Below are positions 1 to 64,000 of a stretch of 64,000 nucleotides of DNA, piece by piece. Position 1 is the first letter of the stretch. The number at the start of each line of letters is the position of its first letter. The position numbers and the translations under genes are program-made. Source of the stretch: Actinobacteria bacterium IMCC26256 (GTDB taxonomy: Bacteria > Actinomycetota > Acidimicrobiia > IMCC26256). The stretch is taken from contig CP011489.1 of the NCBI GenBank assembly GCA_001023575.1, positions 744,001 to 808,000 on the forward strand, written 5' to 3'. The notes beneath the pieces are model-generated. The model did no database searches. It was not told the DNA's origin and was given only the letters and a program-made list of their open reading frames with translations.

Positions 1-37
1 GGCTCTGCCACTTAAATCTCACGAGTTCATAGCGAGA

Positions 38-424
38 ATGGGGGATAGCTTCGTTAGGGTTAGGGATGTGACCGCCCCTGCGCTCTGCATCATTGATAAC
101 GATGGGAGGCGACTCGAGATTAATCACGATGATGCGCTTAGCCTTTTTCAACTAGCAGAGGGCCTTGAGTCGGCGACTACCTCCTCGTGTACCGAATGCC
201 GAAGCCGAGTGATCGCTAGTGGAGCACTCTCTGAACTCTTGAGCAGCTTCGTCGAGCATCCACGTGTCTCAGAGATAATCGGTTTCGCTGATGACGCCTC
301 AACTCTGCACATTTATGTGATTGATGTTGAGTCTCCGTGTATCCACCGCACATGGCGGGATCCAGGGCGGGAAGAATTTTTTATGGCCGTAAAGGCGCAG
401 AGCCCGAGTCGTAAACGCCGATAG
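38..424 (+). CDS. Hypothetical protein with one CxxC pair; 5' end may lie before the window
   Basis: I do not recognise a family. The 128-residue product has a single Cys-x-x-Cys pair (SSCTECRS, about residues 49-56), a mixed alpha/beta pattern and a very basic C-terminus ending SRKRR. The reading frame is open upstream of the ATG as far as base 2 and its codons look coding (ALPLKSHEFIAR), so the gene may start outside the window; there is no clear Shine-Dalgarno before the ATG at 38. It converges on the WS/DGAT gene with a 26-bp gap. The two cysteines could bind a metal or form a disulfide, but nothing else supports a function. Confidence 0.6.
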   Translation: MGDSFVRVRDVTAPALCIIDNDGRRLEINHDDALSLFQLAEGLESATTSSCTECRSRVIASGALSELLSSFVEHPRVSEIIGFADDASTLHIYVIDVESPCIHRTWRDPGREEFFMAVKAQSPSRKRR

Positions 425-450
425 TTCGCAGCCGTTTACCGAGGTTGTAG

Positions 451-1860
451 TTACTCACCTCGACCGATTGCTAGTAGGTCGGTGAAGGACTCTCTCAAGC
501 ACTCTATTAGCGCCTCTGGGTCTGTTACCGAGGCGGGGTCTGAGTTGACCCCAACGTGCATGACTCCGCAGTAGGAGAGGGTGGTGAAGTTGACTGCGCA
601 TCCGCCTCGCGGTCCGATCGGGAAGTTCGCCTCGATGCGCGCACCAGATATCCAGAGGTCGATAGCGCTCCCTCGGAGATTAGAGGTGGCGAAATCAATG
701 GTGCGCGTCTGCGTATGTGTCGCTGCAACAAGGAGAGCAGTAGGCAGGCTTGAAATCACATCTGCTAGCGACTCTGCTGCCTCTAGAGCGCGTTCCCCGC
801 GCAGGTGCCTGAGGCTTTCGCGAGTCGCAACAAACCTCTGTGTTGGATCTTTAGGACCGGTTGGTACAAGAACTCGAGTAGGTACAAAGTGATTTGCAGA
901 TGTGTCGTTCTGTCCTCGTGTGCTTACCGGCATCGCCATACGTAGTTCTGAGACAGGCTGACCCATGGCCTCGTGGTACCTGCCTAGCGCTCCGGAGACT
1001 CCAGTGACGAATACATCGTTTACATGGCCGTCTAATGCGTGAGCGGTCGCAGCTGCATCCTCAAGCGAGAATGTAAATAGATCAAAGCGGCGCTCGAGGG
1101 AGCGTGGACTGAGTAGTTCAGAGTGTGCAGAGTCGGTGACGAAGACCTGTCTACGCAGCGATGAAAGCATCTTGATTGAACCACTTATTGCCTTGGGGGC
1201 GCGCTGGGGGTGGAGTGCAAGCGAGATGCTCCCTCCGATGGCTGTTCTTGCGATCTGGGTATTTCTGCGCGTTCGATAAGCCAGCGCACTAACCGCAGTC
1301 TCGAAAGCGTTGGTTCTGTTGACAGGGTCGAGTTGTCGTTCATCGCGTTGGCGTGCTGCGGCTGCCTCTGCGATTGCTTGCACCTCGTGGTCGCTCTCAG
1401 GATGAGCGTCGCGATCCACGATGCTGAGAGAGAGGCGAAGGCCGCCAACTCCATCTGTAATGGTGTGGTGCACTTTCTGCAGTAGTGCGCAGCGCCCATC
1501 AGGCAGGCCCTTGATGACGGTGAACTCCCATAGCGGGCGAGATATATCAAAGGGCTCTTCGCATAGCGCAGAGGCGAGATCAAGAAGGGAGCGCATGCTC
1601 GATGGCTGATCAAGGGTGATGCTCCGGAGGTGGTAATCAAGATCTATGCCTGAGTCCGCGCTCCAGACCGGAGGCGCAATGCGGAGTGGGGATGGGACGA
1701 CTCGCTCGCCTAGGTGGGGAATGAGCGTGATCGCTCTCTGCATTTTTAAGCGGAGCCGCTCCATATCAGGGGCGCTCTCCAAGATGGTGAGGTTGCAGAA
1801 GTCGGACCTAAGGGCTGGGTCTCTCTCAACCGCCCACATGATTGCTTCTGTCGCCGTCAT
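451..1860 (-). CDS. Wax ester synthase / diacylglycerol acyltransferase (WS/DGAT family)
   Basis: It transfers an acyl group from acyl-CoA to a long-chain alcohol or diacylglycerol, making wax ester or triacylglycerol for storage. The 469-residue product carries the family's catalytic HHxxxDG motif as HHTITDG at about residues 131-137, preceded by the typical RPLWEF segment. Length is normal for the family. I chose the ATG at 1860 over the GTG at 1869 because the GGGGAG upstream is about 9 nt from the ATG but touches the GTG. Actinobacteria often carry several paralogues, and whether this one favours wax ester or triacylglycerol cannot be read from sequence. Transcribed alone, with a DsbA-like gene upstream on the same strand. 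Confidence 0.9.
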   Translation of the reverse strand: MTATEAIMWAVERDPALRSDFCNLTILESAPDMERLRLKMQRAITLIPHLGERVVPSPLRIAPPVWSADSGIDLDYHLRSITLDQPSSMRSLLDLASALCEEPFDISRPLWEFTVIKGLPDGRCALLQKVHHTITDGVGGLRLSLSIVDRDAHPESDHEVQAIAEAAAARQRDERQLDPVNRTNAFETAVSALAYRTRRNTQIARTAIGGSISLALHPQRAPKAISGSIKMLSSLRRQVFVTDSAHSELLSPRSLERRFDLFTFSLEDAAATAHALDGHVNDVFVTGVSGALGRYHEAMGQPVSELRMAMPVSTRGQNDTSANHFVPTRVLVPTGPKDPTQRFVATRESLRHLRGERALEAAESLADVISSLPTALLVAATHTQTRTIDFATSNLRGSAIDLWISGARIEANFPIGPRGGCAVNFTTLSYCGVMHVGVNSDPASVTDPEALIECLRESFTDLLAIGRGE

Positions 1861-1919
1861 CCGTCCCACTCCCCAAGATTGCCTGCTGGCGCCGTGAGTT
1901 GCAAGGACCTAAGTCATTT

Positions 1920-1957
1920 AAATAGGGATTAGACCGATAAATAGGGGTTAGCGGTCT
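1920..1957. repeat. Imperfect 19-bp tandem duplication over a stop codon
   Basis: Two adjacent 19-bp units (1920-1938 and 1939-1957) both begin AAATAGGG and agree at about 14 of 19 positions. The second contains the TAA stop of the minus-strand DsbA-like gene (1948-1950); the first contains the equivalent TTA/TAA triplet just downstream of it. One of several stop-proximal duplications in the window. Confidence 0.55.
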
Positions 1958-2535
1958 ATCTTCGTTCTCTTGAACTCGTTGAGGTTGCTCCACTCAAGGA
2001 GGTCCAATGCCTTGAGCAGGTCGGCGACATTTCCGCGATCCATGAATCTGATGAAGGTCGCCGCCCCATTCACGATAAATGTCGGGACCCCGAATACCTC
2101 GTAATCGGAGACAAGTGCGGTGTGCTCCGTCTTGAGGGTCTCCAGTGTCGTATCCCCGAGCGCTAACTCGGCGACACGCTCTGGATCTAGACCCACCAAA
2201 GTACATACGTTGCGCATCACAGCCTCATCGCGAATCGCTAGAGAATGTACGTGGCGTGCAGCGAAGGCCTCCATATGAAAATCTAGGAATTGATCTGGGA
2301 AGTTATCGCGCACTGCGATCCCGAAGAGTAGTGCCATGGTCCCTGTGCCGCGTTCGGTAGCCGGGCGATCCCAGATATCGACATCGCCTTCCTCAACATG
2401 GTTCTGATCTAACGAGAATGGAGCGAAGGCCACATCAATATCTACGCCTTCGCGTAGGGCTGCGACTATTGCTGCGTGAGCGTTATAAGCAAAGGGGCAT
2501 CTGTAATCAAATGCAACAGAGAATTTACGGGTCAT
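1948..2535 (-). CDS. DsbA-family thioredoxin-fold protein (FrnE-like)
   Basis: A 195-residue thioredoxin-fold protein of the DsbA/2-hydroxychromene-2-carboxylate isomerase superfamily. The N-terminal strand FSVAFDY leads into CPFA at residues 13-16, where classical members have CxxC, so only the first active-site cysteine remains. The cis-proline loop GVPTFIVNG is at about 149-157, and a helical insertion lies between. No signal peptide is visible, so it is probably cytosolic. The ATG at 2535 follows AGGAG with 7-nt spacing. With one cysteine it is more likely a glutathione/mycothiol-type transferase or isomerase than a dithiol oxidase; the substrate is unknown. Confidence 0.8.
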   Translation of the reverse strand: MTRKFSVAFDYRCPFAYNAHAAIVAALREGVDIDVAFAPFSLDQNHVEEGDVDIWDRPATERGTGTMALLFGIAVRDNFPDQFLDFHMEAFAARHVHSLAIRDEAVMRNVCTLVGLDPERVAELALGDTTLETLKTEHTALVSDYEVFGVPTFIVNGAATFIRFMDRGNVADLLKALDLLEWSNLNEFKRTKIDR

Positions 2536-2592
2536 TCTTGGCTCCTAGTTATCTATTTAGGTGTATCTACTTGTTTCTCAAGTGGTAGGGGA

Positions 2593-3168
2593 TCAGCGGC
2601 GTTTACGGGAGAGAGGGAGAACCCTGATAGCGATGGCCCCGAAGAGTGCGCCTAGTGCTGCCCCAGCGAATACATCAGAGGCGTGGTGCATTCGCGTGTA
2701 GACCCTGCTCCCTGCAACGACTCCAGCGATTCCATACCAGAGTGCAGGGTGCTTCGAGTCTTTAGAGAGGAGAGCCGCTGCAGTAAATGCTGCTGTCGCG
2801 TGGCCAGAAGGAAATGACGATGTAACCGGACGCCGCATACCCATCGGCAATGCTTCATCGGACTCAACCTCGGGGCGCTCACGATTGAAGAGTGATTTGA
2901 GCGCACCGTTTGTTAATGCAGACTCAATGCCGAAGACTGCAGCGCCGCGCAGAATCATTGAGGGCTCTCCTCTGCGAACTCCACGCGCTGCGACGAGGAC
3001 GTTCCAGAGGAGAGAGTGGTCTGCCGCACTTGAGACGCCGTAGAAAAACTTATCCGCTACTGGGTGGCGATGGTCGCGGCACCACGCGTCAATGGCGTCG
3101 TCGAGTGAGCTAACCGCAGGAATATCTGAGGGAGTTGGGAGATTGCTCGGGAACTTCACAGCCAGCAC
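2593..3168 (-). CDS. PAP2-family membrane phosphatase
   Basis: A phosphatidic-acid phosphatase type 2/haloperoxidase-fold enzyme that removes phosphate from lipid phosphates such as phosphatidate or undecaprenyl diphosphate. All three signature motifs are present in 191 residues: KSLFNRERP (91-99), PSGH (120-123) and SRVYTRMHHASD (154-165), which supplies the catalytic histidine and aspartate. Hydrophobic segments flank them, as expected for a membrane protein. The C-terminus is basic (LSRKRR). The six-copy repeat lies just upstream of its start. Phosphatidate phosphatase next to WS/DGAT would fit triacylglycerol synthesis, but substrate is inferred only. Confidence 0.88.
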   Translation of the reverse strand: MLAVKFPSNLPTPSDIPAVSSLDDAIDAWCRDHRHPVADKFFYGVSSAADHSLLWNVLVAARGVRRGEPSMILRGAAVFGIESALTNGALKSLFNRERPEVESDEALPMGMRRPVTSSFPSGHATAAFTAAALLSKDSKHPALWYGIAGVVAGSRVYTRMHHASDVFAGAALGALFGAIAIRVLPLSRKRR

Positions 3169-3224
3169 AGCCTACGCGGGCGAGATCGAGTCTCGTCCAG
3201 CCAAGGATAGAACCGCCTAGTAGC

Positions 3225-3331
3225 AAGGGCTGTCTCTATTTTAAGGGCTGTCTCTATTTTAAGGGCTGTCTCTATTTTAAGGGCTGTCTCTATTTTAAGG
3301 GCTGTCTCTATTTTAAGGGCTGTCTCTATTT
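3225..3331. repeat. Six-copy 18-bp tandem repeat at the 3' end of the RecB-like gene
   Basis: Six consecutive 18-bp units begin at 3225, 3243, 3261, 3279, 3297 and 3315. Five are identical (AAGGGCTGTCTCTATTTT) and the last differs at its final base. On the minus strand each unit carries TAG in the reading frame of the nuclease gene, whose own stop (3326-3328) lies in the outermost unit. The array therefore looks like an expansion of the stop region. It fills most of the gap before the PAP2 gene. Confidence 0.95.
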
Positions 3332-4159
3332 GGAGGAGTTGAGTAGGTCGATGGCGTCCTGTGGGTTGCCGCCGAACTCTGGGCAGAATGGTTTGAATGA
3401 GCACCAGTTGCAGAGCGGGCCTGGCTTGGTGCGAAAATCGACCTTGGTACATGCATCGCCAATGGCATCCCATACCGCTTGGGTCTTATTCGCGACACCG
3501 CGCGACTGTTGGTCGGAGGTGGTGGCAACGATCGCTACCGGGTCTGCCAAGTAGAGCAACTGGACTTTTACGGGGCGTTTTCCGAGCGCCTCCTCAACCA
3601 TCAACGCATAGAGATTTACCCCAGCGAGGCGCTGATCTTGGTAGCGAGGTCCAGGGGCTTTACCGGTCTTATAGTCACTGATTATTAACTCGTCATCGTC
3701 GTTTAGTTCTAGACGGTCGATGACTCCGCGAACTGTTGCTCTACCGATATTTGCTTGCAGTCTGAGCTCGAGGCCGATGGGGCGAATGCTCGATGGATCC
3801 TCTAGTTCGAAGTATTTGTAGACGAGTCGCTCGGCCTCTTCGTAGAACGAGCCCCACTGCTCCTCGGTGAGGTTGAGCCCTGTGAAGTCTGGATCATTTA
3901 CGAGTTCAGTGCGCGCAGTAGCAAGGTCCGCAAGCGCGTTAGTGATACTGCGTTGATCGGGTGCGCGCATCATCAAGTGCTCGAGAGCGAGATGCACGAG
4001 GGTGCCCTTGCTGGCGGCGGGCGATGGCTCCTGGGGAAGCCTGTCGACATACGAGAATCGAAAAGCCAGAGGGCAGGACTGAAACTGACTAATGCTGCTC
4101 GGCGAGATTGATTTAGGGGCCTGAACAGGTATGGGCGCAGCTGGGGATGTCGTTGTCAT
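3326..4159 (-). CDS. PD-(D/E)XK nuclease, RecB/Cas4-type with probable Fe-S cluster
   Basis: A single-domain RecB-family nuclease of 277 residues. It has an N-terminal cysteine in FQSCPLAFRF, the catalytic segments GVIDRLEL and ISDYKTGK (the PD-(D/E)XK core), then QxxxxNLY-like YQDQRLAGVNLYAL (RecB motif), and a C-terminal CNWCSFKPFC triplet. One plus three cysteines is the pattern of the 4Fe-4S cluster in AddB and Cas4 nucleases. I use the internal ATG at 4159, where family similarity begins; an open frame continues upstream to 4255. No CRISPR or addA partner is nearby, so it is probably a stand-alone repair nuclease. It ends in the six-copy repeat. Confidence 0.85.
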   Translation of the reverse strand: MTTTSPAAPIPVQAPKSISPSSISQFQSCPLAFRFSYVDRLPQEPSPAASKGTLVHLALEHLMMRAPDQRSITNALADLATARTELVNDPDFTGLNLTEEQWGSFYEEAERLVYKYFELEDPSSIRPIGLELRLQANIGRATVRGVIDRLELNDDDELIISDYKTGKAPGPRYQDQRLAGVNLYALMVEEALGKRPVKVQLLYLADPVAIVATTSDQQSRGVANKTQAVWDAIGDACTKVDFRTKPGPLCNWCSFKPFCPEFGGNPQDAIDLLNSSK

Positions 4160-4285
4160 AGGGGGAGGGTACCCACACGCTGGGACGCATGCTTCGAATG
4201 TCGCGAGAATCCTTAGGGGGCTAACCTCACCTGAGACGATAAGCAGGGTCGACAAACTCTGTAGGGCAACTATTTAGGGGGATCA

Positions 4286-5290
4286 ATGAAGGTAGACGGA
4301 GGGCTCACGCCAATCCTTAAGGATGTGCCCGCAGCGGCTCGTTCTCTAGAAGAGGTTGGTTATGCGGGGGCGTGGACAGCCGAGACGGCTCATGACCCAT
4401 TCTTTCCCTTGCTAATTGGAGCAGAGCACACAACCACTCTCGAGCTCGGGACCGGTATTGCAGTGGCATTCGCGCGCAATCCGATGAACCTTGCCAACAT
4501 TGGATGGGATCTACAAGCCTTCTCGGGTGGGCGTTTCATGCTCGGGCTCGGTAGCCAGATCAAACCACACATCGAGAAGCGTTTCTCAATGACATGGTCT
4601 CAGCCTGCCGCTCGGATGCGCGAGTTGATCCTTGCAATGCGCGCGATCTGGGCATGCTGGAACGAAGACGTACCACTTCAGTTCGAGGGGGAGTTTTATA
4701 GGCACACGCTTATGACTCCTTTCTTCAACCCGGGCCGCAACCCCCACGGGAACCCGCGTGTATTTCTCGCAGCAGTGGGTGAGCGTATGACGGAGGTTGC
4801 TGGGGAGGTCGCCGATGGAGTAATCGTCCACGGTTTTACAACTGAGCGTTATATGCGCGAGGTAACAATGCCGGCGCTCGCGCGCGGTTGGGAGAAGAGC
4901 GGTAAGAGTCGTTCGGAGTTTGAGTTATCAGGCCCGATGTTTGTAGTTACGGGGACCACCGAGGAAGAGATGGCTCAAGCGCGCGCTGGTACTTGCCAGC
5001 AGATCGCGTTCTATGGATCCACACCCGCGTATCGGGGGGTCCTCGAACTCCATGGTTGGGGGGATCTACAGCCAGAGCTCAACCGACTCTCAAAACTGGG
5101 CGAGTGGGTAGAGATGGGCTCCCTAATCGATGACGAGATGCTCGACGCCTTCGCAGTTGTTGGCGAGCCCGACGACATTCCGCGCCTCATGCTCGAGCGC
5201 TACGGCGACTTACTAGACCGCATCTCTTTCTACGCTCCATACCGCTCCGACCCAGAGGGCTGGGCCAGCGTGATTGCTGGTTTTAAATAG
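4286..5290 (+). CDS. LLM-class F420-dependent oxidoreductase
   Basis: A 334-residue TIM-barrel of the luciferase-like superfamily, which in actinobacteria uses reduced F420 or FMN. Recognisable segments are the N-terminal LEEVGYAGAWTAETAHDPF, LELGTGIAVAFARNP, GGRFMLGLGSQIKPHI, and the later GEVADGVIVHGFTTERY. It resembles the TIGR03617-type group with unknown substrates. AGGGGGA lies about 5 nt before the ATG. Short gapped duplication surrounds its stop codon. It converges on the alpha/beta hydrolase gene with 16 bp between the stops. Confidence 0.85.
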   Translation: MKVDGGLTPILKDVPAAARSLEEVGYAGAWTAETAHDPFFPLLIGAEHTTTLELGTGIAVAFARNPMNLANIGWDLQAFSGGRFMLGLGSQIKPHIEKRFSMTWSQPAARMRELILAMRAIWACWNEDVPLQFEGEFYRHTLMTPFFNPGRNPHGNPRVFLAAVGERMTEVAGEVADGVIVHGFTTERYMREVTMPALARGWEKSGKSRSEFELSGPMFVVTGTTEEEMAQARAGTCQQIAFYGSTPAYRGVLELHGWGDLQPELNRLSKLGEWVEMGSLIDDEMLDAFAVVGEPDDIPRLMLERYGDLLDRISFYAPYRSDPEGWASVIAGFK

Positions 5291-5310
5291 GGCTGTTTTT
5301 AAGTAGTTAG
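5281..5310. repeat. Short duplication across the LLM oxidoreductase stop codon
   Basis: TTTTAAATAG (5281-5290, ending in the stop codon) is followed 16 bp later by TTTTAAGTAG (5297-5306). The core AAATAGGG also starts the 19-bp units at 1920 and 1939, and TTTTAAAT followed by RRGGCTGTT recurs before trmD. It lies in the 16-bp gap between two convergent genes. Confidence 0.45.
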
Positions 5311-6209
5311 TTGCCTGCGAAGAGAAGGATTGCTGCTGCTATAGCTTCTGGATCCTGCATCGGGCCGAAGTGTCCTAGGCCCGGCATTGTAAGGAGCTCG
5401 GCATTTGGCATGCGCCGCGCTATTGCGGTTGCATATGCAGGGGTAATCGTGTCAGAGCTCTCGCCGCATGCAATAACTGTCGGCGCCTCGATACTTGGAA
5501 GCAGCGGCCAGAGACCGTTCATGACCCCCATCGCGTACACGGAGGCCTCGTGGTCGGGGTGACACTTGAGTTCAACGCCGCCGCCGGGCACGTCCCTTAA
5601 TCCGTGGTCTACATACGCGCGTAGCGCATCTGGGTGGAGAGACGAGAGAGGGGGTTTGCTGGCGTAGGTGTCATATGCCTGATCGCGTGAGTCCCAGATG
5701 CGCCTGCGCCGCATCGCACTTCGTGACATTGGATTATTAAGTGGATCTATTGCTCTTGTTGATTCGGAGAGAGCAACAGAGTCGAGGCCTAGTTCTGAGC
5801 CCTCGAATACAATCGGTTCGTAACAGAAAATCCGCGAGAAGGTGCCAGGCTCGCGCTCCTCCGCAAGGAGAATTGCCGCTGCACCCTTGGAGTGTCCGAC
5901 GGCAAGCAGATTTGGATCGCCGGCAATCTGGAGATGGTGCGACACTGCGAGTACGTCGTCAGCAAAACCCTCCCAGTGGTATGTGCCTCCGGGGGTCTCC
6001 TCGCTGTCTCCGTGGCCTCGGAAATCAAGGCTAAAAACACGCCGTCCGGCCTCTACAAGAATCGCTGCAACTGGTGCCCAGACCATGCCGTGGAAACCGG
6101 TCGGGTGGCATAGCAACGTCGGTGAGCCGGTGCCGCCCCAGTCGTGTACTGCGAGCGTTGGTTCGCCGGAGCGGATTAGTAAATGTGAAATTGGAGTCGG
6201 GTTACTCAT
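5307..6209 (-). CDS. Alpha/beta-fold hydrolase
   Basis: A 300-residue alpha/beta hydrolase. The nucleophile elbow is GHSKG (Ser at about 107), the oxyanion region follows CHPTGFHG, the acid is probably Asp near 253 (ESSDTITP), and the catalytic histidine is in GLGHFGPM near 280. An insert between about 150 and 215 forms the lid. No signal peptide. It is downstream of an LLM oxidoreductase on the same strand (72-bp gap), so the two may act in one degradative route, possibly hydrolysing an ester or C-C bond made by the oxygenase. A TAGGCT box lies 9 nt before the start and may give it its own promoter. Confidence 0.85.
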   Translation of the reverse strand: MSNPTPISHLLIRSGEPTLAVHDWGGTGSPTLLCHPTGFHGMVWAPVAAILVEAGRRVFSLDFRGHGDSEETPGGTYHWEGFADDVLAVSHHLQIAGDPNLLAVGHSKGAAAILLAEEREPGTFSRIFCYEPIVFEGSELGLDSVALSESTRAIDPLNNPMSRSAMRRRRIWDSRDQAYDTYASKPPLSSLHPDALRAYVDHGLRDVPGGGVELKCHPDHEASVYAMGVMNGLWPLLPSIEAPTVIACGESSDTITPAYATAIARRMPNAELLTMPGLGHFGPMQDPEAIAAAILLFAGN

Positions 6210-6281
6210 ACGTAACTGAGCCTAGAGATTTGGTCGGGAAGGCCACGGCTCGAGGCGCTGCGCCCCATCAAATGCGATGCG

Positions 6282-7454
6282 TTATTTCTCAGAGTCGCCC
6301 TGCAAGTCGCGTGCTCTGCGCTCCTCGGCGTGATCTGTGGTGGCCTTCGAGATTGCCTGCACTGCACGGTTTACAAACTCGCCCCCGCTCTCTGTAAGCC
6401 AGCGATGTGACTCGGCCTGTGCTGCGATCTGGTCTTGGAAGTGAGGCATTACGTACTGAGCGAAGAGTTCGTATGAGCGATGTTTAGCGGTGGGGTTCGC
6501 CCAGTTGTGGTCGAGAAATAGAAATGCCCCGAAACCGCCGTTGGAGGCATCGAGCAACTCTTGAATCCGTGCAATTGCATCCTCTGGAGAGCCAATCACC
6601 GCAAAGCCGCTGATGCGATTGTTCTCCAAAATCTCCTCAACAGTCTCTCCAGATACCGGACCGCCGGGGAGTACGTGACTGAAGTATTTTGAGAAATCCT
6701 CAATGCCGAACTCAACATCGCGCTCAGCCTGCTCGCGCGTCTCTGCGATATGCATTGGGCCTACGAGTCTCCACGACGATCGATCGACGGTATGCCCGTT
6801 CTCCTTGGCTATCTCGTCCCAGACGTCGTAGTGGTGGCTAAGCATGTCCATGCCTTGGCGCGCAGTGGCAGCGATGGAGATCATCCCGACTCCATGTTTC
6901 CCTGCGCTACGCGGACCGGTTGGGGAGAAGGACGCCGCTACTGCAACCTCGAGATGTGGCTTTGAGTACGAGGAGAGTTGTAGGTGTGCATCCTCAAGGA
7001 TGAAGCCATCTGTCTTCATCGTGACGCGCTCGCCTCGAAGAAGCGCCATGATCGCATCGAGACTCTCCTCCATGCGCGGGCGTTGCGTATCAGAAGGTAT
7101 GCCAAGCATGTGCGCATCGGAGGTCAACTGTCCCGGGCCTACGCCGAGCATCACGCGTCCGTGTGTTAGATGATCTAGTAACACCATGCGGTCAGCGAGT
7201 AAGAGCGGGTGATGATATGGAAGGCTCGCTACACCGGTGCCGAGACGTATGTGTTTGGTGCGCTCGGCCGCTACTGCGATGAAGACCTCTGGTGACGCAA
7301 TGATCTCGTACCCGCCGCTGTGGTGTTCGCCGATCCAGGCCTCTTCGTAGCCGAGGCGGTCAAGGTGCACGACTAGGTCGAGGTCACGCTCTAGAGCAAG
7401 CGTCGGATTCTGGCCAACAGGGTGGAAGGGGGCGATGAATACTCCGAAGCGCAT
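6282..7454 (-). CDS. LLM-class flavin/F420-dependent oxidoreductase (luciferase-like)
   Basis: A 390-residue luciferase-like TIM barrel. Typical segments are the start MRFGVFIAPFHPVGQNP, then HLDRLGYEEAWIGEHHSGG, IRLGTGVASLPYHHP and HGRVMLGVGPGQL. The EHHSGG loop and the 'PFHP.GQNP' start are those of the alkanal-monooxygenase-like group rather than the shorter F420 reductases; this group often oxidises hydrocarbons or ketones. The extra C-terminal 40 residues are charged. It lies between the LuxR-type regulator and an alpha/beta hydrolase, all on the minus strand, which may make a regulated small catabolic operon. Confidence 0.85.
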   Translation of the reverse strand: MRFGVFIAPFHPVGQNPTLALERDLDLVVHLDRLGYEEAWIGEHHSGGYEIIASPEVFIAVAAERTKHIRLGTGVASLPYHHPLLLADRMVLLDHLTHGRVMLGVGPGQLTSDAHMLGIPSDTQRPRMEESLDAIMALLRGERVTMKTDGFILEDAHLQLSSYSKPHLEVAVAASFSPTGPRSAGKHGVGMISIAATARQGMDMLSHHYDVWDEIAKENGHTVDRSSWRLVGPMHIAETREQAERDVEFGIEDFSKYFSHVLPGGPVSGETVEEILENNRISGFAVIGSPEDAIARIQELLDASNGGFGAFLFLDHNWANPTAKHRSYELFAQYVMPHFQDQIAAQAESHRWLTESGGEFVNRAVQAISKATTDHAEERRARDLQGDSEK

Positions 7455-7521
7455 AAGTAGCGATTCTTAGCAGTTCAAGCCTCGGCGTCAAACTTGGATC
7501 GGAATTGAGAGCAAACCGGCC

Positions 7522-9048
7522 CTAAAGATTGCCGATTTGGTCCCCAAGAATGATTTCCATCAACTCTGTCTGGCTTCGTACTCCAACCTTATGAAAAATC
7601 GCAGAGAGATAGTTGCGTATCGTTCCATTTGAGAGATGGAGGGTTCGCGACATCGTCTGCACTCGGTATCCATCTGCGAGGAGGCTAATTATTTGGCGCT
7701 CGCGCTCTGTGAGCCGATATGCATCAACCAATCTTTGAATTCCTCGAGCGTTGATTGGGTTACCTAGAAACTCCTCTCTGGGTTCTTCGTTTATTACTGC
7801 TTGCGTAATCGCTGCGAGGCGCTCCTCGAATCCAACCTCACTCGCAGACGAAATAGAGGCTCGACTAGTAATGCTTAGCCAACCTGACGGCATCCCCATA
7901 GGGCGATCAAAAGTGGCTTCGACGGAGAAGTAACCTCCCTGCACGTCAGGTGCGCGAAAGCGTAGATGGAGAGTGGTCTTCGCAGATTCACCGCTACGCA
8001 CATTCTCACCTACAAGCAGAAATGCCGCTAGATCTGATGGGTGGACATTAGGCAGCACAGAGAATCCAAGAAGATTCACATCACTCTCAACTAATTTCTC
8101 AGGCTCAGGGACGATGAACTGCAGCCTCCAATCGTGATCAATTAATGCATATGTATAGATGTTTTCTGGGATATCGGTAGCCATCAGCGATCGGAGTGAG
8201 AGGTTTTGATCTCTCCAACTAAATTCAGATTCAATTGGGGAGTCGGTTACGTAGGCAACTAAATACCTACGCTTGGAGACTCTTCGTTCGGCAGCACCGA
8301 TTGTGATGGTTCGTTCGATTAAAGGGTCCTCTGGTACCAAAGTTGTGATTGTAAATGAGTCAATATCTCCCGCGAGAACATCGCCGGCTCGAGTCATTGA
8401 GTCTCTGATTCCAAAGTCTTCTTGAAGCCCCAGTGAGATTGGTGCTCCGATTAGGTCTGCACGCTCGAAGCCAATTAGTTCGGCGTATGCATGGTTCAAA
8501 GCAACATATCGTTTCGATGAAGAATCAATCAACGCTGCCCCAATAGCGGCATCTGCAAGAGATCCCGTGGTGAGAGCATGTGCAAGTTCAATGACATCGG
8601 AGGGTTCACTATGCGGGTTCTGAAGAAGTATTTCCTGCTCGCTCCATGTGACTCTCATAAACTTTCGTGGTGAAATCCCAGGTCCACCCGTGGCTCGCGC
8701 AATTACTGAAAAGAGGACTGGCTTATCTCTATTATCGAAAAAAACTGCTTCAGTTTTATACTCAGAGATTAAACCGGCAGCTAGTTGCTGGTACTTGGTG
8801 AGACCGTCCATGTTGACGTCATTGGTAGTGCCTTTGCCGTTCATGGCGTCACCAATCTGCACGCCGATGCGCTCCGCGTCCCTCGCAGCAGACTCATTCA
8901 TATCGATGATGATCACGTTGTCAGGGTCCGTAATATCAGCGAGGGCAAACGGCTCTTCCCTATCCAATGCTTTAGATGAGAGAGGTTGGTTAGGCCAAGA
9001 GGAGTTATCTCGCTCGCGTCTCGAACCCTCATCAAGCAAGTCGGTCAA
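7522..9048 (-). CDS. PAS-domain LuxR-family transcriptional regulator
   Basis: A 508-residue regulator. The last 65 residues are a LuxR/GerE helix-turn-helix (LTERERQIISLLADGY ... LSNGTIRNYLSAIFHKVGV). Ahead of it are PAS-like sensory regions: one near 165-260 (ALIDSSSKRYVALNHAYAELIGF) and one near 300-400. There is no receiver domain and no phosphorylation-site Asp pattern at the N-terminus, so it is probably a one-component sensor of a small molecule or redox signal. The start is a TTG preceded by AGGGGGG; an ATG further in is possible. It lies upstream of the LLM oxidoreductase and hydrolase, which are candidate targets by position only. Confidence 0.82.
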   Translation of the reverse strand: MTDLLDEGSRRERDNSSWPNQPLSSKALDREEPFALADITDPDNVIIIDMNESAARDAERIGVQIGDAMNGKGTTNDVNMDGLTKYQQLAAGLISEYKTEAVFFDNRDKPVLFSVIARATGGPGISPRKFMRVTWSEQEILLQNPHSEPSDVIELAHALTTGSLADAAIGAALIDSSSKRYVALNHAYAELIGFERADLIGAPISLGLQEDFGIRDSMTRAGDVLAGDIDSFTITTLVPEDPLIERTITIGAAERRVSKRRYLVAYVTDSPIESEFSWRDQNLSLRSLMATDIPENIYTYALIDHDWRLQFIVPEPEKLVESDVNLLGFSVLPNVHPSDLAAFLLVGENVRSGESAKTTLHLRFRAPDVQGGYFSVEATFDRPMGMPSGWLSITSRASISSASEVGFEERLAAITQAVINEEPREEFLGNPINARGIQRLVDAYRLTERERQIISLLADGYRVQTMSRTLHLSNGTIRNYLSAIFHKVGVRSQTELMEIILGDQIGNL

Positions 9049-9161
9049 CTGCCCCCCTAATTAGCGCCAAAATCTAAGAAGCACGAGCATAGAGGAATAT
9101 GCAAGAGCAGCGATCCAATTTCAGCCGCCACTTTTGCCTTCATTATCGAGTACGGCTCTAC

Positions 9162-9863
9162 TCAGACCGACTCTGCGGAGACCCATCGATCGAGCGTGGG
9201 TCCGCTCTCAAAGGAGGTGATGAGTGCGTACCTCGGCGCATTACCGGGATGCACAACTACATGCCAAAGACGCTGAGTATCGACAAGAAAGCGAGAGCCT
9301 CGATGAAGCGGCACTCGCTTCTCAGTAGACGGATCAGGTAGGCCATCATCCCCGCTATCCATGAGGAGCATGTAGGAATTTGGGTTGTCGGTGAGTTCCA
9401 CCCAAGACCTCACCACCCAACCATCGCTCTCAGGATTGAACCGATTGTTGTCGTCGCGGTGTAGCTGGCGAATCGCTGCTTCGCGATCCTGTGGCTCAAG
9501 TTTTATTATGCGAACACGCCCAAAGTTTGCACCAACCCCTGAGACGTAGTCCCGAAGTGTGGGGCAGAGTGCTGCGTTACTCGTAAATATTGCATCTTTG
9601 TCGGGGTGCTCGTCATCTGCAGACCAGAACCCTCGGCAATCCAATTGCCCATCGGTGGTGGCGATGGGTGCGAAGTTGGTATCGCCACCGCTCTTCCAAT
9701 CCATGTACTCGAGAGAGAGGTACTCAGATTCATCTATCTCGAATGGCACATCTCGGAGCTGCACAACGCCGGAGGCTGTGAGCGCATCTAGTCGAGGGTG
9801 TGGAGTAACGAGAGGGATAGCGACGGACCAGTGCTCTTGAGTGGGCCAGAAAGCAGTTGTCAT
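9162..9863 (-). CDS. Aspartyl/asparaginyl beta-hydroxylase-like 2OG-Fe(II) protein
   Basis: A 233-residue protein with the iron-binding layout of cupin-fold 2-oxoglutarate oxygenases of the aspartyl/asparaginyl beta-hydroxylase type. HxD is HRD at 135-137, a distal histidine is in LWHVVVH (201 or 205), and the 2OG-binding arginine is probably R211 in APRYALI. Spacing fits the family. There is no fused TPR or transmembrane part. Related bacterial proteins hydroxylate amino acids or peptides, but the substrate cannot be told. The gene appears monocistronic with its own promoter box 6 nt before the ATG. Confidence 0.65.
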   Translation of the reverse strand: MTTAFWPTQEHWSVAIPLVTPHPRLDALTASGVVQLRDVPFEIDESEYLSLEYMDWKSGGDTNFAPIATTDGQLDCRGFWSADDEHPDKDAIFTSNAALCPTLRDYVSGVGANFGRVRIIKLEPQDREAAIRQLHRDDNNRFNPESDGWVVRSWVELTDNPNSYMLLMDSGDDGLPDPSTEKRVPLHRGSRFLVDTQRLWHVVVHPGNAPRYALITSFESGPTLDRWVSAESV

Positions 9864-9869
9864 TGCTTC

Positions 9870-9875
9870 AGTCTA
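9870..9875 (-). promoter_or_regulatory. Candidate -10 box (TAGACT) for a leaderless transcript
   Basis: On the minus strand TAGACT ends 6 nt before the ATG of the 2OG-oxygenase-like gene, so transcription would begin at or next to the start codon. There is no Shine-Dalgarno. No convincing -35 was found. Confidence 0.4.
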
Positions 9876-9912
9876 GGGATATGAGAGCAAATGGTGTGCT
9901 CTGTGGCGAAGA

Positions 9913-10977
9913 TCAATCGGCCGCAGCGAATGCGTCAAGTATCGCCTCTCGCCATGCCGGTAATAGAGCGCAGCCTTCATCTCCTGTGCGCCCAATCCTC
10001 ACTAGTACAAGGTCTAGCGCAGGGCATACCAATATGCACTGGCCTTCATGGCCGTTCCCCCAGAATGACCCATAGCGATCCTCGGAGACCCACCAATGGT
10101 TCCCATAGAGATAGCCATTGGCTTCATCCCGAGAGAGTGGAGTTCTAGCGTGGTCAACCCATCCCTCCGGCAGAATCTGCTCGCCGCGCCAGACTCCATC
10201 GCGCAGGTAGAGAAGTCCAAAACGTGCAAAATCGAGTGCAGTCGCATAGACAAAAGTTGAGGCAACCCAAGTGCCGGCATCGTCAATGGTTGCGCGAGCG
10301 CTCGACATGCCGATTGGGTCGAGGAGTCGAGACTGCAGAAACTCATCGATGCGGGTCTCTGGAGCGAGGGCATGTGAGGCAATGGCCGAGAGAATGTTGG
10401 AGGTGCCGCTTGAGTACGCATAACGCGAATTCGGTGGCGCCTCGGCAGGGCTCTTCTCCGCAAAGCCGGCTACATCGTCTCGTCCCTCCCCGAAAAGCAT
10501 CGCCACCACATCAGATGGAGCATCGACGCTGTATACCTCGCTCCACTTGAGCCCGTCTCGCATAGCAAGCAGATCTGCAGTTCTGATGCTCTGCCTCGGG
10601 TCTCCAGGATTCGACCACGCATCAACCGGTGCTGGGGCATCGAGAACAAGACGACCATCTGAGACGAGCATCCCGATAACTGCGTGCAGCATCGACTTAG
10701 CAAGCGACCATGAGAGTAGCGGAGTCTCCTTAGTTATCTCTTCGCCATTGCCCTCAAAAGAGGGGAGACGGTTTGCATAGCGCTGCGCTACGACCTTTCC
10801 TTTATGGACGATGACAACGCCAAAGGTCTCGTGAAATAGAGATTCAGGGTCGAACATCTCGTTTAAGAGCGCCTCGATCTCGACACCTTTTGGCAACTCA
10901 GCGGTTGGCCAGTCGGCGCCTGGATATGGAGTCTCCTCCGGCTGATGTGGAAGAGCGATCAATGGTGCCTGATTCAC
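9913..10977 (-). CDS. Serine hydrolase of the beta-lactamase (class C) / esterase family
   Basis: A 354-residue penicillin-binding-like serine hydrolase. The SxxK nucleophile motif is SLAK at 91-94, the YxN position reads YSS at 188-190, and the third motif is HEG at 310-312. YSSG with SLAKS is the pattern of 6-aminohexanoate-dimer hydrolase-like and EstB-type esterases rather than true beta-lactamases. No signal peptide, so cytosolic. GTG start with AGGGA 6 nt upstream. It follows the acyl-CoA dehydrogenase on the same strand with a 14-bp gap, so they are probably co-transcribed; it may cleave an ester or amide whose acid then enters beta-oxidation. Confidence 0.85.
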   Translation of the reverse strand: MNQAPLIALPHQPEETPYPGADWPTAELPKGVEIEALLNEMFDPESLFHETFGVVIVHKGKVVAQRYANRLPSFEGNGEEITKETPLLSWSLAKSMLHAVIGMLVSDGRLVLDAPAPVDAWSNPGDPRQSIRTADLLAMRDGLKWSEVYSVDAPSDVVAMLFGEGRDDVAGFAEKSPAEAPPNSRYAYSSGTSNILSAIASHALAPETRIDEFLQSRLLDPIGMSSARATIDDAGTWVASTFVYATALDFARFGLLYLRDGVWRGEQILPEGWVDHARTPLSRDEANGYLYGNHWWVSEDRYGSFWGNGHEGQCILVCPALDLVLVRIGRTGDEGCALLPAWREAILDAFAAAD

Positions 10978-10991
10978 GCTAAATCCCTGCT

Positions 10992-12212
10992 TTAGATCGG
11001 CAAGTTTCCTGTCGCAGTTCGTGTCGTGCCCTGGTCTCGGAATGCAGCGATAGTGCGCTCGGCGGTGCGCATCATGTGAATCTCGTCGGCTCCATCTGCA
11101 AAGCGTGCCCAGCGAGCATTCATGTACATATCAGCCAAAGGAGAGTCCTTTGAGTAACCAAGTGCACCGTGGACCTGAATTGCGCGATCGATGATGCGGC
11201 ATAGGGAGTTGGCGACAAAGTGCTTCGTCATAGAGACCTCAGACTTGAAGTCTTCTTTGCGGTCGATCTTGTATGCAGAGTGGAGCACCATGAGCTTGCA
11301 CTGGTAGAGCTCAATGGCCGAGTCTGCGATTAACCACTGGATGCCCTGCTTCTCCGCGAGGAAGGAACCGTGTGAATAGCGCGTGAGCGAGCGCTCAACC
11401 ATTAGGTCGAGGGCAGTCTCAGCCTGCGCGATCCAGCGCATGCAGTGAGCGAGGCGTGCAGGGCCAAGTCGGAATTGACCGAGGAGGTGCCCCTGGCCGC
11501 GCCCGCCGAGCATCTGATCTTTGTGGACCCGCAGATCTTCGATGAGGATCTCTGAGTGCCCGGTACTCCCGTGCATCGTCTCTATCTCGCGTACTTCGTT
11601 CCATCCCTCAGAGGGGAGGTCGATGATAAAGGCAGTATTTGCAGCCTGTGGAAGATCAGGGTCGTCCTCTGTTCGGCAGATAAGGATCGCAAAGTTGGCG
11701 CGATTTGCTCCACTAATAAACCACTTGTGTCCGTTGATGACCCACTCGTCACCGTCCTCATACGCTCGAGTTTGAATAAGCGTCGGGTCTGACCCCGCGA
11801 CCTCAGGCTCCGTCATCGCAAAGCATGAGCGGCCGTATCCGTCGCAGAGAAGTTTGAGGTACTTCTCTTTCTGCGCATCGGTGCCCCAATGTAGGAGGGT
11901 ATTCATGTTTCCCTCGTCGGGGGCCTGGCAGTTAAGTGCGTATGGACCAAAGCGCGACTTGGCCGCCTCAGCCTGGACCATCGCAAGCTCAACGTGGCTA
12001 AGGCCCATGCCTCCCCACTCTTTGGGCATCTGCGGCAACCAGAGACCGCGTGCTTTTGCCTCTGTGCGCATCTTGATGATGCCGGCGATCAGCGACTCAC
12101 GGTTGTTCTCATCGATGGCTTGCTCTGCTGGTCGCACTACCTCGTCGATGAACTGGCGGACCTGAATGCGTATCGCTTCGAGTTCGGGTGAGAGTGAGAA
12201 ATCAATTGACAT
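10992..12212 (-). CDS. Acyl-CoA dehydrogenase, ACAD10/11-like
   Basis: An FAD-dependent acyl-CoA dehydrogenase of 406 residues. N-terminal helical domain (IDFSLSPELEAIRIQVRQF), the middle beta domain with SCFAMTEPEVAGSDPT and WVINGHKWFISGA, and the C-terminal helical FAD domain ending in the typical QVHGALGYS and GADEIH segments. The 'PDEGNM' and 'GRSCFAMTEP' wording resembles the ACAD10/11 subgroup, whose human members are fused to a kinase; a separate kinase of that type lies at 15452. The ATG at 12212 is chosen from family alignment; an open frame extends to 12272. Electrons would pass to the ETF encoded at 13.5-15.4 kb. Confidence 0.92.
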   Translation of the reverse strand: MSIDFSLSPELEAIRIQVRQFIDEVVRPAEQAIDENNRESLIAGIIKMRTEAKARGLWLPQMPKEWGGMGLSHVELAMVQAEAAKSRFGPYALNCQAPDEGNMNTLLHWGTDAQKEKYLKLLCDGYGRSCFAMTEPEVAGSDPTLIQTRAYEDGDEWVINGHKWFISGANRANFAILICRTEDDPDLPQAANTAFIIDLPSEGWNEVREIETMHGSTGHSEILIEDLRVHKDQMLGGRGQGHLLGQFRLGPARLAHCMRWIAQAETALDLMVERSLTRYSHGSFLAEKQGIQWLIADSAIELYQCKLMVLHSAYKIDRKEDFKSEVSMTKHFVANSLCRIIDRAIQVHGALGYSKDSPLADMYMNARWARFADGADEIHMMRTAERTIAAFRDQGTTRTATGNLPI

Positions 12213-12395
12213 GTCTTTAGCATCACCGAGCAGAGGCCTCACGGTCAAGGCGAGGGTTATGAGCAGGGTCATTGGGCCCTAGCACCGCGGAGTGAGCGCC
12301 TTTGTGCGAGAGTTAGTTACTGACCGAGATTTGAGGCTCGGCGGTTAAGTAATACCTGTCTGCGAGAGATCATTTTGAGGGAATCAGGGGGATAT

Positions 12396-13448
12396 ATGCG
12401 CGCCGTAGTTGCAGAGAATCGTCGTTTGATAGTGCGGGATTACTCAGAACCGGTACCCGAGGCCGGAGAGATATTGGTAGCGGTACGCGCCTGTGGAATC
12501 TGTGGATCCGATCTGCACACACTCGCACATGGAGATGAGGTTGCCTCATTAGGGGAGGCGCTTGGAGCCGACACAGGGTTCGACCCGGCGCTGCCTTATG
12601 TGCTCGGGCACGAGTTCTGTGGAGAGGTCCTTGATGCTGGAGCGGAGACCTTTGGTTTTGAGGCAGGGGACCTTGTCGTATCGATGCCATTTTTGCTCAG
12701 GCCGAGTGGGTTGGTGCCCCTCGGGTTCGCGAATGCTGCGCCGGGTGGATACGCAGAGAGAATGGTGCTTACCGGCGGAATCTGTTTAAAGGTTCCAAAC
12801 GGTCTTGACCATCGACGCGCTGCACTTACAGAGCCGATGGCCGTCGCGCTACATGCTGTTAATAAGTCTGGAATTAAACAGGGTGATGCCGCAGTCATAG
12901 TTGGCTGCGGTCCTATCGGGCTTGCGATGATTCCGTGGCTTCGTCTTCGAGGAATCGAGCCGATAGTTGCAGCTGATTTCTCCGCTAAACGCCGCGCACT
13001 TGCGCTTGAGTTAGGTGCCGATTTAGCGGTGGACCCGCGAGATGAATCGGTAACGGATGCTTGGCGCCGAGTTGATGGCGCCAAAGAGCTTGTTATCTTT
13101 GAGGCTGTCGGCACCCCTGGGATGATCGACTCAGTTGTCTCGATGGCCCCGAGCCGCGCGCGTCTCCTAATCGCAGGGGTCTGCATGCCCCCGGATACTT
13201 TCCGCCCCTTTGTGGCGATCGTCAAAGAGCTGAGTATTCAGTTCGTTTACTGCTACGACGGCGACGAGTTCGCAGCCACTCTCCGAGCAATAGCTGAGGG
13301 CGAGGTAGTGGTTGACTCCCTAATCACTGGGACCGTAGGGTTCGACGGCGTCTCTGAGGCATTCCGCCTGCTCGGGGACCCGGAAGACCACGTGAAGATA
13401 CTCATCGAGCCGGGTTCAGGGCCTGAGGTGCTCCACGTTTCGACTTAG
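12396..13448 (+). CDS. Zinc-type medium-chain alcohol dehydrogenase
   Basis: A 350-residue MDR-family NAD(P)-dependent dehydrogenase. The catalytic zinc ligands are in CGICGSDLH (residues 33-41) and GHE (71-73). The Rossmann motif is VIVGCGPIGLAM. The four-cysteine structural-zinc lobe is missing: the region after GHEFCGEVL has no cysteine cluster. The ATG at 12396 follows GGGGGA at proper spacing; an in-frame ATG at 12375 lacks one. Threonine/sorbitol dehydrogenase-like enzymes are the nearest well-known relatives, but substrate is not predictable. It stands 103 bp before etfB and may be independent of it. Confidence 0.85.
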   Translation: MRAVVAENRRLIVRDYSEPVPEAGEILVAVRACGICGSDLHTLAHGDEVASLGEALGADTGFDPALPYVLGHEFCGEVLDAGAETFGFEAGDLVVSMPFLLRPSGLVPLGFANAAPGGYAERMVLTGGICLKVPNGLDHRRAALTEPMAVALHAVNKSGIKQGDAAVIVGCGPIGLAMIPWLRLRGIEPIVAADFSAKRRALALELGADLAVDPRDESVTDAWRRVDGAKELVIFEAVGTPGMIDSVVSMAPSRARLLIAGVCMPPDTFRPFVAIVKELSIQFVYCYDGDEFAATLRAIAEGEVVVDSLITGTVGFDGVSEAFRLLGDPEDHVKILIEPGSGPEVLHVST

Positions 13449-13551
13449 AGCCCGCTAATCGGTAACTATTCCACTACGAAGTAGGCACTAGTTAGTTTCT
13501 TCTTGAGGCTTGGCCCCACCGGCTTCATTACCTAAGTAAAGGATGAGAATT

Positions 13552-14319
13552 ATGAATGTCGTTGTCTGCGTGAAGCAGATCCCCGATCCTGCGGTACCCG
13601 GGGAACTGACCTCTGATAATCGTCTCAAGCGCGATGGCGCTAAGGCAATCCTGGACGAGTCCGACTCATATGGTGTTGAGATGGCGCTGCAGTTAGTCGA
13701 TAAGGCTGGCTCAGGGGAGGTAATCCTCGTATCGATGGCCCCTAACGGTGAGGTCTCCGGACTTCGTCAGGCACTTGCGATGGGCGCAGCGCGCGCCATC
13801 CTCATCTCCGATGATGCTCTCGCTGGAGCGGATGCGCTTACAACCTCGAAGGTAATTGCGAAGGCAGTTGAGCGTGCAGGTGGCGTTGATCTTGTCCTCG
13901 CTGCTACCGAGTCCTCTGATGGCTATACCGGCACAGTCCCCGCACAGGTTGCAGAGTTGCTCGGGTGGCCATCACTCACATTCGCAAAGCATGTTGAGAT
14001 TGCCGATGGCAAGGTCACTATCCAACGTCAGACGGAGAATGGCTACGACGTAGTCGCTGCATCGCTCCCTGCGGTTGTGAGTGTGACAGCAGGTGTTGTT
14101 GAGCCTCGCTACCCATCTTTTAAGGGAATCATGGCTGCAAAGTCGAAGCCACTTGATCAAGTAACTGCCGCCGATCTTGGGCTCAACTCGATCTCGGCCG
14201 GGCAGAGCATTGTCTCTGTTGATGCAGCACCTGCTCGCCAGGCTGGCGAGAAGGTGGAGGATGACGGCACTGCTTTTGAGCGCATCGTCACCTACCTCGA
14301 AGAGTTGAAGGTCATCTGA
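13552..14319 (+). CDS. etfB: Electron transfer flavoprotein beta subunit
   Basis: The AMP-binding subunit of ETF, which accepts electrons from acyl-CoA dehydrogenases and passes them to the quinone pool through ETF-quinone oxidoreductase. It starts MNVVVCVKQIPDP, has the DESDSYGVEMALQL segment and the AATESSDGYTGTVPAQVAELLGWP ETF-beta signature split over about residues 118-140. Length of 255 is normal. I choose ATG 13552 because AAAGG at 13538 is 9 nt upstream; the ATG at 13543 directly abuts it. etfA follows after 92 bp containing two hairpins. Confidence 0.96.
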   Translation: MNVVVCVKQIPDPAVPGELTSDNRLKRDGAKAILDESDSYGVEMALQLVDKAGSGEVILVSMAPNGEVSGLRQALAMGAARAILISDDALAGADALTTSKVIAKAVERAGGVDLVLAATESSDGYTGTVPAQVAELLGWPSLTFAKHVEIADGKVTIQRQTENGYDVVAASLPAVVSVTAGVVEPRYPSFKGIMAAKSKPLDQVTAADLGLNSISAGQSIVSVDAAPARQAGEKVEDDGTAFERIVTYLEELKVI

Positions 14320-14338
14320 CGCATAGCGTCTAAGTATC

Positions 14339-14357
14339 TCGCGTGGGTGTCACGCGA
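14339..14357 (+). terminator. Hairpin between etfB and etfA (partial terminator or processing site)
   Basis: TCGCGTG (14339-14345) pairs perfectly with CACGCGA (14351-14357) around a 5-nt loop, followed by TTTGTT. The short T-rich tail suggests weak termination, which could lower etfA relative to etfB or stabilise the upstream message. Confidence 0.45.
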
Positions 14358-14367
14358 TTTGTTCCTA

Positions 14368-14382
14368 GCGCATAGTTTGCGC
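14368..14382 (+). other. Second small hairpin in the etfB-etfA gap
   Basis: GCGCA (14368-14372) pairs with TGCGC (14378-14382) around a 5-nt loop. It sits about 15 nt ahead of the AAAGGAG ribosome-binding site of etfA and might influence its translation. Confidence 0.3.
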
Positions 14383-14411
14383 GATCAGGATAAAAAAAGG
14401 AGTCGAGAGAC

Positions 14412-15371
14412 ATGAAGATTTGGATCTTTGCCGAGAGTGAGAATGGTGCGCCTACAACGGCGACACTTGAGATGGTTACAAAGGCCCGCGAACTTGGCGG
14501 CACACTAGAGGCTGTCTATGTTGGGACCGATGTAGCCAGTGTCGCTACTGGGCTCGGCGAGCATGGTGTAACGAAGGTATTCGGAGTCGACCCCGATGGA
14601 GTGCTCGCTGGCGTGGTCGGCGCTGCAGCAATAGCGGGTCTCATCGGCGCTGAGGCTCCAGACTTGATCCTCTTCGCACAGACCTACGATGGCCGTGATG
14701 CGATTGGTCGTCTCTCCGCACGCCTTGACCGAACTGTTCTGACAAACGGGATGTCGCTCACTGTTGAGGGAGATTCGGTAAGAGTCGGTACCGCTATTTT
14801 CGGTGGAGCACAGTTGGTAGACACCTTGTTTGAGGGCGAGAAGCCTTACCTTGCAGCTATCCGACCCAAGTCCTTTGTGGCCGCTCCCGGTGGTGCTGCC
14901 ACTCCAGAGATTGTTGCTGTCGGTGCGGTCGATGCTGGACGAGCAGGCGAGGCAAAGATACTTGAGCGCCATGTCGAGGAGCGCGAAGGGCCAAAGCTTG
15001 AGGAGGCAGTTGTTGTTGTCTCCGGTGGTCGTGGAATCGGCGAGGCTGCTAACTACGAGCCTCTTGTCGAGCAACTCGCGAATCTTCTCAGCGGTGCATC
15101 TGGAGCATCGCGTGCGATTGTTGACGCTGGTTGGGTTCCGTACTCGAAGCAGGTAGGGCAGACCGGTAAGACCGTGAAGCCGAAGCTCTACATTGCACTC
15201 GGAATCTCTGGTGCGACGCAGCACATGGTCGGAATGAAGGGATCGGACAACATCATCGCAGTCAACAAAGATGGCGAGGCCCCGATCTTCTCAGTAGCAG
15301 ACCTTGGAATCGTCGGCGACCTAACAAAGGTTGTTCCTGCACTAATTGAGGCGATCAAAGCTCGAGGCTGA
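14412..15371 (+). CDS. etfA: Electron transfer flavoprotein alpha subunit
   Basis: The FAD-binding subunit of ETF, 319 residues. The N-terminal domain starts MKIWIFAESENGAP. The C-terminal FAD domain carries GASRAIVDAGWVPYSKQVGQ, TGKTVKPKLYIALGISGA and NDKD-like INVNKDGEAPIF wording (here IIAVNKDGEAPIFSVAD), the standard ETF-alpha signature. AAAGGAG lies 9 nt before the ATG. It forms an operon with etfB and is closed by a strong hairpin terminator. It serves the acyl-CoA dehydrogenase at 11 kb and others outside the window. Confidence 0.97.
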   Translation: MKIWIFAESENGAPTTATLEMVTKARELGGTLEAVYVGTDVASVATGLGEHGVTKVFGVDPDGVLAGVVGAAAIAGLIGAEAPDLILFAQTYDGRDAIGRLSARLDRTVLTNGMSLTVEGDSVRVGTAIFGGAQLVDTLFEGEKPYLAAIRPKSFVAAPGGAATPEIVAVGAVDAGRAGEAKILERHVEEREGPKLEEAVVVVSGGRGIGEAANYEPLVEQLANLLSGASGASRAIVDAGWVPYSKQVGQTGKTVKPKLYIALGISGATQHMVGMKGSDNIIAVNKDGEAPIFSVADLGIVGDLTKVVPALIEAIKARG

Positions 15372-15402
15372 TCCACTCGGATTCAGAACTTAGAAGTACG
15401 AA

Positions 15403-15430
15403 AGAGGGGCGGCCTGCGGGCCGCCCCTCT
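15403..15430 (+). terminator. Strong GC-rich hairpin after etfA
   Basis: A perfect 12-bp stem, AGAGGGGCGGCC (15403-15414) with GGCCGCCCCTCT (15419-15430), around a 4-nt loop. There is no long T-run after it, common for GC-rich actinobacterial terminators. It ends the etfBA operon, and the next gene's ATG is only 22 nt beyond it. Confidence 0.8.
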
Positions 15431-15451
15431 CGCGTGCGAGTATCTGCAGCA

Positions 15452-16516
15452 ATGACTACGAGTGATGCAATCCGCGAACCACTTGTTGACCCGGTACTTC
15501 TTGGGCGCTGGCTTGATGAGGCTGGGCTCGGCGGTACTGGTGAACCAGAGATTGAGCGCATAACCACAGGGCATTCGAACGAAGTATTTCTCGTGAGGCG
15601 CGGGGGAGTGGAGTGGGTACTCCGCCGCCCTCCTCGTACCCCGCTCTCGCCAACCGCACATGACATGGCGCGCGAGTTTCAGTTGCTCTCTGCGCTTAGT
15701 GCCTCTAACGCTGTGGGCGCCGGCCATGCGCTGCCGCAGGTGCCTATACCTGAACCAGTGGCCTTCTCTCCCGATGCGCTTGGTGCGCCTGCATATTTGA
15801 TGCAGCCTCTAGACGGGTTGGTAGTGCGCGAGTCCATGCCTCCACTATTCGCGGCAGATCCAGAGGCCCCCACTGCAATCGCGCACTCGTTGATCGATCT
15901 TCTTGTGACGATTCATGCAGTTGATTGGCGCGCCGCCGGTTTGGTCGAGTTTGGCCGGCCAGATGGTTACCTAACCCGTCAGGTGCCGCGCTGGACAGGG
16001 CAGCTAGATCGATATCGCACACGCGCGCTCCCAGAGGTAGATGAAGCAGCGGCCTGGCTCGCTAGCAACACACCCGAGATGCAGTCGCCAACAATTATTC
16101 ATGGCGATTACAAACTCGACAATGTGATGTTCGCTCCCTCTCTGCCGGTATCGCCACTCGCGGTTCTTGATTGGGAGCAGGCGACTATCGGCGACCCGCT
16201 AGTTGATCTCGGCTGGCTACTCGGGCTCTGGTGCGATCCAGGGGACTCTCCTGTTTTCGGAGGAGCAAATGCGGCACTACTTGGGCATGGCGAGGTACCG
16301 ACTCGCGCTGAGATGAGCGCACGCTACGCAGAGGCATCGGGGCGTGACCTCACTCATCTTGATTTCTACTGCGTGCTCGGTCTCTTCAAACTCGCATGCG
16401 TTATGGAGGGCTCGTACGCGCGTTTCAAGAACGGAACTAGCGACGATGCTCTCTTCTCATTCCTAGAGGAGGGTGTACCCGCTCTAGCGCGGCGCGCGTT
16501 GGAGTTCGCTACCTAG
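15452..16516 (+). CDS. APH-family kinase, ACAD10/11 N-domain type
   Basis: A 354-residue aminoglycoside-phosphotransferase-fold protein. Brenner motif HGDYKLDNV at about 217-225 and the metal-binding LDWEQATIGDPLVDLGW at about 239-255 are those of the kinase domain fused to acyl-CoA dehydrogenase in human ACAD10/11 and of bacterial LvaA. Members phosphorylate 4-hydroxyacyl-CoA so that the partner dehydrogenase can eliminate phosphate (established for ACAD11 and Lva systems; here inferred). ATG 15452 is preferred to 15434, which abuts the terminator. The separate ACAD10/11-like dehydrogenase is at 11-12.2 kb. Not an antibiotic-resistance gene. Confidence 0.82.
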   Translation: MTTSDAIREPLVDPVLLGRWLDEAGLGGTGEPEIERITTGHSNEVFLVRRGGVEWVLRRPPRTPLSPTAHDMAREFQLLSALSASNAVGAGHALPQVPIPEPVAFSPDALGAPAYLMQPLDGLVVRESMPPLFAADPEAPTAIAHSLIDLLVTIHAVDWRAAGLVEFGRPDGYLTRQVPRWTGQLDRYRTRALPEVDEAAAWLASNTPEMQSPTIIHGDYKLDNVMFAPSLPVSPLAVLDWEQATIGDPLVDLGWLLGLWCDPGDSPVFGGANAALLGHGEVPTRAEMSARYAEASGRDLTHLDFYCVLGLFKLACVMEGSYARFKNGTSDDALFSFLEEGVPALARRALEFAT

Positions 16517-16532
16517 TCAACCGTTTGCTTGG

Positions 16533-16570
16533 GAAGTACCTAGCTGACGAAGTATCTCAGGAAGTATTAG
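16533..16570. repeat. Degenerate GAAGTA repeat between two stop codons
   Basis: GAAGTACCTAG (16533), GAAGTATCTCA (16549) and GAAGTATTAG (16561) lie in a row. They start just after the kinase stop codon and run through the stop of the convergent HNH gene (16557-16559). Unit lengths are 16 and 12 bp, so this is a weaker case of the stop-proximal duplication pattern. Confidence 0.35.
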
Positions 16571-17762
16571 GTGGCGGTCTCCATCTCCAGGGTGTGCCCC
16601 TCGAACCGGTAAGCGGCCCGCCCGCTAACTTCTCGAGGCGATATCCGTCATGTGTTTTTTGAAGGTGATGTCGCTTGCAGAGCCTCACCAGGTTCTCAAG
16701 GCTTGCAGGGCCGCCCTCAGCGAAGGGTTTGATGTGATCAATCTCGAGACCGAGGCTCATATCGCATGTCGGTACCTGGCAGACACGATCGCGCTCCTCG
16801 AGAGCGGTGCGTAATGGTGCCGGGATTGCGCGCCCCATATGCGCAACCGTCTTGATATCTACTCCATCAATTACAAGAAGTTTTAAGAAGGCCTCGCCCA
16901 AATACTCGGTTGCAGTAGCGACGGGGATCGGGCCAACGCCAGCGATCTCGCAGACTTCTCCATGATCAGTATGCCCACGCTTAAGTGCATCGATGTCGAT
17001 GCGAATATTGATCACAGCGTTAGGGTGAGTTGTCTTCGTTCTACCCCCTCCCGAAGCTTTGTCACTGGCCCTCTCACAGAGTGCTATCAGAGCGTCGGCT
17101 GCGTAGGCCTCAGGTCTTTCATGGTTCCCACTCTTGCGTGCCTGTTTGAAAATCGAGTCCTCGAAGGGTGCGAGAGCAGCCTTGACTAGTGCTCCATTCG
17201 CAACTGTCATGCGACCCTTGAGGTTGCACGCCCCATCCTCACCAACCCACCATTTTAAGGATCGACTCTTGTGGACCTGTCGGTGTCGCTCTGCCTCGTC
17301 TGTAGCGGCGGCAACGACACGAGATGTTGCATCGCGAAGATCGCGAACCGTTGCATACGTTGCGAGGTTCAAGAGCTGTGTCTCAGTATTGGGGGCAACG
17401 ATCGCACCACGGGCTACCTCGATTGCCTGAGTGCCAGAGAGCGTCCCTGAGCGCAGTGCTGCCTGAGTCACAGGCAAGTGCTGGAGCTGACCAGCGAGCA
17501 TTACAACAGATTGAGCTTCATAATGAGCACAATCAGTCTCGATCGAGAGCCACTCTGAAATGCTCTTCGCACCTTGGCCTCTCCAGCCATTGGTGCGCTC
17601 TACCTGCCCCACGGCAACAGTGCGAAGTGCATCACCACTGCGGCGTACTTCATCGGCCAACCCCACAAGTTCGCGTGCCCCGGCAGCATCGACAACATCT
17701 ACCTCTATGGCGGCCATGGCGGATTGGAGTTCTGTGTGGGCGTTTCGCAGTCTATCGAACAT
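16557..17762 (-). CDS. DUF222 / HNH endonuclease-domain protein (13E12 family)
   Basis: About 401 residues: an N-terminal helical DUF222 region and a C-terminal HNH nuclease domain with RVCQVPTC, EIDHIKPFAEGGPAS, and NLVRLCKRHHLQKTHDG, giving two zinc-knuckle cysteine pairs and the catalytic His. These proteins are abundant in actinobacteria and in some are linked to repeat (13E12 REP) elements; here no flanking repeats or integrase are seen. ATG 17762 (MFDRLRNAH) is the likely start; a frame runs 30 nt further up. Role unknown; DNA cleavage is likely but not shown. Confidence 0.85.
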   Translation of the reverse strand: MFDRLRNAHTELQSAMAAIEVDVVDAAGARELVGLADEVRRSGDALRTVAVGQVERTNGWRGQGAKSISEWLSIETDCAHYEAQSVVMLAGQLQHLPVTQAALRSGTLSGTQAIEVARGAIVAPNTETQLLNLATYATVRDLRDATSRVVAAATDEAERHRQVHKSRSLKWWVGEDGACNLKGRMTVANGALVKAALAPFEDSIFKQARKSGNHERPEAYAADALIALCERASDKASGGGRTKTTHPNAVINIRIDIDALKRGHTDHGEVCEIAGVGPIPVATATEYLGEAFLKLLVIDGVDIKTVAHMGRAIPAPLRTALEERDRVCQVPTCDMSLGLEIDHIKPFAEGGPASLENLVRLCKRHHLQKTHDGYRLEKLAGGPLTGSRGTPWRWRPPPNTS

Positions 17763-17862
17763 ATGTTCGAGTATAAAACAGGGGTGGGACACTCATCTCA
17801 AATGCGTGGTTCCTCGACGATTTTGGCTAGCTCCGCCCTCAGTGAGAAAGATAGATACCCAG

Positions 17863-18639
17863 TCAGTTAGTGATATCGATCGCCACTGGGGCGTGATCTG
17901 ATGGCTTCTCACCCTTTCGGGCATCTCGGTCCATCTTGGCGGCTGTGAGGCGTTCTCGCACGACTGGAGTCACGTAGAGAAGGTCAATGCGCACACCGCG
18001 GCCCTGATGAAAATCTCCGCCTCGGTAATCCCAGAACGTGTACTGACCGGAGTCGTCATTCAATTCACGGAACGCATCAACGAGCCCCCACGCACGCAAC
18101 TCTGCGAGTGCATCGCGCTCAGCCTCTGTTACATGGGTTGCTCCGACGAAATGAGCCGGGTCCCAGACATCGCGATCCTCGGGGGCGACGTTGAAGTCGC
18201 CGAGTAGGACTAGCGGCTCCTCTGGCGAGCAATTGGCCTCCAACCACTCTCGGAGTCGCTTGAGCCAGATCAACTTACGGTCATAGAACTCGCTCGGCAC
18301 TTCGCGACCGTTGGGGACATAGACACATACAACGCGTACTCCTCCGCACATTGCAGAGATGAGGCGAGCATCGCCTTCGTATGGATCTTCGAGGTCGCCA
18401 AAGCCCATCGTGACATCAGTTAGGCCTACGCGAGCAAGTATCGCGACGCCGTTCCATCTGCCCTGGCCGTGGTGTGCGCTCTCGTACCCAAGTGCCTCGA
18501 AGGCCATCGTGGGGAAAGCTTCGTTTGTCATCTTGGTCTCTTGTATGCAGATCACGTCTGCATCGGAGGTTTTTAGCCACTCCTCGACTCTGGGGAGGCG
18601 TGCTTTAAGTGAGTTTACGTTCCAAGTAACAATTCGCAT
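17863..18639 (-). CDS. xth: Exodeoxyribonuclease III (AP endonuclease family)
   Basis: A 258-residue exonuclease III-type enzyme that cleaves abasic sites and trims 3' ends in base-excision repair. It has MRIVTWNVNSLKARL (catalytic Asn), ICIQETKM (metal-binding Glu), VYVPNG, LLGDFNVAPEDRDVW (Asp-Asn pair) and the terminal SDHAPV (catalytic Asp-His). All residues of the active site appear intact. It starts 8 nt downstream of the kinase-DUF6285 gene on the same strand, so it is probably in that operon, although the functions seem unrelated. Confidence 0.95.
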   Translation of the reverse strand: MRIVTWNVNSLKARLPRVEEWLKTSDADVICIQETKMTNEAFPTMAFEALGYESAHHGQGRWNGVAILARVGLTDVTMGFGDLEDPYEGDARLISAMCGGVRVVCVYVPNGREVPSEFYDRKLIWLKRLREWLEANCSPEEPLVLLGDFNVAPEDRDVWDPAHFVGATHVTEAERDALAELRAWGLVDAFRELNDDSGQYTFWDYRGGDFHQGRGVRIDLLYVTPVVRERLTAAKMDRDARKGEKPSDHAPVAIDITN

Positions 18640-18647
18640 TTAGAGGC

Positions 18648-20054
18648 CTATGTGTAGTTCGGGTCAGAGACGAGGAGTTTCGCGCGAACCAATTCGCGCA
18701 CTGCAACAATAGTTGGAGCATCGTGGTCGGCCCCGTTGCGGATAGACGCTGCAAGCGCCTGAAGGAGCTCTGCTAGTGGTGCGTCAAACCCAAGGAGCGT
18801 CGCGAGCTGCGTCCGTGCGTGCTCATTGGCTCCATGGCCGATTCCAAGTTCGCGCTCAACCATTCGGAGTGCATTGCTAGCGACGCGAGCATGAAACGAG
18901 ACGCGCCCCTCGGTATTGGGCATTACGTCTTTCTCAAGGAACTCGCGTACCGCCTCCACAAGCAATTGGGCACTTGGTGAGTCGTGGATTGTTAGGGATG
19001 AAGGATTAGCAGCGAGTGCAGGCAGTGACCACGTTGGATCGGGGCCAGGGTCGTCACCAGTGATGAGGTTGAGGAGATCCCACTCGGTCTCCGCGACACG
19101 CCGCCCAAGCATGGCGTTCTCGACCGAGCGCACAATGCCGTGGACATGAGAAGCGCACTGCATTTGGCAGATCACACCCCACTTCAAGGTGCCGAAGATC
19201 TCCCAGTAACGGACTCTCTCGGCATCGACTCCGGTGCCGCCGGCAGCGTTGTAAGCAGTGAGCAAATCCTCAAGGTCTCCGAAGCCGCCGACGAGTTTGT
19301 CGTTGACCCCAAATCTCCATGAGCGAACGCAGAGCCAACCAAAATCCTCAGCCGGGTCGCCAAGGTGGCTGAGTTCCCAATCGAGAACAGAGCGAATCCC
19401 CTCGGGGCCCACAATGAAGTTGCCATTGCGATAATCCCCGTGGACTAAGCGAGGGCCTCCGCTTGGTGCTTCAGGGGCGTGAGTCTCGAGCCAGCGAAAT
19501 GCGAGTTCGAATGCTGGGTGCGCCTCGCCGAAAGCCTCGACAAGTGAACGGTATTGAGCGATCTGTTCATGTGGTCCGAGTACATCAAGGGATGGCAAGC
19601 CAGCGGTATCGATCGCATGTATGCGTGCTGCAATCTCTCCGCACTGAGCAGCTAGTAGAGGGCGCGCCTCTGCGTATTCATCATCGCGAAGAATTCTGCG
19701 AGCAATGGTCTCTCCCTCGATTCGCTCCATGACAAAGCCGTCGCCGAGACCGTCATCGGCCTCTAGAAGAAATCGAACAAGTGGCACAGGCGCACCTGCA
19801 CGCCCGACTGCATCTAAAAGCAGGAACTCTGTTGAGCGACCGATCTGCCCGCTGCTCGCCCCTGGGTCGCGTCTAAGCACCAACTGCTCAGTGGTGGCGA
19901 CTCCGTCCGCATACGAGTGTGCATCAAAAGCCCAGGTCTCGCGGGATGCTCCACCGGAGAGTCTCCGCACGCCGTCGACGGTGTACTCGCCGCCGAGAGC
20001 GCGTGCCGTGCAGCGCGCAAGTTTCTCAGCCTCTACCGAGTTGGGGCGACTCAC
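18648..20054 (-). CDS. APH-family kinase fused to a DUF6285 domain
   Basis: A 468-residue two-domain protein. The kinase part (about 25-340) has HGDYRNGNFI at 205-214 and LDWELSHLGDPAEDFGW at 224-240. After a linker, residues about 358-460 form a DUF6285-type helical domain (IHDSPSAQLLVEAVREFLEKDVMP ... ). The layout is a fusion of what in other bacteria are two neighbouring genes, as in the 4-hydroxyvalerate kinase pair LvaA-LvaB; identity of LvaB with DUF6285 is from memory and should be checked. GTG start overlaps the upstream stop as GTGA, so translation is coupled to the lipocalin-like gene. Confidence 0.82.
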   Translation of the reverse strand: MSRPNSVEAEKLARCTARALGGEYTVDGVRRLSGGASRETWAFDAHSYADGVATTEQLVLRRDPGASSGQIGRSTEFLLLDAVGRAGAPVPLVRFLLEADDGLGDGFVMERIEGETIARRILRDDEYAEARPLLAAQCGEIAARIHAIDTAGLPSLDVLGPHEQIAQYRSLVEAFGEAHPAFELAFRWLETHAPEAPSGGPRLVHGDYRNGNFIVGPEGIRSVLDWELSHLGDPAEDFGWLCVRSWRFGVNDKLVGGFGDLEDLLTAYNAAGGTGVDAERVRYWEIFGTLKWGVICQMQCASHVHGIVRSVENAMLGRRVAETEWDLLNLITGDDPGPDPTWSLPALAANPSSLTIHDSPSAQLLVEAVREFLEKDVMPNTEGRVSFHARVASNALRMVERELGIGHGANEHARTQLATLLGFDAPLAELLQALAASIRNGADHDAPTIVAVRELVRAKLLVSDPNYT

Positions 20055-21064
20055 GCTTTGGCGCCGACCGGCCGACCATCAACAATCTGATCAAGGTACT
20101 CAGAGAGCCCATACCCAGTTCGGCCGTTCCATGTCCAACGGGTCATTCCTTCACTGATGCGTGTGACGAGTTGCTCGCCATCGGGCGCAACGCGGCGGTT
20201 GCGCAGAGGCACTAACGACATAACTTCACCCGTGATTTCATACTCGCGATCGCCGGCCTTGGCCTTAGCAACAATGCGTCGGTGGTAGATGTCGTTACCC
20301 TCCCACTCCGTCTCAATCTCACATTGGTGGATGTGGGTATACGCACCGTCCTCGTATACGACTCCACCCATGCGGACTCCGCCATCGGCAGATGCGATAT
20401 AGGAGATCATGAAGCCGGCGTCGTCACCGAAGTTCATCGTTAACCAGCGGTAGTAATACGGAGCCTGCCAGTAGCGCGGTCCCCATGAGTGGTCACGCAG
20501 TCCGTAACCATCGATCTCCCACTCTTCATCACCGACGCGAATAGATCCGCGTGCGCCGACATGCTGCTCGTAGTGCCCGCGCGCAAAGCCGCCGGAGAGA
20601 TCCTCAGTGAGTGCAGTGCCGTCGTCGTTGACGGGCTCGCCCCCCATCATCGGAGAGAGGCCGCGGTAATCAAGTGTTGCCTCGACCTCTGTCCAAGGGC
20701 TCTCTGTAAATGCGCGACGTGGATTAGCCATGACAAGTGGATCGTCGAGAAGAACCGCGCGCCCCGAGTAGGTGACCTTGAGAGACTCGAATGGCTTGAC
20801 GACATCGAATCGCATTCCTGCTGCGTCGAAGGCATCGTTGGTTGTGATCTTGGGTCGGTCAAACATGAACGCGACTCGCCCATCGGGGAGATAGAGGCAG
20901 GTAGTCATCTCGGCGTAGCCCTCATTGGCACGGTTGCCGAGGCGGAAGAATCCCCCCATCTGAGCTATTGGATCGTAGACATTGAAGTACATACTCTCGT
21001 TGAAGTTGGTGGCTTCCTCAAGGGAATGCATGTACTCGTCGGCGTGGTCAAGGCGTATGCGCAT
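20051..21064 (-). CDS. Conserved lipocalin-like protein (DUF7064/7065 type)
   Basis: A 337-residue protein without an assigned function. Recognisable pieces are GYGLRDHSWGPRYW in the middle and GYGLSEYLDQI at the end, typical of a family resembling the AttH/CrtC lipocalin-like fold found beside CoA-linked lipid genes in actinobacteria. The start is the ATG at 21064 (MRIRLDHADEYM); a longer frame to 21301 overlaps the divergent SMP-30 gene and is not coding. The 58 bp between the two starts must hold both promoters. It overlaps the kinase-DUF6285 gene by 4 bp, implying joint function, perhaps binding or modifying a lipid or terpenoid. Confidence 0.7.
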   Translation of the reverse strand: MRIRLDHADEYMHSLEEATNFNESMYFNVYDPIAQMGGFFRLGNRANEGYAEMTTCLYLPDGRVAFMFDRPKITTNDAFDAAGMRFDVVKPFESLKVTYSGRAVLLDDPLVMANPRRAFTESPWTEVEATLDYRGLSPMMGGEPVNDDGTALTEDLSGGFARGHYEQHVGARGSIRVGDEEWEIDGYGLRDHSWGPRYWQAPYYYRWLTMNFGDDAGFMISYIASADGGVRMGGVVYEDGAYTHIHQCEIETEWEGNDIYHRRIVAKAKAGDREYEITGEVMSLVPLRNRRVAPDGEQLVTRISEGMTRWTWNGRTGYGLSEYLDQIVDGRPVGAKA

Positions 21065-21122
21065 TGCCCTATCTTGTGCCGGGCTTGACGTGGGGCGCAA
21101 CCCGGTGATGAGGTAGGGGTCT

Positions 21123-22040
21123 ATGACAACAGAACCCACCCTCATCGCGTCCGGTCTTGGCTTCCCAGAGGGGCCGGTCTGGATGCCAGATGGCACGCTC
21201 TTATTCGTTGAATTACAGAACAAGAGGGTGAGTCGACTCCACCCTGATGGGCGACTAGAGGTTGTCGCTACTCCAGGTGGAAGCCCGAACGGGTTGGCCA
21301 TTGGCCCCGATGGTGCTGCCTACGTGTGTAACAGCGGCGGCTGGGAGTTTCACGAGTTAATGGGGCTCACGATTACCGGAATGCTTCAACCCTCTGATTA
21401 CTCAGGTGGACGAATCGAGCGCATTGATTTAGAGACCGGAGACGTAACAGTTCTCTTCACAGAGTGCGACGGGAATCCTCTGATGGGCCCGAACGATCTT
21501 GTCTTCGATGCTGACGGCATGATGTGGTTTACCGATCACGGCAAGATTCGTGCACGTGAGCGCGATCACGGCGGGGTCTATTACGCGTCACCCGATGGTT
21601 CGTCTATCAAAGAAGTTATTTATCCACTTGAGTCACCAAACGGAATTGGCATCTCTCCAGAGGGCGACACCGTATATGTTGCAGAGACGCATACCGGTCG
21701 AGTGTTGTCGTGGCCGATCGAGGGGCCCGGAGCTGTTGGGCGCCCAAATCCGATAGGGCATGGAGGAACGGTCCTTGCAGGGTTAGCCGGTCATCAGCTT
21801 CTCGACTCGCTCGCAATCGACTCTGCAGGCAATGTCGTAGTTGCGACAATTATCAACGGCGGCCTAACAGTCGTCTCTCCAGATGGAGCGAGCATTGAGC
21901 ATGTTGCCCTGCCCGACCTTCTGGTAACAAACGTCTGCTTTGGTGGCGACGATCTGCGTACCGCGTATGTAACCTGCTCTGGTACTGGAACCATCTACTC
22001 GCTTCCATGGCCGCGACCAGGGCTACGTCTTAACTTCTAA
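21123..22040 (+). CDS. SMP-30/gluconolactonase-like beta-propeller
   Basis: A 305-residue six-bladed propeller of the SMP-30/Gluconolaconase/LRE family. Metal-ligand regions are visible: LGFPEGPVWMPDG (Glu), GSPNGLAIGPDG (Asn), GPNDLVFDADGMMWFTDHG (Asn, Asp) and SPNGIGISPEGDTVYVAET. Family members are calcium- or zinc-dependent lactonases. No signal peptide. It is divergent from the lipocalin-like gene and 73 bp upstream of an AMACR-type CoA transferase, so a lactone intermediate in lipid or sterol catabolism is possible but inferred. Confidence 0.85.
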   Translation: MTTEPTLIASGLGFPEGPVWMPDGTLLFVELQNKRVSRLHPDGRLEVVATPGGSPNGLAIGPDGAAYVCNSGGWEFHELMGLTITGMLQPSDYSGGRIERIDLETGDVTVLFTECDGNPLMGPNDLVFDADGMMWFTDHGKIRARERDHGGVYYASPDGSSIKEVIYPLESPNGIGISPEGDTVYVAETHTGRVLSWPIEGPGAVGRPNPIGHGGTVLAGLAGHQLLDSLAIDSAGNVVVATIINGGLTVVSPDGASIEHVALPDLLVTNVCFGGDDLRTAYVTCSGTGTIYSLPWPRPGLRLNF

Positions 22041-22113
22041 GAGGTCAACGCATCTCTGCCATTGGGCCTGAGTGCAGCTCACTAATAACTACTAAAACGA
22101 ATTTGGAGAGAAC

Positions 22114-23250
22114 ATGTCTGGACCATTAACCGGTGTGAGGATCATTGAACTTGCAGGGATCGGCCCAGGGCCGTTTGCAGCGATGATGCTCGCGGATATG
22201 GGTGCAGACATCATCCGCGTTGAGCGTGCAGGCTCCGTACGCGAGACGCTGCCTGAGAATATTCCGTTTGACCTTTTGATCCGAGGGCGTCGATCAATCG
22301 GCGTGGATCTCAAGAGCCCAGAAGGCATAGAGGTTGTCATGCGTCTGGTTGAGTCCGCAGATGCTTTGATCGAGGGGTTCCGCCCCGGAGTTACAGAGCG
22401 ACTTGGGCTTGGGCCTAATGATTGCCTTGCTCGTAACCCGAGACTTGTTTATGGGCGTATGACGGGTTGGGGTCAAGAGGGTCCATATTCACAGGCCGCT
22501 GGCCACGACATCAACTACATCGCGCTCGCTGGTTCCCTCGCTCATCTTGGGCGTGCTGGTGAGAAGCCAACGCCACCGATCAACCTTGTTGGCGACTTCG
22601 GTGGCGGCGGGATGTTTCTTGCATTCGGCGTTGCTTGTGCATTATTCGAGGCCACTCGAAGCGGAGAGGGTCAGGTTGTCGACGCCGCTATGGTCGATGG
22701 CTCTGCGGTATTGATGTCAATGTTCGTCACATGGCCAGGTTGGGGGGAGCGTGGCACAAACCTCCTCGATACAGGTGCGCCGTTCTACGACACCTATGAG
22801 ACTAAGGATGGTAAGTACATCTCAATCGGTTCGCTCGAGCCACAGTTCTATGCAGAGCTCGTCTCTCGTCTTGAACTCGGTGCAGAGTTTGATCTTGCAA
22901 CGCAGATGGATCCGCGTACTTACGAGATGCAGCGCAGCACTCTTACGGCTCTGTTCTTAACTAAGACGCGGGATGAGTGGAACGCGATACTTGAGCACTC
23001 AGACGCTTGCTATGCACCGGTTCTTGAGATGAGCGAGGCAGCAGAGCACCCGCACTTGAAAGCGCGTGGGACGTATGTCGAGGAGTTTGGAGTGACCCAG
23101 CCCGCGCCGGCGCCGCGCTTTAGCCGGACCCCTGGAGCGATTCAAGGCCCACCTGCTTGGCCCGGTCAACACACCGATGCAGCGCTTAGCGACTGGGGCT
23201 TCAACGCCGATGAACTCTCCGCGCTTCGCGAGTCGGGCGCTATTCGCTAG
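22114..23250 (+). CDS. CaiB/BaiF CoA-transferase family, alpha-methylacyl-CoA racemase-like
   Basis: A 378-residue class III CoA-transferase-fold protein. GHDINY (His131) and [13 protein letters not shown] (Asp161) match the catalytic His126/Asp156 pair of the M. tuberculosis alpha-methylacyl-CoA racemase, which points to a racemase rather than a CoA transferase. It would invert the 2-methyl centre of branched acyl-CoAs so that acyl-CoA dehydrogenases can act. GGAGAG lies 6 nt upstream of the ATG. Its last 11 bp overlap the convergent membrane-protein gene. Confidence 0.88.
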
Positions 23251-24277
23251 GGCTGATCTGTTCTTCGTGGCCTGCCGAAAGGTCTATGACCTCACCTTGG
23301 TTCTGCCCTGAGCGTTTAGTGGCAGCTGGCCCTAAGTCTGCGGCGCGTCTAGCCAACTCGATGGCAGCGGCCTCTCGTGCGCGTGCGATTACATCATCGC
23401 TTGATTTGCGGGGAGCCGGATTTGGATTGCTCTGGCCTGCGTTAGCTGCAGCAGCAGCTGCTCGTGCCCTCTCCACTAGATCCTCGCGTGCTGGCGTTCC
23501 TTGAGTAGCGCTGCGCACCGTTACCTCCGGAGCAGAGATGGTCGGTTCTGCGGGTGCCGCCGCCTCGGCCGCTTTAGCGCTCGCAGCTTGCTCACGCGCC
23601 TTTGCGATCATCTCAGCGCGAGAACCGGGTGCTGCCTTGGTAGTGGATTTTGCTTTTGGTAATTTATCTGTTGAAGAACTTTTTGTCTCAGACTTAGCCT
23701 CGGGCGAAGCACTAACTGCCACAGATGAAGCAGCGGTCGGCACACGTGGAGCACGTGGGCTGAGGACCCGCCCCATAGTGAGTGCGCTAATAAGAATTGT
23801 GGTGCCGATCACCGTGTAAGCAAAGACAGGTTCGTATGCATCCGTACCAGCAGTGATGAAGTGAGCAGTTGCGAGAGCCCAGAGCGGATACGAGAGGAAA
23901 TGAAGCGTGCGCCACACCTTGAGGGGCAGGTGGCGTTTGGCTAGCGATGTTCCCTGTACGGCAATTAGTACGTAGAGGCTGACGATTCCCCACGCAACAG
24001 GCCCTGGCTTCCACTGCGTATGCATCGGAATCAAGATGTCGCTGAGCGAGAATCGCGCGTATCCATCAAGCATCAAACTCACGACATGTACCCCGACAAG
24101 AATGCTTGCAAGACTCGCGAAATGCTTATGCAGGTCAAGCATCCATGCTGGTTTCGGGAACTTTCCCAAGAGGCGTGTTGTAAGCGCGAGGCCCCAGATG
24201 ACGGAGAGTGTCAACACCGCCCAAGCAACGATTCCAGTCGATCGTGAGATCCACCAGTAGGTCCGTGGGTCAAGCAT
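23240..24277 (-). CDS. Ferric-reductase-like haem membrane protein with Ala-rich tail
   Basis: Residues 1-175 form about five or six membrane segments with paired histidines ([36 protein letters not shown]) expected to bind haem, as in the MsrQ/YedZ ferric-reductase-like superfamily. The remaining 170 residues are an Ala/Glu/Arg-rich cytoplasmic tail. The tail contains three related helical units: [24 protein letters not shown] and [12 protein letters not shown]. There is no FAD or NAD domain, so electrons must come from or go to a partner. The next gene downstream in the same direction is the CoA-transferase antisense end; upstream, 3 bp away, is a Pro/Ala/Thr-rich exported protein. Confidence 0.75.
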
Positions 24278-24280
24278 TAA

Positions 24281-24754
24281 TTAGGACGCCTTTGTTGTCG
24301 TTGTTACCGGAGGGGCTGTAACCGGGGGAGTTGTAACTGGGGGAGTTGTAACCACTGTAGGCGCAGGTGGGGCTGTTGGCGTTGGCCTAGCGGGCGAGGT
24401 TGATGGGGCGGGGGCTGGCGCTGCACCGGCAACAGGTGTGGTCTGTGTCCGAACTACCGGAGTAGCAGCACCACCGACTGTCGATGCATTAGGAGAACTG
24501 GCCACCGCAGGTGCAGGTGGTGCGCCCGCCGCAGGTGCCCCTGCAACCGGGGGAGCAAGTGCGCTGCCATCAAGACCATTAGCCCCGGCTGGAGTTGTGG
24601 CGACTACGCCCGTGGGTACCGCTGCTACTGCAGTAGAACTGCCGGATGCTCCTGCCTGGCCAGCAATCATTGCAATGAGTCCAAAGGTTGAGGCTGCGGT
24701 GATGCCATTAACAAGGATGCGGGCTGTTGCTGCTGCGTGTGGTCTGCGTGCCAT
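24281..24754 (-). CDS. Exported or membrane-anchored Pro/Ala/Thr-rich low-complexity protein
   Basis: A 157-residue protein with a basic start (MARRPHAAATAR), one hydrophobic segment (about 14-35) and then an entirely Ala/Pro/Thr/Val-rich region ending in PVTTPPVT repeats. No domain is recognised. AAGGAG lies 8 nt before the ATG at 24754; the GTG at 24763 is too close to it. It is 3 bp upstream of the haem membrane protein and almost certainly co-transcribed. In similar loci an FMN-binding or small electron-transfer protein occupies this place, but no such motif is present. The repeats make it fast-evolving. Confidence 0.6.
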   Translation of the reverse strand: MARRPHAAATARILVNGITAASTFGLIAMIAGQAGASGSSTAVAAVPTGVVATTPAGANGLDGSALAPPVAGAPAAGAPPAPAVASSPNASTVGGAATPVVRTQTTPVAGAAPAPAPSTSPARPTPTAPPAPTVVTTPPVTTPPVTAPPVTTTTKAS

Positions 24755-24763
24755 GGAGTTCAC

Positions 24764-24923
24764 TCCTTGAGAGTTTTAAGGTCGACGCAGAAAGGTGTTT
24801 AGTTACAGAATTGCTGCGGCTTTGGGGGCACCAACATTCTCGGCGCAACAGCGTTTAGATCTTTAGTGGGTTTGAGCAAAGACTTGGTTAAGAAGTCGGA
24901 TATGACTCAAATACTCGAGAAGC
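24764..24923. other. Gap between purK 3' end and the Pro-rich gene
   Basis: About 160 bp lying upstream of the Pro-rich/haem-protein operon and downstream of purK. It must hold the operon promoter; I see no clear -35/-10 pair, hairpin or repeat. Confidence 0.4.
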
Positions 24924-32324: not shown

Positions 32325-34152
32325 TCTCCCAATCGAATCTCAGGCTTACATCCTCGCCGTTGCGCTCGGCACTCCAGATGTGGGGAAGGTCGCTAGGAAT
32401 ATCGAAGGCGTGCTCCACCTCTGGGTTGTCTGGGTGCAAGAAGATGTCGAGTGGTCTAAGTCCATCTCCCCAGCAGCGTTTTAGAAAATTAGTCTCGGCG
32501 AGGATCGCGATCTCGTCTTCAGATAGTTGCGCAAGATCATCAGCGAGGAAGCACGGCCCACCGCATAGTGCTGCAACAGCGGCCAAGACCCGAGCTTCGT
32601 CAGGCGAGTAGCCCGCGGCATCGTTACCGTCTGAGCCCCAAGCCATGACTATGTCAGGGTCGCATTCAAACCACCGTCGCTGAAGCGCCCAGCGGGCTGC
32701 AATATTTCGTGCCTGCGAAATAATGCCGTGATACCCGGTCCAGTCGCTTGCAGGGTGCCCGAACTCCATATGGACGACCGGCATCGCAGTGTCGTGCCCG
32801 ATGCGGTTTCCATGGCAGAGACCAACAGCGGGGAGCATTGGCATGCCGCAGCCGAGCACATAGCGGTCATCTCCGAAGCCATCAATAAAGGCTCTGAGGC
32901 CAAGACGTAGCGCCTCGGTTCCCGTGACCGTAGGGTCATATCGAGTTGCAGTTTGAGCAGCAAAATACAGGAAATCAAGCTTCACCATGTCGAAGCCCCA
33001 TGCGCGAACCTGTTCGCCTAGGCCGCGCAAGAATTCCAATACCTCGGGGTTGCTCGCATCTAGTGACCACCTGTTATGTCGGGGCTCAAGCAAGGGTGCA
33101 TTGGTAGACGGATCCATCAAGCACCAATCTGGATGGTCTGTGCCAAGCCCAGGCCCATCCGGTACAACCATGAATGGTGCTAACCACAGACCGGCGCGAC
33201 ACCCGATGGCATCAAGCGATTTGACCATATCTCCCATGTCTTCTGGCCAGTGCTTATTAGCCCACCATGCTCCGTATGACTTCTGCCAGCCATCATCAAT
33301 CTGAACAAGATTGAAGCGTGCGTCTGGAATCTTCTCTCGCATAAGGCGCGCATTGCTTAGAACGTTCTCCGGCTTTACGTTGAGCCCGAAGTGGTACCAA
33401 GACTCCCAACCCAGAATCGCATCACCGCTCCACCTGCGCGCATTCATCGCCTCGCCGGTCGCAGACGCATCGGCCTCCACGAGCGAGAATGGGTCGGAGC
33501 CAAAACTGAATGCGAATACCTCGCTACTCACAGTTGTTCCAGCATCGATACGTAGTCCGAGATCTGTCGTGGCTCCAGCCGTAAAGCCCCAAGTATCTGG
33601 AATCGCACTCAGAACAGGCGCACCTGCAGCCTCGATTGTGATCTCTCCATCATTCCAATTGATAGCGGTTACAAAGCGATTAGCAGTACGCGCTGAAGCA
33701 GTAATGGTGGCGAGTGATCCGACGAATGCGCTGCGCCACCATGAGCGCCCTGGCGCATCTGCTCTCCGCACGCCAGCCCACGACCATGAGTCGTAGCCCT
33801 CTACTAAACGCGTCTCGAATTCACCTGTCGCCGCCCCCGTAATAGTGAAACGATCAAGAACCGACTCGACTAGAGGGGATACGGAGACCAACATGCTGCA
33901 GGCACCTGGCTGCTCTTCGTCTATTGCTATCTCAATTATGGGAGTGCCGTTCTCTCCGCCGCATCGTGCGGTATTTCCGTCGATCAGCCAAGGGCCAATG
34001 GGGGATACTTCCGAGCCTCCGATTGATGCAGTCGCCCGCATTTCCCTAAGGCTGTAATCGGTCTCGCCAAATTGGAGACTAAACGTAGAGTCTGCGTAGA
34101 GGGAGAGAGTGATCGCTCCGTTGGAGATGGTTTGAACGGAGTCGCTCGGCAT
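32302..34152 (-). CDS. GH36 alpha-galactosidase-like glycoside hydrolase
   Basis: A 616-residue glycoside hydrolase family 36 enzyme that releases terminal alpha-galactose from raffinose-type sugars or galactolipids. The catalytic nucleophile is in MVKLDFLYF (Asp about 393) and the acid/base in RIGHDTAM (Asp about 454), the arrangement seen in Thermotoga GalA. Other anchors are VQIDDGWQKSYGAWWANKHWP in pieces and GLWLAPFMV. No signal peptide, so the substrate must be imported. The ATG at 34152 shares its A with the TGA of galK, so the two are translationally coupled. It would feed galactose to GalK and GalT. Confidence 0.88.
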   Translation of the reverse strand: MPSDSVQTISNGAITLSLYADSTFSLQFGETDYSLREMRATASIGGSEVSPIGPWLIDGNTARCGGENGTPIIEIAIDEEQPGACSMLVSVSPLVESVLDRFTITGAATGEFETRLVEGYDSWSWAGVRRADAPGRSWWRSAFVGSLATITASARTANRFVTAINWNDGEITIEAAGAPVLSAIPDTWGFTAGATTDLGLRIDAGTTVSSEVFAFSFGSDPFSLVEADASATGEAMNARRWSGDAILGWESWYHFGLNVKPENVLSNARLMREKIPDARFNLVQIDDGWQKSYGAWWANKHWPEDMGDMVKSLDAIGCRAGLWLAPFMVVPDGPGLGTDHPDWCLMDPSTNAPLLEPRHNRWSLDASNPEVLEFLRGLGEQVRAWGFDMVKLDFLYFAAQTATRYDPTVTGTEALRLGLRAFIDGFGDDRYVLGCGMPMLPAVGLCHGNRIGHDTAMPVVHMEFGHPASDWTGYHGIISQARNIAARWALQRRWFECDPDIVMAWGSDGNDAAGYSPDEARVLAAVAALCGGPCFLADDLAQLSEDEIAILAETNFLKRCWGDGLRPLDIFLHPDNPEVEHAFDIPSDLPHIWSAERNGEDVSLRFDWENHRINSG

Positions 34153-35294
34153 CACAACTGCACTTGGTGTGCGCCGTGGCTGGCATGGACGATAAAAGAC
34201 TGAGGAGTGCGAGTAGTTACCTGGGCGTACTCCTTAGTTGCTGCATCTGCAATCTCGTTCATTTCATCTACTCGCGCAAGTGCTACAACGCAACCACCGA
34301 ACCCGGCACCCGTGAGACGAGCACCGATTGCTCCATGTTTCACTAGGAGTTCGACGAGAGTGTCGATATCAGGGAGTGAGACATCGAAGTCGTCCCGCAG
34401 GCTCGCATGACCATCGCTGAGTATTGCGCCAAGACGCTTTAGATCATCTCTGTGGAGCGCATTAATAAATGCATCAACCCTTTCAATCTCAGATACGACA
34501 TGCCTTGCATAGGGATCATCTTCAACCTCATTAGCGCGCGCCTCACGGAGTGATTTATACCCAAGTCGGGCTGAGACTTCCTCGCAGGCCGCTCTTCTCT
34601 CTGCATAACCACTCGACTCAAGGGTACGCGAGATTCCCGAGTGGACCACTAGGACAGCGAGAGAATCTGGAATTGCAATCGGCGTTACCGATAGGTCTCT
34701 GCAGTCAATCCGCAGAGCGTGGCCCTCCACTCCGAGAGTCGATGCAAGCTGGTCCATATTGCCGACTGGTACTCCAACGGCCTCGATCTCCGCTGCCTGC
34801 GCAGCGAGCGCTAATTCACGCGGGTCTGGTTCGATACCACTTGCATTGCAGATCGAGAGGATTAAAGCGACGGTAACCGCTGCACTGGATGAGAGCCCGG
34901 CCCCAATTGGGATGGTTGAGGTAAGGGCCAGATCGAGCCCTGGGGCATCGGCCCCTAAGCGGATCGCTGCTCGCACGGAGGCTGAGAGAAAAGATCCCCA
35001 CGATGGCCCCTCATGCTCGGCGCCATCGCGGTCGGTCGTAACGCGCTGAGATGCATTATCAAGATCTAGAGAGACCGCGGTGAGTTTGTCATCGTCTCGC
35101 CGAACGCACGCGACAAGAACCTCGCGATCGATCGCCATGGGCAGGACGATTCCGTCGTTGTAATCGACGTGCTCCCCAATGAGGTTGACTCGCCCGGGTG
35201 CAGATACAACCAGAACTTCTCTCTGGGTGCGCGATGTGCTCTCATCATCAGCTCTGAGGCTCTCAATAATTCGAGCGATCCGAAGCTCTGTCAT
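34152..35294 (-). CDS. galK: Galactokinase
   Basis: A GHMP-family kinase making galactose-1-phosphate from galactose and ATP. Signatures: APGRVNLIGEHVDYNDG (galactokinase signature), TIPIGAGLSSSAAVTVAL (ATP loop), GNMDQLAS and the C-terminal LTGAGFGGCVVAL. The 380-residue length from the ATG at 35294 is normal; an open frame upstream to 35399 overlaps galT. It lies 34 bp downstream of galT and overlaps the alpha-galactosidase gene by 1 bp, a Leloir-pathway operon. galE and galM are not in this window. Confidence 0.96.
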   Translation of the reverse strand: MTELRIARIIESLRADDESTSRTQREVLVVSAPGRVNLIGEHVDYNDGIVLPMAIDREVLVACVRRDDDKLTAVSLDLDNASQRVTTDRDGAEHEGPSWGSFLSASVRAAIRLGADAPGLDLALTSTIPIGAGLSSSAAVTVALILSICNASGIEPDPRELALAAQAAEIEAVGVPVGNMDQLASTLGVEGHALRIDCRDLSVTPIAIPDSLAVLVVHSGISRTLESSGYAERRAACEEVSARLGYKSLREARANEVEDDPYARHVVSEIERVDAFINALHRDDLKRLGAILSDGHASLRDDFDVSLPDIDTLVELLVKHGAIGARLTGAGFGGCVVALARVDEMNEIADAATKEYAQVTTRTPQSFIVHASHGAHQVQL

Positions 35295-35328
35295 TCTCTT
35301 ATCCACGGAGTAGATCCTACGGTGGTGG

Positions 35329-36309
35329 CTACTCGGCGGCGAGAGCGTCGCGAAGATGTTTCGCAGCGGTCTCAGGAAGTAATGGGTTGGAGAGGACACG
35401 GCTCCCGACCTCGGCTGCAGCTACGTAGCGCTGCACATTTCGCGATCTCAGAACCGGGGCGAAGTGAAGGTGCATGTGCGCTCCCGGGCCCGGAGTCGCT
35501 GGTGATGTTTCTTGGTGAATCCACATCATGTATGGCATCGGCGCGTCGAATAAACGGTCGTAACAAGCCACAATGGTATTCAGAGCCGCTGCGAGTGCGT
35601 CGCGCGACTCGCTCGCTAGAAGATCTAGTGAACCAATATGGTCGTTAGGGGACAAGAGAATTTCGTATGGATAACCAGCAGCGTATGGAACGCTGGCGCT
35701 CCATCCGTTTGAGTCATAGACGACGCGCTCTCGGTCTGCATCTGTTTTACTAGCGCACTCCTTACAGATAGAGCAACCGTGTGACGCGAGTACCTCAGCC
35801 TCGATTCGCTGCAGCGGAGGTACGAAGCCGAGTGCATATATCTGGCCATGCGGGTGGGGGATGGTGGCGCCTACCTCGCCTCCGCGATTCTCAAAAATGA
35901 GGACGGAGCAAATCTCGGGGGTGTTGAGTAATGCCGCCGTGCGCTCGGCCCAGAGGTCGACTACTCGCCTACATCCGTCGACTCCGATTGTTGCAAGGGA
36001 TCCAGAGTGCTCGGGTGAGTACAGGACTACTTCTGCAGTGCCAATCGCTGCTGCGCTTGCCCCGCCAGCCGCGGCAATAGCATCGAAATCTGTAGGTTCA
36101 CCAGAGACAAGTGCAGGCCACCTGTTTGTAAACGCGTATGTTTCGTACTCACCAGGCGCCTCCAAACCCCCCGGACAGAACGGGCAGTCTTTCGTGGGGA
36201 GATTGGGGCGATCCTGCCGATTCCCAACAATAAGAACCCACTCGCGTGTGAGCGGATCAAGCCGGAACTCGTGCTCAGTTGTAGGAGGTTGGTTTAGCGC
36301 TTCTTCCAC
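35329..36309 (-). CDS. galT: Galactose-1-phosphate uridylyltransferase
   Basis: It exchanges UMP between UDP-glucose and galactose-1-phosphate in the Leloir pathway. The HIT-superfamily active site is HPHGQ at 152-156, with His154 as the uridylylated nucleophile. Zinc-binding cysteines are at CPFC (42-45), and a second CSICKEC cluster lies near 195-201. The 326-residue length is normal. The start is GTG at 36309. It is the first gene of the galT-galK-GH36 operon; the 60 bp upstream should carry the promoter, with GATACT nearby, but this overlaps the start too closely to be certain. Confidence 0.96.
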   Translation of the reverse strand: MEEALNQPPTTEHEFRLDPLTREWVLIVGNRQDRPNLPTKDCPFCPGGLEAPGEYETYAFTNRWPALVSGEPTDFDAIAAAGGASAAAIGTAEVVLYSPEHSGSLATIGVDGCRRVVDLWAERTAALLNTPEICSVLIFENRGGEVGATIPHPHGQIYALGFVPPLQRIEAEVLASHGCSICKECASKTDADRERVVYDSNGWSASVPYAAGYPYEILLSPNDHIGSLDLLASESRDALAAALNTIVACYDRLFDAPMPYMMWIHQETSPATPGPGAHMHLHFAPVLRSRNVQRYVAAAEVGSRVLSNPLLPETAAKHLRDALAAE

Positions 36310-36356
36310 AGTATCCAGACTATTTACTTGTTGGGGTCTCTACATTCTTGCGGGTA

Positions 36357-36386
36357 CTCATTGAAACGCCGCTCATTGAAACGCCG
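36357..36386. repeat. Perfect 15-bp tandem duplication over an LLM gene stop
   Basis: CTCATTGAAACGCCG occurs at 36357-36371 and 36372-36386 with no mismatch. On the minus strand the TGA stop (36375-36373) lies in the inner copy and a second in-frame TGA in the outer copy, 15 bp later. Confidence 0.9.
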
Positions 36387-37284
36387 GCAGAACCTCTGTA
36401 GCGAACCACTCGATTGCTTCGGTATCGAATGGTGCCCGTACGGCTAAGTTGATCTGCTGCGCGCCGGAGTCAATGTACGCGCCTACCTGATCGAACATCT
36501 GGCTAGCGCTTCCCATAAGCACCCCTGGCCTTACTCCCTCGCTCATCTTGTCGAACTGAGCAAGAAGAGACGCCTCATTCAACGCTATGCCGACATTTAC
36601 GCTTCGAAATACCTCAGATGGGTCTCGACCCAACCGTTCGCAATGCGCGTCCAGAACTGAGTTTTTATGTGCGAATACCTCTGGCGAGATGAATGGAACA
36701 TTCCAGCCGTCAGCGCGTTGCGCTGCGATACGTAGCGTTACCTTCTCGCCTGACCCGCCGACCCAGATCGGTAAGCGACGCTGTAGCGGCTTGGGTTCAC
36801 ACTGCGCGCGATCAAGGCTGAAGAACTCGCCTGAGAAATTAGATTCTTGCTCTGTCAGGAGGAGGCGAATACATGTGAGGGACTCCTCCATCATGCGCAG
36901 GCGCTCCCCGACGCTGCCGAACGGAATTCCATAGGCTCGATACTCACGTCCTAACCATCCGCCTCCTAACCCAAGCGTGACTCTTCCATTCGATAGTTGA
37001 TCGAGCGTCGCCATTGCATTGGCTAAGACCGCGGGGTGGCGGTACCCGGCAGAGTAGACAAGGCTCCCGCAGCGTACGCGAGATGTAGCGGCGCAGAGGG
37101 CAGCGTGGCTAACCACTGACTCCAGCGAGTGAGGATTACCCGATCCATCTGCAGCGTAGAAATGGTCCCAGATTGAGATCCAATCAAATCCGCTCGCCTC
37201 AATGCCGCGCCAGAGGTCAGTGAGTTCGGGAAGGCTTGTGTTCTGAAGGCCCGTATGGACTCCGAAGATCATGCTCCGAACCAT
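36373..37284 (-). CDS. LLM-class F420-dependent oxidoreductase
   Basis: A luciferase-like TIM barrel of about 303 residues. Anchors: MIFGVHTGLQNTSL, IEASGFDWISIWDHFYA, VRCGSLVYSAGYRHP, LSNGRVTLGLGGGWLGREY and LPIWVGGSGEKVTLRIAAQRADGWN, all typical of F420-dependent members. The start is ATG 37284 or 37272 (the longer frame to 37683 is antisense to the PAC2 gene and not coding). Divergent from PAC2 with 31 bp between starts. Substrate unknown. Confidence 0.85.
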   Translation of the reverse strand: MVRSMIFGVHTGLQNTSLPELTDLWRGIEASGFDWISIWDHFYAADGSGNPHSLESVVSHAALCAATSRVRCGSLVYSAGYRHPAVLANAMATLDQLSNGRVTLGLGGGWLGREYRAYGIPFGSVGERLRMMEESLTCIRLLLTEQESNFSGEFFSLDRAQCEPKPLQRRLPIWVGGSGEKVTLRIAAQRADGWNVPFISPEVFAHKNSVLDAHCERLGRDPSEVFRSVNVGIALNEASLLAQFDKMSEGVRPGVLMGSASQMFDQVGAYIDSGAQQINLAVRAPFDTEAIEWFATEVLPAFQ

Positions 37285-37303
37285 AACTGAAGGGCCGTGC
37301 CGG

Positions 37304-37309
37304 TAAGGT
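37304..37309 (+). promoter_or_regulatory. Candidate -10 box (TAAGGT), leaderless
   Basis: TAAGGT ends 6 nt before the ATG of the PAC2 gene, with no Shine-Dalgarno between them, so transcription should start at the ATG. Confidence 0.45.
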
Positions 37310-37315
37310 GCGCAG

Positions 37316-38155
37316 ATGCTCTCGATTGATGTCTGGCCAGATATGAATGACCCGGTGCTTGTCGTTGCTCTCACGGGTTGGATCGATGCCGGTCTAGCGG
37401 GCGCTAGTGCGGCTGACGCGATTATCCGCTCTATGGCCGCTGCGCGCGAGTTCGGAACGTATGACCTAGGTGATAGCGCAGACCTGAGAACCACTAGACC
37501 TCTCGCACTCCTTGATGGCGGGGTCACTAGGCGTATCGAATGGCCGCACCTGACTTTTACCGGTGGGCGTGTCGGCCGTGACGTCGTTGTTCTGACCGGG
37601 CCGGAGCCATGTCTGGAGTGGCAGCGCCTCACCGAGGAGATTGTGACTGCCGCTGAGCGACTTGGAGTGAAGATGGCCGTCATGCTCGGAGGGATGCCAT
37701 CGCCTGTCTCTCATCGTCGGCCAGTCCCCGTTCTTGCATCTGCGACGAGTCGCGCTCTCGCTCAAGAGGTCGGTGCACTTCGGGGTGACTATCACGGACC
37801 AACGGGGCTCCAGAGTGTCCTACAGGTAGCGCTTGGAGATGTTGGTATTGATGCAGTGGGTCTATGGGCTCAGGTTCCTCACTACATCTCGGGTACACCG
37901 TCTCCGCCTGCAGTGCGCGCTTTACTCGAGCGGCTGCGTGATATTGCTCTTATCTCAGTAGATCTGCGTGACCTCGATCGACAGGCGCTGCTTTATGCCG
38001 CCCAAGTAGAGGAAGGCTTGAGCGATCGCCCAGATGTTGCAGGGCTCGTAGAGGCGCTCGAGTCGGTAGATGAGGGAGATATCTCTGGTGACGACATTGC
38101 ACGCGAGATTGAGCAATTTCTCCGCAGTGACGGCGCTGATCCTGAGGCTGATTAA
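37316..38155 (+). CDS. PAC2-family protein (proteasome assembly chaperone type)
   Basis: A 279-residue PAC2-family protein. Anchors are DPVLVVALTGWIDAGLAGASAADAI, the FTGGRVGRDVVVLTGPEP strand and GMPSPVSHRRPVPVLA. Actinobacterial members are widespread ATP-grasp-neighbour proteins of unclear function; in archaea and eukaryotes relatives help assemble the 20S proteasome. No proteasome genes are in the window. The stop codon sits in a degenerate 12-bp duplication. Confidence 0.85.
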   Translation: MLSIDVWPDMNDPVLVVALTGWIDAGLAGASAADAIIRSMAAAREFGTYDLGDSADLRTTRPLALLDGGVTRRIEWPHLTFTGGRVGRDVVVLTGPEPCLEWQRLTEEIVTAAERLGVKMAVMLGGMPSPVSHRRPVPVLASATSRALAQEVGALRGDYHGPTGLQSVLQVALGDVGIDAVGLWAQVPHYISGTPSPPAVRALLERLRDIALISVDLRDLDRQALLYAAQVEEGLSDRPDVAGLVEALESVDEGDISGDDIAREIEQFLRSDGADPEAD

Positions 38156-38176
38156 ATAAGCGCCTAAATAAATGGC
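38153..38176. repeat. Degenerate 12-bp duplication beginning at the PAC2 stop
   Basis: TAAATAAGCGCC (38153-38164) is followed by TAAATAAATGGC (38165-38176), 9 of 12 identical. The first TAA is the PAC2 stop, the second TAA is the same base position in the next copy and also in frame. Confidence 0.5.
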
Positions 38177-38233
38177 GAATCGAAGACCTCGAACTACAGC
38201 GAAAACGAATCAACAATTACTAAGGAGAACCCC

Positions 38234-38551
38234 ATGAGCGTTGCCAAAATAAATGCCATCACTGTGCCGTCGGATCGCGTCGAAGAGTTTGTTGCTCGGT
38301 TCGCCGCTCGCTCTGGCTCAGTTACATCATCGCCTGGGTTTGAGGCATTTGAGTTACTTGCGCCTAATGATGATCGCGGCGTGTTTCTCGTCTACACCCG
38401 TTGGGCCTCCGAGGATGATTTTCAGGCATGGGTGCAGAGCCCGGCATTCGCCCATGGGCACAGAGGTCAGAGCACCGATGGCCCTGTCTCGACTCACTCT
38501 GAACTCTGGTCATTTGAGGTCGCTATCACTGAGGCTCCGGCAGAAGCCTGA
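38234..38551 (+). CDS. MhuD-like haem-degrading monooxygenase
   Basis: A 105-residue dimeric alpha/beta-barrel (ABM) protein. Asn7 in VAKINAI, Trp66 in DFQAWV and a histidine at 74/76 in AFAHGHRG match the positions that bind and distort haem in M. tuberculosis MhuD (Asn7, Trp66, His75). It should open haem, releasing iron without carbon monoxide in the MhuD manner. AAGGAG-like sequence precedes the ATG. It is alone, with no iron-uptake genes beside it. Confidence 0.85.
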   Translation: MSVAKINAITVPSDRVEEFVARFAARSGSVTSSPGFEAFELLAPNDDRGVFLVYTRWASEDDFQAWVQSPAFAHGHRGQSTDGPVSTHSELWSFEVAITEAPAEA

Positions 38552-38644
38552 GGGCGCAGTCAGGGCACGTAGTCATGTTTAGGTGATGAACCTCTCTAGC
38601 GAGACTCTTCCTCGCTCGGGCTGACGATGAGCGCGCTCGGGCGT

Positions 38645-38650
38645 TAGGCT
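38645..38650 (+). promoter_or_regulatory. Candidate -10 box (TAGGCT), leaderless
   Basis: TAGGCT ends 8 nt before the GTG start of the acyl-CoA synthetase. The box lies in the loop of a small GGGCG/CGCCC inverted repeat. Confidence 0.4.
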
Positions 38651-38658
38651 CGCCCACC

Positions 38659-40383
38659 GTGACAACAGTAGATCCAATCATCACTCAACTCTTCGGCCCC
38701 GAGGGACCGTTCGAGATCGTCATCGAGCCTGTTCTCGGCATAGACCTGCAGGTTTATAAGAAACGAATGCGCTCTCTCCGCGAGGTAGCCGAGTCAGCTG
38801 CAATCCGCGCCGATACCGACTTCCTGGTTCAGGGAGATCAACGGCTCAACTATGTGGAGCATGACGCTTGGGCGCGATCAGCCTCTGCCGCGCTTGCCGC
38901 AATAGGTGTCGAGTCCGGTGACCGGGTAGCGATCGTTTCGGCAAATGCCATCGAGTGGGTAGCGATGTTCTGGGGATGCGTCGGGAGTGGCGTGGTAACG
39001 GTCCCCCTGAACGCATGGTGGAAGACCGAGGAACTCGAGTTCGCTCTCAACGACTCTGGTACGAAGGTCATGCTCTGCGACCTTCGCAGGTGGGAGTTAG
39101 TCCGCGAGTTGGTGCCATCGCTGCCCGAGCTCACCCACGTCTTTGTGATCGGATTAACAGAGCCAGACGGGATCGCACGACCGGCTTCAGAGTTGTTCGA
39201 GCAGAATGACCCTCCTGCATTTAGCGGCGCTGCCCCTTCCGAGGATGATCTTGCAGCGATTCTCTATACCTCTGGCACGACTGGAAAACCCAAAGGCGCA
39301 ACCGTTACGCATCGACAGGTGATTGGAAACCTCCAGAACATCATGTGCGCGAGCGTCGTAGCGACTATGAGGGCGGCCGAGGCAGGGGCACCGAGTATGT
39401 ATCAGGCCGGGAGCCTCTTGGTAGTTCCGTTGTTTCACGTCACTGGTTGCCTTGCCACGATGGTCACGTCATATGCAACCGGCGGAAAACTTGTGCTGAT
39501 GCCGCCTGGGCGTTTCGATGCCGATCATGCAATGGCCACCATTGAGGCAGAACGGGTCTCATCAATCGGTGGTGTGCCGACGATTATGTGGCGCATTGTC
39601 GAGTCTGAGAACTTCTCTAAGTACGACCTCTCTTCAGTCACACGCATCTCCTACGGAGGCGCTCCAGCAGCGCCTGAGTTAGTCACTCGAATCAATGAGT
39701 GCTTCCCTCAGGCTAAATCAGCGTTAACAACTGCATACGGCCTTACTGAGACGGCCTCAGTCGCTACAGCGAATGCGGGTGCGGATTACTTAAATCACCC
39801 AGACTCATGTGGTCGTCCGGTGCCTACTGTCGAGATGCGTGTGGTTGCCGAGGATGGGAAAGACGCGCCACTAGATGGTAAGGGAGAGGTATGGCTGCGC
39901 GGCCCAACCATCATGCTGCGCGGATACTGGAACCGCCCCGACGCGAATGCCGAGGCGCTTACCGCTGATGGATGGTTCAAGACAGGCGATATCGGACGAA
40001 TCGATGCAGAGGGGTTCTTGTACTTAATCGATCGCGCCAAAGACATGATTATTCGCGCGGGGGAGAACATCTACTGCGTCGAGGTAGAGAACATTCTCTT
40101 TGAGCACCCGGATGTTCTTGACGCTGCGATTGTCGGTGTTCCTCACAAGCAGATGGGCGAAGAGGTAAAGGCCGTCGTTCAGAGACGCCCTGGTTCTGAT
40201 GTGACGGTCGAGGAGATTAGAGATTTCTGCCGCCTGCACCTCGCCGACTTCAAGGTGCCTGAGTACGTCGACATAATTGACGATCCGTTGCCTCGCAACC
40301 CTGCTGGGAAGGTCTTGAAGAACATTCTGCGCGGCGGTGCTTCAGCTTTTGCTCCGTCTGAGTCCGACGACTCAGCTCTGTAA
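38659..40383 (+). CDS. Fatty-acid-type acyl-CoA synthetase (AMP-binding)
   Basis: A 574-residue ANL-superfamily ligase that activates a carboxylic acid to acyl-CoA through an acyl-AMP. The P-loop is ILYTSGTTGKPKGATVTH, the A5 motif is TAYGLTETASV, A7 is WFKTGDIG, A8 is DRAKDMIIRAGENIYCVEVE and the A10 lysine is in NPAGKVLK. All catalytic residues are present. GTG start. It could supply acyl-CoAs to the beta-oxidation genes elsewhere in the window. Confidence 0.93.
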   Translation: MTTVDPIITQLFGPEGPFEIVIEPVLGIDLQVYKKRMRSLREVAESAAIRADTDFLVQGDQRLNYVEHDAWARSASAALAAIGVESGDRVAIVSANAIEWVAMFWGCVGSGVVTVPLNAWWKTEELEFALNDSGTKVMLCDLRRWELVRELVPSLPELTHVFVIGLTEPDGIARPASELFEQNDPPAFSGAAPSEDDLAAILYTSGTTGKPKGATVTHRQVIGNLQNIMCASVVATMRAAEAGAPSMYQAGSLLVVPLFHVTGCLATMVTSYATGGKLVLMPPGRFDADHAMATIEAERVSSIGGVPTIMWRIVESENFSKYDLSSVTRISYGGAPAAPELVTRINECFPQAKSALTTAYGLTETASVATANAGADYLNHPDSCGRPVPTVEMRVVAEDGKDAPLDGKGEVWLRGPTIMLRGYWNRPDANAEALTADGWFKTGDIGRIDAEGFLYLIDRAKDMIIRAGENIYCVEVENILFEHPDVLDAAIVGVPHKQMGEEVKAVVQRRPGSDVTVEEIRDFCRLHLADFKVPEYVDIIDDPLPRNPAGKVLKNILRGGASAFAPSESDDSAL

Positions 40384-40765
40384 GGGGGAGTTCCGGATCG
40401 AGGCGCTAAAAACATTCCATGGTTACTGGGGATACCTCTCGATCGTTGCCAATGCAGTTGCAGGGGTTGCTGCGCTTTTGGCGTGGCGTATAGAGCGGTT
40501 GCGAGGGCGCACAGTCTGGGCGCTAACCATTGCGGCTGAGGTTGCGATATTGATCCAGGTTCTTCTCGGCGTCATTCTTGTCGCGAGCAACAAGTATGAA
40601 GCCCCAAGATTCCACATGTTTTACGGCTTTGTAATCTTCATAACCGTTGGGCTCCTTTTCCAATATCGAGCATCAATGCGCGGGCGGTTGGAGATGCTCT
40701 ACGGATTTGGGGGGCTTTTTGTTATGGGTCTTGGAATAAGAGCAGTGCTGCAGGTAATGAAGTGA
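40337..40765 (+). CDS. Small four-helix membrane protein; start codon unclear
   Basis: A hydrophobic protein of 123-142 residues with four transmembrane segments (YLSIVANAVAGVAALLAW, VWALTIAAEVAILIQVLLGV, FHMFYGFVIFITVGLLF, LEMLYGFGGLFVMGLG). No family recognised. The GTG at 40337 would overlap the acyl-CoA synthetase by 47 bp; the TTG at 40349 is another choice. The best Shine-Dalgarno, AAGGGGGAG at 40382-40390, is followed 6 nt later by an in-frame ATC (40397), not a standard start. Its stop overlaps the ddl start (GTGA), so it must be co-translated with ddl. Confidence 0.6.
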   Translation: MLQLLLRLSPTTQLCKGEFRIEALKTFHGYWGYLSIVANAVAGVAALLAWRIERLRGRTVWALTIAAEVAILIQVLLGVILVASNKYEAPRFHMFYGFVIFITVGLLFQYRASMRGRLEMLYGFGGLFVMGLGIRAVLQVMK

Positions 40766-41853
40766 GTCGCCTTAGAGTTATGTTGATTTTCGGTGGCAGA
40801 TCCGCCGAGCATGATGTCTCTAGGGTCACTGCTGTATCCGTTGCACGAGCGCTAGACCCAGATCGGTACGAGGTAATACCTGTTGCGATTACTCAAGACG
40901 GGCGTTGGCTTGATGCCTCAGAGGCCCGAGCACTTATTAGTGCTGACGCGGCATTGCCCGAGGGCCTACCTGTCTCGGGAGAGGCGCTCACAACCATCGG
41001 AGCCGCTATCGCCGAGTCTGGTGAGCTCTCAGCGGAGGCTTTTGGTGTCGATGTCGTCTTCCCGCTTGTGCATGGTCCTTTTGGCGAGGACGGCACGCTT
41101 CAGGGCCTCCTTGAGTTAGCCGACATCCCGTATGTGGGCTCCGGAGTCCTTGGCTCTGCTGTTGGCATGGACAAGGTCATGATGAAGCGCGCTCTCGTTG
41201 CATGCGGAATCGATGTTGCAGATTGGCTCGAGTTCCGCGACGGCGAAGATATCGGTATCTTCTGCGAGTCGGTCGCAGCGGAGCTTGGATTCCCGTGCTT
41301 TGTAAAACCCGCCAACATGGGCTCCTCCGTAGGGGTCTCAAAGGCGAAGAACGAGGCCGAACTCTTAGACGCGATAGATCTCGCCACCCGCTATGACGAG
41401 TGGGTGCTCGTTGAGGAGGCAATCACGGGAAGAGAGATTGAGGTCGCGGTCTTAGGCGACCTTGATCCGAAGGCATCGCGGCCTGGCGAGGTGGTGCCGG
41501 GCGCAGAGTTCTATACATATGCCGATAAATATGAAGACGGTGCGGCTCAGCTCATTGCCCCTGCAGAGTTGACTTCGCTCGAAGAGGTAGAGGTACGTGC
41601 TCTCGCTCTTGAAGCATTTGCTGCATGCCGCTTGGCGGGGATGGCCCGTGTTGATTTCTTTCTAGCGACCGAGGGGCGAGGGTTCCTTGTCAACGAGGTA
41701 AATACAATCCCTGGCTTCACGCCGATCTCTATGTACCCGCGCCTATGGGGGGTAAGCGGGATTGATTATCCCGCGTTACTTGATCAACTAATTGAGACAG
41801 CGATTGCTCGCCACGCTCGCCGAGCCTCTCGGGCAGGTCGAGCTAGGGACTAA
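40762..41853 (+). CDS. ddl: D-alanine--D-alanine ligase
   Basis: An ATP-grasp ligase making the D-Ala-D-Ala of peptidoglycan. 363 residues with [79 protein letters not shown] and [20 protein letters not shown] (Glu-Asn metal ligands). GTG start within GTGA overlapping the upstream stop. Its last 4 bp overlap the 3' end of the convergent pckG. Confidence 0.96.
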
Positions 41854-43655
41854 CCGAGTCGAGACTCGAGAGCTGCAAGCTCGCTGCGCAGGGCCTCTGG
41901 CATACGCTCGCCGATGCTGTCGAAGTGCTCGCGAATAAAGCCGAGCTCCTGTCGCCAGTCGTCCGCGTCTACAGCGACTGCAGCCTCAATCGTTCCTGCC
42001 TTGAGGTCGAGCCCGTCGAGGTCTAGGTCTGATGCAGACGGCACTGTTCCAATAGGGGTTTCAGTCCCCGTACCGGTGCCTTCGCAGCGCTCGAATACCC
42101 ATTTGAGTACTCGGGAGTTCTCTCCGTATCCGGGCCAGATGAACTTTCCGTCCTCGCCTTTGCGGAACCAGTTGACCCCAAAGATGCGGGGGAGATTGGA
42201 GCGATCTGTGTGCTTGGGCATGCTCAGCCAGTGAGCGAAGTAGTCGCCCATGTTGTAGCCACAGAACGGAAGCATCGCCATCGGGTCGCGGCGAAGGTCG
42301 CCGAGCCCTCCGAATGCGGCAGCGGTCTTCTCTGAGCCCATTGTTGCTCCGACAAATACGCCGTGCTCCCAGTCGCGTGACTCAAATACCAACGGCACAG
42401 TCGATGCGCGTCGGCCGCCGAAGAGGATCGCGTCGATCGGGACGCCGGCGGGGTCTTGCCATTCGTCTGCAATTACAGGGCACTGTGAAGCAGGAACACA
42501 GAAGCGCGAGTTTGGGTGGGCTGCATCGGTGCCTGACTCTGGAGTCCAGTCGTTGCGCTTCCAGTCGATGAGGTGAGCCGGTGCCTCTTCGGTCATCCCC
42601 TCCCACCAAACATCTCCATCATCTGTGAGAGCAACGTTCGTGAAGACAGTATTTGCGCCGAGGGTGTACATGGCGTTGGGGTTGGTCTCCATGTTTGTTC
42701 CGGGGGCAACTCCAAAGAATCCAAACTCCGGGTTGATGGCGCGCAGTCGACCGTCTGGGCCGAACTTCATCCATGCGATGTCGTCGCCGATCGTCTCAGC
42801 CTTCCAACCTGGTATGGAGGGGATAAGCATCGCGAGGTTTGTCTTTCCGCAGGCCGATGGGAATGCAGCTGCGATGAAGCGGGCATCTCCGGCGGGGTTC
42901 GTGAGTTTGAGGATGAGCATGTGCTCGGCGAGCCAACCCTCGTCGCGTGCGATTACAGATGCAATCCTAAGAGCAAAGCACTTCTTGCCGAGTAGAGCGT
43001 TACCGCCGTATCCCGAGCCGTAAGACCAGATCTCACGGGTCTCTGGGAAGTGGACAATCCACTTATCGTCTGCGTTACATGGCCACGCCGAGTCTTCTTC
43101 TCCTTCAGCGAGTGGGGCGCCGAGTGAGTGCATGCAGGGCACGAAAGCTCCGTCGCTTCCCAATACATCAAGAGCCGCGTTACCTGCGCGAGTCATCACG
43201 CGCATGCTTAAGGCAACATAAGGAGAGTCTGTAATCTCGACCCCGATGTAGGAGAGGGGAGATCCGAGTGGCCCCATGCTGAAAGGAACTACGTACATCG
43301 TGCGTCCGCGCATTGAGCCGCGGAAGAGGCCATCGAGGCGAGGGCGCATCTCAGCAGGGTCCTGCCAGTTGTTGTTCGTACCTGCATCGATCTCTTGCTC
43401 TGAGCAGATAAAGGTGCGGTCTTCGACGCGCGCAACGTCGGAGGGGTCTGTAGCTGCCCAGTAGGAGTTAGGGCGCTTGGCGTCGTCAAGGGGCACGAAG
43501 GTACCGGCATCAACTAATTGTTTGGCGAGGATCTCAGCCTCGGCATCGGTTCCCTCGAACCAGTGAATTGATGCTGGCTCGCATAACGCTGCCATCTCCT
43601 CTACCCATGCGAGTAGGCGAGCATTTTTTGTGGGGGCGTTCGTGGCGATAGACAC
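41850..43655 (-). CDS. pckG: Phosphoenolpyruvate carboxykinase (GTP)
   Basis: It interconverts oxaloacetate and PEP with GTP for gluconeogenesis. The 601-residue length and the kinase loop [12 protein letters not shown] (reactive Cys) identify the GTP class, with [17 protein letters not shown], and [19 protein letters not shown] as further anchors. GTG start with AGGAG 9 nt upstream. Gluconeogenesis suits an organism living on fatty acids. A 6-bp hairpin lies 26 nt ahead of its start. Confidence 0.97.
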
Positions 43656-43680
43656 GGTTGCTGCTCCTAGCGAGAGGTCT

Positions 43681-43701
43681 GAGCCCTAGTTACATGGGCT
43701 C
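43681..43701 (-). other. Hairpin in the pckG leader
   Basis: GAGCCC (43681-43686) and GGGCTC (43696-43701) form a 6-bp stem with a 9-nt loop, upstream of the pckG Shine-Dalgarno. It may be a leader element or just chance. Confidence 0.3.
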
Positions 43702-43806
43702 GATTCGGGGATTCGTGAGTGGTGCGAAATAGTAGGCCCGAGGCACTAATCCCTACCAACCGCGCGCAGATCAAGGTTTTAGGGCTCTCCGAGATTCGGT
43801 AGCTCC

Positions 43807-43820
43807 CTAGCCATGGCTAG
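43807..43820. promoter_or_regulatory. Perfect 14-bp palindrome upstream of pckG
   Basis: CTAGCCATGGCTAG is a perfect inverted repeat with no spacer, lying between the 3' end of the cold-shock-like gene and pckG (152 bp from the pckG start). Operator-like in form; no T-run, so an unlikely terminator. Confidence 0.35.
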
Positions 43821-43835
43821 ACGATGATTTGGGGC

Positions 43836-44066
43836 TTAGATCTGTACCTGGTCAGGGAGCCCGAGATCTTTCTCGGCGCCGCTGCGCACTCGTGATGCGC
43901 GACCCTCAGAGTCAAGGTCAAAATTTACCCGCTGCCCCTGGCGGAGGGATCTGAAGAGGGATCCATCCAAGGCATCAGGGGCTAGGACAATGTCTAAGCG
44001 ATCGGTGTCGCGCACAACTACACCCTCGCCGCTATCGGGATCGAAGGAGCGAATTACACCCTGCAT
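43836..44066 (-). CDS. Cold-shock-domain-like protein
   Basis: A 76-residue OB-fold protein resembling cold-shock proteins: GVIRSFDPDSGEGVVV corresponds to the first RNP strand region and DIVLAPDAL to the second, although the aromatic residues that stack on RNA are mostly replaced by Val and Leu. It may bind nucleic acid weakly or another partner. It is 4 bp downstream of rpmB on the same strand, so co-transcribed with L28. Confidence 0.7.
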   Translation of the reverse strand: MQGVIRSFDPDSGEGVVVRDTDRLDIVLAPDALDGSLFRSLRQGQRVNFDLDSEGRASRVRSGAEKDLGLPDQVQI

Positions 44067-44070
44067 TGGG

Positions 44071-44259
44071 TTAGCGCTTCTGGACCTTGCCGGCCTTTAG
44101 GCAGGCTGTGCAGACGTTGACACGCTTGGGCGTGCCGTTGACGATCGCGCGCACCTTCTGAATGTTGGGGTTCCAACGACGCGGTGTGCGGCGGTGCGAG
44201 TGGCTGAGGCGCATACCGAAGATCGGCTTCTTTGCGCAGATGTCGCATACGGATGACAT
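44071..44259 (-). CDS. rpmB: Ribosomal protein L28 (zinc-binding form)
   Basis: A 62-residue L28 with [30 protein letters not shown] and [11 protein letters not shown]. Two CxxC pairs (CDIC, CTAC) mark the zinc-containing C+ form. In actinobacteria zinc-free paralogues are often kept under Zur control; this is the zinc-replete type. GAGG is 8 nt before the ATG. Divergent from fakA, with their promoters in the 150-bp gap. Confidence 0.97.
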
Positions 44260-44384
44260 GAATAAACCTCAAGATCGTTCTCTGGACGGGTTGCAGAGTA
44301 TCAGGGAGACGGGGTCTGGGTCGCTCTCGGGGCGAGGGGTCCGGCGATTGGGGTCTCTTTGGGGTTGTTTGGCTCTCTTGGGTT

Positions 44385-44398
44385 ACCGCCTCGGCGGT
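44385..44398. promoter_or_regulatory. Perfect palindrome inside the fakA core promoter
   Basis: ACCGCC-TC-GGCGGT (44385-44398) is a perfect inverted repeat whose last base is the first T of the -10 box. A repressor binding here would block polymerase directly; a hairpin is not possible in a leaderless message because it would be upstream of the start site. Confidence 0.4.
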
Positions 44399-44403
44399 AC
44401 TAT
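44398..44403 (+). promoter_or_regulatory. Candidate -10 box (TACTAT), leaderless
   Basis: TACTAT ends 6 nt before the GTG start of fakA. It is the closest match to the TATAAT consensus among the leaderless candidates here. Confidence 0.5.
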
Positions 44404-44409
44404 CGCAGA

Positions 44410-46032
44410 GTGCCATCTCTTGAGACCCTCTCCGCTGCAGATCTACGCCAAGTCCTAATTCGATTTAGGGACGCCCTGCGGAGCCATCAGGAAGAATTGA
44501 ACCGCCTAAACGTCTACCCGGTACCCGATGGGGACACCGGTACGAATATGACCCTCACCCTCGAGACGGTGGCGAGCGAACTCCGAACCGCAGAGACCAT
44601 GGATGAGGTCTGCGAGGCAATTGCACACGGATCGCTGATGGGGGCGAGAGGCAACTCTGGAGTAATCACCTCACAGATTCTTCGTGGACTCGCAGAGACT
44701 TTCCGCCCTGCTGACTCCATCGGGCCAGTGGAGTTAGTCGCCGCACTGCGGCGCGCAGCAGATGCTGCGTATCAAGCCGTGATGCGACCGGTAGAGGGGA
44801 CAATACTTACCGTTGCGAGAGAGACAGCGGAGGCCGCAGAGAAAGTATCTCCGTCGAGTCTCGATGCCGTACTCCTCGCTGCATCTGCAGGCGCAGAGGA
44901 TTCGGTTCTACGCACCCCGGATCTCCTGCCTGCGCTGCGTGATGCGGGTGTTGTAGACGCTGGCGGGCGCGGTTACACCCTTTTGATCGATGCCTTCTTA
45001 GAGGTTGTCTCGGGTCGTCCGATTCCGGAGCCAGTACTCGGCGATGCCCCAAACATTGTTCGCGCTCACCTCGCCGGTGAAGATGTCGCTTCGCTTCGCT
45101 ACGAGGTGATGTTTTTACTTGAGGCGCCTGAGTCCACGATTGACGCTTTTAAAGCAGCGTGGATGGCCCTCGGCGACTCAATTGTTGTTGTTGGTAGCGA
45201 CGGTCTCTGGAACTGCCATGTCCATACCGACGACATTGGTGGATCGATCGAGGCTGGTATCGATGCCGGTCGCCCCCGCAGCATCCGAGTTACCGACCTA
45301 ATCGAGCAGGTTGAGGAGGAGCAGTGGGTACGCGACCACGACTCTGATGACCACAGTCACTCCGATGAGGAGCAGGTAGCAACTGCGGTTGTATCGGTGG
45401 GCGTTGGTGAGGGTGTCAAGCGCTTGCTACGGAGTCTTGGAGTGCATGAGATCGTTGCTGGCGGACAGTCAATGAACCCCTCGACTGCGCAGATCCTTGA
45501 GGCTGTTGAACGCTGCCCCGCCGAGTCGGTGATTGTGCTGCCCAATAACAAGAACATCATCCCAGTAGCGCAGCAGGTAAATGCTCTCTCAACTAAGCGA
45601 GTAGAGGTGCTCTCTACCGTCTCAGTACTAGAGGCTTTGTCTGCATTGTTTACATACGATCCAGACTCTGACTGCGAGGTCAACCTTGCTGCTATGGATG
45701 CTGCGGCAAAAGGGGTCAGAGCGGGAGAGGTAACGCAGGCGGTGCGTGATAGTTCCGCAGAGTGCGGCCCGATCAAAGAGGGCGATTGGTTAGCGATCGG
45801 CCCCAAAGGCATCGGGGCAACCGCTAGTTCGGCAGCAGGTGCCGCTTTTGCGCTCGTCGACTCACTTGTAGATGAAGACAGCGAAATCGTGACGGTGCTA
45901 GTCGGTACAGATGCGAGGCCAGCGGAGGTGGAGCGAGTGCGCGAGCACCTAAGAGCTCGCCACCCACACGTTGAGGTCGAGGTGCATGAAGGTGGCCAGC
46001 CCCTCTATCCATATCTCATTGGGGTGGAGTAG
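44410..46032 (+). CDS. fakA: DAK2-domain fatty acid kinase (FakA/YloV family)
   Basis: A 540-residue protein that phosphorylates fatty acids bound to a FakB partner. The N-terminal DhaL-like domain has NVYPVPDGDTGTNM (Mg-binding aspartates), SLMGARGNSGVITSQILRG and GTILTVARE. The C-terminal half has the DegV-like fold seen in YloV (VIVLPNNKNIIPVAQQVN). No fakB is in the window. GTG 44410 with TACTAT box 6 nt upstream. First gene of the fakA-recG-rsmD-coaD run, an order common in Gram-positives. Confidence 0.9.
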   Translation: MPSLETLSAADLRQVLIRFRDALRSHQEELNRLNVYPVPDGDTGTNMTLTLETVASELRTAETMDEVCEAIAHGSLMGARGNSGVITSQILRGLAETFRPADSIGPVELVAALRRAADAAYQAVMRPVEGTILTVARETAEAAEKVSPSSLDAVLLAASAGAEDSVLRTPDLLPALRDAGVVDAGGRGYTLLIDAFLEVVSGRPIPEPVLGDAPNIVRAHLAGEDVASLRYEVMFLLEAPESTIDAFKAAWMALGDSIVVVGSDGLWNCHVHTDDIGGSIEAGIDAGRPRSIRVTDLIEQVEEEQWVRDHDSDDHSHSDEEQVATAVVSVGVGEGVKRLLRSLGVHEIVAGGQSMNPSTAQILEAVERCPAESVIVLPNNKNIIPVAQQVNALSTKRVEVLSTVSVLEALSALFTYDPDSDCEVNLAAMDAAAKGVRAGEVTQAVRDSSAECGPIKEGDWLAIGPKGIGATASSAAGAAFALVDSLVDEDSEIVTVLVGTDARPAEVERVREHLRARHPHVEVEVHEGGQPLYPYLIGVE

Positions 46033-46074
46033 CAACTCACTCGCAGAGTGTGAGAGCGCAACGCCAACGAATCA

Positions 46075-48228
46075 GTGGAATTGCAGCCAAGAACTTTTCG
46101 TGAGCTTGAGAGCACAACTCTCGGAGATATCGGTATAGCTGCGCGACTCATTGAGCGGTTCGAGGTGATGGGGATTCGCTCAGTTCTCGATTTGCTGCGC
46201 CTCTATCCCCGCCGCCTGCATGATCGATCAAACATAACGCCGCTAACCGATATAGAGGTAGGTGTCGAGGCGACGGTTTTCGGCTCTGTTGAAAAATGTG
46301 AGGTTAAGTCCGGACGAAATAATAAGAAGCGTGTCGAGGTCATCCTGCGCAACGGCGACGCCAGATTGCGTGTCACGTTCTTCAATCAGGTTTGGCGCCA
46401 AAAAGAGTTGGCCCCAGATACTGAGGTCGCGATGTTCGGAAAGGTCGATTCGTTCGGCGGCAGGCTGCAGATGGTTAACCCCATTGTGGATGTTCTCGGC
46501 AAGGCCGGAGAGGGCAAGACCGGGCGGATCATCGCTGTTTATCCCCAGTCGGCCAAGGCGGGTCTTAGTTCATGGGATATAGCCCCGGCTGTTGCCAAGG
46601 CTCTTGAGTGGGTAGGGGAGTTCTACGAACCTCTAGATGAGGCTCTTCGCTCTCCGCTGAAGTTAAGCAAGATCGATCGCACCAAGGCATTCAACGATAT
46701 TCACGGCGTCCCGAGCATTGAGGATCACCGGCAGGCCGAGCGACGCCTCAGGTTTGACGAGTTCCTAGTTGCTCAGATTGGTCTCGTGGCGCGTAAGCGA
46801 GCGCTCCAAGCATCAGACGCCGGGATCACGCACCAGACAGGCGGGCCCCTAGTCGAGGAGTTCTTATCGAGCCTGCCCTTCGAGATGACTGACGACCAGC
46901 TCACCGCGATGTCTGAGATCAACCAAGACCTTGCAACCGCTGCGCCGATGCATCGGCTCCTTCAGGGAGACGTCGGGTCTGGAAAGACAGTTGTTGCATT
47001 GGCAGCGATGCTCACCGCCGTAGAGGGCGGGCATCAAGGCGCGATGATGGCCCCTACTGAGGTGCTCGCGGAGCAGTTGTATGCAGTGGCAAGTCGCACA
47101 ATAGGAGTGCTGAGAGTTCCATCCCCTGATGGTGTTCTGCTCTCAGAGCAAGAGGTGGGTGTGCGTTTACTAACGAATCGCACCAAGGCGAGCGAGCGAG
47201 CAGCGATAGCCGATGGCCTTCGAAATGGGACCATCCACATTGTTATCGGTACACACGCTCTTCTATACGGCGAGTCTCCATTTACGAATCTTGGAGTAAT
47301 AGTTATTGATGAGCATCACCGATTTGGTGTTGAGCAGCGCGATGTTTTGAAGCAGCGTGCTGGGGAGGGGAGAGTGCCGGATGTTTTAGTGATGACCGCG
47401 ACACCAATCCCGCGTACTGCAGCGTTACTCATCTACGGCGACCTTGATATCTCGACACTCAAGGTAATGCCCTCCGGTAGGGAGCCAATAACTACTGAGT
47501 TGCTGAAGCGCGAGACCATTGCAGTGGGTGCTGCTTACCAGCGGGTTCGAGATGAGGTCAAGAATGGCCATCAGGCTTACGTGGTCTGCCCGCTCGTTGA
47601 AGACTCCGGAAAGATTGAGGCGGCTGCTGCAACAAAGCGAGCGGAGGAGCTCGGAAATTCAGAGTTCAAGGGGCTTCGAGTTGGGTTGCTACACGGCCAG
47701 ATGCCTTCTGCGGATAAAGAGAAGATCATGAACTCATTTCGGAGCAATGAAATAGATGTATTGGTCGCTACGACAGTGATTGAGGTCGGTGTTGACGTCC
47801 CTAACGCAACAGTGATGGTTATCGAGGATGCTCAGCGGTTCGGTCTCGCTCAGTTGCACCAGCTGCGCGGGCGCGTTGGCCGCGGGGGCGGTGCATCTTG
47901 GTGCTATCTCATCGCTGATGTAACAACAAAGGATGCAGCTGCGCGGATGGATGCAATGGTCGAGACAACGGATGGATTTGTTCTAGCGGATCGAGACTTA
48001 GAGATTCGCGGCACTGGCCAAATCTTCGGCGAGCGCCAATCTGGGCAGAGCATTGATAAGCACCTTCGATTAGCTCGCCTACCGCGCGACATTAAGTATG
48101 TTGAATTCGCGCGGACAACTGCAGAGTCAATCCTGGACTCTGATCCAGACCTGTCGAACCACCGTCCCCTGGCTGAAGAGGTTGAGGATCTACTCGGCGA
48201 TGACGTCGAGTACCTCTTCAAATCCTGA
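46075..48228 (+). CDS. recG: ATP-dependent DNA helicase RecG
   Basis: A 717-residue superfamily 2 helicase that remodels stalled forks. N-terminal wedge/OB domain (RSVLDLLRLYPRRLHDRS), Walker A LLQGDVGSGKTVVAL, DEHH box VIVIDEHHRFGV, MTATPIPRT, and motifs V-VI VATTVIEVGVDVPNATVMVIE split and QLRGRVGRG. The C-terminal TRG-like region has FVLADRDLEIRGTGQIFGERQSG in parts. GTG start. Its TGA overlaps the ATG of rsmD by one base. Confidence 0.97.
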   Translation: MELQPRTFRELESTTLGDIGIAARLIERFEVMGIRSVLDLLRLYPRRLHDRSNITPLTDIEVGVEATVFGSVEKCEVKSGRNNKKRVEVILRNGDARLRVTFFNQVWRQKELAPDTEVAMFGKVDSFGGRLQMVNPIVDVLGKAGEGKTGRIIAVYPQSAKAGLSSWDIAPAVAKALEWVGEFYEPLDEALRSPLKLSKIDRTKAFNDIHGVPSIEDHRQAERRLRFDEFLVAQIGLVARKRALQASDAGITHQTGGPLVEEFLSSLPFEMTDDQLTAMSEINQDLATAAPMHRLLQGDVGSGKTVVALAAMLTAVEGGHQGAMMAPTEVLAEQLYAVASRTIGVLRVPSPDGVLLSEQEVGVRLLTNRTKASERAAIADGLRNGTIHIVIGTHALLYGESPFTNLGVIVIDEHHRFGVEQRDVLKQRAGEGRVPDVLVMTATPIPRTAALLIYGDLDISTLKVMPSGREPITTELLKRETIAVGAAYQRVRDEVKNGHQAYVVCPLVEDSGKIEAAAATKRAEELGNSEFKGLRVGLLHGQMPSADKEKIMNSFRSNEIDVLVATTVIEVGVDVPNATVMVIEDAQRFGLAQLHQLRGRVGRGGGASWCYLIADVTTKDAAARMDAMVETTDGFVLADRDLEIRGTGQIFGERQSGQSIDKHLRLARLPRDIKYVEFARTTAESILDSDPDLSNHRPLAEEVEDLLGDDVEYLFKS

Positions 48229-48821
48229 TGGCTGGCCGTGGTCCGCGAGTTATCGCTGGAGAGTTTGGTGGCATGCGGCTAAGTGCTCCGCGCGGCGACC
48301 GAACCCGCCCGACCTCTGATCGTGTTAAGGAGTCGCTCTTTGGTGCACTCGGGTCGCGAGTGGTTGATGCGAGGGTCTTAGACATTTACGCTGGTAGTGG
48401 CGCTTTAGCAATTGAGGCACTATCGCGTGGAGCGCAGAGTGCGGTCTGCGTAGAGCGCGACTCGAATGCGCTTAAGTCGATAGCTAGCAATATTGAGAGT
48501 GCCCGCATAGGCGATCGACTCGCTGTGAGGGGTCGGACGGTCGAGTCATACCTCGGAGACTCGACCGGCGGGGCAGGAGCCGATGGTCCGTTCGATCTTG
48601 TATTCGCTGACCCCCCCTACCAAACCTCAAACGGGGTCATTCTTGAGCACCTCCGCTCGATTACCTCCCGCGGAGCCCTAGCCTCAGGGGGTGCGGTGGT
48701 GATCGAGCGCTCTAGCGGCTCAGAGGCCTTAGTGGAGCCAGATTGGGTTGTCACGTGGAGCCGCACATACGGGGATACGCTCCTCATGGTGCTTGAGCCG
48801 CTTCAGGCGCCAACTCAGTAG
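48228..48821 (+). CDS. rsmD: 16S rRNA (guanine(966)-N(2))-methyltransferase
   Basis: Methylates G966 of 16S rRNA. The 197-residue product has VIAGEFGGMRLSAP, TRPTSDRVKESLFGAL, VLDIYAGSGALAIEALSRGA (SAM motif I) and the catalytic DLVFADPPYQT. ATG overlaps the recG stop (TGATG). Confidence 0.95.
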   Translation: MAGRGPRVIAGEFGGMRLSAPRGDRTRPTSDRVKESLFGALGSRVVDARVLDIYAGSGALAIEALSRGAQSAVCVERDSNALKSIASNIESARIGDRLAVRGRTVESYLGDSTGGAGADGPFDLVFADPPYQTSNGVILEHLRSITSRGALASGGAVVIERSSGSEALVEPDWVVTWSRTYGDTLLMVLEPLQAPTQ

Positions 48822-48858
48822 TTGCCCCCTACGGGTGGCTATGCGTTGGCCTCTCGAG

Positions 48859-48906
48859 CGCCTTAAATATGTACCGCTCTAAATGCATAACGCTCTACAT
48901 GTTTTA
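48859..48906. repeat. Three degenerate 16-bp units between rsmD and coaD
   Basis: Units at 48859, 48875 and 48891 start CGCCTTAAAT, CGCTCTAAAT and CGCTCTACAT, each 16 bp. They lie 38 bp after the rsmD stop and 67 bp before the coaD start. The CGCTCT core also occurs in the 14-bp unit at 31467. Confidence 0.55.
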
Positions 48907-48972
48907 TGTGATCTAGTTTCTAATATCCACTACAAGCCCGAGTGCGGGACCGACCAAGATAAGGATGTGCCG

Positions 48973-49461
48973 GTGTCAATAGCCCTCTGCCCGGGTTCGT
49001 TCGACCCGGTAACCCGCGGCCACCTCGACATCATCGAACGTACCTCGAGGCATTTCTCTGAGGTTGTCGTTGCTGTCATCCGTAATCCGCAGAAGACCCA
49101 GTCGCTCTTCTCGCTCGAGGAGCGCCAGGAGATGCTGCGTGAGGTGACTGCCCACTTGCCGAATATTCGGATTGAGTTCTTTAAAGGTCTCCTCGTGGAT
49201 TTTGCTCGCGATCTTGGAGCCGATGCGATTGTCAAGGGGCTGCGTGCTGTGACGGACTTTGACTACGAACTTCAGATGGCGCAGATGAATCAAAGTCTCT
49301 CGGGCATAGACACCTTCTTTATCTCGACTAGTCCGCAGTATTCGTTCCTTTCTTCAAGCCTGGTGCGAGAAGTGGGGCGATTCGGTGGGGATGTATCAAC
49401 GATGGTGCCGGCGTCCGTAGCGGCGCGGCTAGTAGATCGTTTTGCCGAAGAGGGGAAATAA
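48973..49461 (+). CDS. coaD: Phosphopantetheine adenylyltransferase
   Basis: The penultimate enzyme of coenzyme A synthesis. 162 residues with ALCPGSFDPVTRGHLDIIER (TxGH), KGLRAVTDFDYELQMAQMN and the FISTSPQYSFLSSSLVREV signature. I choose GTG 48973 because AAGGA is 7 nt upstream and the family begins there; an ATG at 48883 would add 30 unlike residues derived from the repeat region. Confidence 0.96.
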   Translation: MSIALCPGSFDPVTRGHLDIIERTSRHFSEVVVAVIRNPQKTQSLFSLEERQEMLREVTAHLPNIRIEFFKGLLVDFARDLGADAIVKGLRAVTDFDYELQMAQMNQSLSGIDTFFISTSPQYSFLSSSLVREVGRFGGDVSTMVPASVAARLVDRFAEEGK

Positions 49462-49488
49462 CAACATGAAGAGATTGGCTGATAGAGC

Positions 49489-50037
49489 ATGAGTGATTAC
49501 GACGCGCTTGACGGGACGATCCCTGATACAGAGGTCTGCCTCAACATGATCAGAGAGCACGTCGAGCAGGCGCGCTCTATGCCGATGTCTGCATCGGTGA
49601 TGGTCAACCGTGAGGAACTTCTCATCCTTCTTGAGGATGCCGAGGCCTCCCTCCCCGAGGAGATTCGCCAGTCCCGATGGTTGCTTAAGGAGCGCGACGA
49701 GTTTCTTGCCAAGGCGCGCAAAGAGGCCGAGGAGATCATCGAGGCTGGGCGTCAGCAGGCTGAGCGAATGGTCGAACGTACTGAGGTTGTGAGGTCTGCT
49801 CGCAGGACTGCGGAGAAAACTGTCCAGGACGCTGAGGATCGTGCTCGAGCCATGCGCCTAGAGACCGAGGATTACATTGATCAGAAACTCGCAGGCTTCG
49901 AGGTGGTGCTAGATCGCACGATGGCAGCGGTTCAGAAGGGTCGAGAGCGCCTTCAGGTAGTTGTTGAGGCCGGTGCTGACCCTGATATTTCCGTTGATGA
50001 CGCTGCCTCAGAGTTCTTCAACCAAGACTCTAACTAG
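49489..50037 (+). CDS. SepIVA/DivIVA-like coiled-coil division protein
   Basis: A 182-residue largely helical protein with a coiled coil at about 60-145 (LKERDEFLAKARKEAEEIIEAGRQQAERM in part). It occupies the same place, between coaD and the DUF177 gene near rnc, as mycobacterial SepIVA, a septum and cell-wall regulator. I therefore infer a role in division or polar growth; sequence resemblance alone is modest. ATG 49489 follows GATAGAG. Confidence 0.7.
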   Translation: MSDYDALDGTIPDTEVCLNMIREHVEQARSMPMSASVMVNREELLILLEDAEASLPEEIRQSRWLLKERDEFLAKARKEAEEIIEAGRQQAERMVERTEVVRSARRTAEKTVQDAEDRARAMRLETEDYIDQKLAGFEVVLDRTMAAVQKGRERLQVVVEAGADPDISVDDAASEFFNQDSN

Positions 50038-50251
50038 AGGCTCTAGCAGGTTTACATTTAATGGAAATTCTCTCGGCCTGCTAACATCTCGCCCTTGGAG
50101 CTTGAGGGCTCAGTACCCACGTTTGCCTTAGCGGCTAACTCGGGTACGAACTCTCTTCCGAGAAGCACTTCACCACGTCTCTAATCAAGCACTTGGTTAA
50201 ATCCACACTCAGCCGTCCGCGGCCTTACTAAGAACGAATCTGGCGAACCCC
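50038..50251. other. 214-bp structured gap before the DUF177-rpmF operon
   Basis: No gene is seen. TAGCAGG (50044-50050) pairs with CCTGCTA (50077-50083) around a 26-nt loop, and a further GTACCC/GGGTAC pair lies downstream. The region must contain the promoter of the DUF177-rpmF-plsX run. I found no tRNA fold or riboswitch signature. Confidence 0.45.
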
Positions 50252-50755
50252 ATGGACTCTCTGCGCTGCAACGTCGCGGATCTTCTGCATCGACCGGCCG
50301 CCCGCCGGTTAGTAGTGCTGTCCATTGACCCCGAGGAACTCGGCGGCGTTGGCCAGACCAGACTCGTTAGTGATGAGCCTGTCTCAATCAAGATCGCGTT
50401 CGAGCATGTATCCGACAGCATCGTGGTCAATGGCCAGGCCGCAGCCGTATACGAGCTCACTTGCTCTAGGTGCCTTGAGCCGATTCGCCATCCTGTCGCT
50501 GCCCCGGTGCGCGAGTTATTTGAACAAGACCCGATCGAGGGGCAGACCTACAAACTCGAGGGCGACGAGATCGACCTCGGTGGCCCGATACGCGACAACA
50601 TTCTTCTTCAACTTCCGTCTGCCGCACTCTGCAAAGACGACTGCGTCGGGCTCTGCTTGGTCTGTGGAGTAAACCGCAACACGGATACATGTGGCTGCGA
50701 CCTAACTGTCACAGACCCACGATGGGACGCACTGAAGGATATAAAGATCGATTAA
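50252..50755 (+). CDS. DUF177 / YceD-family protein
   Basis: A 167-residue member of the YceD family, almost always upstream of rpmF; the E. coli and plant relatives are needed for 23S rRNA accumulation. Conserved cysteine pairs CSRC (in YELTCSRCLEPI) and the C-terminal CKDDCVGLCLVCGVNRN ... CGC are present. AT-rich 84 bp follow before rpmF. Likely promotes large-subunit assembly together with L32. Confidence 0.9.
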   Translation: MDSLRCNVADLLHRPAARRLVVLSIDPEELGGVGQTRLVSDEPVSIKIAFEHVSDSIVVNGQAAAVYELTCSRCLEPIRHPVAAPVRELFEQDPIEGQTYKLEGDEIDLGGPIRDNILLQLPSAALCKDDCVGLCLVCGVNRNTDTCGCDLTVTDPRWDALKDIKID

Positions 50756-50759
50756 AAAT

Positions 50760-50786
50760 GCAGTAATACTGCTGATATCTCGATAT
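50760..50786 (+). other. Two small inverted repeats in the rpmF leader
   Basis: GCAGTA-A-TACTGC (50760-50772) and ATATC-TC-GATAT (50775-50786) lie side by side in the AT-rich DUF177-rpmF gap. A 14-bp imperfect repeat with ACATAAA cores (50804-50831) follows, ending at the ribosome-binding site. Confidence 0.35.
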
Positions 50787-50839
50787 TTACAAACAAAATA
50801 GCGAATACATAAAACTGAACACATAAATAGGAGAACAAG

Positions 50840-51019
50840 ATGGCTGTACCTAAGCGCAAGACCCCAAGAGCAAAGACAAGGCAGCGACGAGCCTCTAACT
50901 GGACCCTCGATCGCGCGCCGCGCAGTACCTGCCCAACATGCGGTGCAACAAAGTTGCCTCACATCGTCTGCGGTAACTGCGGTACATACCGAGGCCGCCA
51001 GGTAATCGACGTCAGCTGA
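50840..51019 (+). CDS. rpmF: Ribosomal protein L32 (zinc-binding form)
   Basis: A 59-residue L32: MAVPKRKTPRAKTRQRRASN at the start, then CPTCGATKLPHIVCGNCGTY with two CxxC pairs that bind zinc, and a RGRQVIDVS tail. GGAG is 6 nt before the ATG. It follows the DUF177 gene as in most bacteria and is followed after 5 bp by plsX. Confidence 0.97.
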   Translation: MAVPKRKTPRAKTRQRRASNWTLDRAPRSTCPTCGATKLPHIVCGNCGTYRGRQVIDVS

Positions 51020-51024
51020 CTCCT

Positions 51025-52029
51025 TTGAGCGCACCACTGCGCATCGCGATCGATGCTATGGGCGGAGACCGAGCGCCCGGCGAGATCGTTGCCGGGGCTA
51101 TTCAGGCTGTCGATATTCTCGGGGTTGAGGTTCTCCTCTTCGGCCGCGAGGATGCGATAACTCCGCTGTTCCCGAACGGTGCTGCACCGGCTGGTGTAGA
51201 AGTTATTGGGTGCTCTGAGGTAATAGAGATGAGCGATGATCCTGCGCGGTCGATCCGTTCTAAGAAAGACGCATCGGTCGTGCGCTGCGCGGAAGCGGTG
51301 CGAGACGGTGCCGCAGATGCAATGGTCGGCGCCGGAAATACCGGGGCCACTATGGGCAGCGCTCTTCTGCGAATGGGTCGCATAAAAGGCGTGGCTCGCC
51401 CGGCTGTAGCGGTACCAATTCCCGTTCCCTTCTCCCATCCGCATCTCCTCGTCGATGCCGGCGCCACCGTCGATGCGTCGCCAGAGTGGCTTCTGCAGTT
51501 TGCGCTAATGGGGAGAGCATTCTCGAGGCTGCGATTCGGCGTCGAGAACCCAATGGTTGGGCTTCTCTCCAACGGTGAAGAGCCAGGTAAAGGAGACGAA
51601 CTCCGCAAGAAAACTTTTGAGCTTCTAGATGGGCAGCCTTGGTTCAAGGGAAACGCTGAGGGCCGTGACTTCATGACTGGCCACCCCGAGGTATTAGTCA
51701 CAGATGGCTTTACCGGCAATGTTGCCCTCAAAGCAATGGAGGCAGCCCTTAAGGCTGCTGCCGGGCTGGTCTTTACAGTCCTCGGATCTACCGATGAGAC
51801 CAAGAAAGCTGCAGAGGTAGTTACAGGGCCGCTGCTCCAAGCAGTGACGGATTACTTAGACCCGGACACGTTTGGTGGCGCTGCCTTGCTCGGAGTTGAT
51901 GGTGTCTGCATCATTTCGCACGGTTCATCATCGGCTCGCGCAATTGTAAATGCCTGCTCGCTCGCTATCGACTGCGTAAATGGCAACCTAGTTACCCTAA
52001 TGAAGGAGACGATTCAAAATGCCGGCTGA
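51025..52029 (+). CDS. plsX: Phosphate acyltransferase PlsX
   Basis: Makes acyl-phosphate from acyl-ACP for phospholipid synthesis. 334 residues with IAIDAMGGDRAPGEIVAGAI, SKKDASVV-like RSKKDASVVRCAEAV, VGAGNTGATMGSALLRMG and GFTGNVALKAMEA. TTG start 6 nt after the rpmF stop. It overlaps acpP by 11 bp, so fatty-acid and ribosomal genes share this operon. Confidence 0.96.
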   Translation: MSAPLRIAIDAMGGDRAPGEIVAGAIQAVDILGVEVLLFGREDAITPLFPNGAAPAGVEVIGCSEVIEMSDDPARSIRSKKDASVVRCAEAVRDGAADAMVGAGNTGATMGSALLRMGRIKGVARPAVAVPIPVPFSHPHLLVDAGATVDASPEWLLQFALMGRAFSRLRFGVENPMVGLLSNGEEPGKGDELRKKTFELLDGQPWFKGNAEGRDFMTGHPEVLVTDGFTGNVALKAMEAALKAAAGLVFTVLGSTDETKKAAEVVTGPLLQAVTDYLDPDTFGGAALLGVDGVCIISHGSSSARAIVNACSLAIDCVNGNLVTLMKETIQNAG

Positions 52030-52321
52030 GACACACACAACTCGCGAGCCCATTTCGCCCGATGAGGTATTTGCAATTGTAAAAGCAAATCTCTGCGAGA
52101 TTCTCGAGGTATCTGAAGACGCGATCCTGAGAGAATCTCGTTTCGTTGAAGACCTAGATGCAGACTCACTGGCCCTGATTGAACTCGTCGAGGCGCTAGA
52201 AGAGGATCTCGGTGAGCGCACAGTGGGATTCTCAGTCGATGATGAAGACATCTCCGATATGAAGACTGTTGGAGATGCAGTTGATTATGTAATAGCGCGC
52301 CTTGGGGGTACGTCGGCGTAA
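52019..52321 (+). CDS. acpP: Acyl carrier protein
   Basis: A 100-residue acidic ACP. The 4'-phosphopantetheine serine is in DLDADSLALIELV (DSL), with the usual helix II recognition residues. The N-terminus is about 15 residues longer than in typical ACPs and there is a short DDEDISD insert before the last helix. It lies between plsX and rnc, as in many bacteria. Confidence 0.94.
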   Translation: MPAETHTTREPISPDEVFAIVKANLCEILEVSEDAILRESRFVEDLDADSLALIELVEALEEDLGERTVGFSVDDEDISDMKTVGDAVDYVIARLGGTSA

Positions 52322-52335
52322 CTGCCGTTCTTAAT

Positions 52336-53094
52336 ATGACCGAATCCGCGCGCCGAGCACTTGAGTCCAGAATTGGATACGCATTTCAAGATGAGTCTTT
52401 GCTCCTACGCGCCTTGGTGCACCGATCCTGGTGCGCTGAGCACTCAGATTCTCGCTCGAATGAGCAGTTTGAGTTTCTAGGAGACTCAATCCTTGGTTAT
52501 GTAATTAGTGATCATGTATTCAATAAGTATCCAGACCTAAGCGAGGGGCAGTGGTCCAAGGTTCGCGCCTCAGTTGTGAATACCGAGAGCCTCGCTGAGG
52601 TTGCGCGCGGCATCGGTCTCGGTGAGTGCTTATTCCTAGGTAAAGGCGAGGCCGCTGGGGGCGGACGCGAGAAGGTCTCAATTTTAGGCGATGCAATGGA
52701 GGCCGTAATAGCTGCGGTTTACCTTGATGGTGGCGAAGAGGCGGCGCGTGAAGTTGTTTTAACTCTTCTTCAAGAAGATGTTGCCTCTGCCGCGAAATTA
52801 CCGGGCTCTGATGACCCGAAGACGATGCTGCAGGAACTCGCGTTGCTGCGAGAGATAGGTCTCCCTAAATATCGCGTTCACGGCGATGGCCCGGATCACG
52901 AGAAACGGTTCTATGCAACGGTTCTGCTCGATGGTATCGAGCGTGGAGCGGGAGAGGGAGTTAGCAAGAAGCAGGCCGAGCAGGCTGCGGCGAGCATCGC
53001 CGCTGATTGGCTCCGCGAACAAGCGATTGGGTCAACCGACCCGAGCGGAGACGACGCCGAAGGGCGTACGGATCGGGGAAGTATTAATGCCTGA
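52336..53094 (+). CDS. rnc: Ribonuclease III
   Basis: Cleaves double-stranded RNA in rRNA and mRNA maturation. 252 residues: catalytic domain with NEQFEFLGDSILGYVISD (signature) and ILGDAMEAVIAAVYLDGG (catalytic Asp/Glu), then a dsRNA-binding domain (PKTMLQELALLREIGLPKY ... KKQAEQAAASIA). It overlaps the mutM start by 8 bp. Confidence 0.97.
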   Translation: MTESARRALESRIGYAFQDESLLLRALVHRSWCAEHSDSRSNEQFEFLGDSILGYVISDHVFNKYPDLSEGQWSKVRASVVNTESLAEVARGIGLGECLFLGKGEAAGGGREKVSILGDAMEAVIAAVYLDGGEEAAREVVLTLLQEDVASAAKLPGSDDPKTMLQELALLREIGLPKYRVHGDGPDHEKRFYATVLLDGIERGAGEGVSKKQAEQAAASIAADWLREQAIGSTDPSGDDAEGRTDRGSINA

Positions 53095-53926
53095 ACTGCC
53101 AGAAGTTGAGACTATTCGAAGAGATCTTGATAAAGAAATTGCAGGTAAGAAGATCAAGTCCGTTGAGGTAACTGGTGCGCGATCAACGCGCCGCCATGAG
53201 GACCTAAAGACGTTCATCGATCCATTGGTGGGGCGCACTGTCAAGGGTGTTGACCGCCGCGGCAAATATATGGTCGTGAAGCTAGATGGGCCAGATGTCT
53301 TGATAATCCATTTAGGGATGTCGGGGCAGTTGCTCCGTGCTCCTTCTGTTCGCACCGAGATGCCAAAGCACACCCACGTTGTAATTAATTTCACTCAGGG
53401 AGGGCAACTGCGTTTTATCGACCCGCGTACTTTCGGTGAGATGTTCGTTACTACGCTCGACGTAATTGAGGAGCAAGTCCCTGAGCTTGCGCATCTCGGG
53501 ATCGATGCGCTTTCCGCTCCGGTTACCTGGAAGAACTTCGGTGGGCTGTTGACTCTGCGCAGCGCAAAACTCAAGACGGCGCTTATGGACCAGCGTGTGC
53601 TTGCCGGCATCGGGAATATCTATAGCGACGAGATTCTCTTCCACTCTGGGCTCCGCTTCGACCGCTCGACTGACTCCTTGAAGCCTGAGGATGTGCGTCG
53701 CCTCTATCGCTCCACGGTTGAGGTACTCCAGGAGGCTCTTCGTCTGAGAGGGTCGTCTCTCGCGGATGCTCAGTATGTCGACCTATTCGGCAAACCAGGC
53801 GGTTATCAAGCCGAGCATCAGGTCTACGCACGTGACGGGCTGCCCTGCCGACGCTGCCGCCAGACCATTACGAAGGAGAAATTTACCGGCAGAACTACCT
53901 ATTTCTGCCCGGCCTGTCAGATCTGA
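53087..53926 (+). CDS. mutM: Formamidopyrimidine-DNA glycosylase
   Basis: Removes oxidised purines such as 8-oxoguanine and cuts the abasic site. 279 residues starting MPELPEVETIRRDL (catalytic Pro after Met removal, Glu), with KKIKSVEV and MSGQL, and a C-terminal zinc finger CRRCRQTITKEKFTGRTTYFC. The start at 53087 is set by the invariant PELPEVE; a frame upstream is internal to rnc. Confidence 0.97.
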   Translation: MPELPEVETIRRDLDKEIAGKKIKSVEVTGARSTRRHEDLKTFIDPLVGRTVKGVDRRGKYMVVKLDGPDVLIIHLGMSGQLLRAPSVRTEMPKHTHVVINFTQGGQLRFIDPRTFGEMFVTTLDVIEEQVPELAHLGIDALSAPVTWKNFGGLLTLRSAKLKTALMDQRVLAGIGNIYSDEILFHSGLRFDRSTDSLKPEDVRRLYRSTVEVLQEALRLRGSSLADAQYVDLFGKPGGYQAEHQVYARDGLPCRRCRQTITKEKFTGRTTYFCPACQI

Positions 53927-53928
53927 GG

Positions 53929-54222
53929 GTGGAGAATAATTCGCAAGACACTGCGCTAATTCGTCGCCGCCTCCTGATCTCAGGGCGCGTTCAGGGGGTC
54001 TGGTTCAGGGATTCTTGTAGCGCGCAGGCTCGGGAGAACGGCGTCTTTGGATGGGTTCGAAATACCCCCAATGGTGCCGTGGAGGCAGTATTCGAGGGTG
54101 CACCTGAGGATGTCGAGCGGCTAATTGAGTGGTCCAAGAGTGGACCAACCCATGCAGTCGTCGAGAGCGTTGAGGTCGAGATAGAGGAGCATGAAGGCCT
54201 ATCAGAGTTCTGGATCAAATGA
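53929..54222 (+). CDS. acyP: Acylphosphatase
   Basis: A 97-residue acylphosphatase. LLISGRVQGVWFRDSCSAQA contains the catalytic Arg of the GRVQGVxFR motif and NGVFGWVRNTPNG has the catalytic Asn. GTG start 3 bp after mutM. Directly precedes smc, a frequent order. Confidence 0.93.
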   Translation: MENNSQDTALIRRRLLISGRVQGVWFRDSCSAQARENGVFGWVRNTPNGAVEAVFEGAPEDVERLIEWSKSGPTHAVVESVEVEIEEHEGLSEFWIK

Positions 54223-54312
54223 TTATTGAGGGTGGATTGAGTTGGACTATGCGCGCGCACCACGGCGCTCATCGCTACGCTCCGGTTTCGGACGGAGAAG
54301 GGGTTCCTGCGC

Positions 54313-57300
54313 GTGTTTCTTAAGTCGTTAACCCTTAGGGGTTTCAAGTCGTTTGCCGAGAAGACAACTCTTGAGTTTGAACCAGGTGTCATGGTTGTCG
54401 TCGGCCCAAACGGATCGGGCAAGTCAAACCTTGTGGATGCTGTCGCCTGGGTTCTCGGCGCTCAGGGGCCGCGCTCTCTGCGCGGTGGAAAAATGGACGA
54501 TGTCATCTTTGCTGGAACATCGACGCGCCCGTCACTTGGTCGCGCAGAGGTTTCACTAACGATCGACAACGGTTCAGCAACCCTCCCAATTGAGTTCTCA
54601 GAGGTAACGATTACGCGAACCCTATTCAGGAGTGGAGACTCTGAGTACGCAATCAACGGGGTGCCTTGCCGACTCCTTGACATTCAAGAGTTGCTATCTG
54701 ACTCAGGAATCGGGCGACAGCAGCATGTCATTGTGGGTCAGGGGCAACTCGACTCGGTATTGAACGCACGCCCCGAGGATCGACGACTCATCATCGAAGA
54801 GGCAGCCGGCGTACTCAAGTATCGCAAGCGCCGAGAGAAAGCCGAGCGACGACTTGAGGCCACGGAGGGCAACCTCCTTCGTCTCAATGATTTGCTTCGT
54901 GAAGTTCGAAGAGGGCTAGCGCCGCTGCAGAGGCAGGCAGATGCCGCGCGTCGCCACGATGGGCTAGTAGACGAACTCCGTGCGATTAGAACCTACCTAG
55001 CTGGAGTCGAACTTGGAACTCTGACCGCAAAAGGTGAGCGCGTAGTCGAGAAGCGTGCTTCATTTGCCGACGAAGATGCTCAACTGCAGGCTCGCCTGCG
55101 CGACTTAGACCTCTCGGTAATTGACGCAGAGAGATTGCTTACCATCGCTGGGCACGGCGACCTTGCAAGCATGCTTGCTCGCATCGAGGCACTCCGTGAG
55201 AGGGCTCGAGGAATCGGAGCCCTCCTTGCTGAGAAGCAGCGCAATGTCGAGCGCGAGTTGAGCGCCGCTGCCGATGAAGGCGTTGTCGATAACTTCGTTG
55301 CGGAGGTAGGTGCTCTAAGGGAGCAGCTCGCAGCTGTTGATGAAGAGGCAGCCGCTCTATCTCAGACCGCAGCAAGCATCGCATCCGCTGAGGCCGAGGC
55401 AGCTCTTCGCCGTTCAGAGTTCGCGGCTCAAGAAGCAGCAGTTCCAGACGCCGGAGCAGCAGAGGCTGCCCGTAGAGAGTTAGCCGCGCGCCGCGATGCG
55501 CTTGGGCGTAGCGAGCAGGAGCCAGAGCGTCTTGATGCTCGCGCACGTGAGATTGCTGAGCGGCTGGTCCGGTTAAGCGCTGAACAAGCAGTTCTTCAGA
55601 CGAGCACGGCTGAGGCTGCTCAGAGAACAGAGAGTCTGGTGGCAGACGCAACTGCGCAGCGATCAGCATTTGAAGCAGCAGTCTTGTCTACACAAACAAC
55701 TGAAGAGGCGCTGCGTAAGGCCGAGGCCGAGGCGAGCAGATGGTCGGCGCGCTCTGAGGCGCTGGCACTTGCATTGGATAGCGCACGTGATGCAGCAGGC
55801 GCTGCTCGCATCGATGGTCTCGCCGGTGTCGTTGGCCCTCTAGTCGATCATCTCTCAATAGAGGCAGGGACCGAGGCCGCAGTCGCTAGTGCGCTAGGTG
55901 ATGCGATGCGCGCGATTGTCGTCAAGGGAGGGGACTCAGTGCGCCTTGCTCTTGACAGTCTTGTAGCCGGTGATGCCCGAGCCTTGTTGCTGGTCGTCGA
56001 TTCCTCCGTACAGTCGGTGCAGGGCGAGATGGTCCCCGCTGGCACGCGTGCACTCGTTGACTGTGTGCGCACCTCTCTTCCAGGTCTAGACGCTGTCTTG
56101 GCTCGCCTTTTAGCGGGGCACATCTTGGTCGACGGCGACTGGTCGCGTGCTCTCGATGCCGCTCTACTGCGCCCCGATGTCGTTGCAGTTACGCGAGCTG
56201 GTGACCGCTTTGGTGGTCGATCAGCGTGGCGAATTGGTGCAGATGAATCAGCAGGAGTTACCCAGAGCGCTCTAGACGAGGCTCGCGAGAAGGCTGAGCA
56301 GGCAAAAGAGACTGCCGCCACTGCGCGGACAGCGTTAGACGGAGCGCGCGCTGCTGAGCGAAGCGCTCGAGAGCGTGAAGAACTTGCTCGTGAAGCGAAT
56401 AGGTCTAATGCGATATCGCTAGAGAATGGAGCGGCTTCGCTCTCTCGTATTGATGGCGAGATAATTGAGAGGGCCGAGGAGAAGCGCGTCTTGGAGGAGG
56501 GTGCTCTCACGCAACGCACCGCCCTCATTGATGATCGTGCGCGAATTGCAGAGATCGAGGCTGCCCTTCCAGAGCTAGAGAAAGCGGAGCGCGATGCCGG
56601 CGAACTATTAGCGCAACGCATGGCTCAACGAGCTGAGTTGGAGGCGGGCGAGGCAGCGGTAGCTGCGCTGCGCAGAGACTCCGAGGTTGCCTCTGCTGCA
56701 ATTGAGGAGAGACGCGTTGGGCTAGAGCGCCGCCTAGGCGCAGTCGAGGAGAGACTTGCAAAGGATCCGGAGGCAAAGGCCTTAGCGGAGAGTCGCAGGG
56801 CCTCGCTGGCGATGCGTGCGAGCGATTTTGCGCAGGTTGGTATTCGTCTCGCTGAGCGCACTTCGCTAATTGATGTTGCGCTAGAGCGTCTACGTGGTGA
56901 GCACCATCGCCGCAGTGAGAGAGCGAGTGAGGCAGGTAGTCGCCTAGGTGATCTACGACGTGAACGAGTCGAGGCCGAGCGCTCTCTAACCGTCGTTCGC
57001 GAGCAGGTAGGGCGATTAGAGGTAGAGGACGCGGAGACTCGCATGCGCCTCGAGACTCTCGTTGAGAGAATCCGTGCCGATTTCGACTGCGAGCCATCAG
57101 CAACACTCGATCTTGAGGCTCCGATTGCTCCAGAGGGATCAACGCTCGCGGGTAGAGGTAGAGACCTCGACCGAGAGCTGCGGATCATGGGGCCGATCAA
57201 TCCACTAGCGCTCGAGGAGTACGACGCTCTTCAAGAGCGCCATGACTTTCTGCAGCAGCAACTTGAGGACGTGAAGTCGTCCCGTCGCGAACTTCAGCGC

Positions 57301-57798
57301 GTCATTAAGGCTGTTGATCAAGAGATCATCTCTGTATTTGAGAAGGCTTTTGATGATGTTCAGGGCAACTTTACCGACCTGTTCACCACACTCTTCCCCG
57401 GGGGAAGCGGGCGGATTTTCTTGACCGACCCGAGCAACCTATTGGAGACCGGTATCGAGATAGAGGCGCGCCCGTCAGGCAAGAACACAAAGCGCCTATC
57501 ACTGCTATCGGGTGGAGAGCGATCCTTAACCGCTCTTGCATTCCTCTTTGCGGTATTCCGATCACGACCATCTCCCTTCTACTTACTAGACGAGGTCGAG
57601 GCCGCATTAGACGATGTGAACCTGCATCGTTTCTTAGATCTTGTGCGTGAGTTCCGTGACGAAGCGCAGCTACTGATCGTTACTCATCAACGGCGCACGA
57701 TGGAGGCCGGTGACTGCATGTTTGGAGTCTCGATGCCTCCAGGCGGCTCTACGAAGGTTGTGAGCCAGAGAATGCGCGGGGAGATAGTCCTTCAGTGA
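54313..57798 (+). CDS. smc: Chromosome segregation ATPase SMC
   Basis: A 1161-residue SMC: N-terminal Walker A GPNGSGKSN (31-39), two long coiled coils rich in Ala/Glu/Arg, a hinge at about 500-660 (GVVGPLVDHLSIEAGTEAAV ... ), and a C-terminal lobe with the ABC signature LLSGGERSLTALAF and Walker B PFYLLDEVEAALDD. The coiled-coil DNA produces many spurious antisense frames. The scpA/scpB partners are not in the window. GTG start. Confidence 0.97.
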   Translation: MFLKSLTLRGFKSFAEKTTLEFEPGVMVVVGPNGSGKSNLVDAVAWVLGAQGPRSLRGGKMDDVIFAGTSTRPSLGRAEVSLTIDNGSATLPIEFSEVTITRTLFRSGDSEYAINGVPCRLLDIQELLSDSGIGRQQHVIVGQGQLDSVLNARPEDRRLIIEEAAGVLKYRKRREKAERRLEATEGNLLRLNDLLREVRRGLAPLQRQADAARRHDGLVDELRAIRTYLAGVELGTLTAKGERVVEKRASFADEDAQLQARLRDLDLSVIDAERLLTIAGHGDLASMLARIEALRERARGIGALLAEKQRNVERELSAAADEGVVDNFVAEVGALREQLAAVDEEAAALSQTAASIASAEAEAALRRSEFAAQEAAVPDAGAAEAARRELAARRDALGRSEQEPERLDARAREIAERLVRLSAEQAVLQTSTAEAAQRTESLVADATAQRSAFEAAVLSTQTTEEALRKAEAEASRWSARSEALALALDSARDAAGAARIDGLAGVVGPLVDHLSIEAGTEAAVASALGDAMRAIVVKGGDSVRLALDSLVAGDARALLLVVDSSVQSVQGEMVPAGTRALVDCVRTSLPGLDAVLARLLAGHILVDGDWSRALDAALLRPDVVAVTRAGDRFGGRSAWRIGADESAGVTQSALDEAREKAEQAKETAATARTALDGARAAERSAREREELAREANRSNAISLENGAASLSRIDGEIIERAEEKRVLEEGALTQRTALIDDRARIAEIEAALPELEKAERDAGELLAQRMAQRAELEAGEAAVAALRRDSEVASAAIEERRVGLERRLGAVEERLAKDPEAKALAESRRASLAMRASDFAQVGIRLAERTSLIDVALERLRGEHHRRSERASEAGSRLGDLRRERVEAERSLTVVREQVGRLEVEDAETRMRLETLVERIRADFDCEPSATLDLEAPIAPEGSTLAGRGRDLDRELRIMGPINPLALEEYDALQERHDFLQQQLEDVKSSRRELQRVIKAVDQEIISVFEKAFDDVQGNFTDLFTTLFPGGSGRIFLTDPSNLLETGIEIEARPSGKNTKRLSLLSGGERSLTALAFLFAVFRSRPSPFYLLDEVEAALDDVNLHRFLDLVREFRDEAQLLIVTHQRRTMEAGDCMFGVSMPPGGSTKVVSQRMRGEIVLQ

Positions 57799-57814
57799 TT
57801 CTTAGGGCCTCGCA

Positions 57815-58882
57815 GTGATTGCTCTCGCCGTTGTACGCGCCGCTGAACTGGCTGCGCCTGCGCCAGTATCGGTGTGTGGACCCCTCGGCGAGCAGGGAGT
57901 GCTCTGCAGGGTCGTCTACGAGGCAACAAATTCCTCAGGGGCGGCGCGTGCGGCCGAGATTCTCGCCAAGCCCTTTCGAATCGCACTGATTCTTCTCATT
58001 GCCTGGGTTGTGACGCGGATACTCAGAGTCCTCGTTCGCCGCTTCGTGAAGCACCTCTCGACGGATGCAGCCGATCGATTCGCTGCATTAGGGAAGCGCA
58101 CTGGCATCAGCCTATTAACTCCGGCCGAAGCAAGCCTTAGGCGCGAGCAACGCGCAAATACAATCGGGACTGTTCTGCGGAGTGTCGTCAGCCTGTTGGT
58201 CTGGGCTACTGCTGTCGTCATGTGCATGCAACTGCTCGGCATAAGCCTCGCTGCGCTAGGGATAAGTGTCGGAATAATTGGGGCTGCGCTTGCATTTGGT
58301 TCGCAGGCATTGGTGAGAGACCTAGTCACAGGCGCGTTCATGCTTGTGGAGGACCAATACGGTGTCGGCGATGTTGTAGATCTCGGTTCAGCTACCGGCA
58401 CTGTTGAGCATGTGACTCTCCGAGTAACGCGGGTGCGTGATGTAGATGGAGTGGTTTGGTATGTGCCTAACGGCGAGATACGGCGCGTTGGTAATAAGAC
58501 TCAGCAGTGGGCCGTCGTAAATCTTGATGTGCCGGTCGCATATGAAACCGAGATGGATCTAGTCATTGGGGCTTTGAACTCGGCGGGCGCTGCACTCGTC
58601 TCTGACGCCGAGGTAGCCGATGCGCTCCTCCTCTCGCCAGAGGTATTAGGAATCGAGTCGATTAGCGCTGACCGGATATTGGTGCGCATCAGTATTCGCA
58701 CAGTTGCGACCAAGCAATGGGTCGTAGCGAGAGCCCTGCGTGCCCACGTGAAGAAGGCCCTCGATGATGCGGGGATCGATCCCGGATTAGGGCAACTCGG
58801 TCCACAGATGGCACCCGGAGCCCCCGTTTCTAAAGCACCGGCACCGCCCGCGCATGGAGGCATTACGGAGTTGGGCAGTTAG
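57815..58882 (+). CDS. MscS-family mechanosensitive channel
   Basis: A 355-residue small-conductance mechanosensitive channel. Three hydrophobic segments lie between about 45 and 160, the last with the pore-lining pattern LGISVGIIGAALAFGSQALVRDL, then the cytoplasmic beta domain with GDVVDLGSATGTVEHVTLRVTRVRD. N-terminal region is periplasmic. Start ATT/GTG ambiguous; the frame used begins with GTG 17 bp after smc. Releases solutes on osmotic downshift. Confidence 0.9.
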   Translation: MIALAVVRAAELAAPAPVSVCGPLGEQGVLCRVVYEATNSSGAARAAEILAKPFRIALILLIAWVVTRILRVLVRRFVKHLSTDAADRFAALGKRTGISLLTPAEASLRREQRANTIGTVLRSVVSLLVWATAVVMCMQLLGISLAALGISVGIIGAALAFGSQALVRDLVTGAFMLVEDQYGVGDVVDLGSATGTVEHVTLRVTRVRDVDGVVWYVPNGEIRRVGNKTQQWAVVNLDVPVAYETEMDLVIGALNSAGAALVSDAEVADALLLSPEVLGIESISADRILVRISIRTVATKQWVVARALRAHVKKALDDAGIDPGLGQLGPQMAPGAPVSKAPAPPAHGGITELGS

Positions 58883-58885
58883 CAT
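58880..58885 (+). promoter_or_regulatory. Candidate -10 box (TAGCAT), leaderless
   Basis: TAGCAT overlaps the mscS stop codon and ends 8 nt before the ATG of ftsY. Confidence 0.35.
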
Positions 58886-58893
58886 CGCCCCCG

Positions 58894-60033
58894 ATGTCGA
58901 ATTTATTGCCAGTCCTTATCGTCGCTCTGGTCATCGCGTTGGTGGCTGCGGTGGCCGTCATTGGATACCGCATAGCCCTTGCTCGCAGGTCACAGAGCAC
59001 GCTGCTTGCTCCGGCCCTCCTTCCCAACCTCGCGGAAGAACAAGTCGAAGATGCTGATGGAGGTCTAGATAGCAAGAGCGTTATTGAGGATGTTCTTGAA
59101 GAGGCGACTAAAGCCGAGGCGACTAGACCGGACCCCCTGCGCTTGCGCGATCGGCTTGGGCGCACCCGCGCTGCATTCGCTGGGGCGCTTGCCGGCGTCT
59201 CCGGGCGCAGTTCAATGGACGACGATGCGTGGGAGTCGCTCGAGGAGGCTTTAATCAGTGCGGATGTCGGCGTGAGTACCGCAACGCGACTTGTGGAGGC
59301 AGTTAGGGCAAGCGCGAAGACGGCCAAGATCAAGGATGGGTCAGAGGTTGAGGGCTTGCTGCGTCGAGAGATAGCGCTCCTCCTATCGCCTGCAGACCGC
59401 ACCCTTCAGATGGCTGTATCAGGGCCAACCGTTTGGATGTTTGTTGGCGTAAATGGGGTAGGTAAGACAACGACAATCGCAAAGCTTGCAACGCGAGAGG
59501 GTGCGGCTGGGCGCCACGTTGTTCTCGCAGCAGCCGATACGTTCCGGGCAGCAGCAGCCGAGCAACTTGGAATCTGGGCGGAGCGCAGTGGAGCAACTCT
59601 CGTGCGTGGTGATGAAGGAGCGGATCCAGGGTCTGTGGTCTTCAATGCCATGGCCTCCGCTAATTCTCGCGGCGCCGATCTTGTGCTTGTGGATACGGCT
59701 GGGCGGCTCCATACGAAGGTGAACTTGATGGAGGAGCTTAAGAAACTTCGTCGGATTGTAGATAAGACCCCCGACGCTCTTACTGAGGTCATCCTTGTGC
59801 TTGATGCCACTACGGGGCAGAACGGATTGACGCAGGCACGCGAGTTTGCCGCAGCGGTTGAGGTGACCGGCGTAGCGCTGACCAAGCTCGACGGAACCGC
59901 TAAGGGAGGAATCGTCCTCGCTATCCAGTCGGAGCTCGGCATACCGGTGAAGATCGTTGGGGTCGGTGAAGGCCCCGAGGACTTGATTCCTTTCGACCCC
60001 GAGGAATTCGCGGCAGCGCTATTCGGCGAGTGA
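58894..60033 (+). CDS. ftsY: Signal recognition particle receptor FtsY
   Basis: The SRP receptor GTPase. 379 residues with an N-terminal hydrophobic segment (VLIVALVIALVAAVAVIGY) as membrane anchor, an acidic A region, the N domain and the G domain: G1 GVNGVGKTTTIAKLA, G3 DTAGRLH, G4 TKLDGTAKGG. Next to ffh, as usual only in some actinobacteria. Confidence 0.97.
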   Translation: MSNLLPVLIVALVIALVAAVAVIGYRIALARRSQSTLLAPALLPNLAEEQVEDADGGLDSKSVIEDVLEEATKAEATRPDPLRLRDRLGRTRAAFAGALAGVSGRSSMDDDAWESLEEALISADVGVSTATRLVEAVRASAKTAKIKDGSEVEGLLRREIALLLSPADRTLQMAVSGPTVWMFVGVNGVGKTTTIAKLATREGAAGRHVVLAAADTFRAAAAEQLGIWAERSGATLVRGDEGADPGSVVFNAMASANSRGADLVLVDTAGRLHTKVNLMEELKKLRRIVDKTPDALTEVILVLDATTGQNGLTQAREFAAAVEVTGVALTKLDGTAKGGIVLAIQSELGIPVKIVGVGEGPEDLIPFDPEEFAAALFGE

Positions 60034-60092
60034 CTTCTCTGCGTCTCGACCTACCCCTTGGTGCTGCTAACTGCGCAGCCGAGAGGCTCGGG

Positions 60093-60098
60093 TAACCT
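60093..60098 (+). promoter_or_regulatory. Candidate -10 box (TAACCT), leaderless
   Basis: TAACCT ends 7 nt before the ATG of ffh. Confidence 0.4.
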
Positions 60099-60105
60099 CA
60101 GGGCA

Positions 60106-61440
60106 ATGTTTGATTCACTCTCTGGCCGATTTGATGCGATCTTCACCCGAATGCGCGGTCGCGGCCGTCTTAGTGATGCAGATATAGATGAAATAGCACG
60201 GGAGATTCGCCTTGCTCTCCTCGAGGCAGACGTAAATGTTCGCGTAGTAAAAGACTTCATCTCCCGCATTAAGGAGCGCGCTACTGGCGCTGAGGTCGCA
60301 AAGAGTCTCACGCCCGCTCAGCAAGTGATCAAGATTGTTCACGAGGAGTTGGTCGCAACACTTGGGTCAACGACGGTGAAGTTGACGATGAACCCAAAGC
60401 CGCCGACAGTTGTAATGCTGAGCGGTCTTCAAGGCTCCGGAAAAACAACGGCAGCCGCAAAGTTGGCGCGACTCCTCAAAAGTCAAGGTCTTCAGCCTCT
60501 ACTAGTGGCTGCTGATCTTCAACGCCCTGCCGCGGTGGAGCAGCTCCGTGTGCTCGGAAAAAGAATTGATGTTCCTGTTTTCTATGCCAAAGAAGGCTCG
60601 CCTCAGAATGCTGTAGATGTCGCTCTCTCCGCATTTGATGAGGCTGCGCGATTAGGACGAAATGTGATGATTGTTGATACTGCGGGTCGCCTGCAGATCG
60701 ACGAGGCGCTCATGGACGAACTCGTAGCAGTTCGAGACATTGTGAAGCCGACTAACTCCCTGCTGGTCGTCGATGCGATGACAGGGCAAGAGGCCGTGAA
60801 CATAGCGGTCGCATTCGATCAAGCAATCGGACTCGATGGAGTAATTCTCACCAAGATTGATGGTGATGCTCGAGGTGGCGCTGCACTCTCGGTCAAGGCC
60901 GTTGTAGGTAAGCCAATCATTTATGTTGGTACCGGAGAGACGCTTGAAGACTTTGAGCCCTTCCACCCGGATCGAATGGCGAGCCGCATTCTTGGAATGG
61001 GTGATGTGCTCTCGCTCATTGAGAAAGCAGAGGCAGCCTTTAGCGCAGAGGATGCGCAGGCAGCCGAGGAGAAGATGCGCTCGGGGCAGTTCACCCTTGA
61101 CGACTTCCTTGATCAGATGCAGCAGGTCCGCAAGATGGGTCCGATCGGAAACATCATGAAGATGCTCCCTGGAGTCCCCAAAGAACTCAAGGGCGCTGAG
61201 GTCGATGAGAGTCAATTGGGGAGGGTTGAGGCCATCATTAGGTCGATGACAGCGCAGGAACGCCGTGACCCATCTGTGATCAACGGGTCTAGACGCTCAC
61301 GCATCGCTAAGGGCTCAGGCACGAGTACTCAAGAGGTAAATGCGCTACTGAAGCAGTTCAAGACCGTGCAGCAGATGATGAAGTCGATGTCTCAGGGGAA
61401 GAAGCCCAGGCTCCCAATCCCTGGGATGCCCATTAGGTAA
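60106..61440 (+). CDS. ffh: Signal recognition particle protein Ffh
   Basis: The GTPase that binds SRP RNA and signal sequences. About 444 residues: N domain, G domain with GLQGSGKTTAAAKLA (G1), DTAGRLQIDE (G3) and TKIDGDARGGAAL (G4), then the Met-rich M domain FLDQMQQVRKMGPIGNIMKM and MMKSMSQGKK. The ATG 60106 is preferred over the 60058 frame. A 19-bp repeat follows its stop. Confidence 0.97.
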   Translation: MFDSLSGRFDAIFTRMRGRGRLSDADIDEIAREIRLALLEADVNVRVVKDFISRIKERATGAEVAKSLTPAQQVIKIVHEELVATLGSTTVKLTMNPKPPTVVMLSGLQGSGKTTAAAKLARLLKSQGLQPLLVAADLQRPAAVEQLRVLGKRIDVPVFYAKEGSPQNAVDVALSAFDEAARLGRNVMIVDTAGRLQIDEALMDELVAVRDIVKPTNSLLVVDAMTGQEAVNIAVAFDQAIGLDGVILTKIDGDARGGAALSVKAVVGKPIIYVGTGETLEDFEPFHPDRMASRILGMGDVLSLIEKAEAAFSAEDAQAAEEKMRSGQFTLDDFLDQMQQVRKMGPIGNIMKMLPGVPKELKGAEVDESQLGRVEAIIRSMTAQERRDPSVINGSRRSRIAKGSGTSTQEVNALLKQFKTVQQMMKSMSQGKKPRLPIPGMPIR

Positions 61441-61480
61441 GGCGGGTAGGTAGACCGGGTGGGTAAGGCGGGTAGGTAGA
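61436..61480. repeat. 19-bp direct repeat at the ffh stop
   Basis: GGTAAGGCGGGTAGGTAGA occurs at 61436-61454 and 61462-61480, identical, 26 bp apart. The first copy contains the TAA stop of ffh (61438-61440). Confidence 0.85.
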
Positions 61481-61537
61481 AGCCAAGGGATTTGGGCTTC
61501 TAGGTGCCCCGGCGTGCCTTGGAGGGGCTCGACCCGC

Positions 61538-61560
61538 TAGCCTGACGCCTTCGTCGGCTA
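61538..61560 (+). terminator. Hairpin downstream of ffh
   Basis: TAGCC-T-GACG (61538-61547) pairs with CGTC-GGCTA (61552-61560), a 9-bp stem with one bulged T and a CCTT loop. No T-run follows. It may terminate the ffh message or lie in the rpsP leader. Confidence 0.4.
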
Positions 61561-61628
61561 AGGCTGACAGAGTTACTCCCTGAGAAACTGGGGAAGATGC
61601 GATTCGAGATTGTGATCGCCAGAAGTGA

Positions 61629-61660
61629 GCCAGTAGTTAGCCAGTAGTTAGCCAGTAGTG
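61629..61660. repeat. Three 11-bp tandem units in the rpsP upstream region
   Basis: GCCAGTAGTTA at 61629 and 61640, and GCCAGTAGTG at 61651. The units lie 64-95 bp upstream of the rpsP start, possibly overlapping its promoter. Confidence 0.8.
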
Positions 61661-61723
61661 ATCTACCCGTAACAAACCTGATCTGTAATACACATGATCT
61701 CCCAACGAAGAGGAAACCAGCAC

Positions 61724-62248
61724 GTGGCCGTCAAAATTCGTCTGATGCGAGTGGGCAAGAAGAAACAACCCACGTACCGCGTCGTCATAGCCGACTCCCG
61801 TTCCCCGAGAGACGGTCGTTATATCGAGATCATCGGCCGGTACGAGCCGCGCAAGGACCCATCAGTCTTTGCCATTGATAACGACAAGGCTCTTGGTTGG
61901 TTGCGCAAAGGTGCACAGCCGACGGAGCAGGTTCACAAGTTGCTAATCGGAACCGGCCTATGGGCAGAGTTCGAGGCAGAGTCACCTAACCCAACGCTGG
62001 CGACGCGTACTGCAAAGGCGCGCACACTCGGTACCAGCAAGGCGCGCGCCATTAAGGACGAGGCTGCTAAGGCTGAGGCCGCTGCCAACGCTGCCGCTGA
62101 GGCTGCTGCGAAGGCTGCAGAGGCTAAGGCCGCTGCTGAGGCGGCAAAGGCTGCCGCTGAGTCTGCTGCAGAAGAGGTTGCAGAAGAGGTTGCAGAAGAG
62201 GCGACAGAAGAAGTCGCTGAGGATGCAGCTGCAGAGGTCTCAGAGTGA
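61724..62248 (+). CDS. rpsP: Ribosomal protein S16 with long Ala/Glu tail
   Basis: The conserved S16 core is residues 1-80 (VKIRLMRVGKKKQPTYRVV, DSRSPRDGRYIEIIGRYEP). It is followed by about 95 residues rich in Ala, Lys and Glu ending in EEVAEEV repeats. Such tails occur in actinobacterial S16 but this one is long. GTG 61724 follows AGAGGAAA; an ATG at 61694 would add ten residues not in the family. Its TGA overlaps the next start (GTGA). Confidence 0.95.
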   Translation: MAVKIRLMRVGKKKQPTYRVVIADSRSPRDGRYIEIIGRYEPRKDPSVFAIDNDKALGWLRKGAQPTEQVHKLLIGTGLWAEFEAESPNPTLATRTAKARTLGTSKARAIKDEAAKAEAAANAAAEAAAKAAEAKAAAEAAKAAAESAAEEVAEEVAEEATEEVAEDAAAEVSE

Positions 62249-62601
62249 GCTCAGATTTTGAGGATGAAGTAGCTGGTCCTGGAAACCGCATCGACGAGAA
62301 CTCCTCGGACTCAGGAAACTTTATTGAGGACGAAGTTGGTGGACCCGGTAACAGCATCGAGGGCGGAACCGCTAAGGCCGTTGTCGATTATGTCGCACGA
62401 TCCATTGTTGAGTCACCCGATGCAGTCGACGTTACGGCTAAGCAGCGTGGCGAGGTAGTGGAGTTGCTCATCGCAGCTGACTCAAACGACATGGGGCGTC
62501 TCATCGGTAAGCGTGGTCGCGTCATTCAGGCAATGCGTCAATTGGCGCGAGCCGCGGGTGCCGCAGATGGTGTTAAGACCACCGTCGACGTTCTCGAGTA
62601 G
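62245..62601 (+). CDS. khpA: KH-domain RNA-binding protein KhpA with acidic N-terminal repeat
   Basis: The last 78 residues are a single KH domain with the GxxG loop GKRG (GRLIGKRGRVIQAMRQLA), typical of KhpA, always found between rpsP and rimM. Uniquely here the first 40 residues are acidic and contain a repeated (E)DEVxGPGN unit: DEVAGPGNRID and DEVGGPGNSIE. GTG start overlapping the rpsP stop. It binds RNA, perhaps in ribosome or sRNA metabolism. Confidence 0.9.
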   Translation: MSSDFEDEVAGPGNRIDENSSDSGNFIEDEVGGPGNSIEGGTAKAVVDYVARSIVESPDAVDVTAKQRGEVVELLIAADSNDMGRLIGKRGRVIQAMRQLARAAGAADGVKTTVDVLE

Positions 62602-62606
62602 CAGAA

Positions 62607-63140
62607 ATGCCTAGGGACGACGCATCGACGTCAGATCCCGTTGGACGTCTCCAGGTTGGGCGAATAGGTCGCGCTCATGGACTCAAAGGTGAGGTTGCTT
62701 TTGCCCTCTCCTCAGATCGGACTGAGCGCGTCGCCCCTGGATCGATACTCCACACCGGAGCTCGATCTCTGACGGTCTCAGCATCACGCCCACATCAGGG
62801 AAGATGGCTGCTTAGTTTCAAGGAGATAAAGGACCGAACCGCTGCGGAGGAGCTTCTCGGCGAGTTTGTGATGGCAGATCCCCTCGACTCCGCAGAGATT
62901 GAGGATGGCGAGAATGTCATCTGGGTCCATGAACTTGTTGGAGCGGAGGTTCGCGACGTATCAGGGCTCTTGCTTGGGCCGGTCGTCGCCGTTGAGGATA
63001 ATCCAGCCTCGGCTTTAATGGTGGTCTCAATAAACGGCGACGAGGTATTAGTGCCTGTTGTATTTATCGTCGAGAACTCTCCCGGAGTTGTAGTTATCAA
63101 TCCACCTGAGGGTCTGCTCGATCTCGGTAAGAGCAGTTGA
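62607..63140 (+). CDS. rimM: Ribosome maturation factor RimM
   Basis: A 16S rRNA processing factor of 177 residues binding S19. N-terminal RimM domain LQVGRIGRAHGLKGEVAF, then the PRC-barrel domain with VIWVHELVGAEVRD and VLVPVVFIVENSPGVVVINPPEGLLDL. ATG 6 bp after khpA. Followed by the 15-bp repeat array before trmD. Confidence 0.95.
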   Translation: MPRDDASTSDPVGRLQVGRIGRAHGLKGEVAFALSSDRTERVAPGSILHTGARSLTVSASRPHQGRWLLSFKEIKDRTAAEELLGEFVMADPLDSAEIEDGENVIWVHELVGAEVRDVSGLLLGPVVAVEDNPASALMVVSINGDEVLVPVVFIVENSPGVVVINPPEGLLDLGKSS

Positions 63141-63148
63141 GGGCGCGC

Positions 63149-63199
63149 TAAATGAGGCTGTTTTAAATGAGGCTGTTCTAAATGAGGGTGTTTTAAATG
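63149..63199. repeat. 15-bp repeat array of mini-ORFs directly before trmD
   Basis: Units at 63149, 63164 and 63179 (TAAATGAGGCTGTTT, with C for T at the end of the second and G for C in the third) run into TAAATGCGG, whose ATG is the trmD start. Read in the trmD frame the array is ATG AGG CTG TTT TAA, ATG AGG CTG TTC TAA, ATG AGG GTG TTT TAA, then trmD. The rimM stop is 8 bp before it. Confidence 0.95.
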
Positions 63200-63949
63200 C
63201 GGATAGATGTATTCACTATCTTCCCGGAGTTCCTTGCCGGGCCTCTTGAGGTCTCGCTATTGGGGAAGGCGCGCGCTGAGGGGCGTCTCGATGTCAGGCT
63301 GCATGACCCGCGTGACTCAACCCAAGACCGCCACCGAAGTGTTGACGACTCGCCATTCGGTGGTGGTGCCGGAATGCTCATGCGCCCAGACGTCTTGTTC
63401 GATGCTGTGGAGAAGGCCGAGCCGATGCGCCCTTTGCTGCTACTAACGGCGAGCGGATCCCGTTTTGATCAGGGGATGGCGAGAGAACTTGCCGGTGGTG
63501 ATGGGTTCTCGCTTATTTGCGGTCGCTTCGAGGGCGTCGATCAGAGAGTCGCGGATCACCTCTGTGACGGAGAGATCTCGGTCGGTGATTATGTGCTCGC
63601 GGGGGGCGAGTCGGCGGCGCTGATAGTTATTGAGGCAGTAGCGAGATTGGTCCCCGGTGTAATGGGCAACCACGAATCAGCCAAAGAGGAGTCCTTCAGT
63701 GCGTCTAGCGACGGGGTGAACGGCGATGTTCACCGCGGCTCCGTTCTTGAGTATCCGCAGTACACGCGCCCCGCTGAGTTCCGTGGCTGGAGTGTCCCAG
63801 AGGTCCTAATTAGCGGGGATCACTCGAGGGTTGAGAGGTGGAGGCAGGCGCAATCGATCAGGATCACTCTTGATAGGAGACCAGATCTTCTCGAGATAGC
63901 CGACTTGACGCCTGAGGAGAGGGCACTGCTCGCTGAGTTTGGGCTTTAA
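63197..63949 (+). CDS. trmD: tRNA (guanine(37)-N1)-methyltransferase
   Basis: Makes m1G37 in tRNAs, preventing frameshifts. 250 residues of SPOUT fold: MRIDVFTIFPEFLAGPLEVS, DDSPFGGGAGMLMRP, LICGRFEGVDQRV and the trefoil-knot ISVGDYVLAGGESAALIVIEAVARLVPGVMGN in parts. The ATG at 63197 is the fourth of four in-frame ATG codons 15 bp apart; the others are cut off by TAA. No Shine-Dalgarno stands before it, so translation may depend on coupling through the mini-ORFs. rplS is expected just outside the window. Confidence 0.97.
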   Translation: MRIDVFTIFPEFLAGPLEVSLLGKARAEGRLDVRLHDPRDSTQDRHRSVDDSPFGGGAGMLMRPDVLFDAVEKAEPMRPLLLLTASGSRFDQGMARELAGGDGFSLICGRFEGVDQRVADHLCDGEISVGDYVLAGGESAALIVIEAVARLVPGVMGNHESAKEESFSASSDGVNGDVHRGSVLEYPQYTRPAEFRGWSVPEVLISGDHSRVERWRQAQSIRITLDRRPDLLEIADLTPEERALLAEFGL

Positions 63950-64000
63950 GAACCTCTAATTCGTCACTCGGCAACGCGGTCAAAGCAGTTCGACTTCCAA

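Follow-up and report, generated by a model that had tools for sequence, protein, structure and literature searches.

Six in-frame TAG codons at the end of a RecB-like nuclease gene lie in an intergenic minisatellite, one of many such arrays in its genus

A nuclease gene that ends in a run of six TAG codons, all in its own reading frame, raises the question of whether the additional stops are a safeguard or an accident of the DNA that carries them. In the window (the whole 64-kb stretch analysed here, from genome G000) the run lies in a tandem array at 3225..3331, the seed array, which TRF reports as 5.9 copies of an 18-bp unit (AAAATAGAGACAGCCCTT in the minus strand reading) with 100% matches and a score of 214, the highest within the window. 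It consists of five exact units and a sixth with one mismatch at base 3332 (T to G), and few arrays in the sampled sequence match it in length and uniformity. The nuclease open reading frame (4255..3326, minus strand) terminates AAA TAG, this TAG (3326-3328) being that of the first copy, and translation onward in the same frame reads SSK*RQPLK*RQPLK*RQPLK*RQPLK*RQPLK*RQPLL..., with six in-frame TAGs when the nuclease's own stop is included. Three-frame translation places in each unit a TAG in the nuclease frame and a TAA in the second frame, which is closed in every unit (NRDSP*), and leaves the third frame open throughout as IETALK repeated; the properties of the second and third frames were absent from the first-pass annotation. 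The six copies (five identical and one near-identical) and six in-frame TAGs that it described were recovered by TRF and translation, and the gene product is indeed a RecB-like nuclease of the PD-(D/E)XK type (gene at 3326..4255, minus strand; PF12705, E=3.8e-34). As that annotation had stated, mutation of the nuclease stop would lengthen the protein by only a few residues, up to the next TAG; this can be read from the sequence.

The array occupies the spacer between the nuclease gene and a downstream gene on the same strand encoding a PAP2-superfamily phosphatase (2593..3168, minus strand; PF01569, E=6.4e-19). This gene pairing also occurs in other families of the order, and nothing like the seed array was seen behind the nuclease in the neighbourhoods of order relatives examined. 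A terminator, promoter or structured RNA element at the array gained no support: no promoter-like or terminator-like site was found in the spacer, its predicted RNA fold was no better than that of shuffled sequences (z=+1.3), and no Rfam family matched at threshold.

Dinucleotide shuffles of the G000 sample yielded no array with a score of at least 60, and a chance origin is therefore excluded. VNTRs are recognised as head-to-tail repeats of ~9-100 bp with high identity, and the seed array, at 18 bp x5.9 and 100%, has this form; it is an intergenic minisatellite, which is nothing out of the ordinary, and the genus carries many of them. Very probably it is an intergenic VNTR that arose by tandem duplication in situ, with the stops a by-product and the length drifting by whole units. 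An 18-bp segment that took in the last base pairs of the gene together with the stop codon and adjoining spacer would have been duplicated repeatedly in tandem at its original site, slippage during replication or unequal recombination being the likely process. Any duplication that included the stop would keep the upstream protein unchanged and hence be tolerated, and array length would thereafter drift by whole units; gain or loss of a unit in the seed array does not alter the nuclease protein at all. The six TAGs would then arise from a unit that contains the gene's stop and is 18 bp long, no back-up role having been detected, and the striking run of in-frame stops would be accounted for as a side effect of tandem duplications that are tolerated. 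Near-perfect identity between the copies implies that expansion was recent, as the first-pass annotation had suggested; its alternative, gene conversion, was not needed for anything seen. That the array is an assembly or sequencing artefact is hardly credible: a contig of congener G003 does break close to it, but an assembler should have little difficulty with 107 bp, the G000 genome (2.46 Mb, complete) is a single contig, and independent congener drafts carry the same kind of arrays at orthologous places. The G003 contigs end at window position ~3211 and resume at 4568, with contig C77 beginning ~14 bp short of the seed array, and the draft congeners contain no ortholog of the array.

Sister arrays elsewhere in the window can be compared directly with G003. 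Approximately 2 kb from the seed array, a 16-bp unit is present in 1.9 copies at 5276..5306 (plus strand) and in 4.8 copies in G003 (TRF and G000-G003 alignment). This array includes the stop codon of a luciferase-like gene (4286-5290), whose product ends in (A/D)GFK* at either copy number, and the protein is therefore spared by unit gain or loss. A 13-bp array over a stop codon at 61434..61478 (plus strand) has 3.5 copies here and 5.5 in G003, an intergenic 11-bp array at 61618..61659 has 3.8 and 3.0, and a 15-bp array over the start codon of the next gene at 63149..63199 (TAAATGAGGCTGTTT) has 3.4 and 2.3, being 30 bp shorter in G003. Three further arrays in the window lie at 31467..31494 (14 bp x2.0, at the 3' end of ORF 30162-31472), 32241..32292 (18 bp x2.9, between convergent genes and beginning at a stop codon) and 36357..36386 (15 bp x2.0, at the 3' end of ORF 36373-37683, minus strand). 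All four window arrays comparable with G003 differ in length. Across orthologous sites in the G000-G003 alignments the same holds for 11 of 16 intergenic arrays, these four and seven elsewhere, mostly by whole units; several of the 16 come from stretches fetched for a sequence motif considered below (L131, L058), and without the two motif arrays 9 of 14 differ. The two genomes differ by about 6% substitutions (~94% identical), and intergenic indels of at least 6 bp between them read as unit gain or loss, some judged by eye. At genome position 891.4k G003 has one unit fewer, at 2275.46k there are two copies in G000 and congener G001 and four in G003, and the array at 211.7k is longer in G001. 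Copy number is likely to vary at the seed array also, variation having been seen for sister arrays only. Arrays of this kind would serve as rapidly evolving markers for strain-level studies of this actinobacterial genus.

In their head-to-tail units of 9-18 bp, their near-perfect recent copies, their whole-unit length differences between close relatives and their location mostly outside genes, these arrays resemble the bacterial VNTRs or minisatellites used for MLVA typing. They differ in that their intergenic density far exceeds that of mid-GC controls and in that some of them share a sequence core. Mycobacterial MIRUs form a dispersed family whose units are longer and homologous to one another. 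Tandem units at gene junctions with stop or start codons in an actinobacterial host are common to both, but the units described here are 9-18 bp long and mostly unrelated to each other.

The abundance of such arrays was assessed by a census of intergenic arrays with a TRF score of at least 40, using genes called by a simple hexamer caller written for this analysis, whose boundaries are approximate. The G000 sample contained 37 intergenic arrays in 424 kb, or 9.3 per 10 kb of intergenic DNA compared with 0.25 in shuffled G000 sequence, which extrapolates to ~215 genome-wide. Three mid-GC controls (samples of 60, 60 and 50 kb) gave 0, 0 and 1.7 per 10 kb, a difference of 37 arrays versus 1 (p=6e-7), and two congeners of the same GC gave 5.7 and 8.1. 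Array density varies widely among high-GC genomes of the order and phylum, some of which reach densities similar to that of G000, so that the excess is evident only in comparison with the mid-GC controls. Loss of mismatch repair was not supported as its cause: none of the 13 order genomes searched has MutS and NucS was found in 11 of them, and therefore neither distinguishes this genus. The genus-level excess is not accounted for by the explanation preferred here and counts against it. Gene content and kinship make G000 a probable member of the Acidimicrobiia, and a literature search on intergenic tandem repeats in that class found no papers. Sampled contigs of the third congener, G002, have ~70% GC, compared with 55.6% in G000, G001 and G003, and its same-genus label may be doubtful.

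If the repeated TAGs had been selected to halt readthrough of a leaky nuclease stop, periods preserving the frame should be favoured where arrays meet stop codons. Periods of 46 intergenic arrays leave remainders of 0, 1 and 2 on division by three in 15, 17 and 14 cases, with no preference for multiples of three, whereas the corresponding figures for coding arrays are 41, 4 and 5 (41 of 50 divisible by three); this pattern is frame constraint inside genes and none outside. Arrays do favour stop codons, overlapping one in 12 of 37 cases against 16% for random placement (p=0.012) and lying near one in 17 of 37 against 24% (p=0.004), most simply because the protein survives unchanged when the duplicated segment includes the stop. 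Among the 12 arrays over a stop, the period is a multiple of three in only 2. Genome-wide, stop frequency over the six codons past a stop was 0.037 in frame and 0.057 and 0.043 in the other frames, and two congeners showed no clear in-frame excess of downstream stops; a systematic study likewise found no selection for additional stops in eubacteria (PMC6764699). Back-up termination is on these grounds very improbable, even though the six in-frame TAGs are genuinely present. A special meaning of these TAGs is not borne out, given unbiased periods (15/46), the 2/12 figure and no downstream in-frame enrichment; the TAGs look incidental, a by-product of tolerated duplication rather than a safeguard. 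A comparable division by location has been described for the tandem repeats of Borgs, in which coding units are divisible by three and intergenic units mostly are not (PMC9879509). The likeness lies in coding periods that are multiples of three and intergenic periods that are not so constrained (PMC9879509); however, Borgs are archaeal extrachromosomal elements, and the arrays described here lie on a bacterial chromosome and tolerate mismatches.

The open third frame of the seed array may bear on where the unit came from. The unit may derive from the ancestral C-terminal tail of the nuclease, displaced by a frameshift: where relatives finish in ...GPGTMIETELPLA, the array has IETALK in its open frame at the corresponding position with an offset of 4 nt, as in the comparison of ATCGAGACCGAGCTC in genome G008 with ATAGAGACAGCCCTT here. 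This match is, however, the best from some 30 relatives and extends over just 5 codons, the G002 tail is also short and has no such frame downstream, and the same 15-mer at 2275k would be left unaccounted for, making this origin unlikely. Most relatives in the order have a C-terminal nuclease tail, often GPGTxIEPTLPL, which is missing in G000 and G002. The array was rejected as the sole cause of nuclease truncation, the G002 tail being similarly short without an array. Searches for the nuclease gave no match in G001 and only a weak match, elsewhere, in G003.

The preferred reading, tolerated duplication in situ, predicts less recurrence of sequence than was found. Several loci that are not linked to one another carry the core TAGAGACAGC in 17/18-bp arrays, in two cases within coding sequence, and this is more than purely sequence-blind slippage would predict. 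The genome has ten loci with the exact sequence TAGAGACAGCNC (a 65-bp repeat at 217k counted once), and 4 of the 9 loci other than the seed array are themselves 17/18-bp arrays (568.9k, 891.4k, 1716.4k and 2275.46k), two intergenic and two coding. This corresponds to p ~3e-7 if array coverage is taken as 0.7% of sequence and ~3e-4 if it is taken as 4%, an approximate value for intergenic DNA. Both base rates are approximate and the motif was chosen from one array, and the recurrence is for these reasons treated as a lead. A single copy is present in a congener at 568.9k (G001) and at 891.4k (G003), which points to probable amplification in place, not insertion. Most arrays lack TAGAGACAGC, and pairwise similarity above that of shuffles is due in part to loci fetched for the motif. 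In the unbiased array set no k-mer clearly exceeded the shuffle maximum, and any sequence preference is therefore not general. It is quite unlikely, on this evidence, that duplication in the genus is sequence-preferring, with a core near TAAATAGAGACAGC amplified in situ with a period of 17/18 bp at sites that are unlinked and lie both within and outside genes; some enzyme or replication feature would then drive amplification. The array excess of the genus and the shared core together make the cause of the duplications testable by comparison of close genomes.

Alternatively, the recurrence could mark a DNA or RNA motif with a function (core TAGAGACAGC, consensus about TTTAAATAGAGACRGCC), maintained in several copies to serve, for instance, as a binding array for a protein or as a 3' UTR element. 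Besides the 4 of 9 loci in arrays, such a role would fit the presence in congeners, with changed copy number, of the 2275.46k array and of the related array at 211.7k. Two of the loci nevertheless lie inside coding sequence in different frames or strands, orientation to genes is inconsistent, the 2275k locus beside tRNA-Trp included, and the unbiased arrays yield no k-mer clearly beyond the shuffle maximum; a functional motif of this kind is quite unlikely. A strand-specific 3' element was rejected, motif counts having no clear strand bias. The CTGTCTCT start resembles the Tn5 mosaic end. Contamination by transposase adapter was rejected, as the Tn5 match stops after 8 bases and the array sequences differ between independent assemblies. 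The direct repeats of Beggiatoaceae consist of a fixed heptamer, TAACTGA, mostly just before start codons (PMC4679880). They likewise place a common core in tandem at many intergenic places, sometimes over stop codons (PMC4679880), but the units described here vary by locus and tend toward stop codons.

Individual loci carrying the core or related sequence differ in setting. The 211.7k array of G000 (L130) is related and degenerate, with ~4 copies of 16-17-bp units and more in G001 (L144/L181, C16), and adjoins the stop of an ORF at L130 4729-5133 (minus strand). The 2275.46k array (L058 5457-5493), with the same 15-mer, is upstream of tRNA-Trp (L058 5299-5372, minus strand). Two coding arrays have the TAGAGACAG core: that at L044 8884-8937 encodes IETALE-type repeats in a short ORF and has one copy in G001, and that at L133 10401-10471 encodes SID-type repeats at the C-terminus of a glycosyltransferase-like protein. 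At 217k in G000 (L130 10481, 10546) the 65-bp repeat bears TAGAGACAGCGCCGGC, and G003 has one core copy in the aligned stretch.
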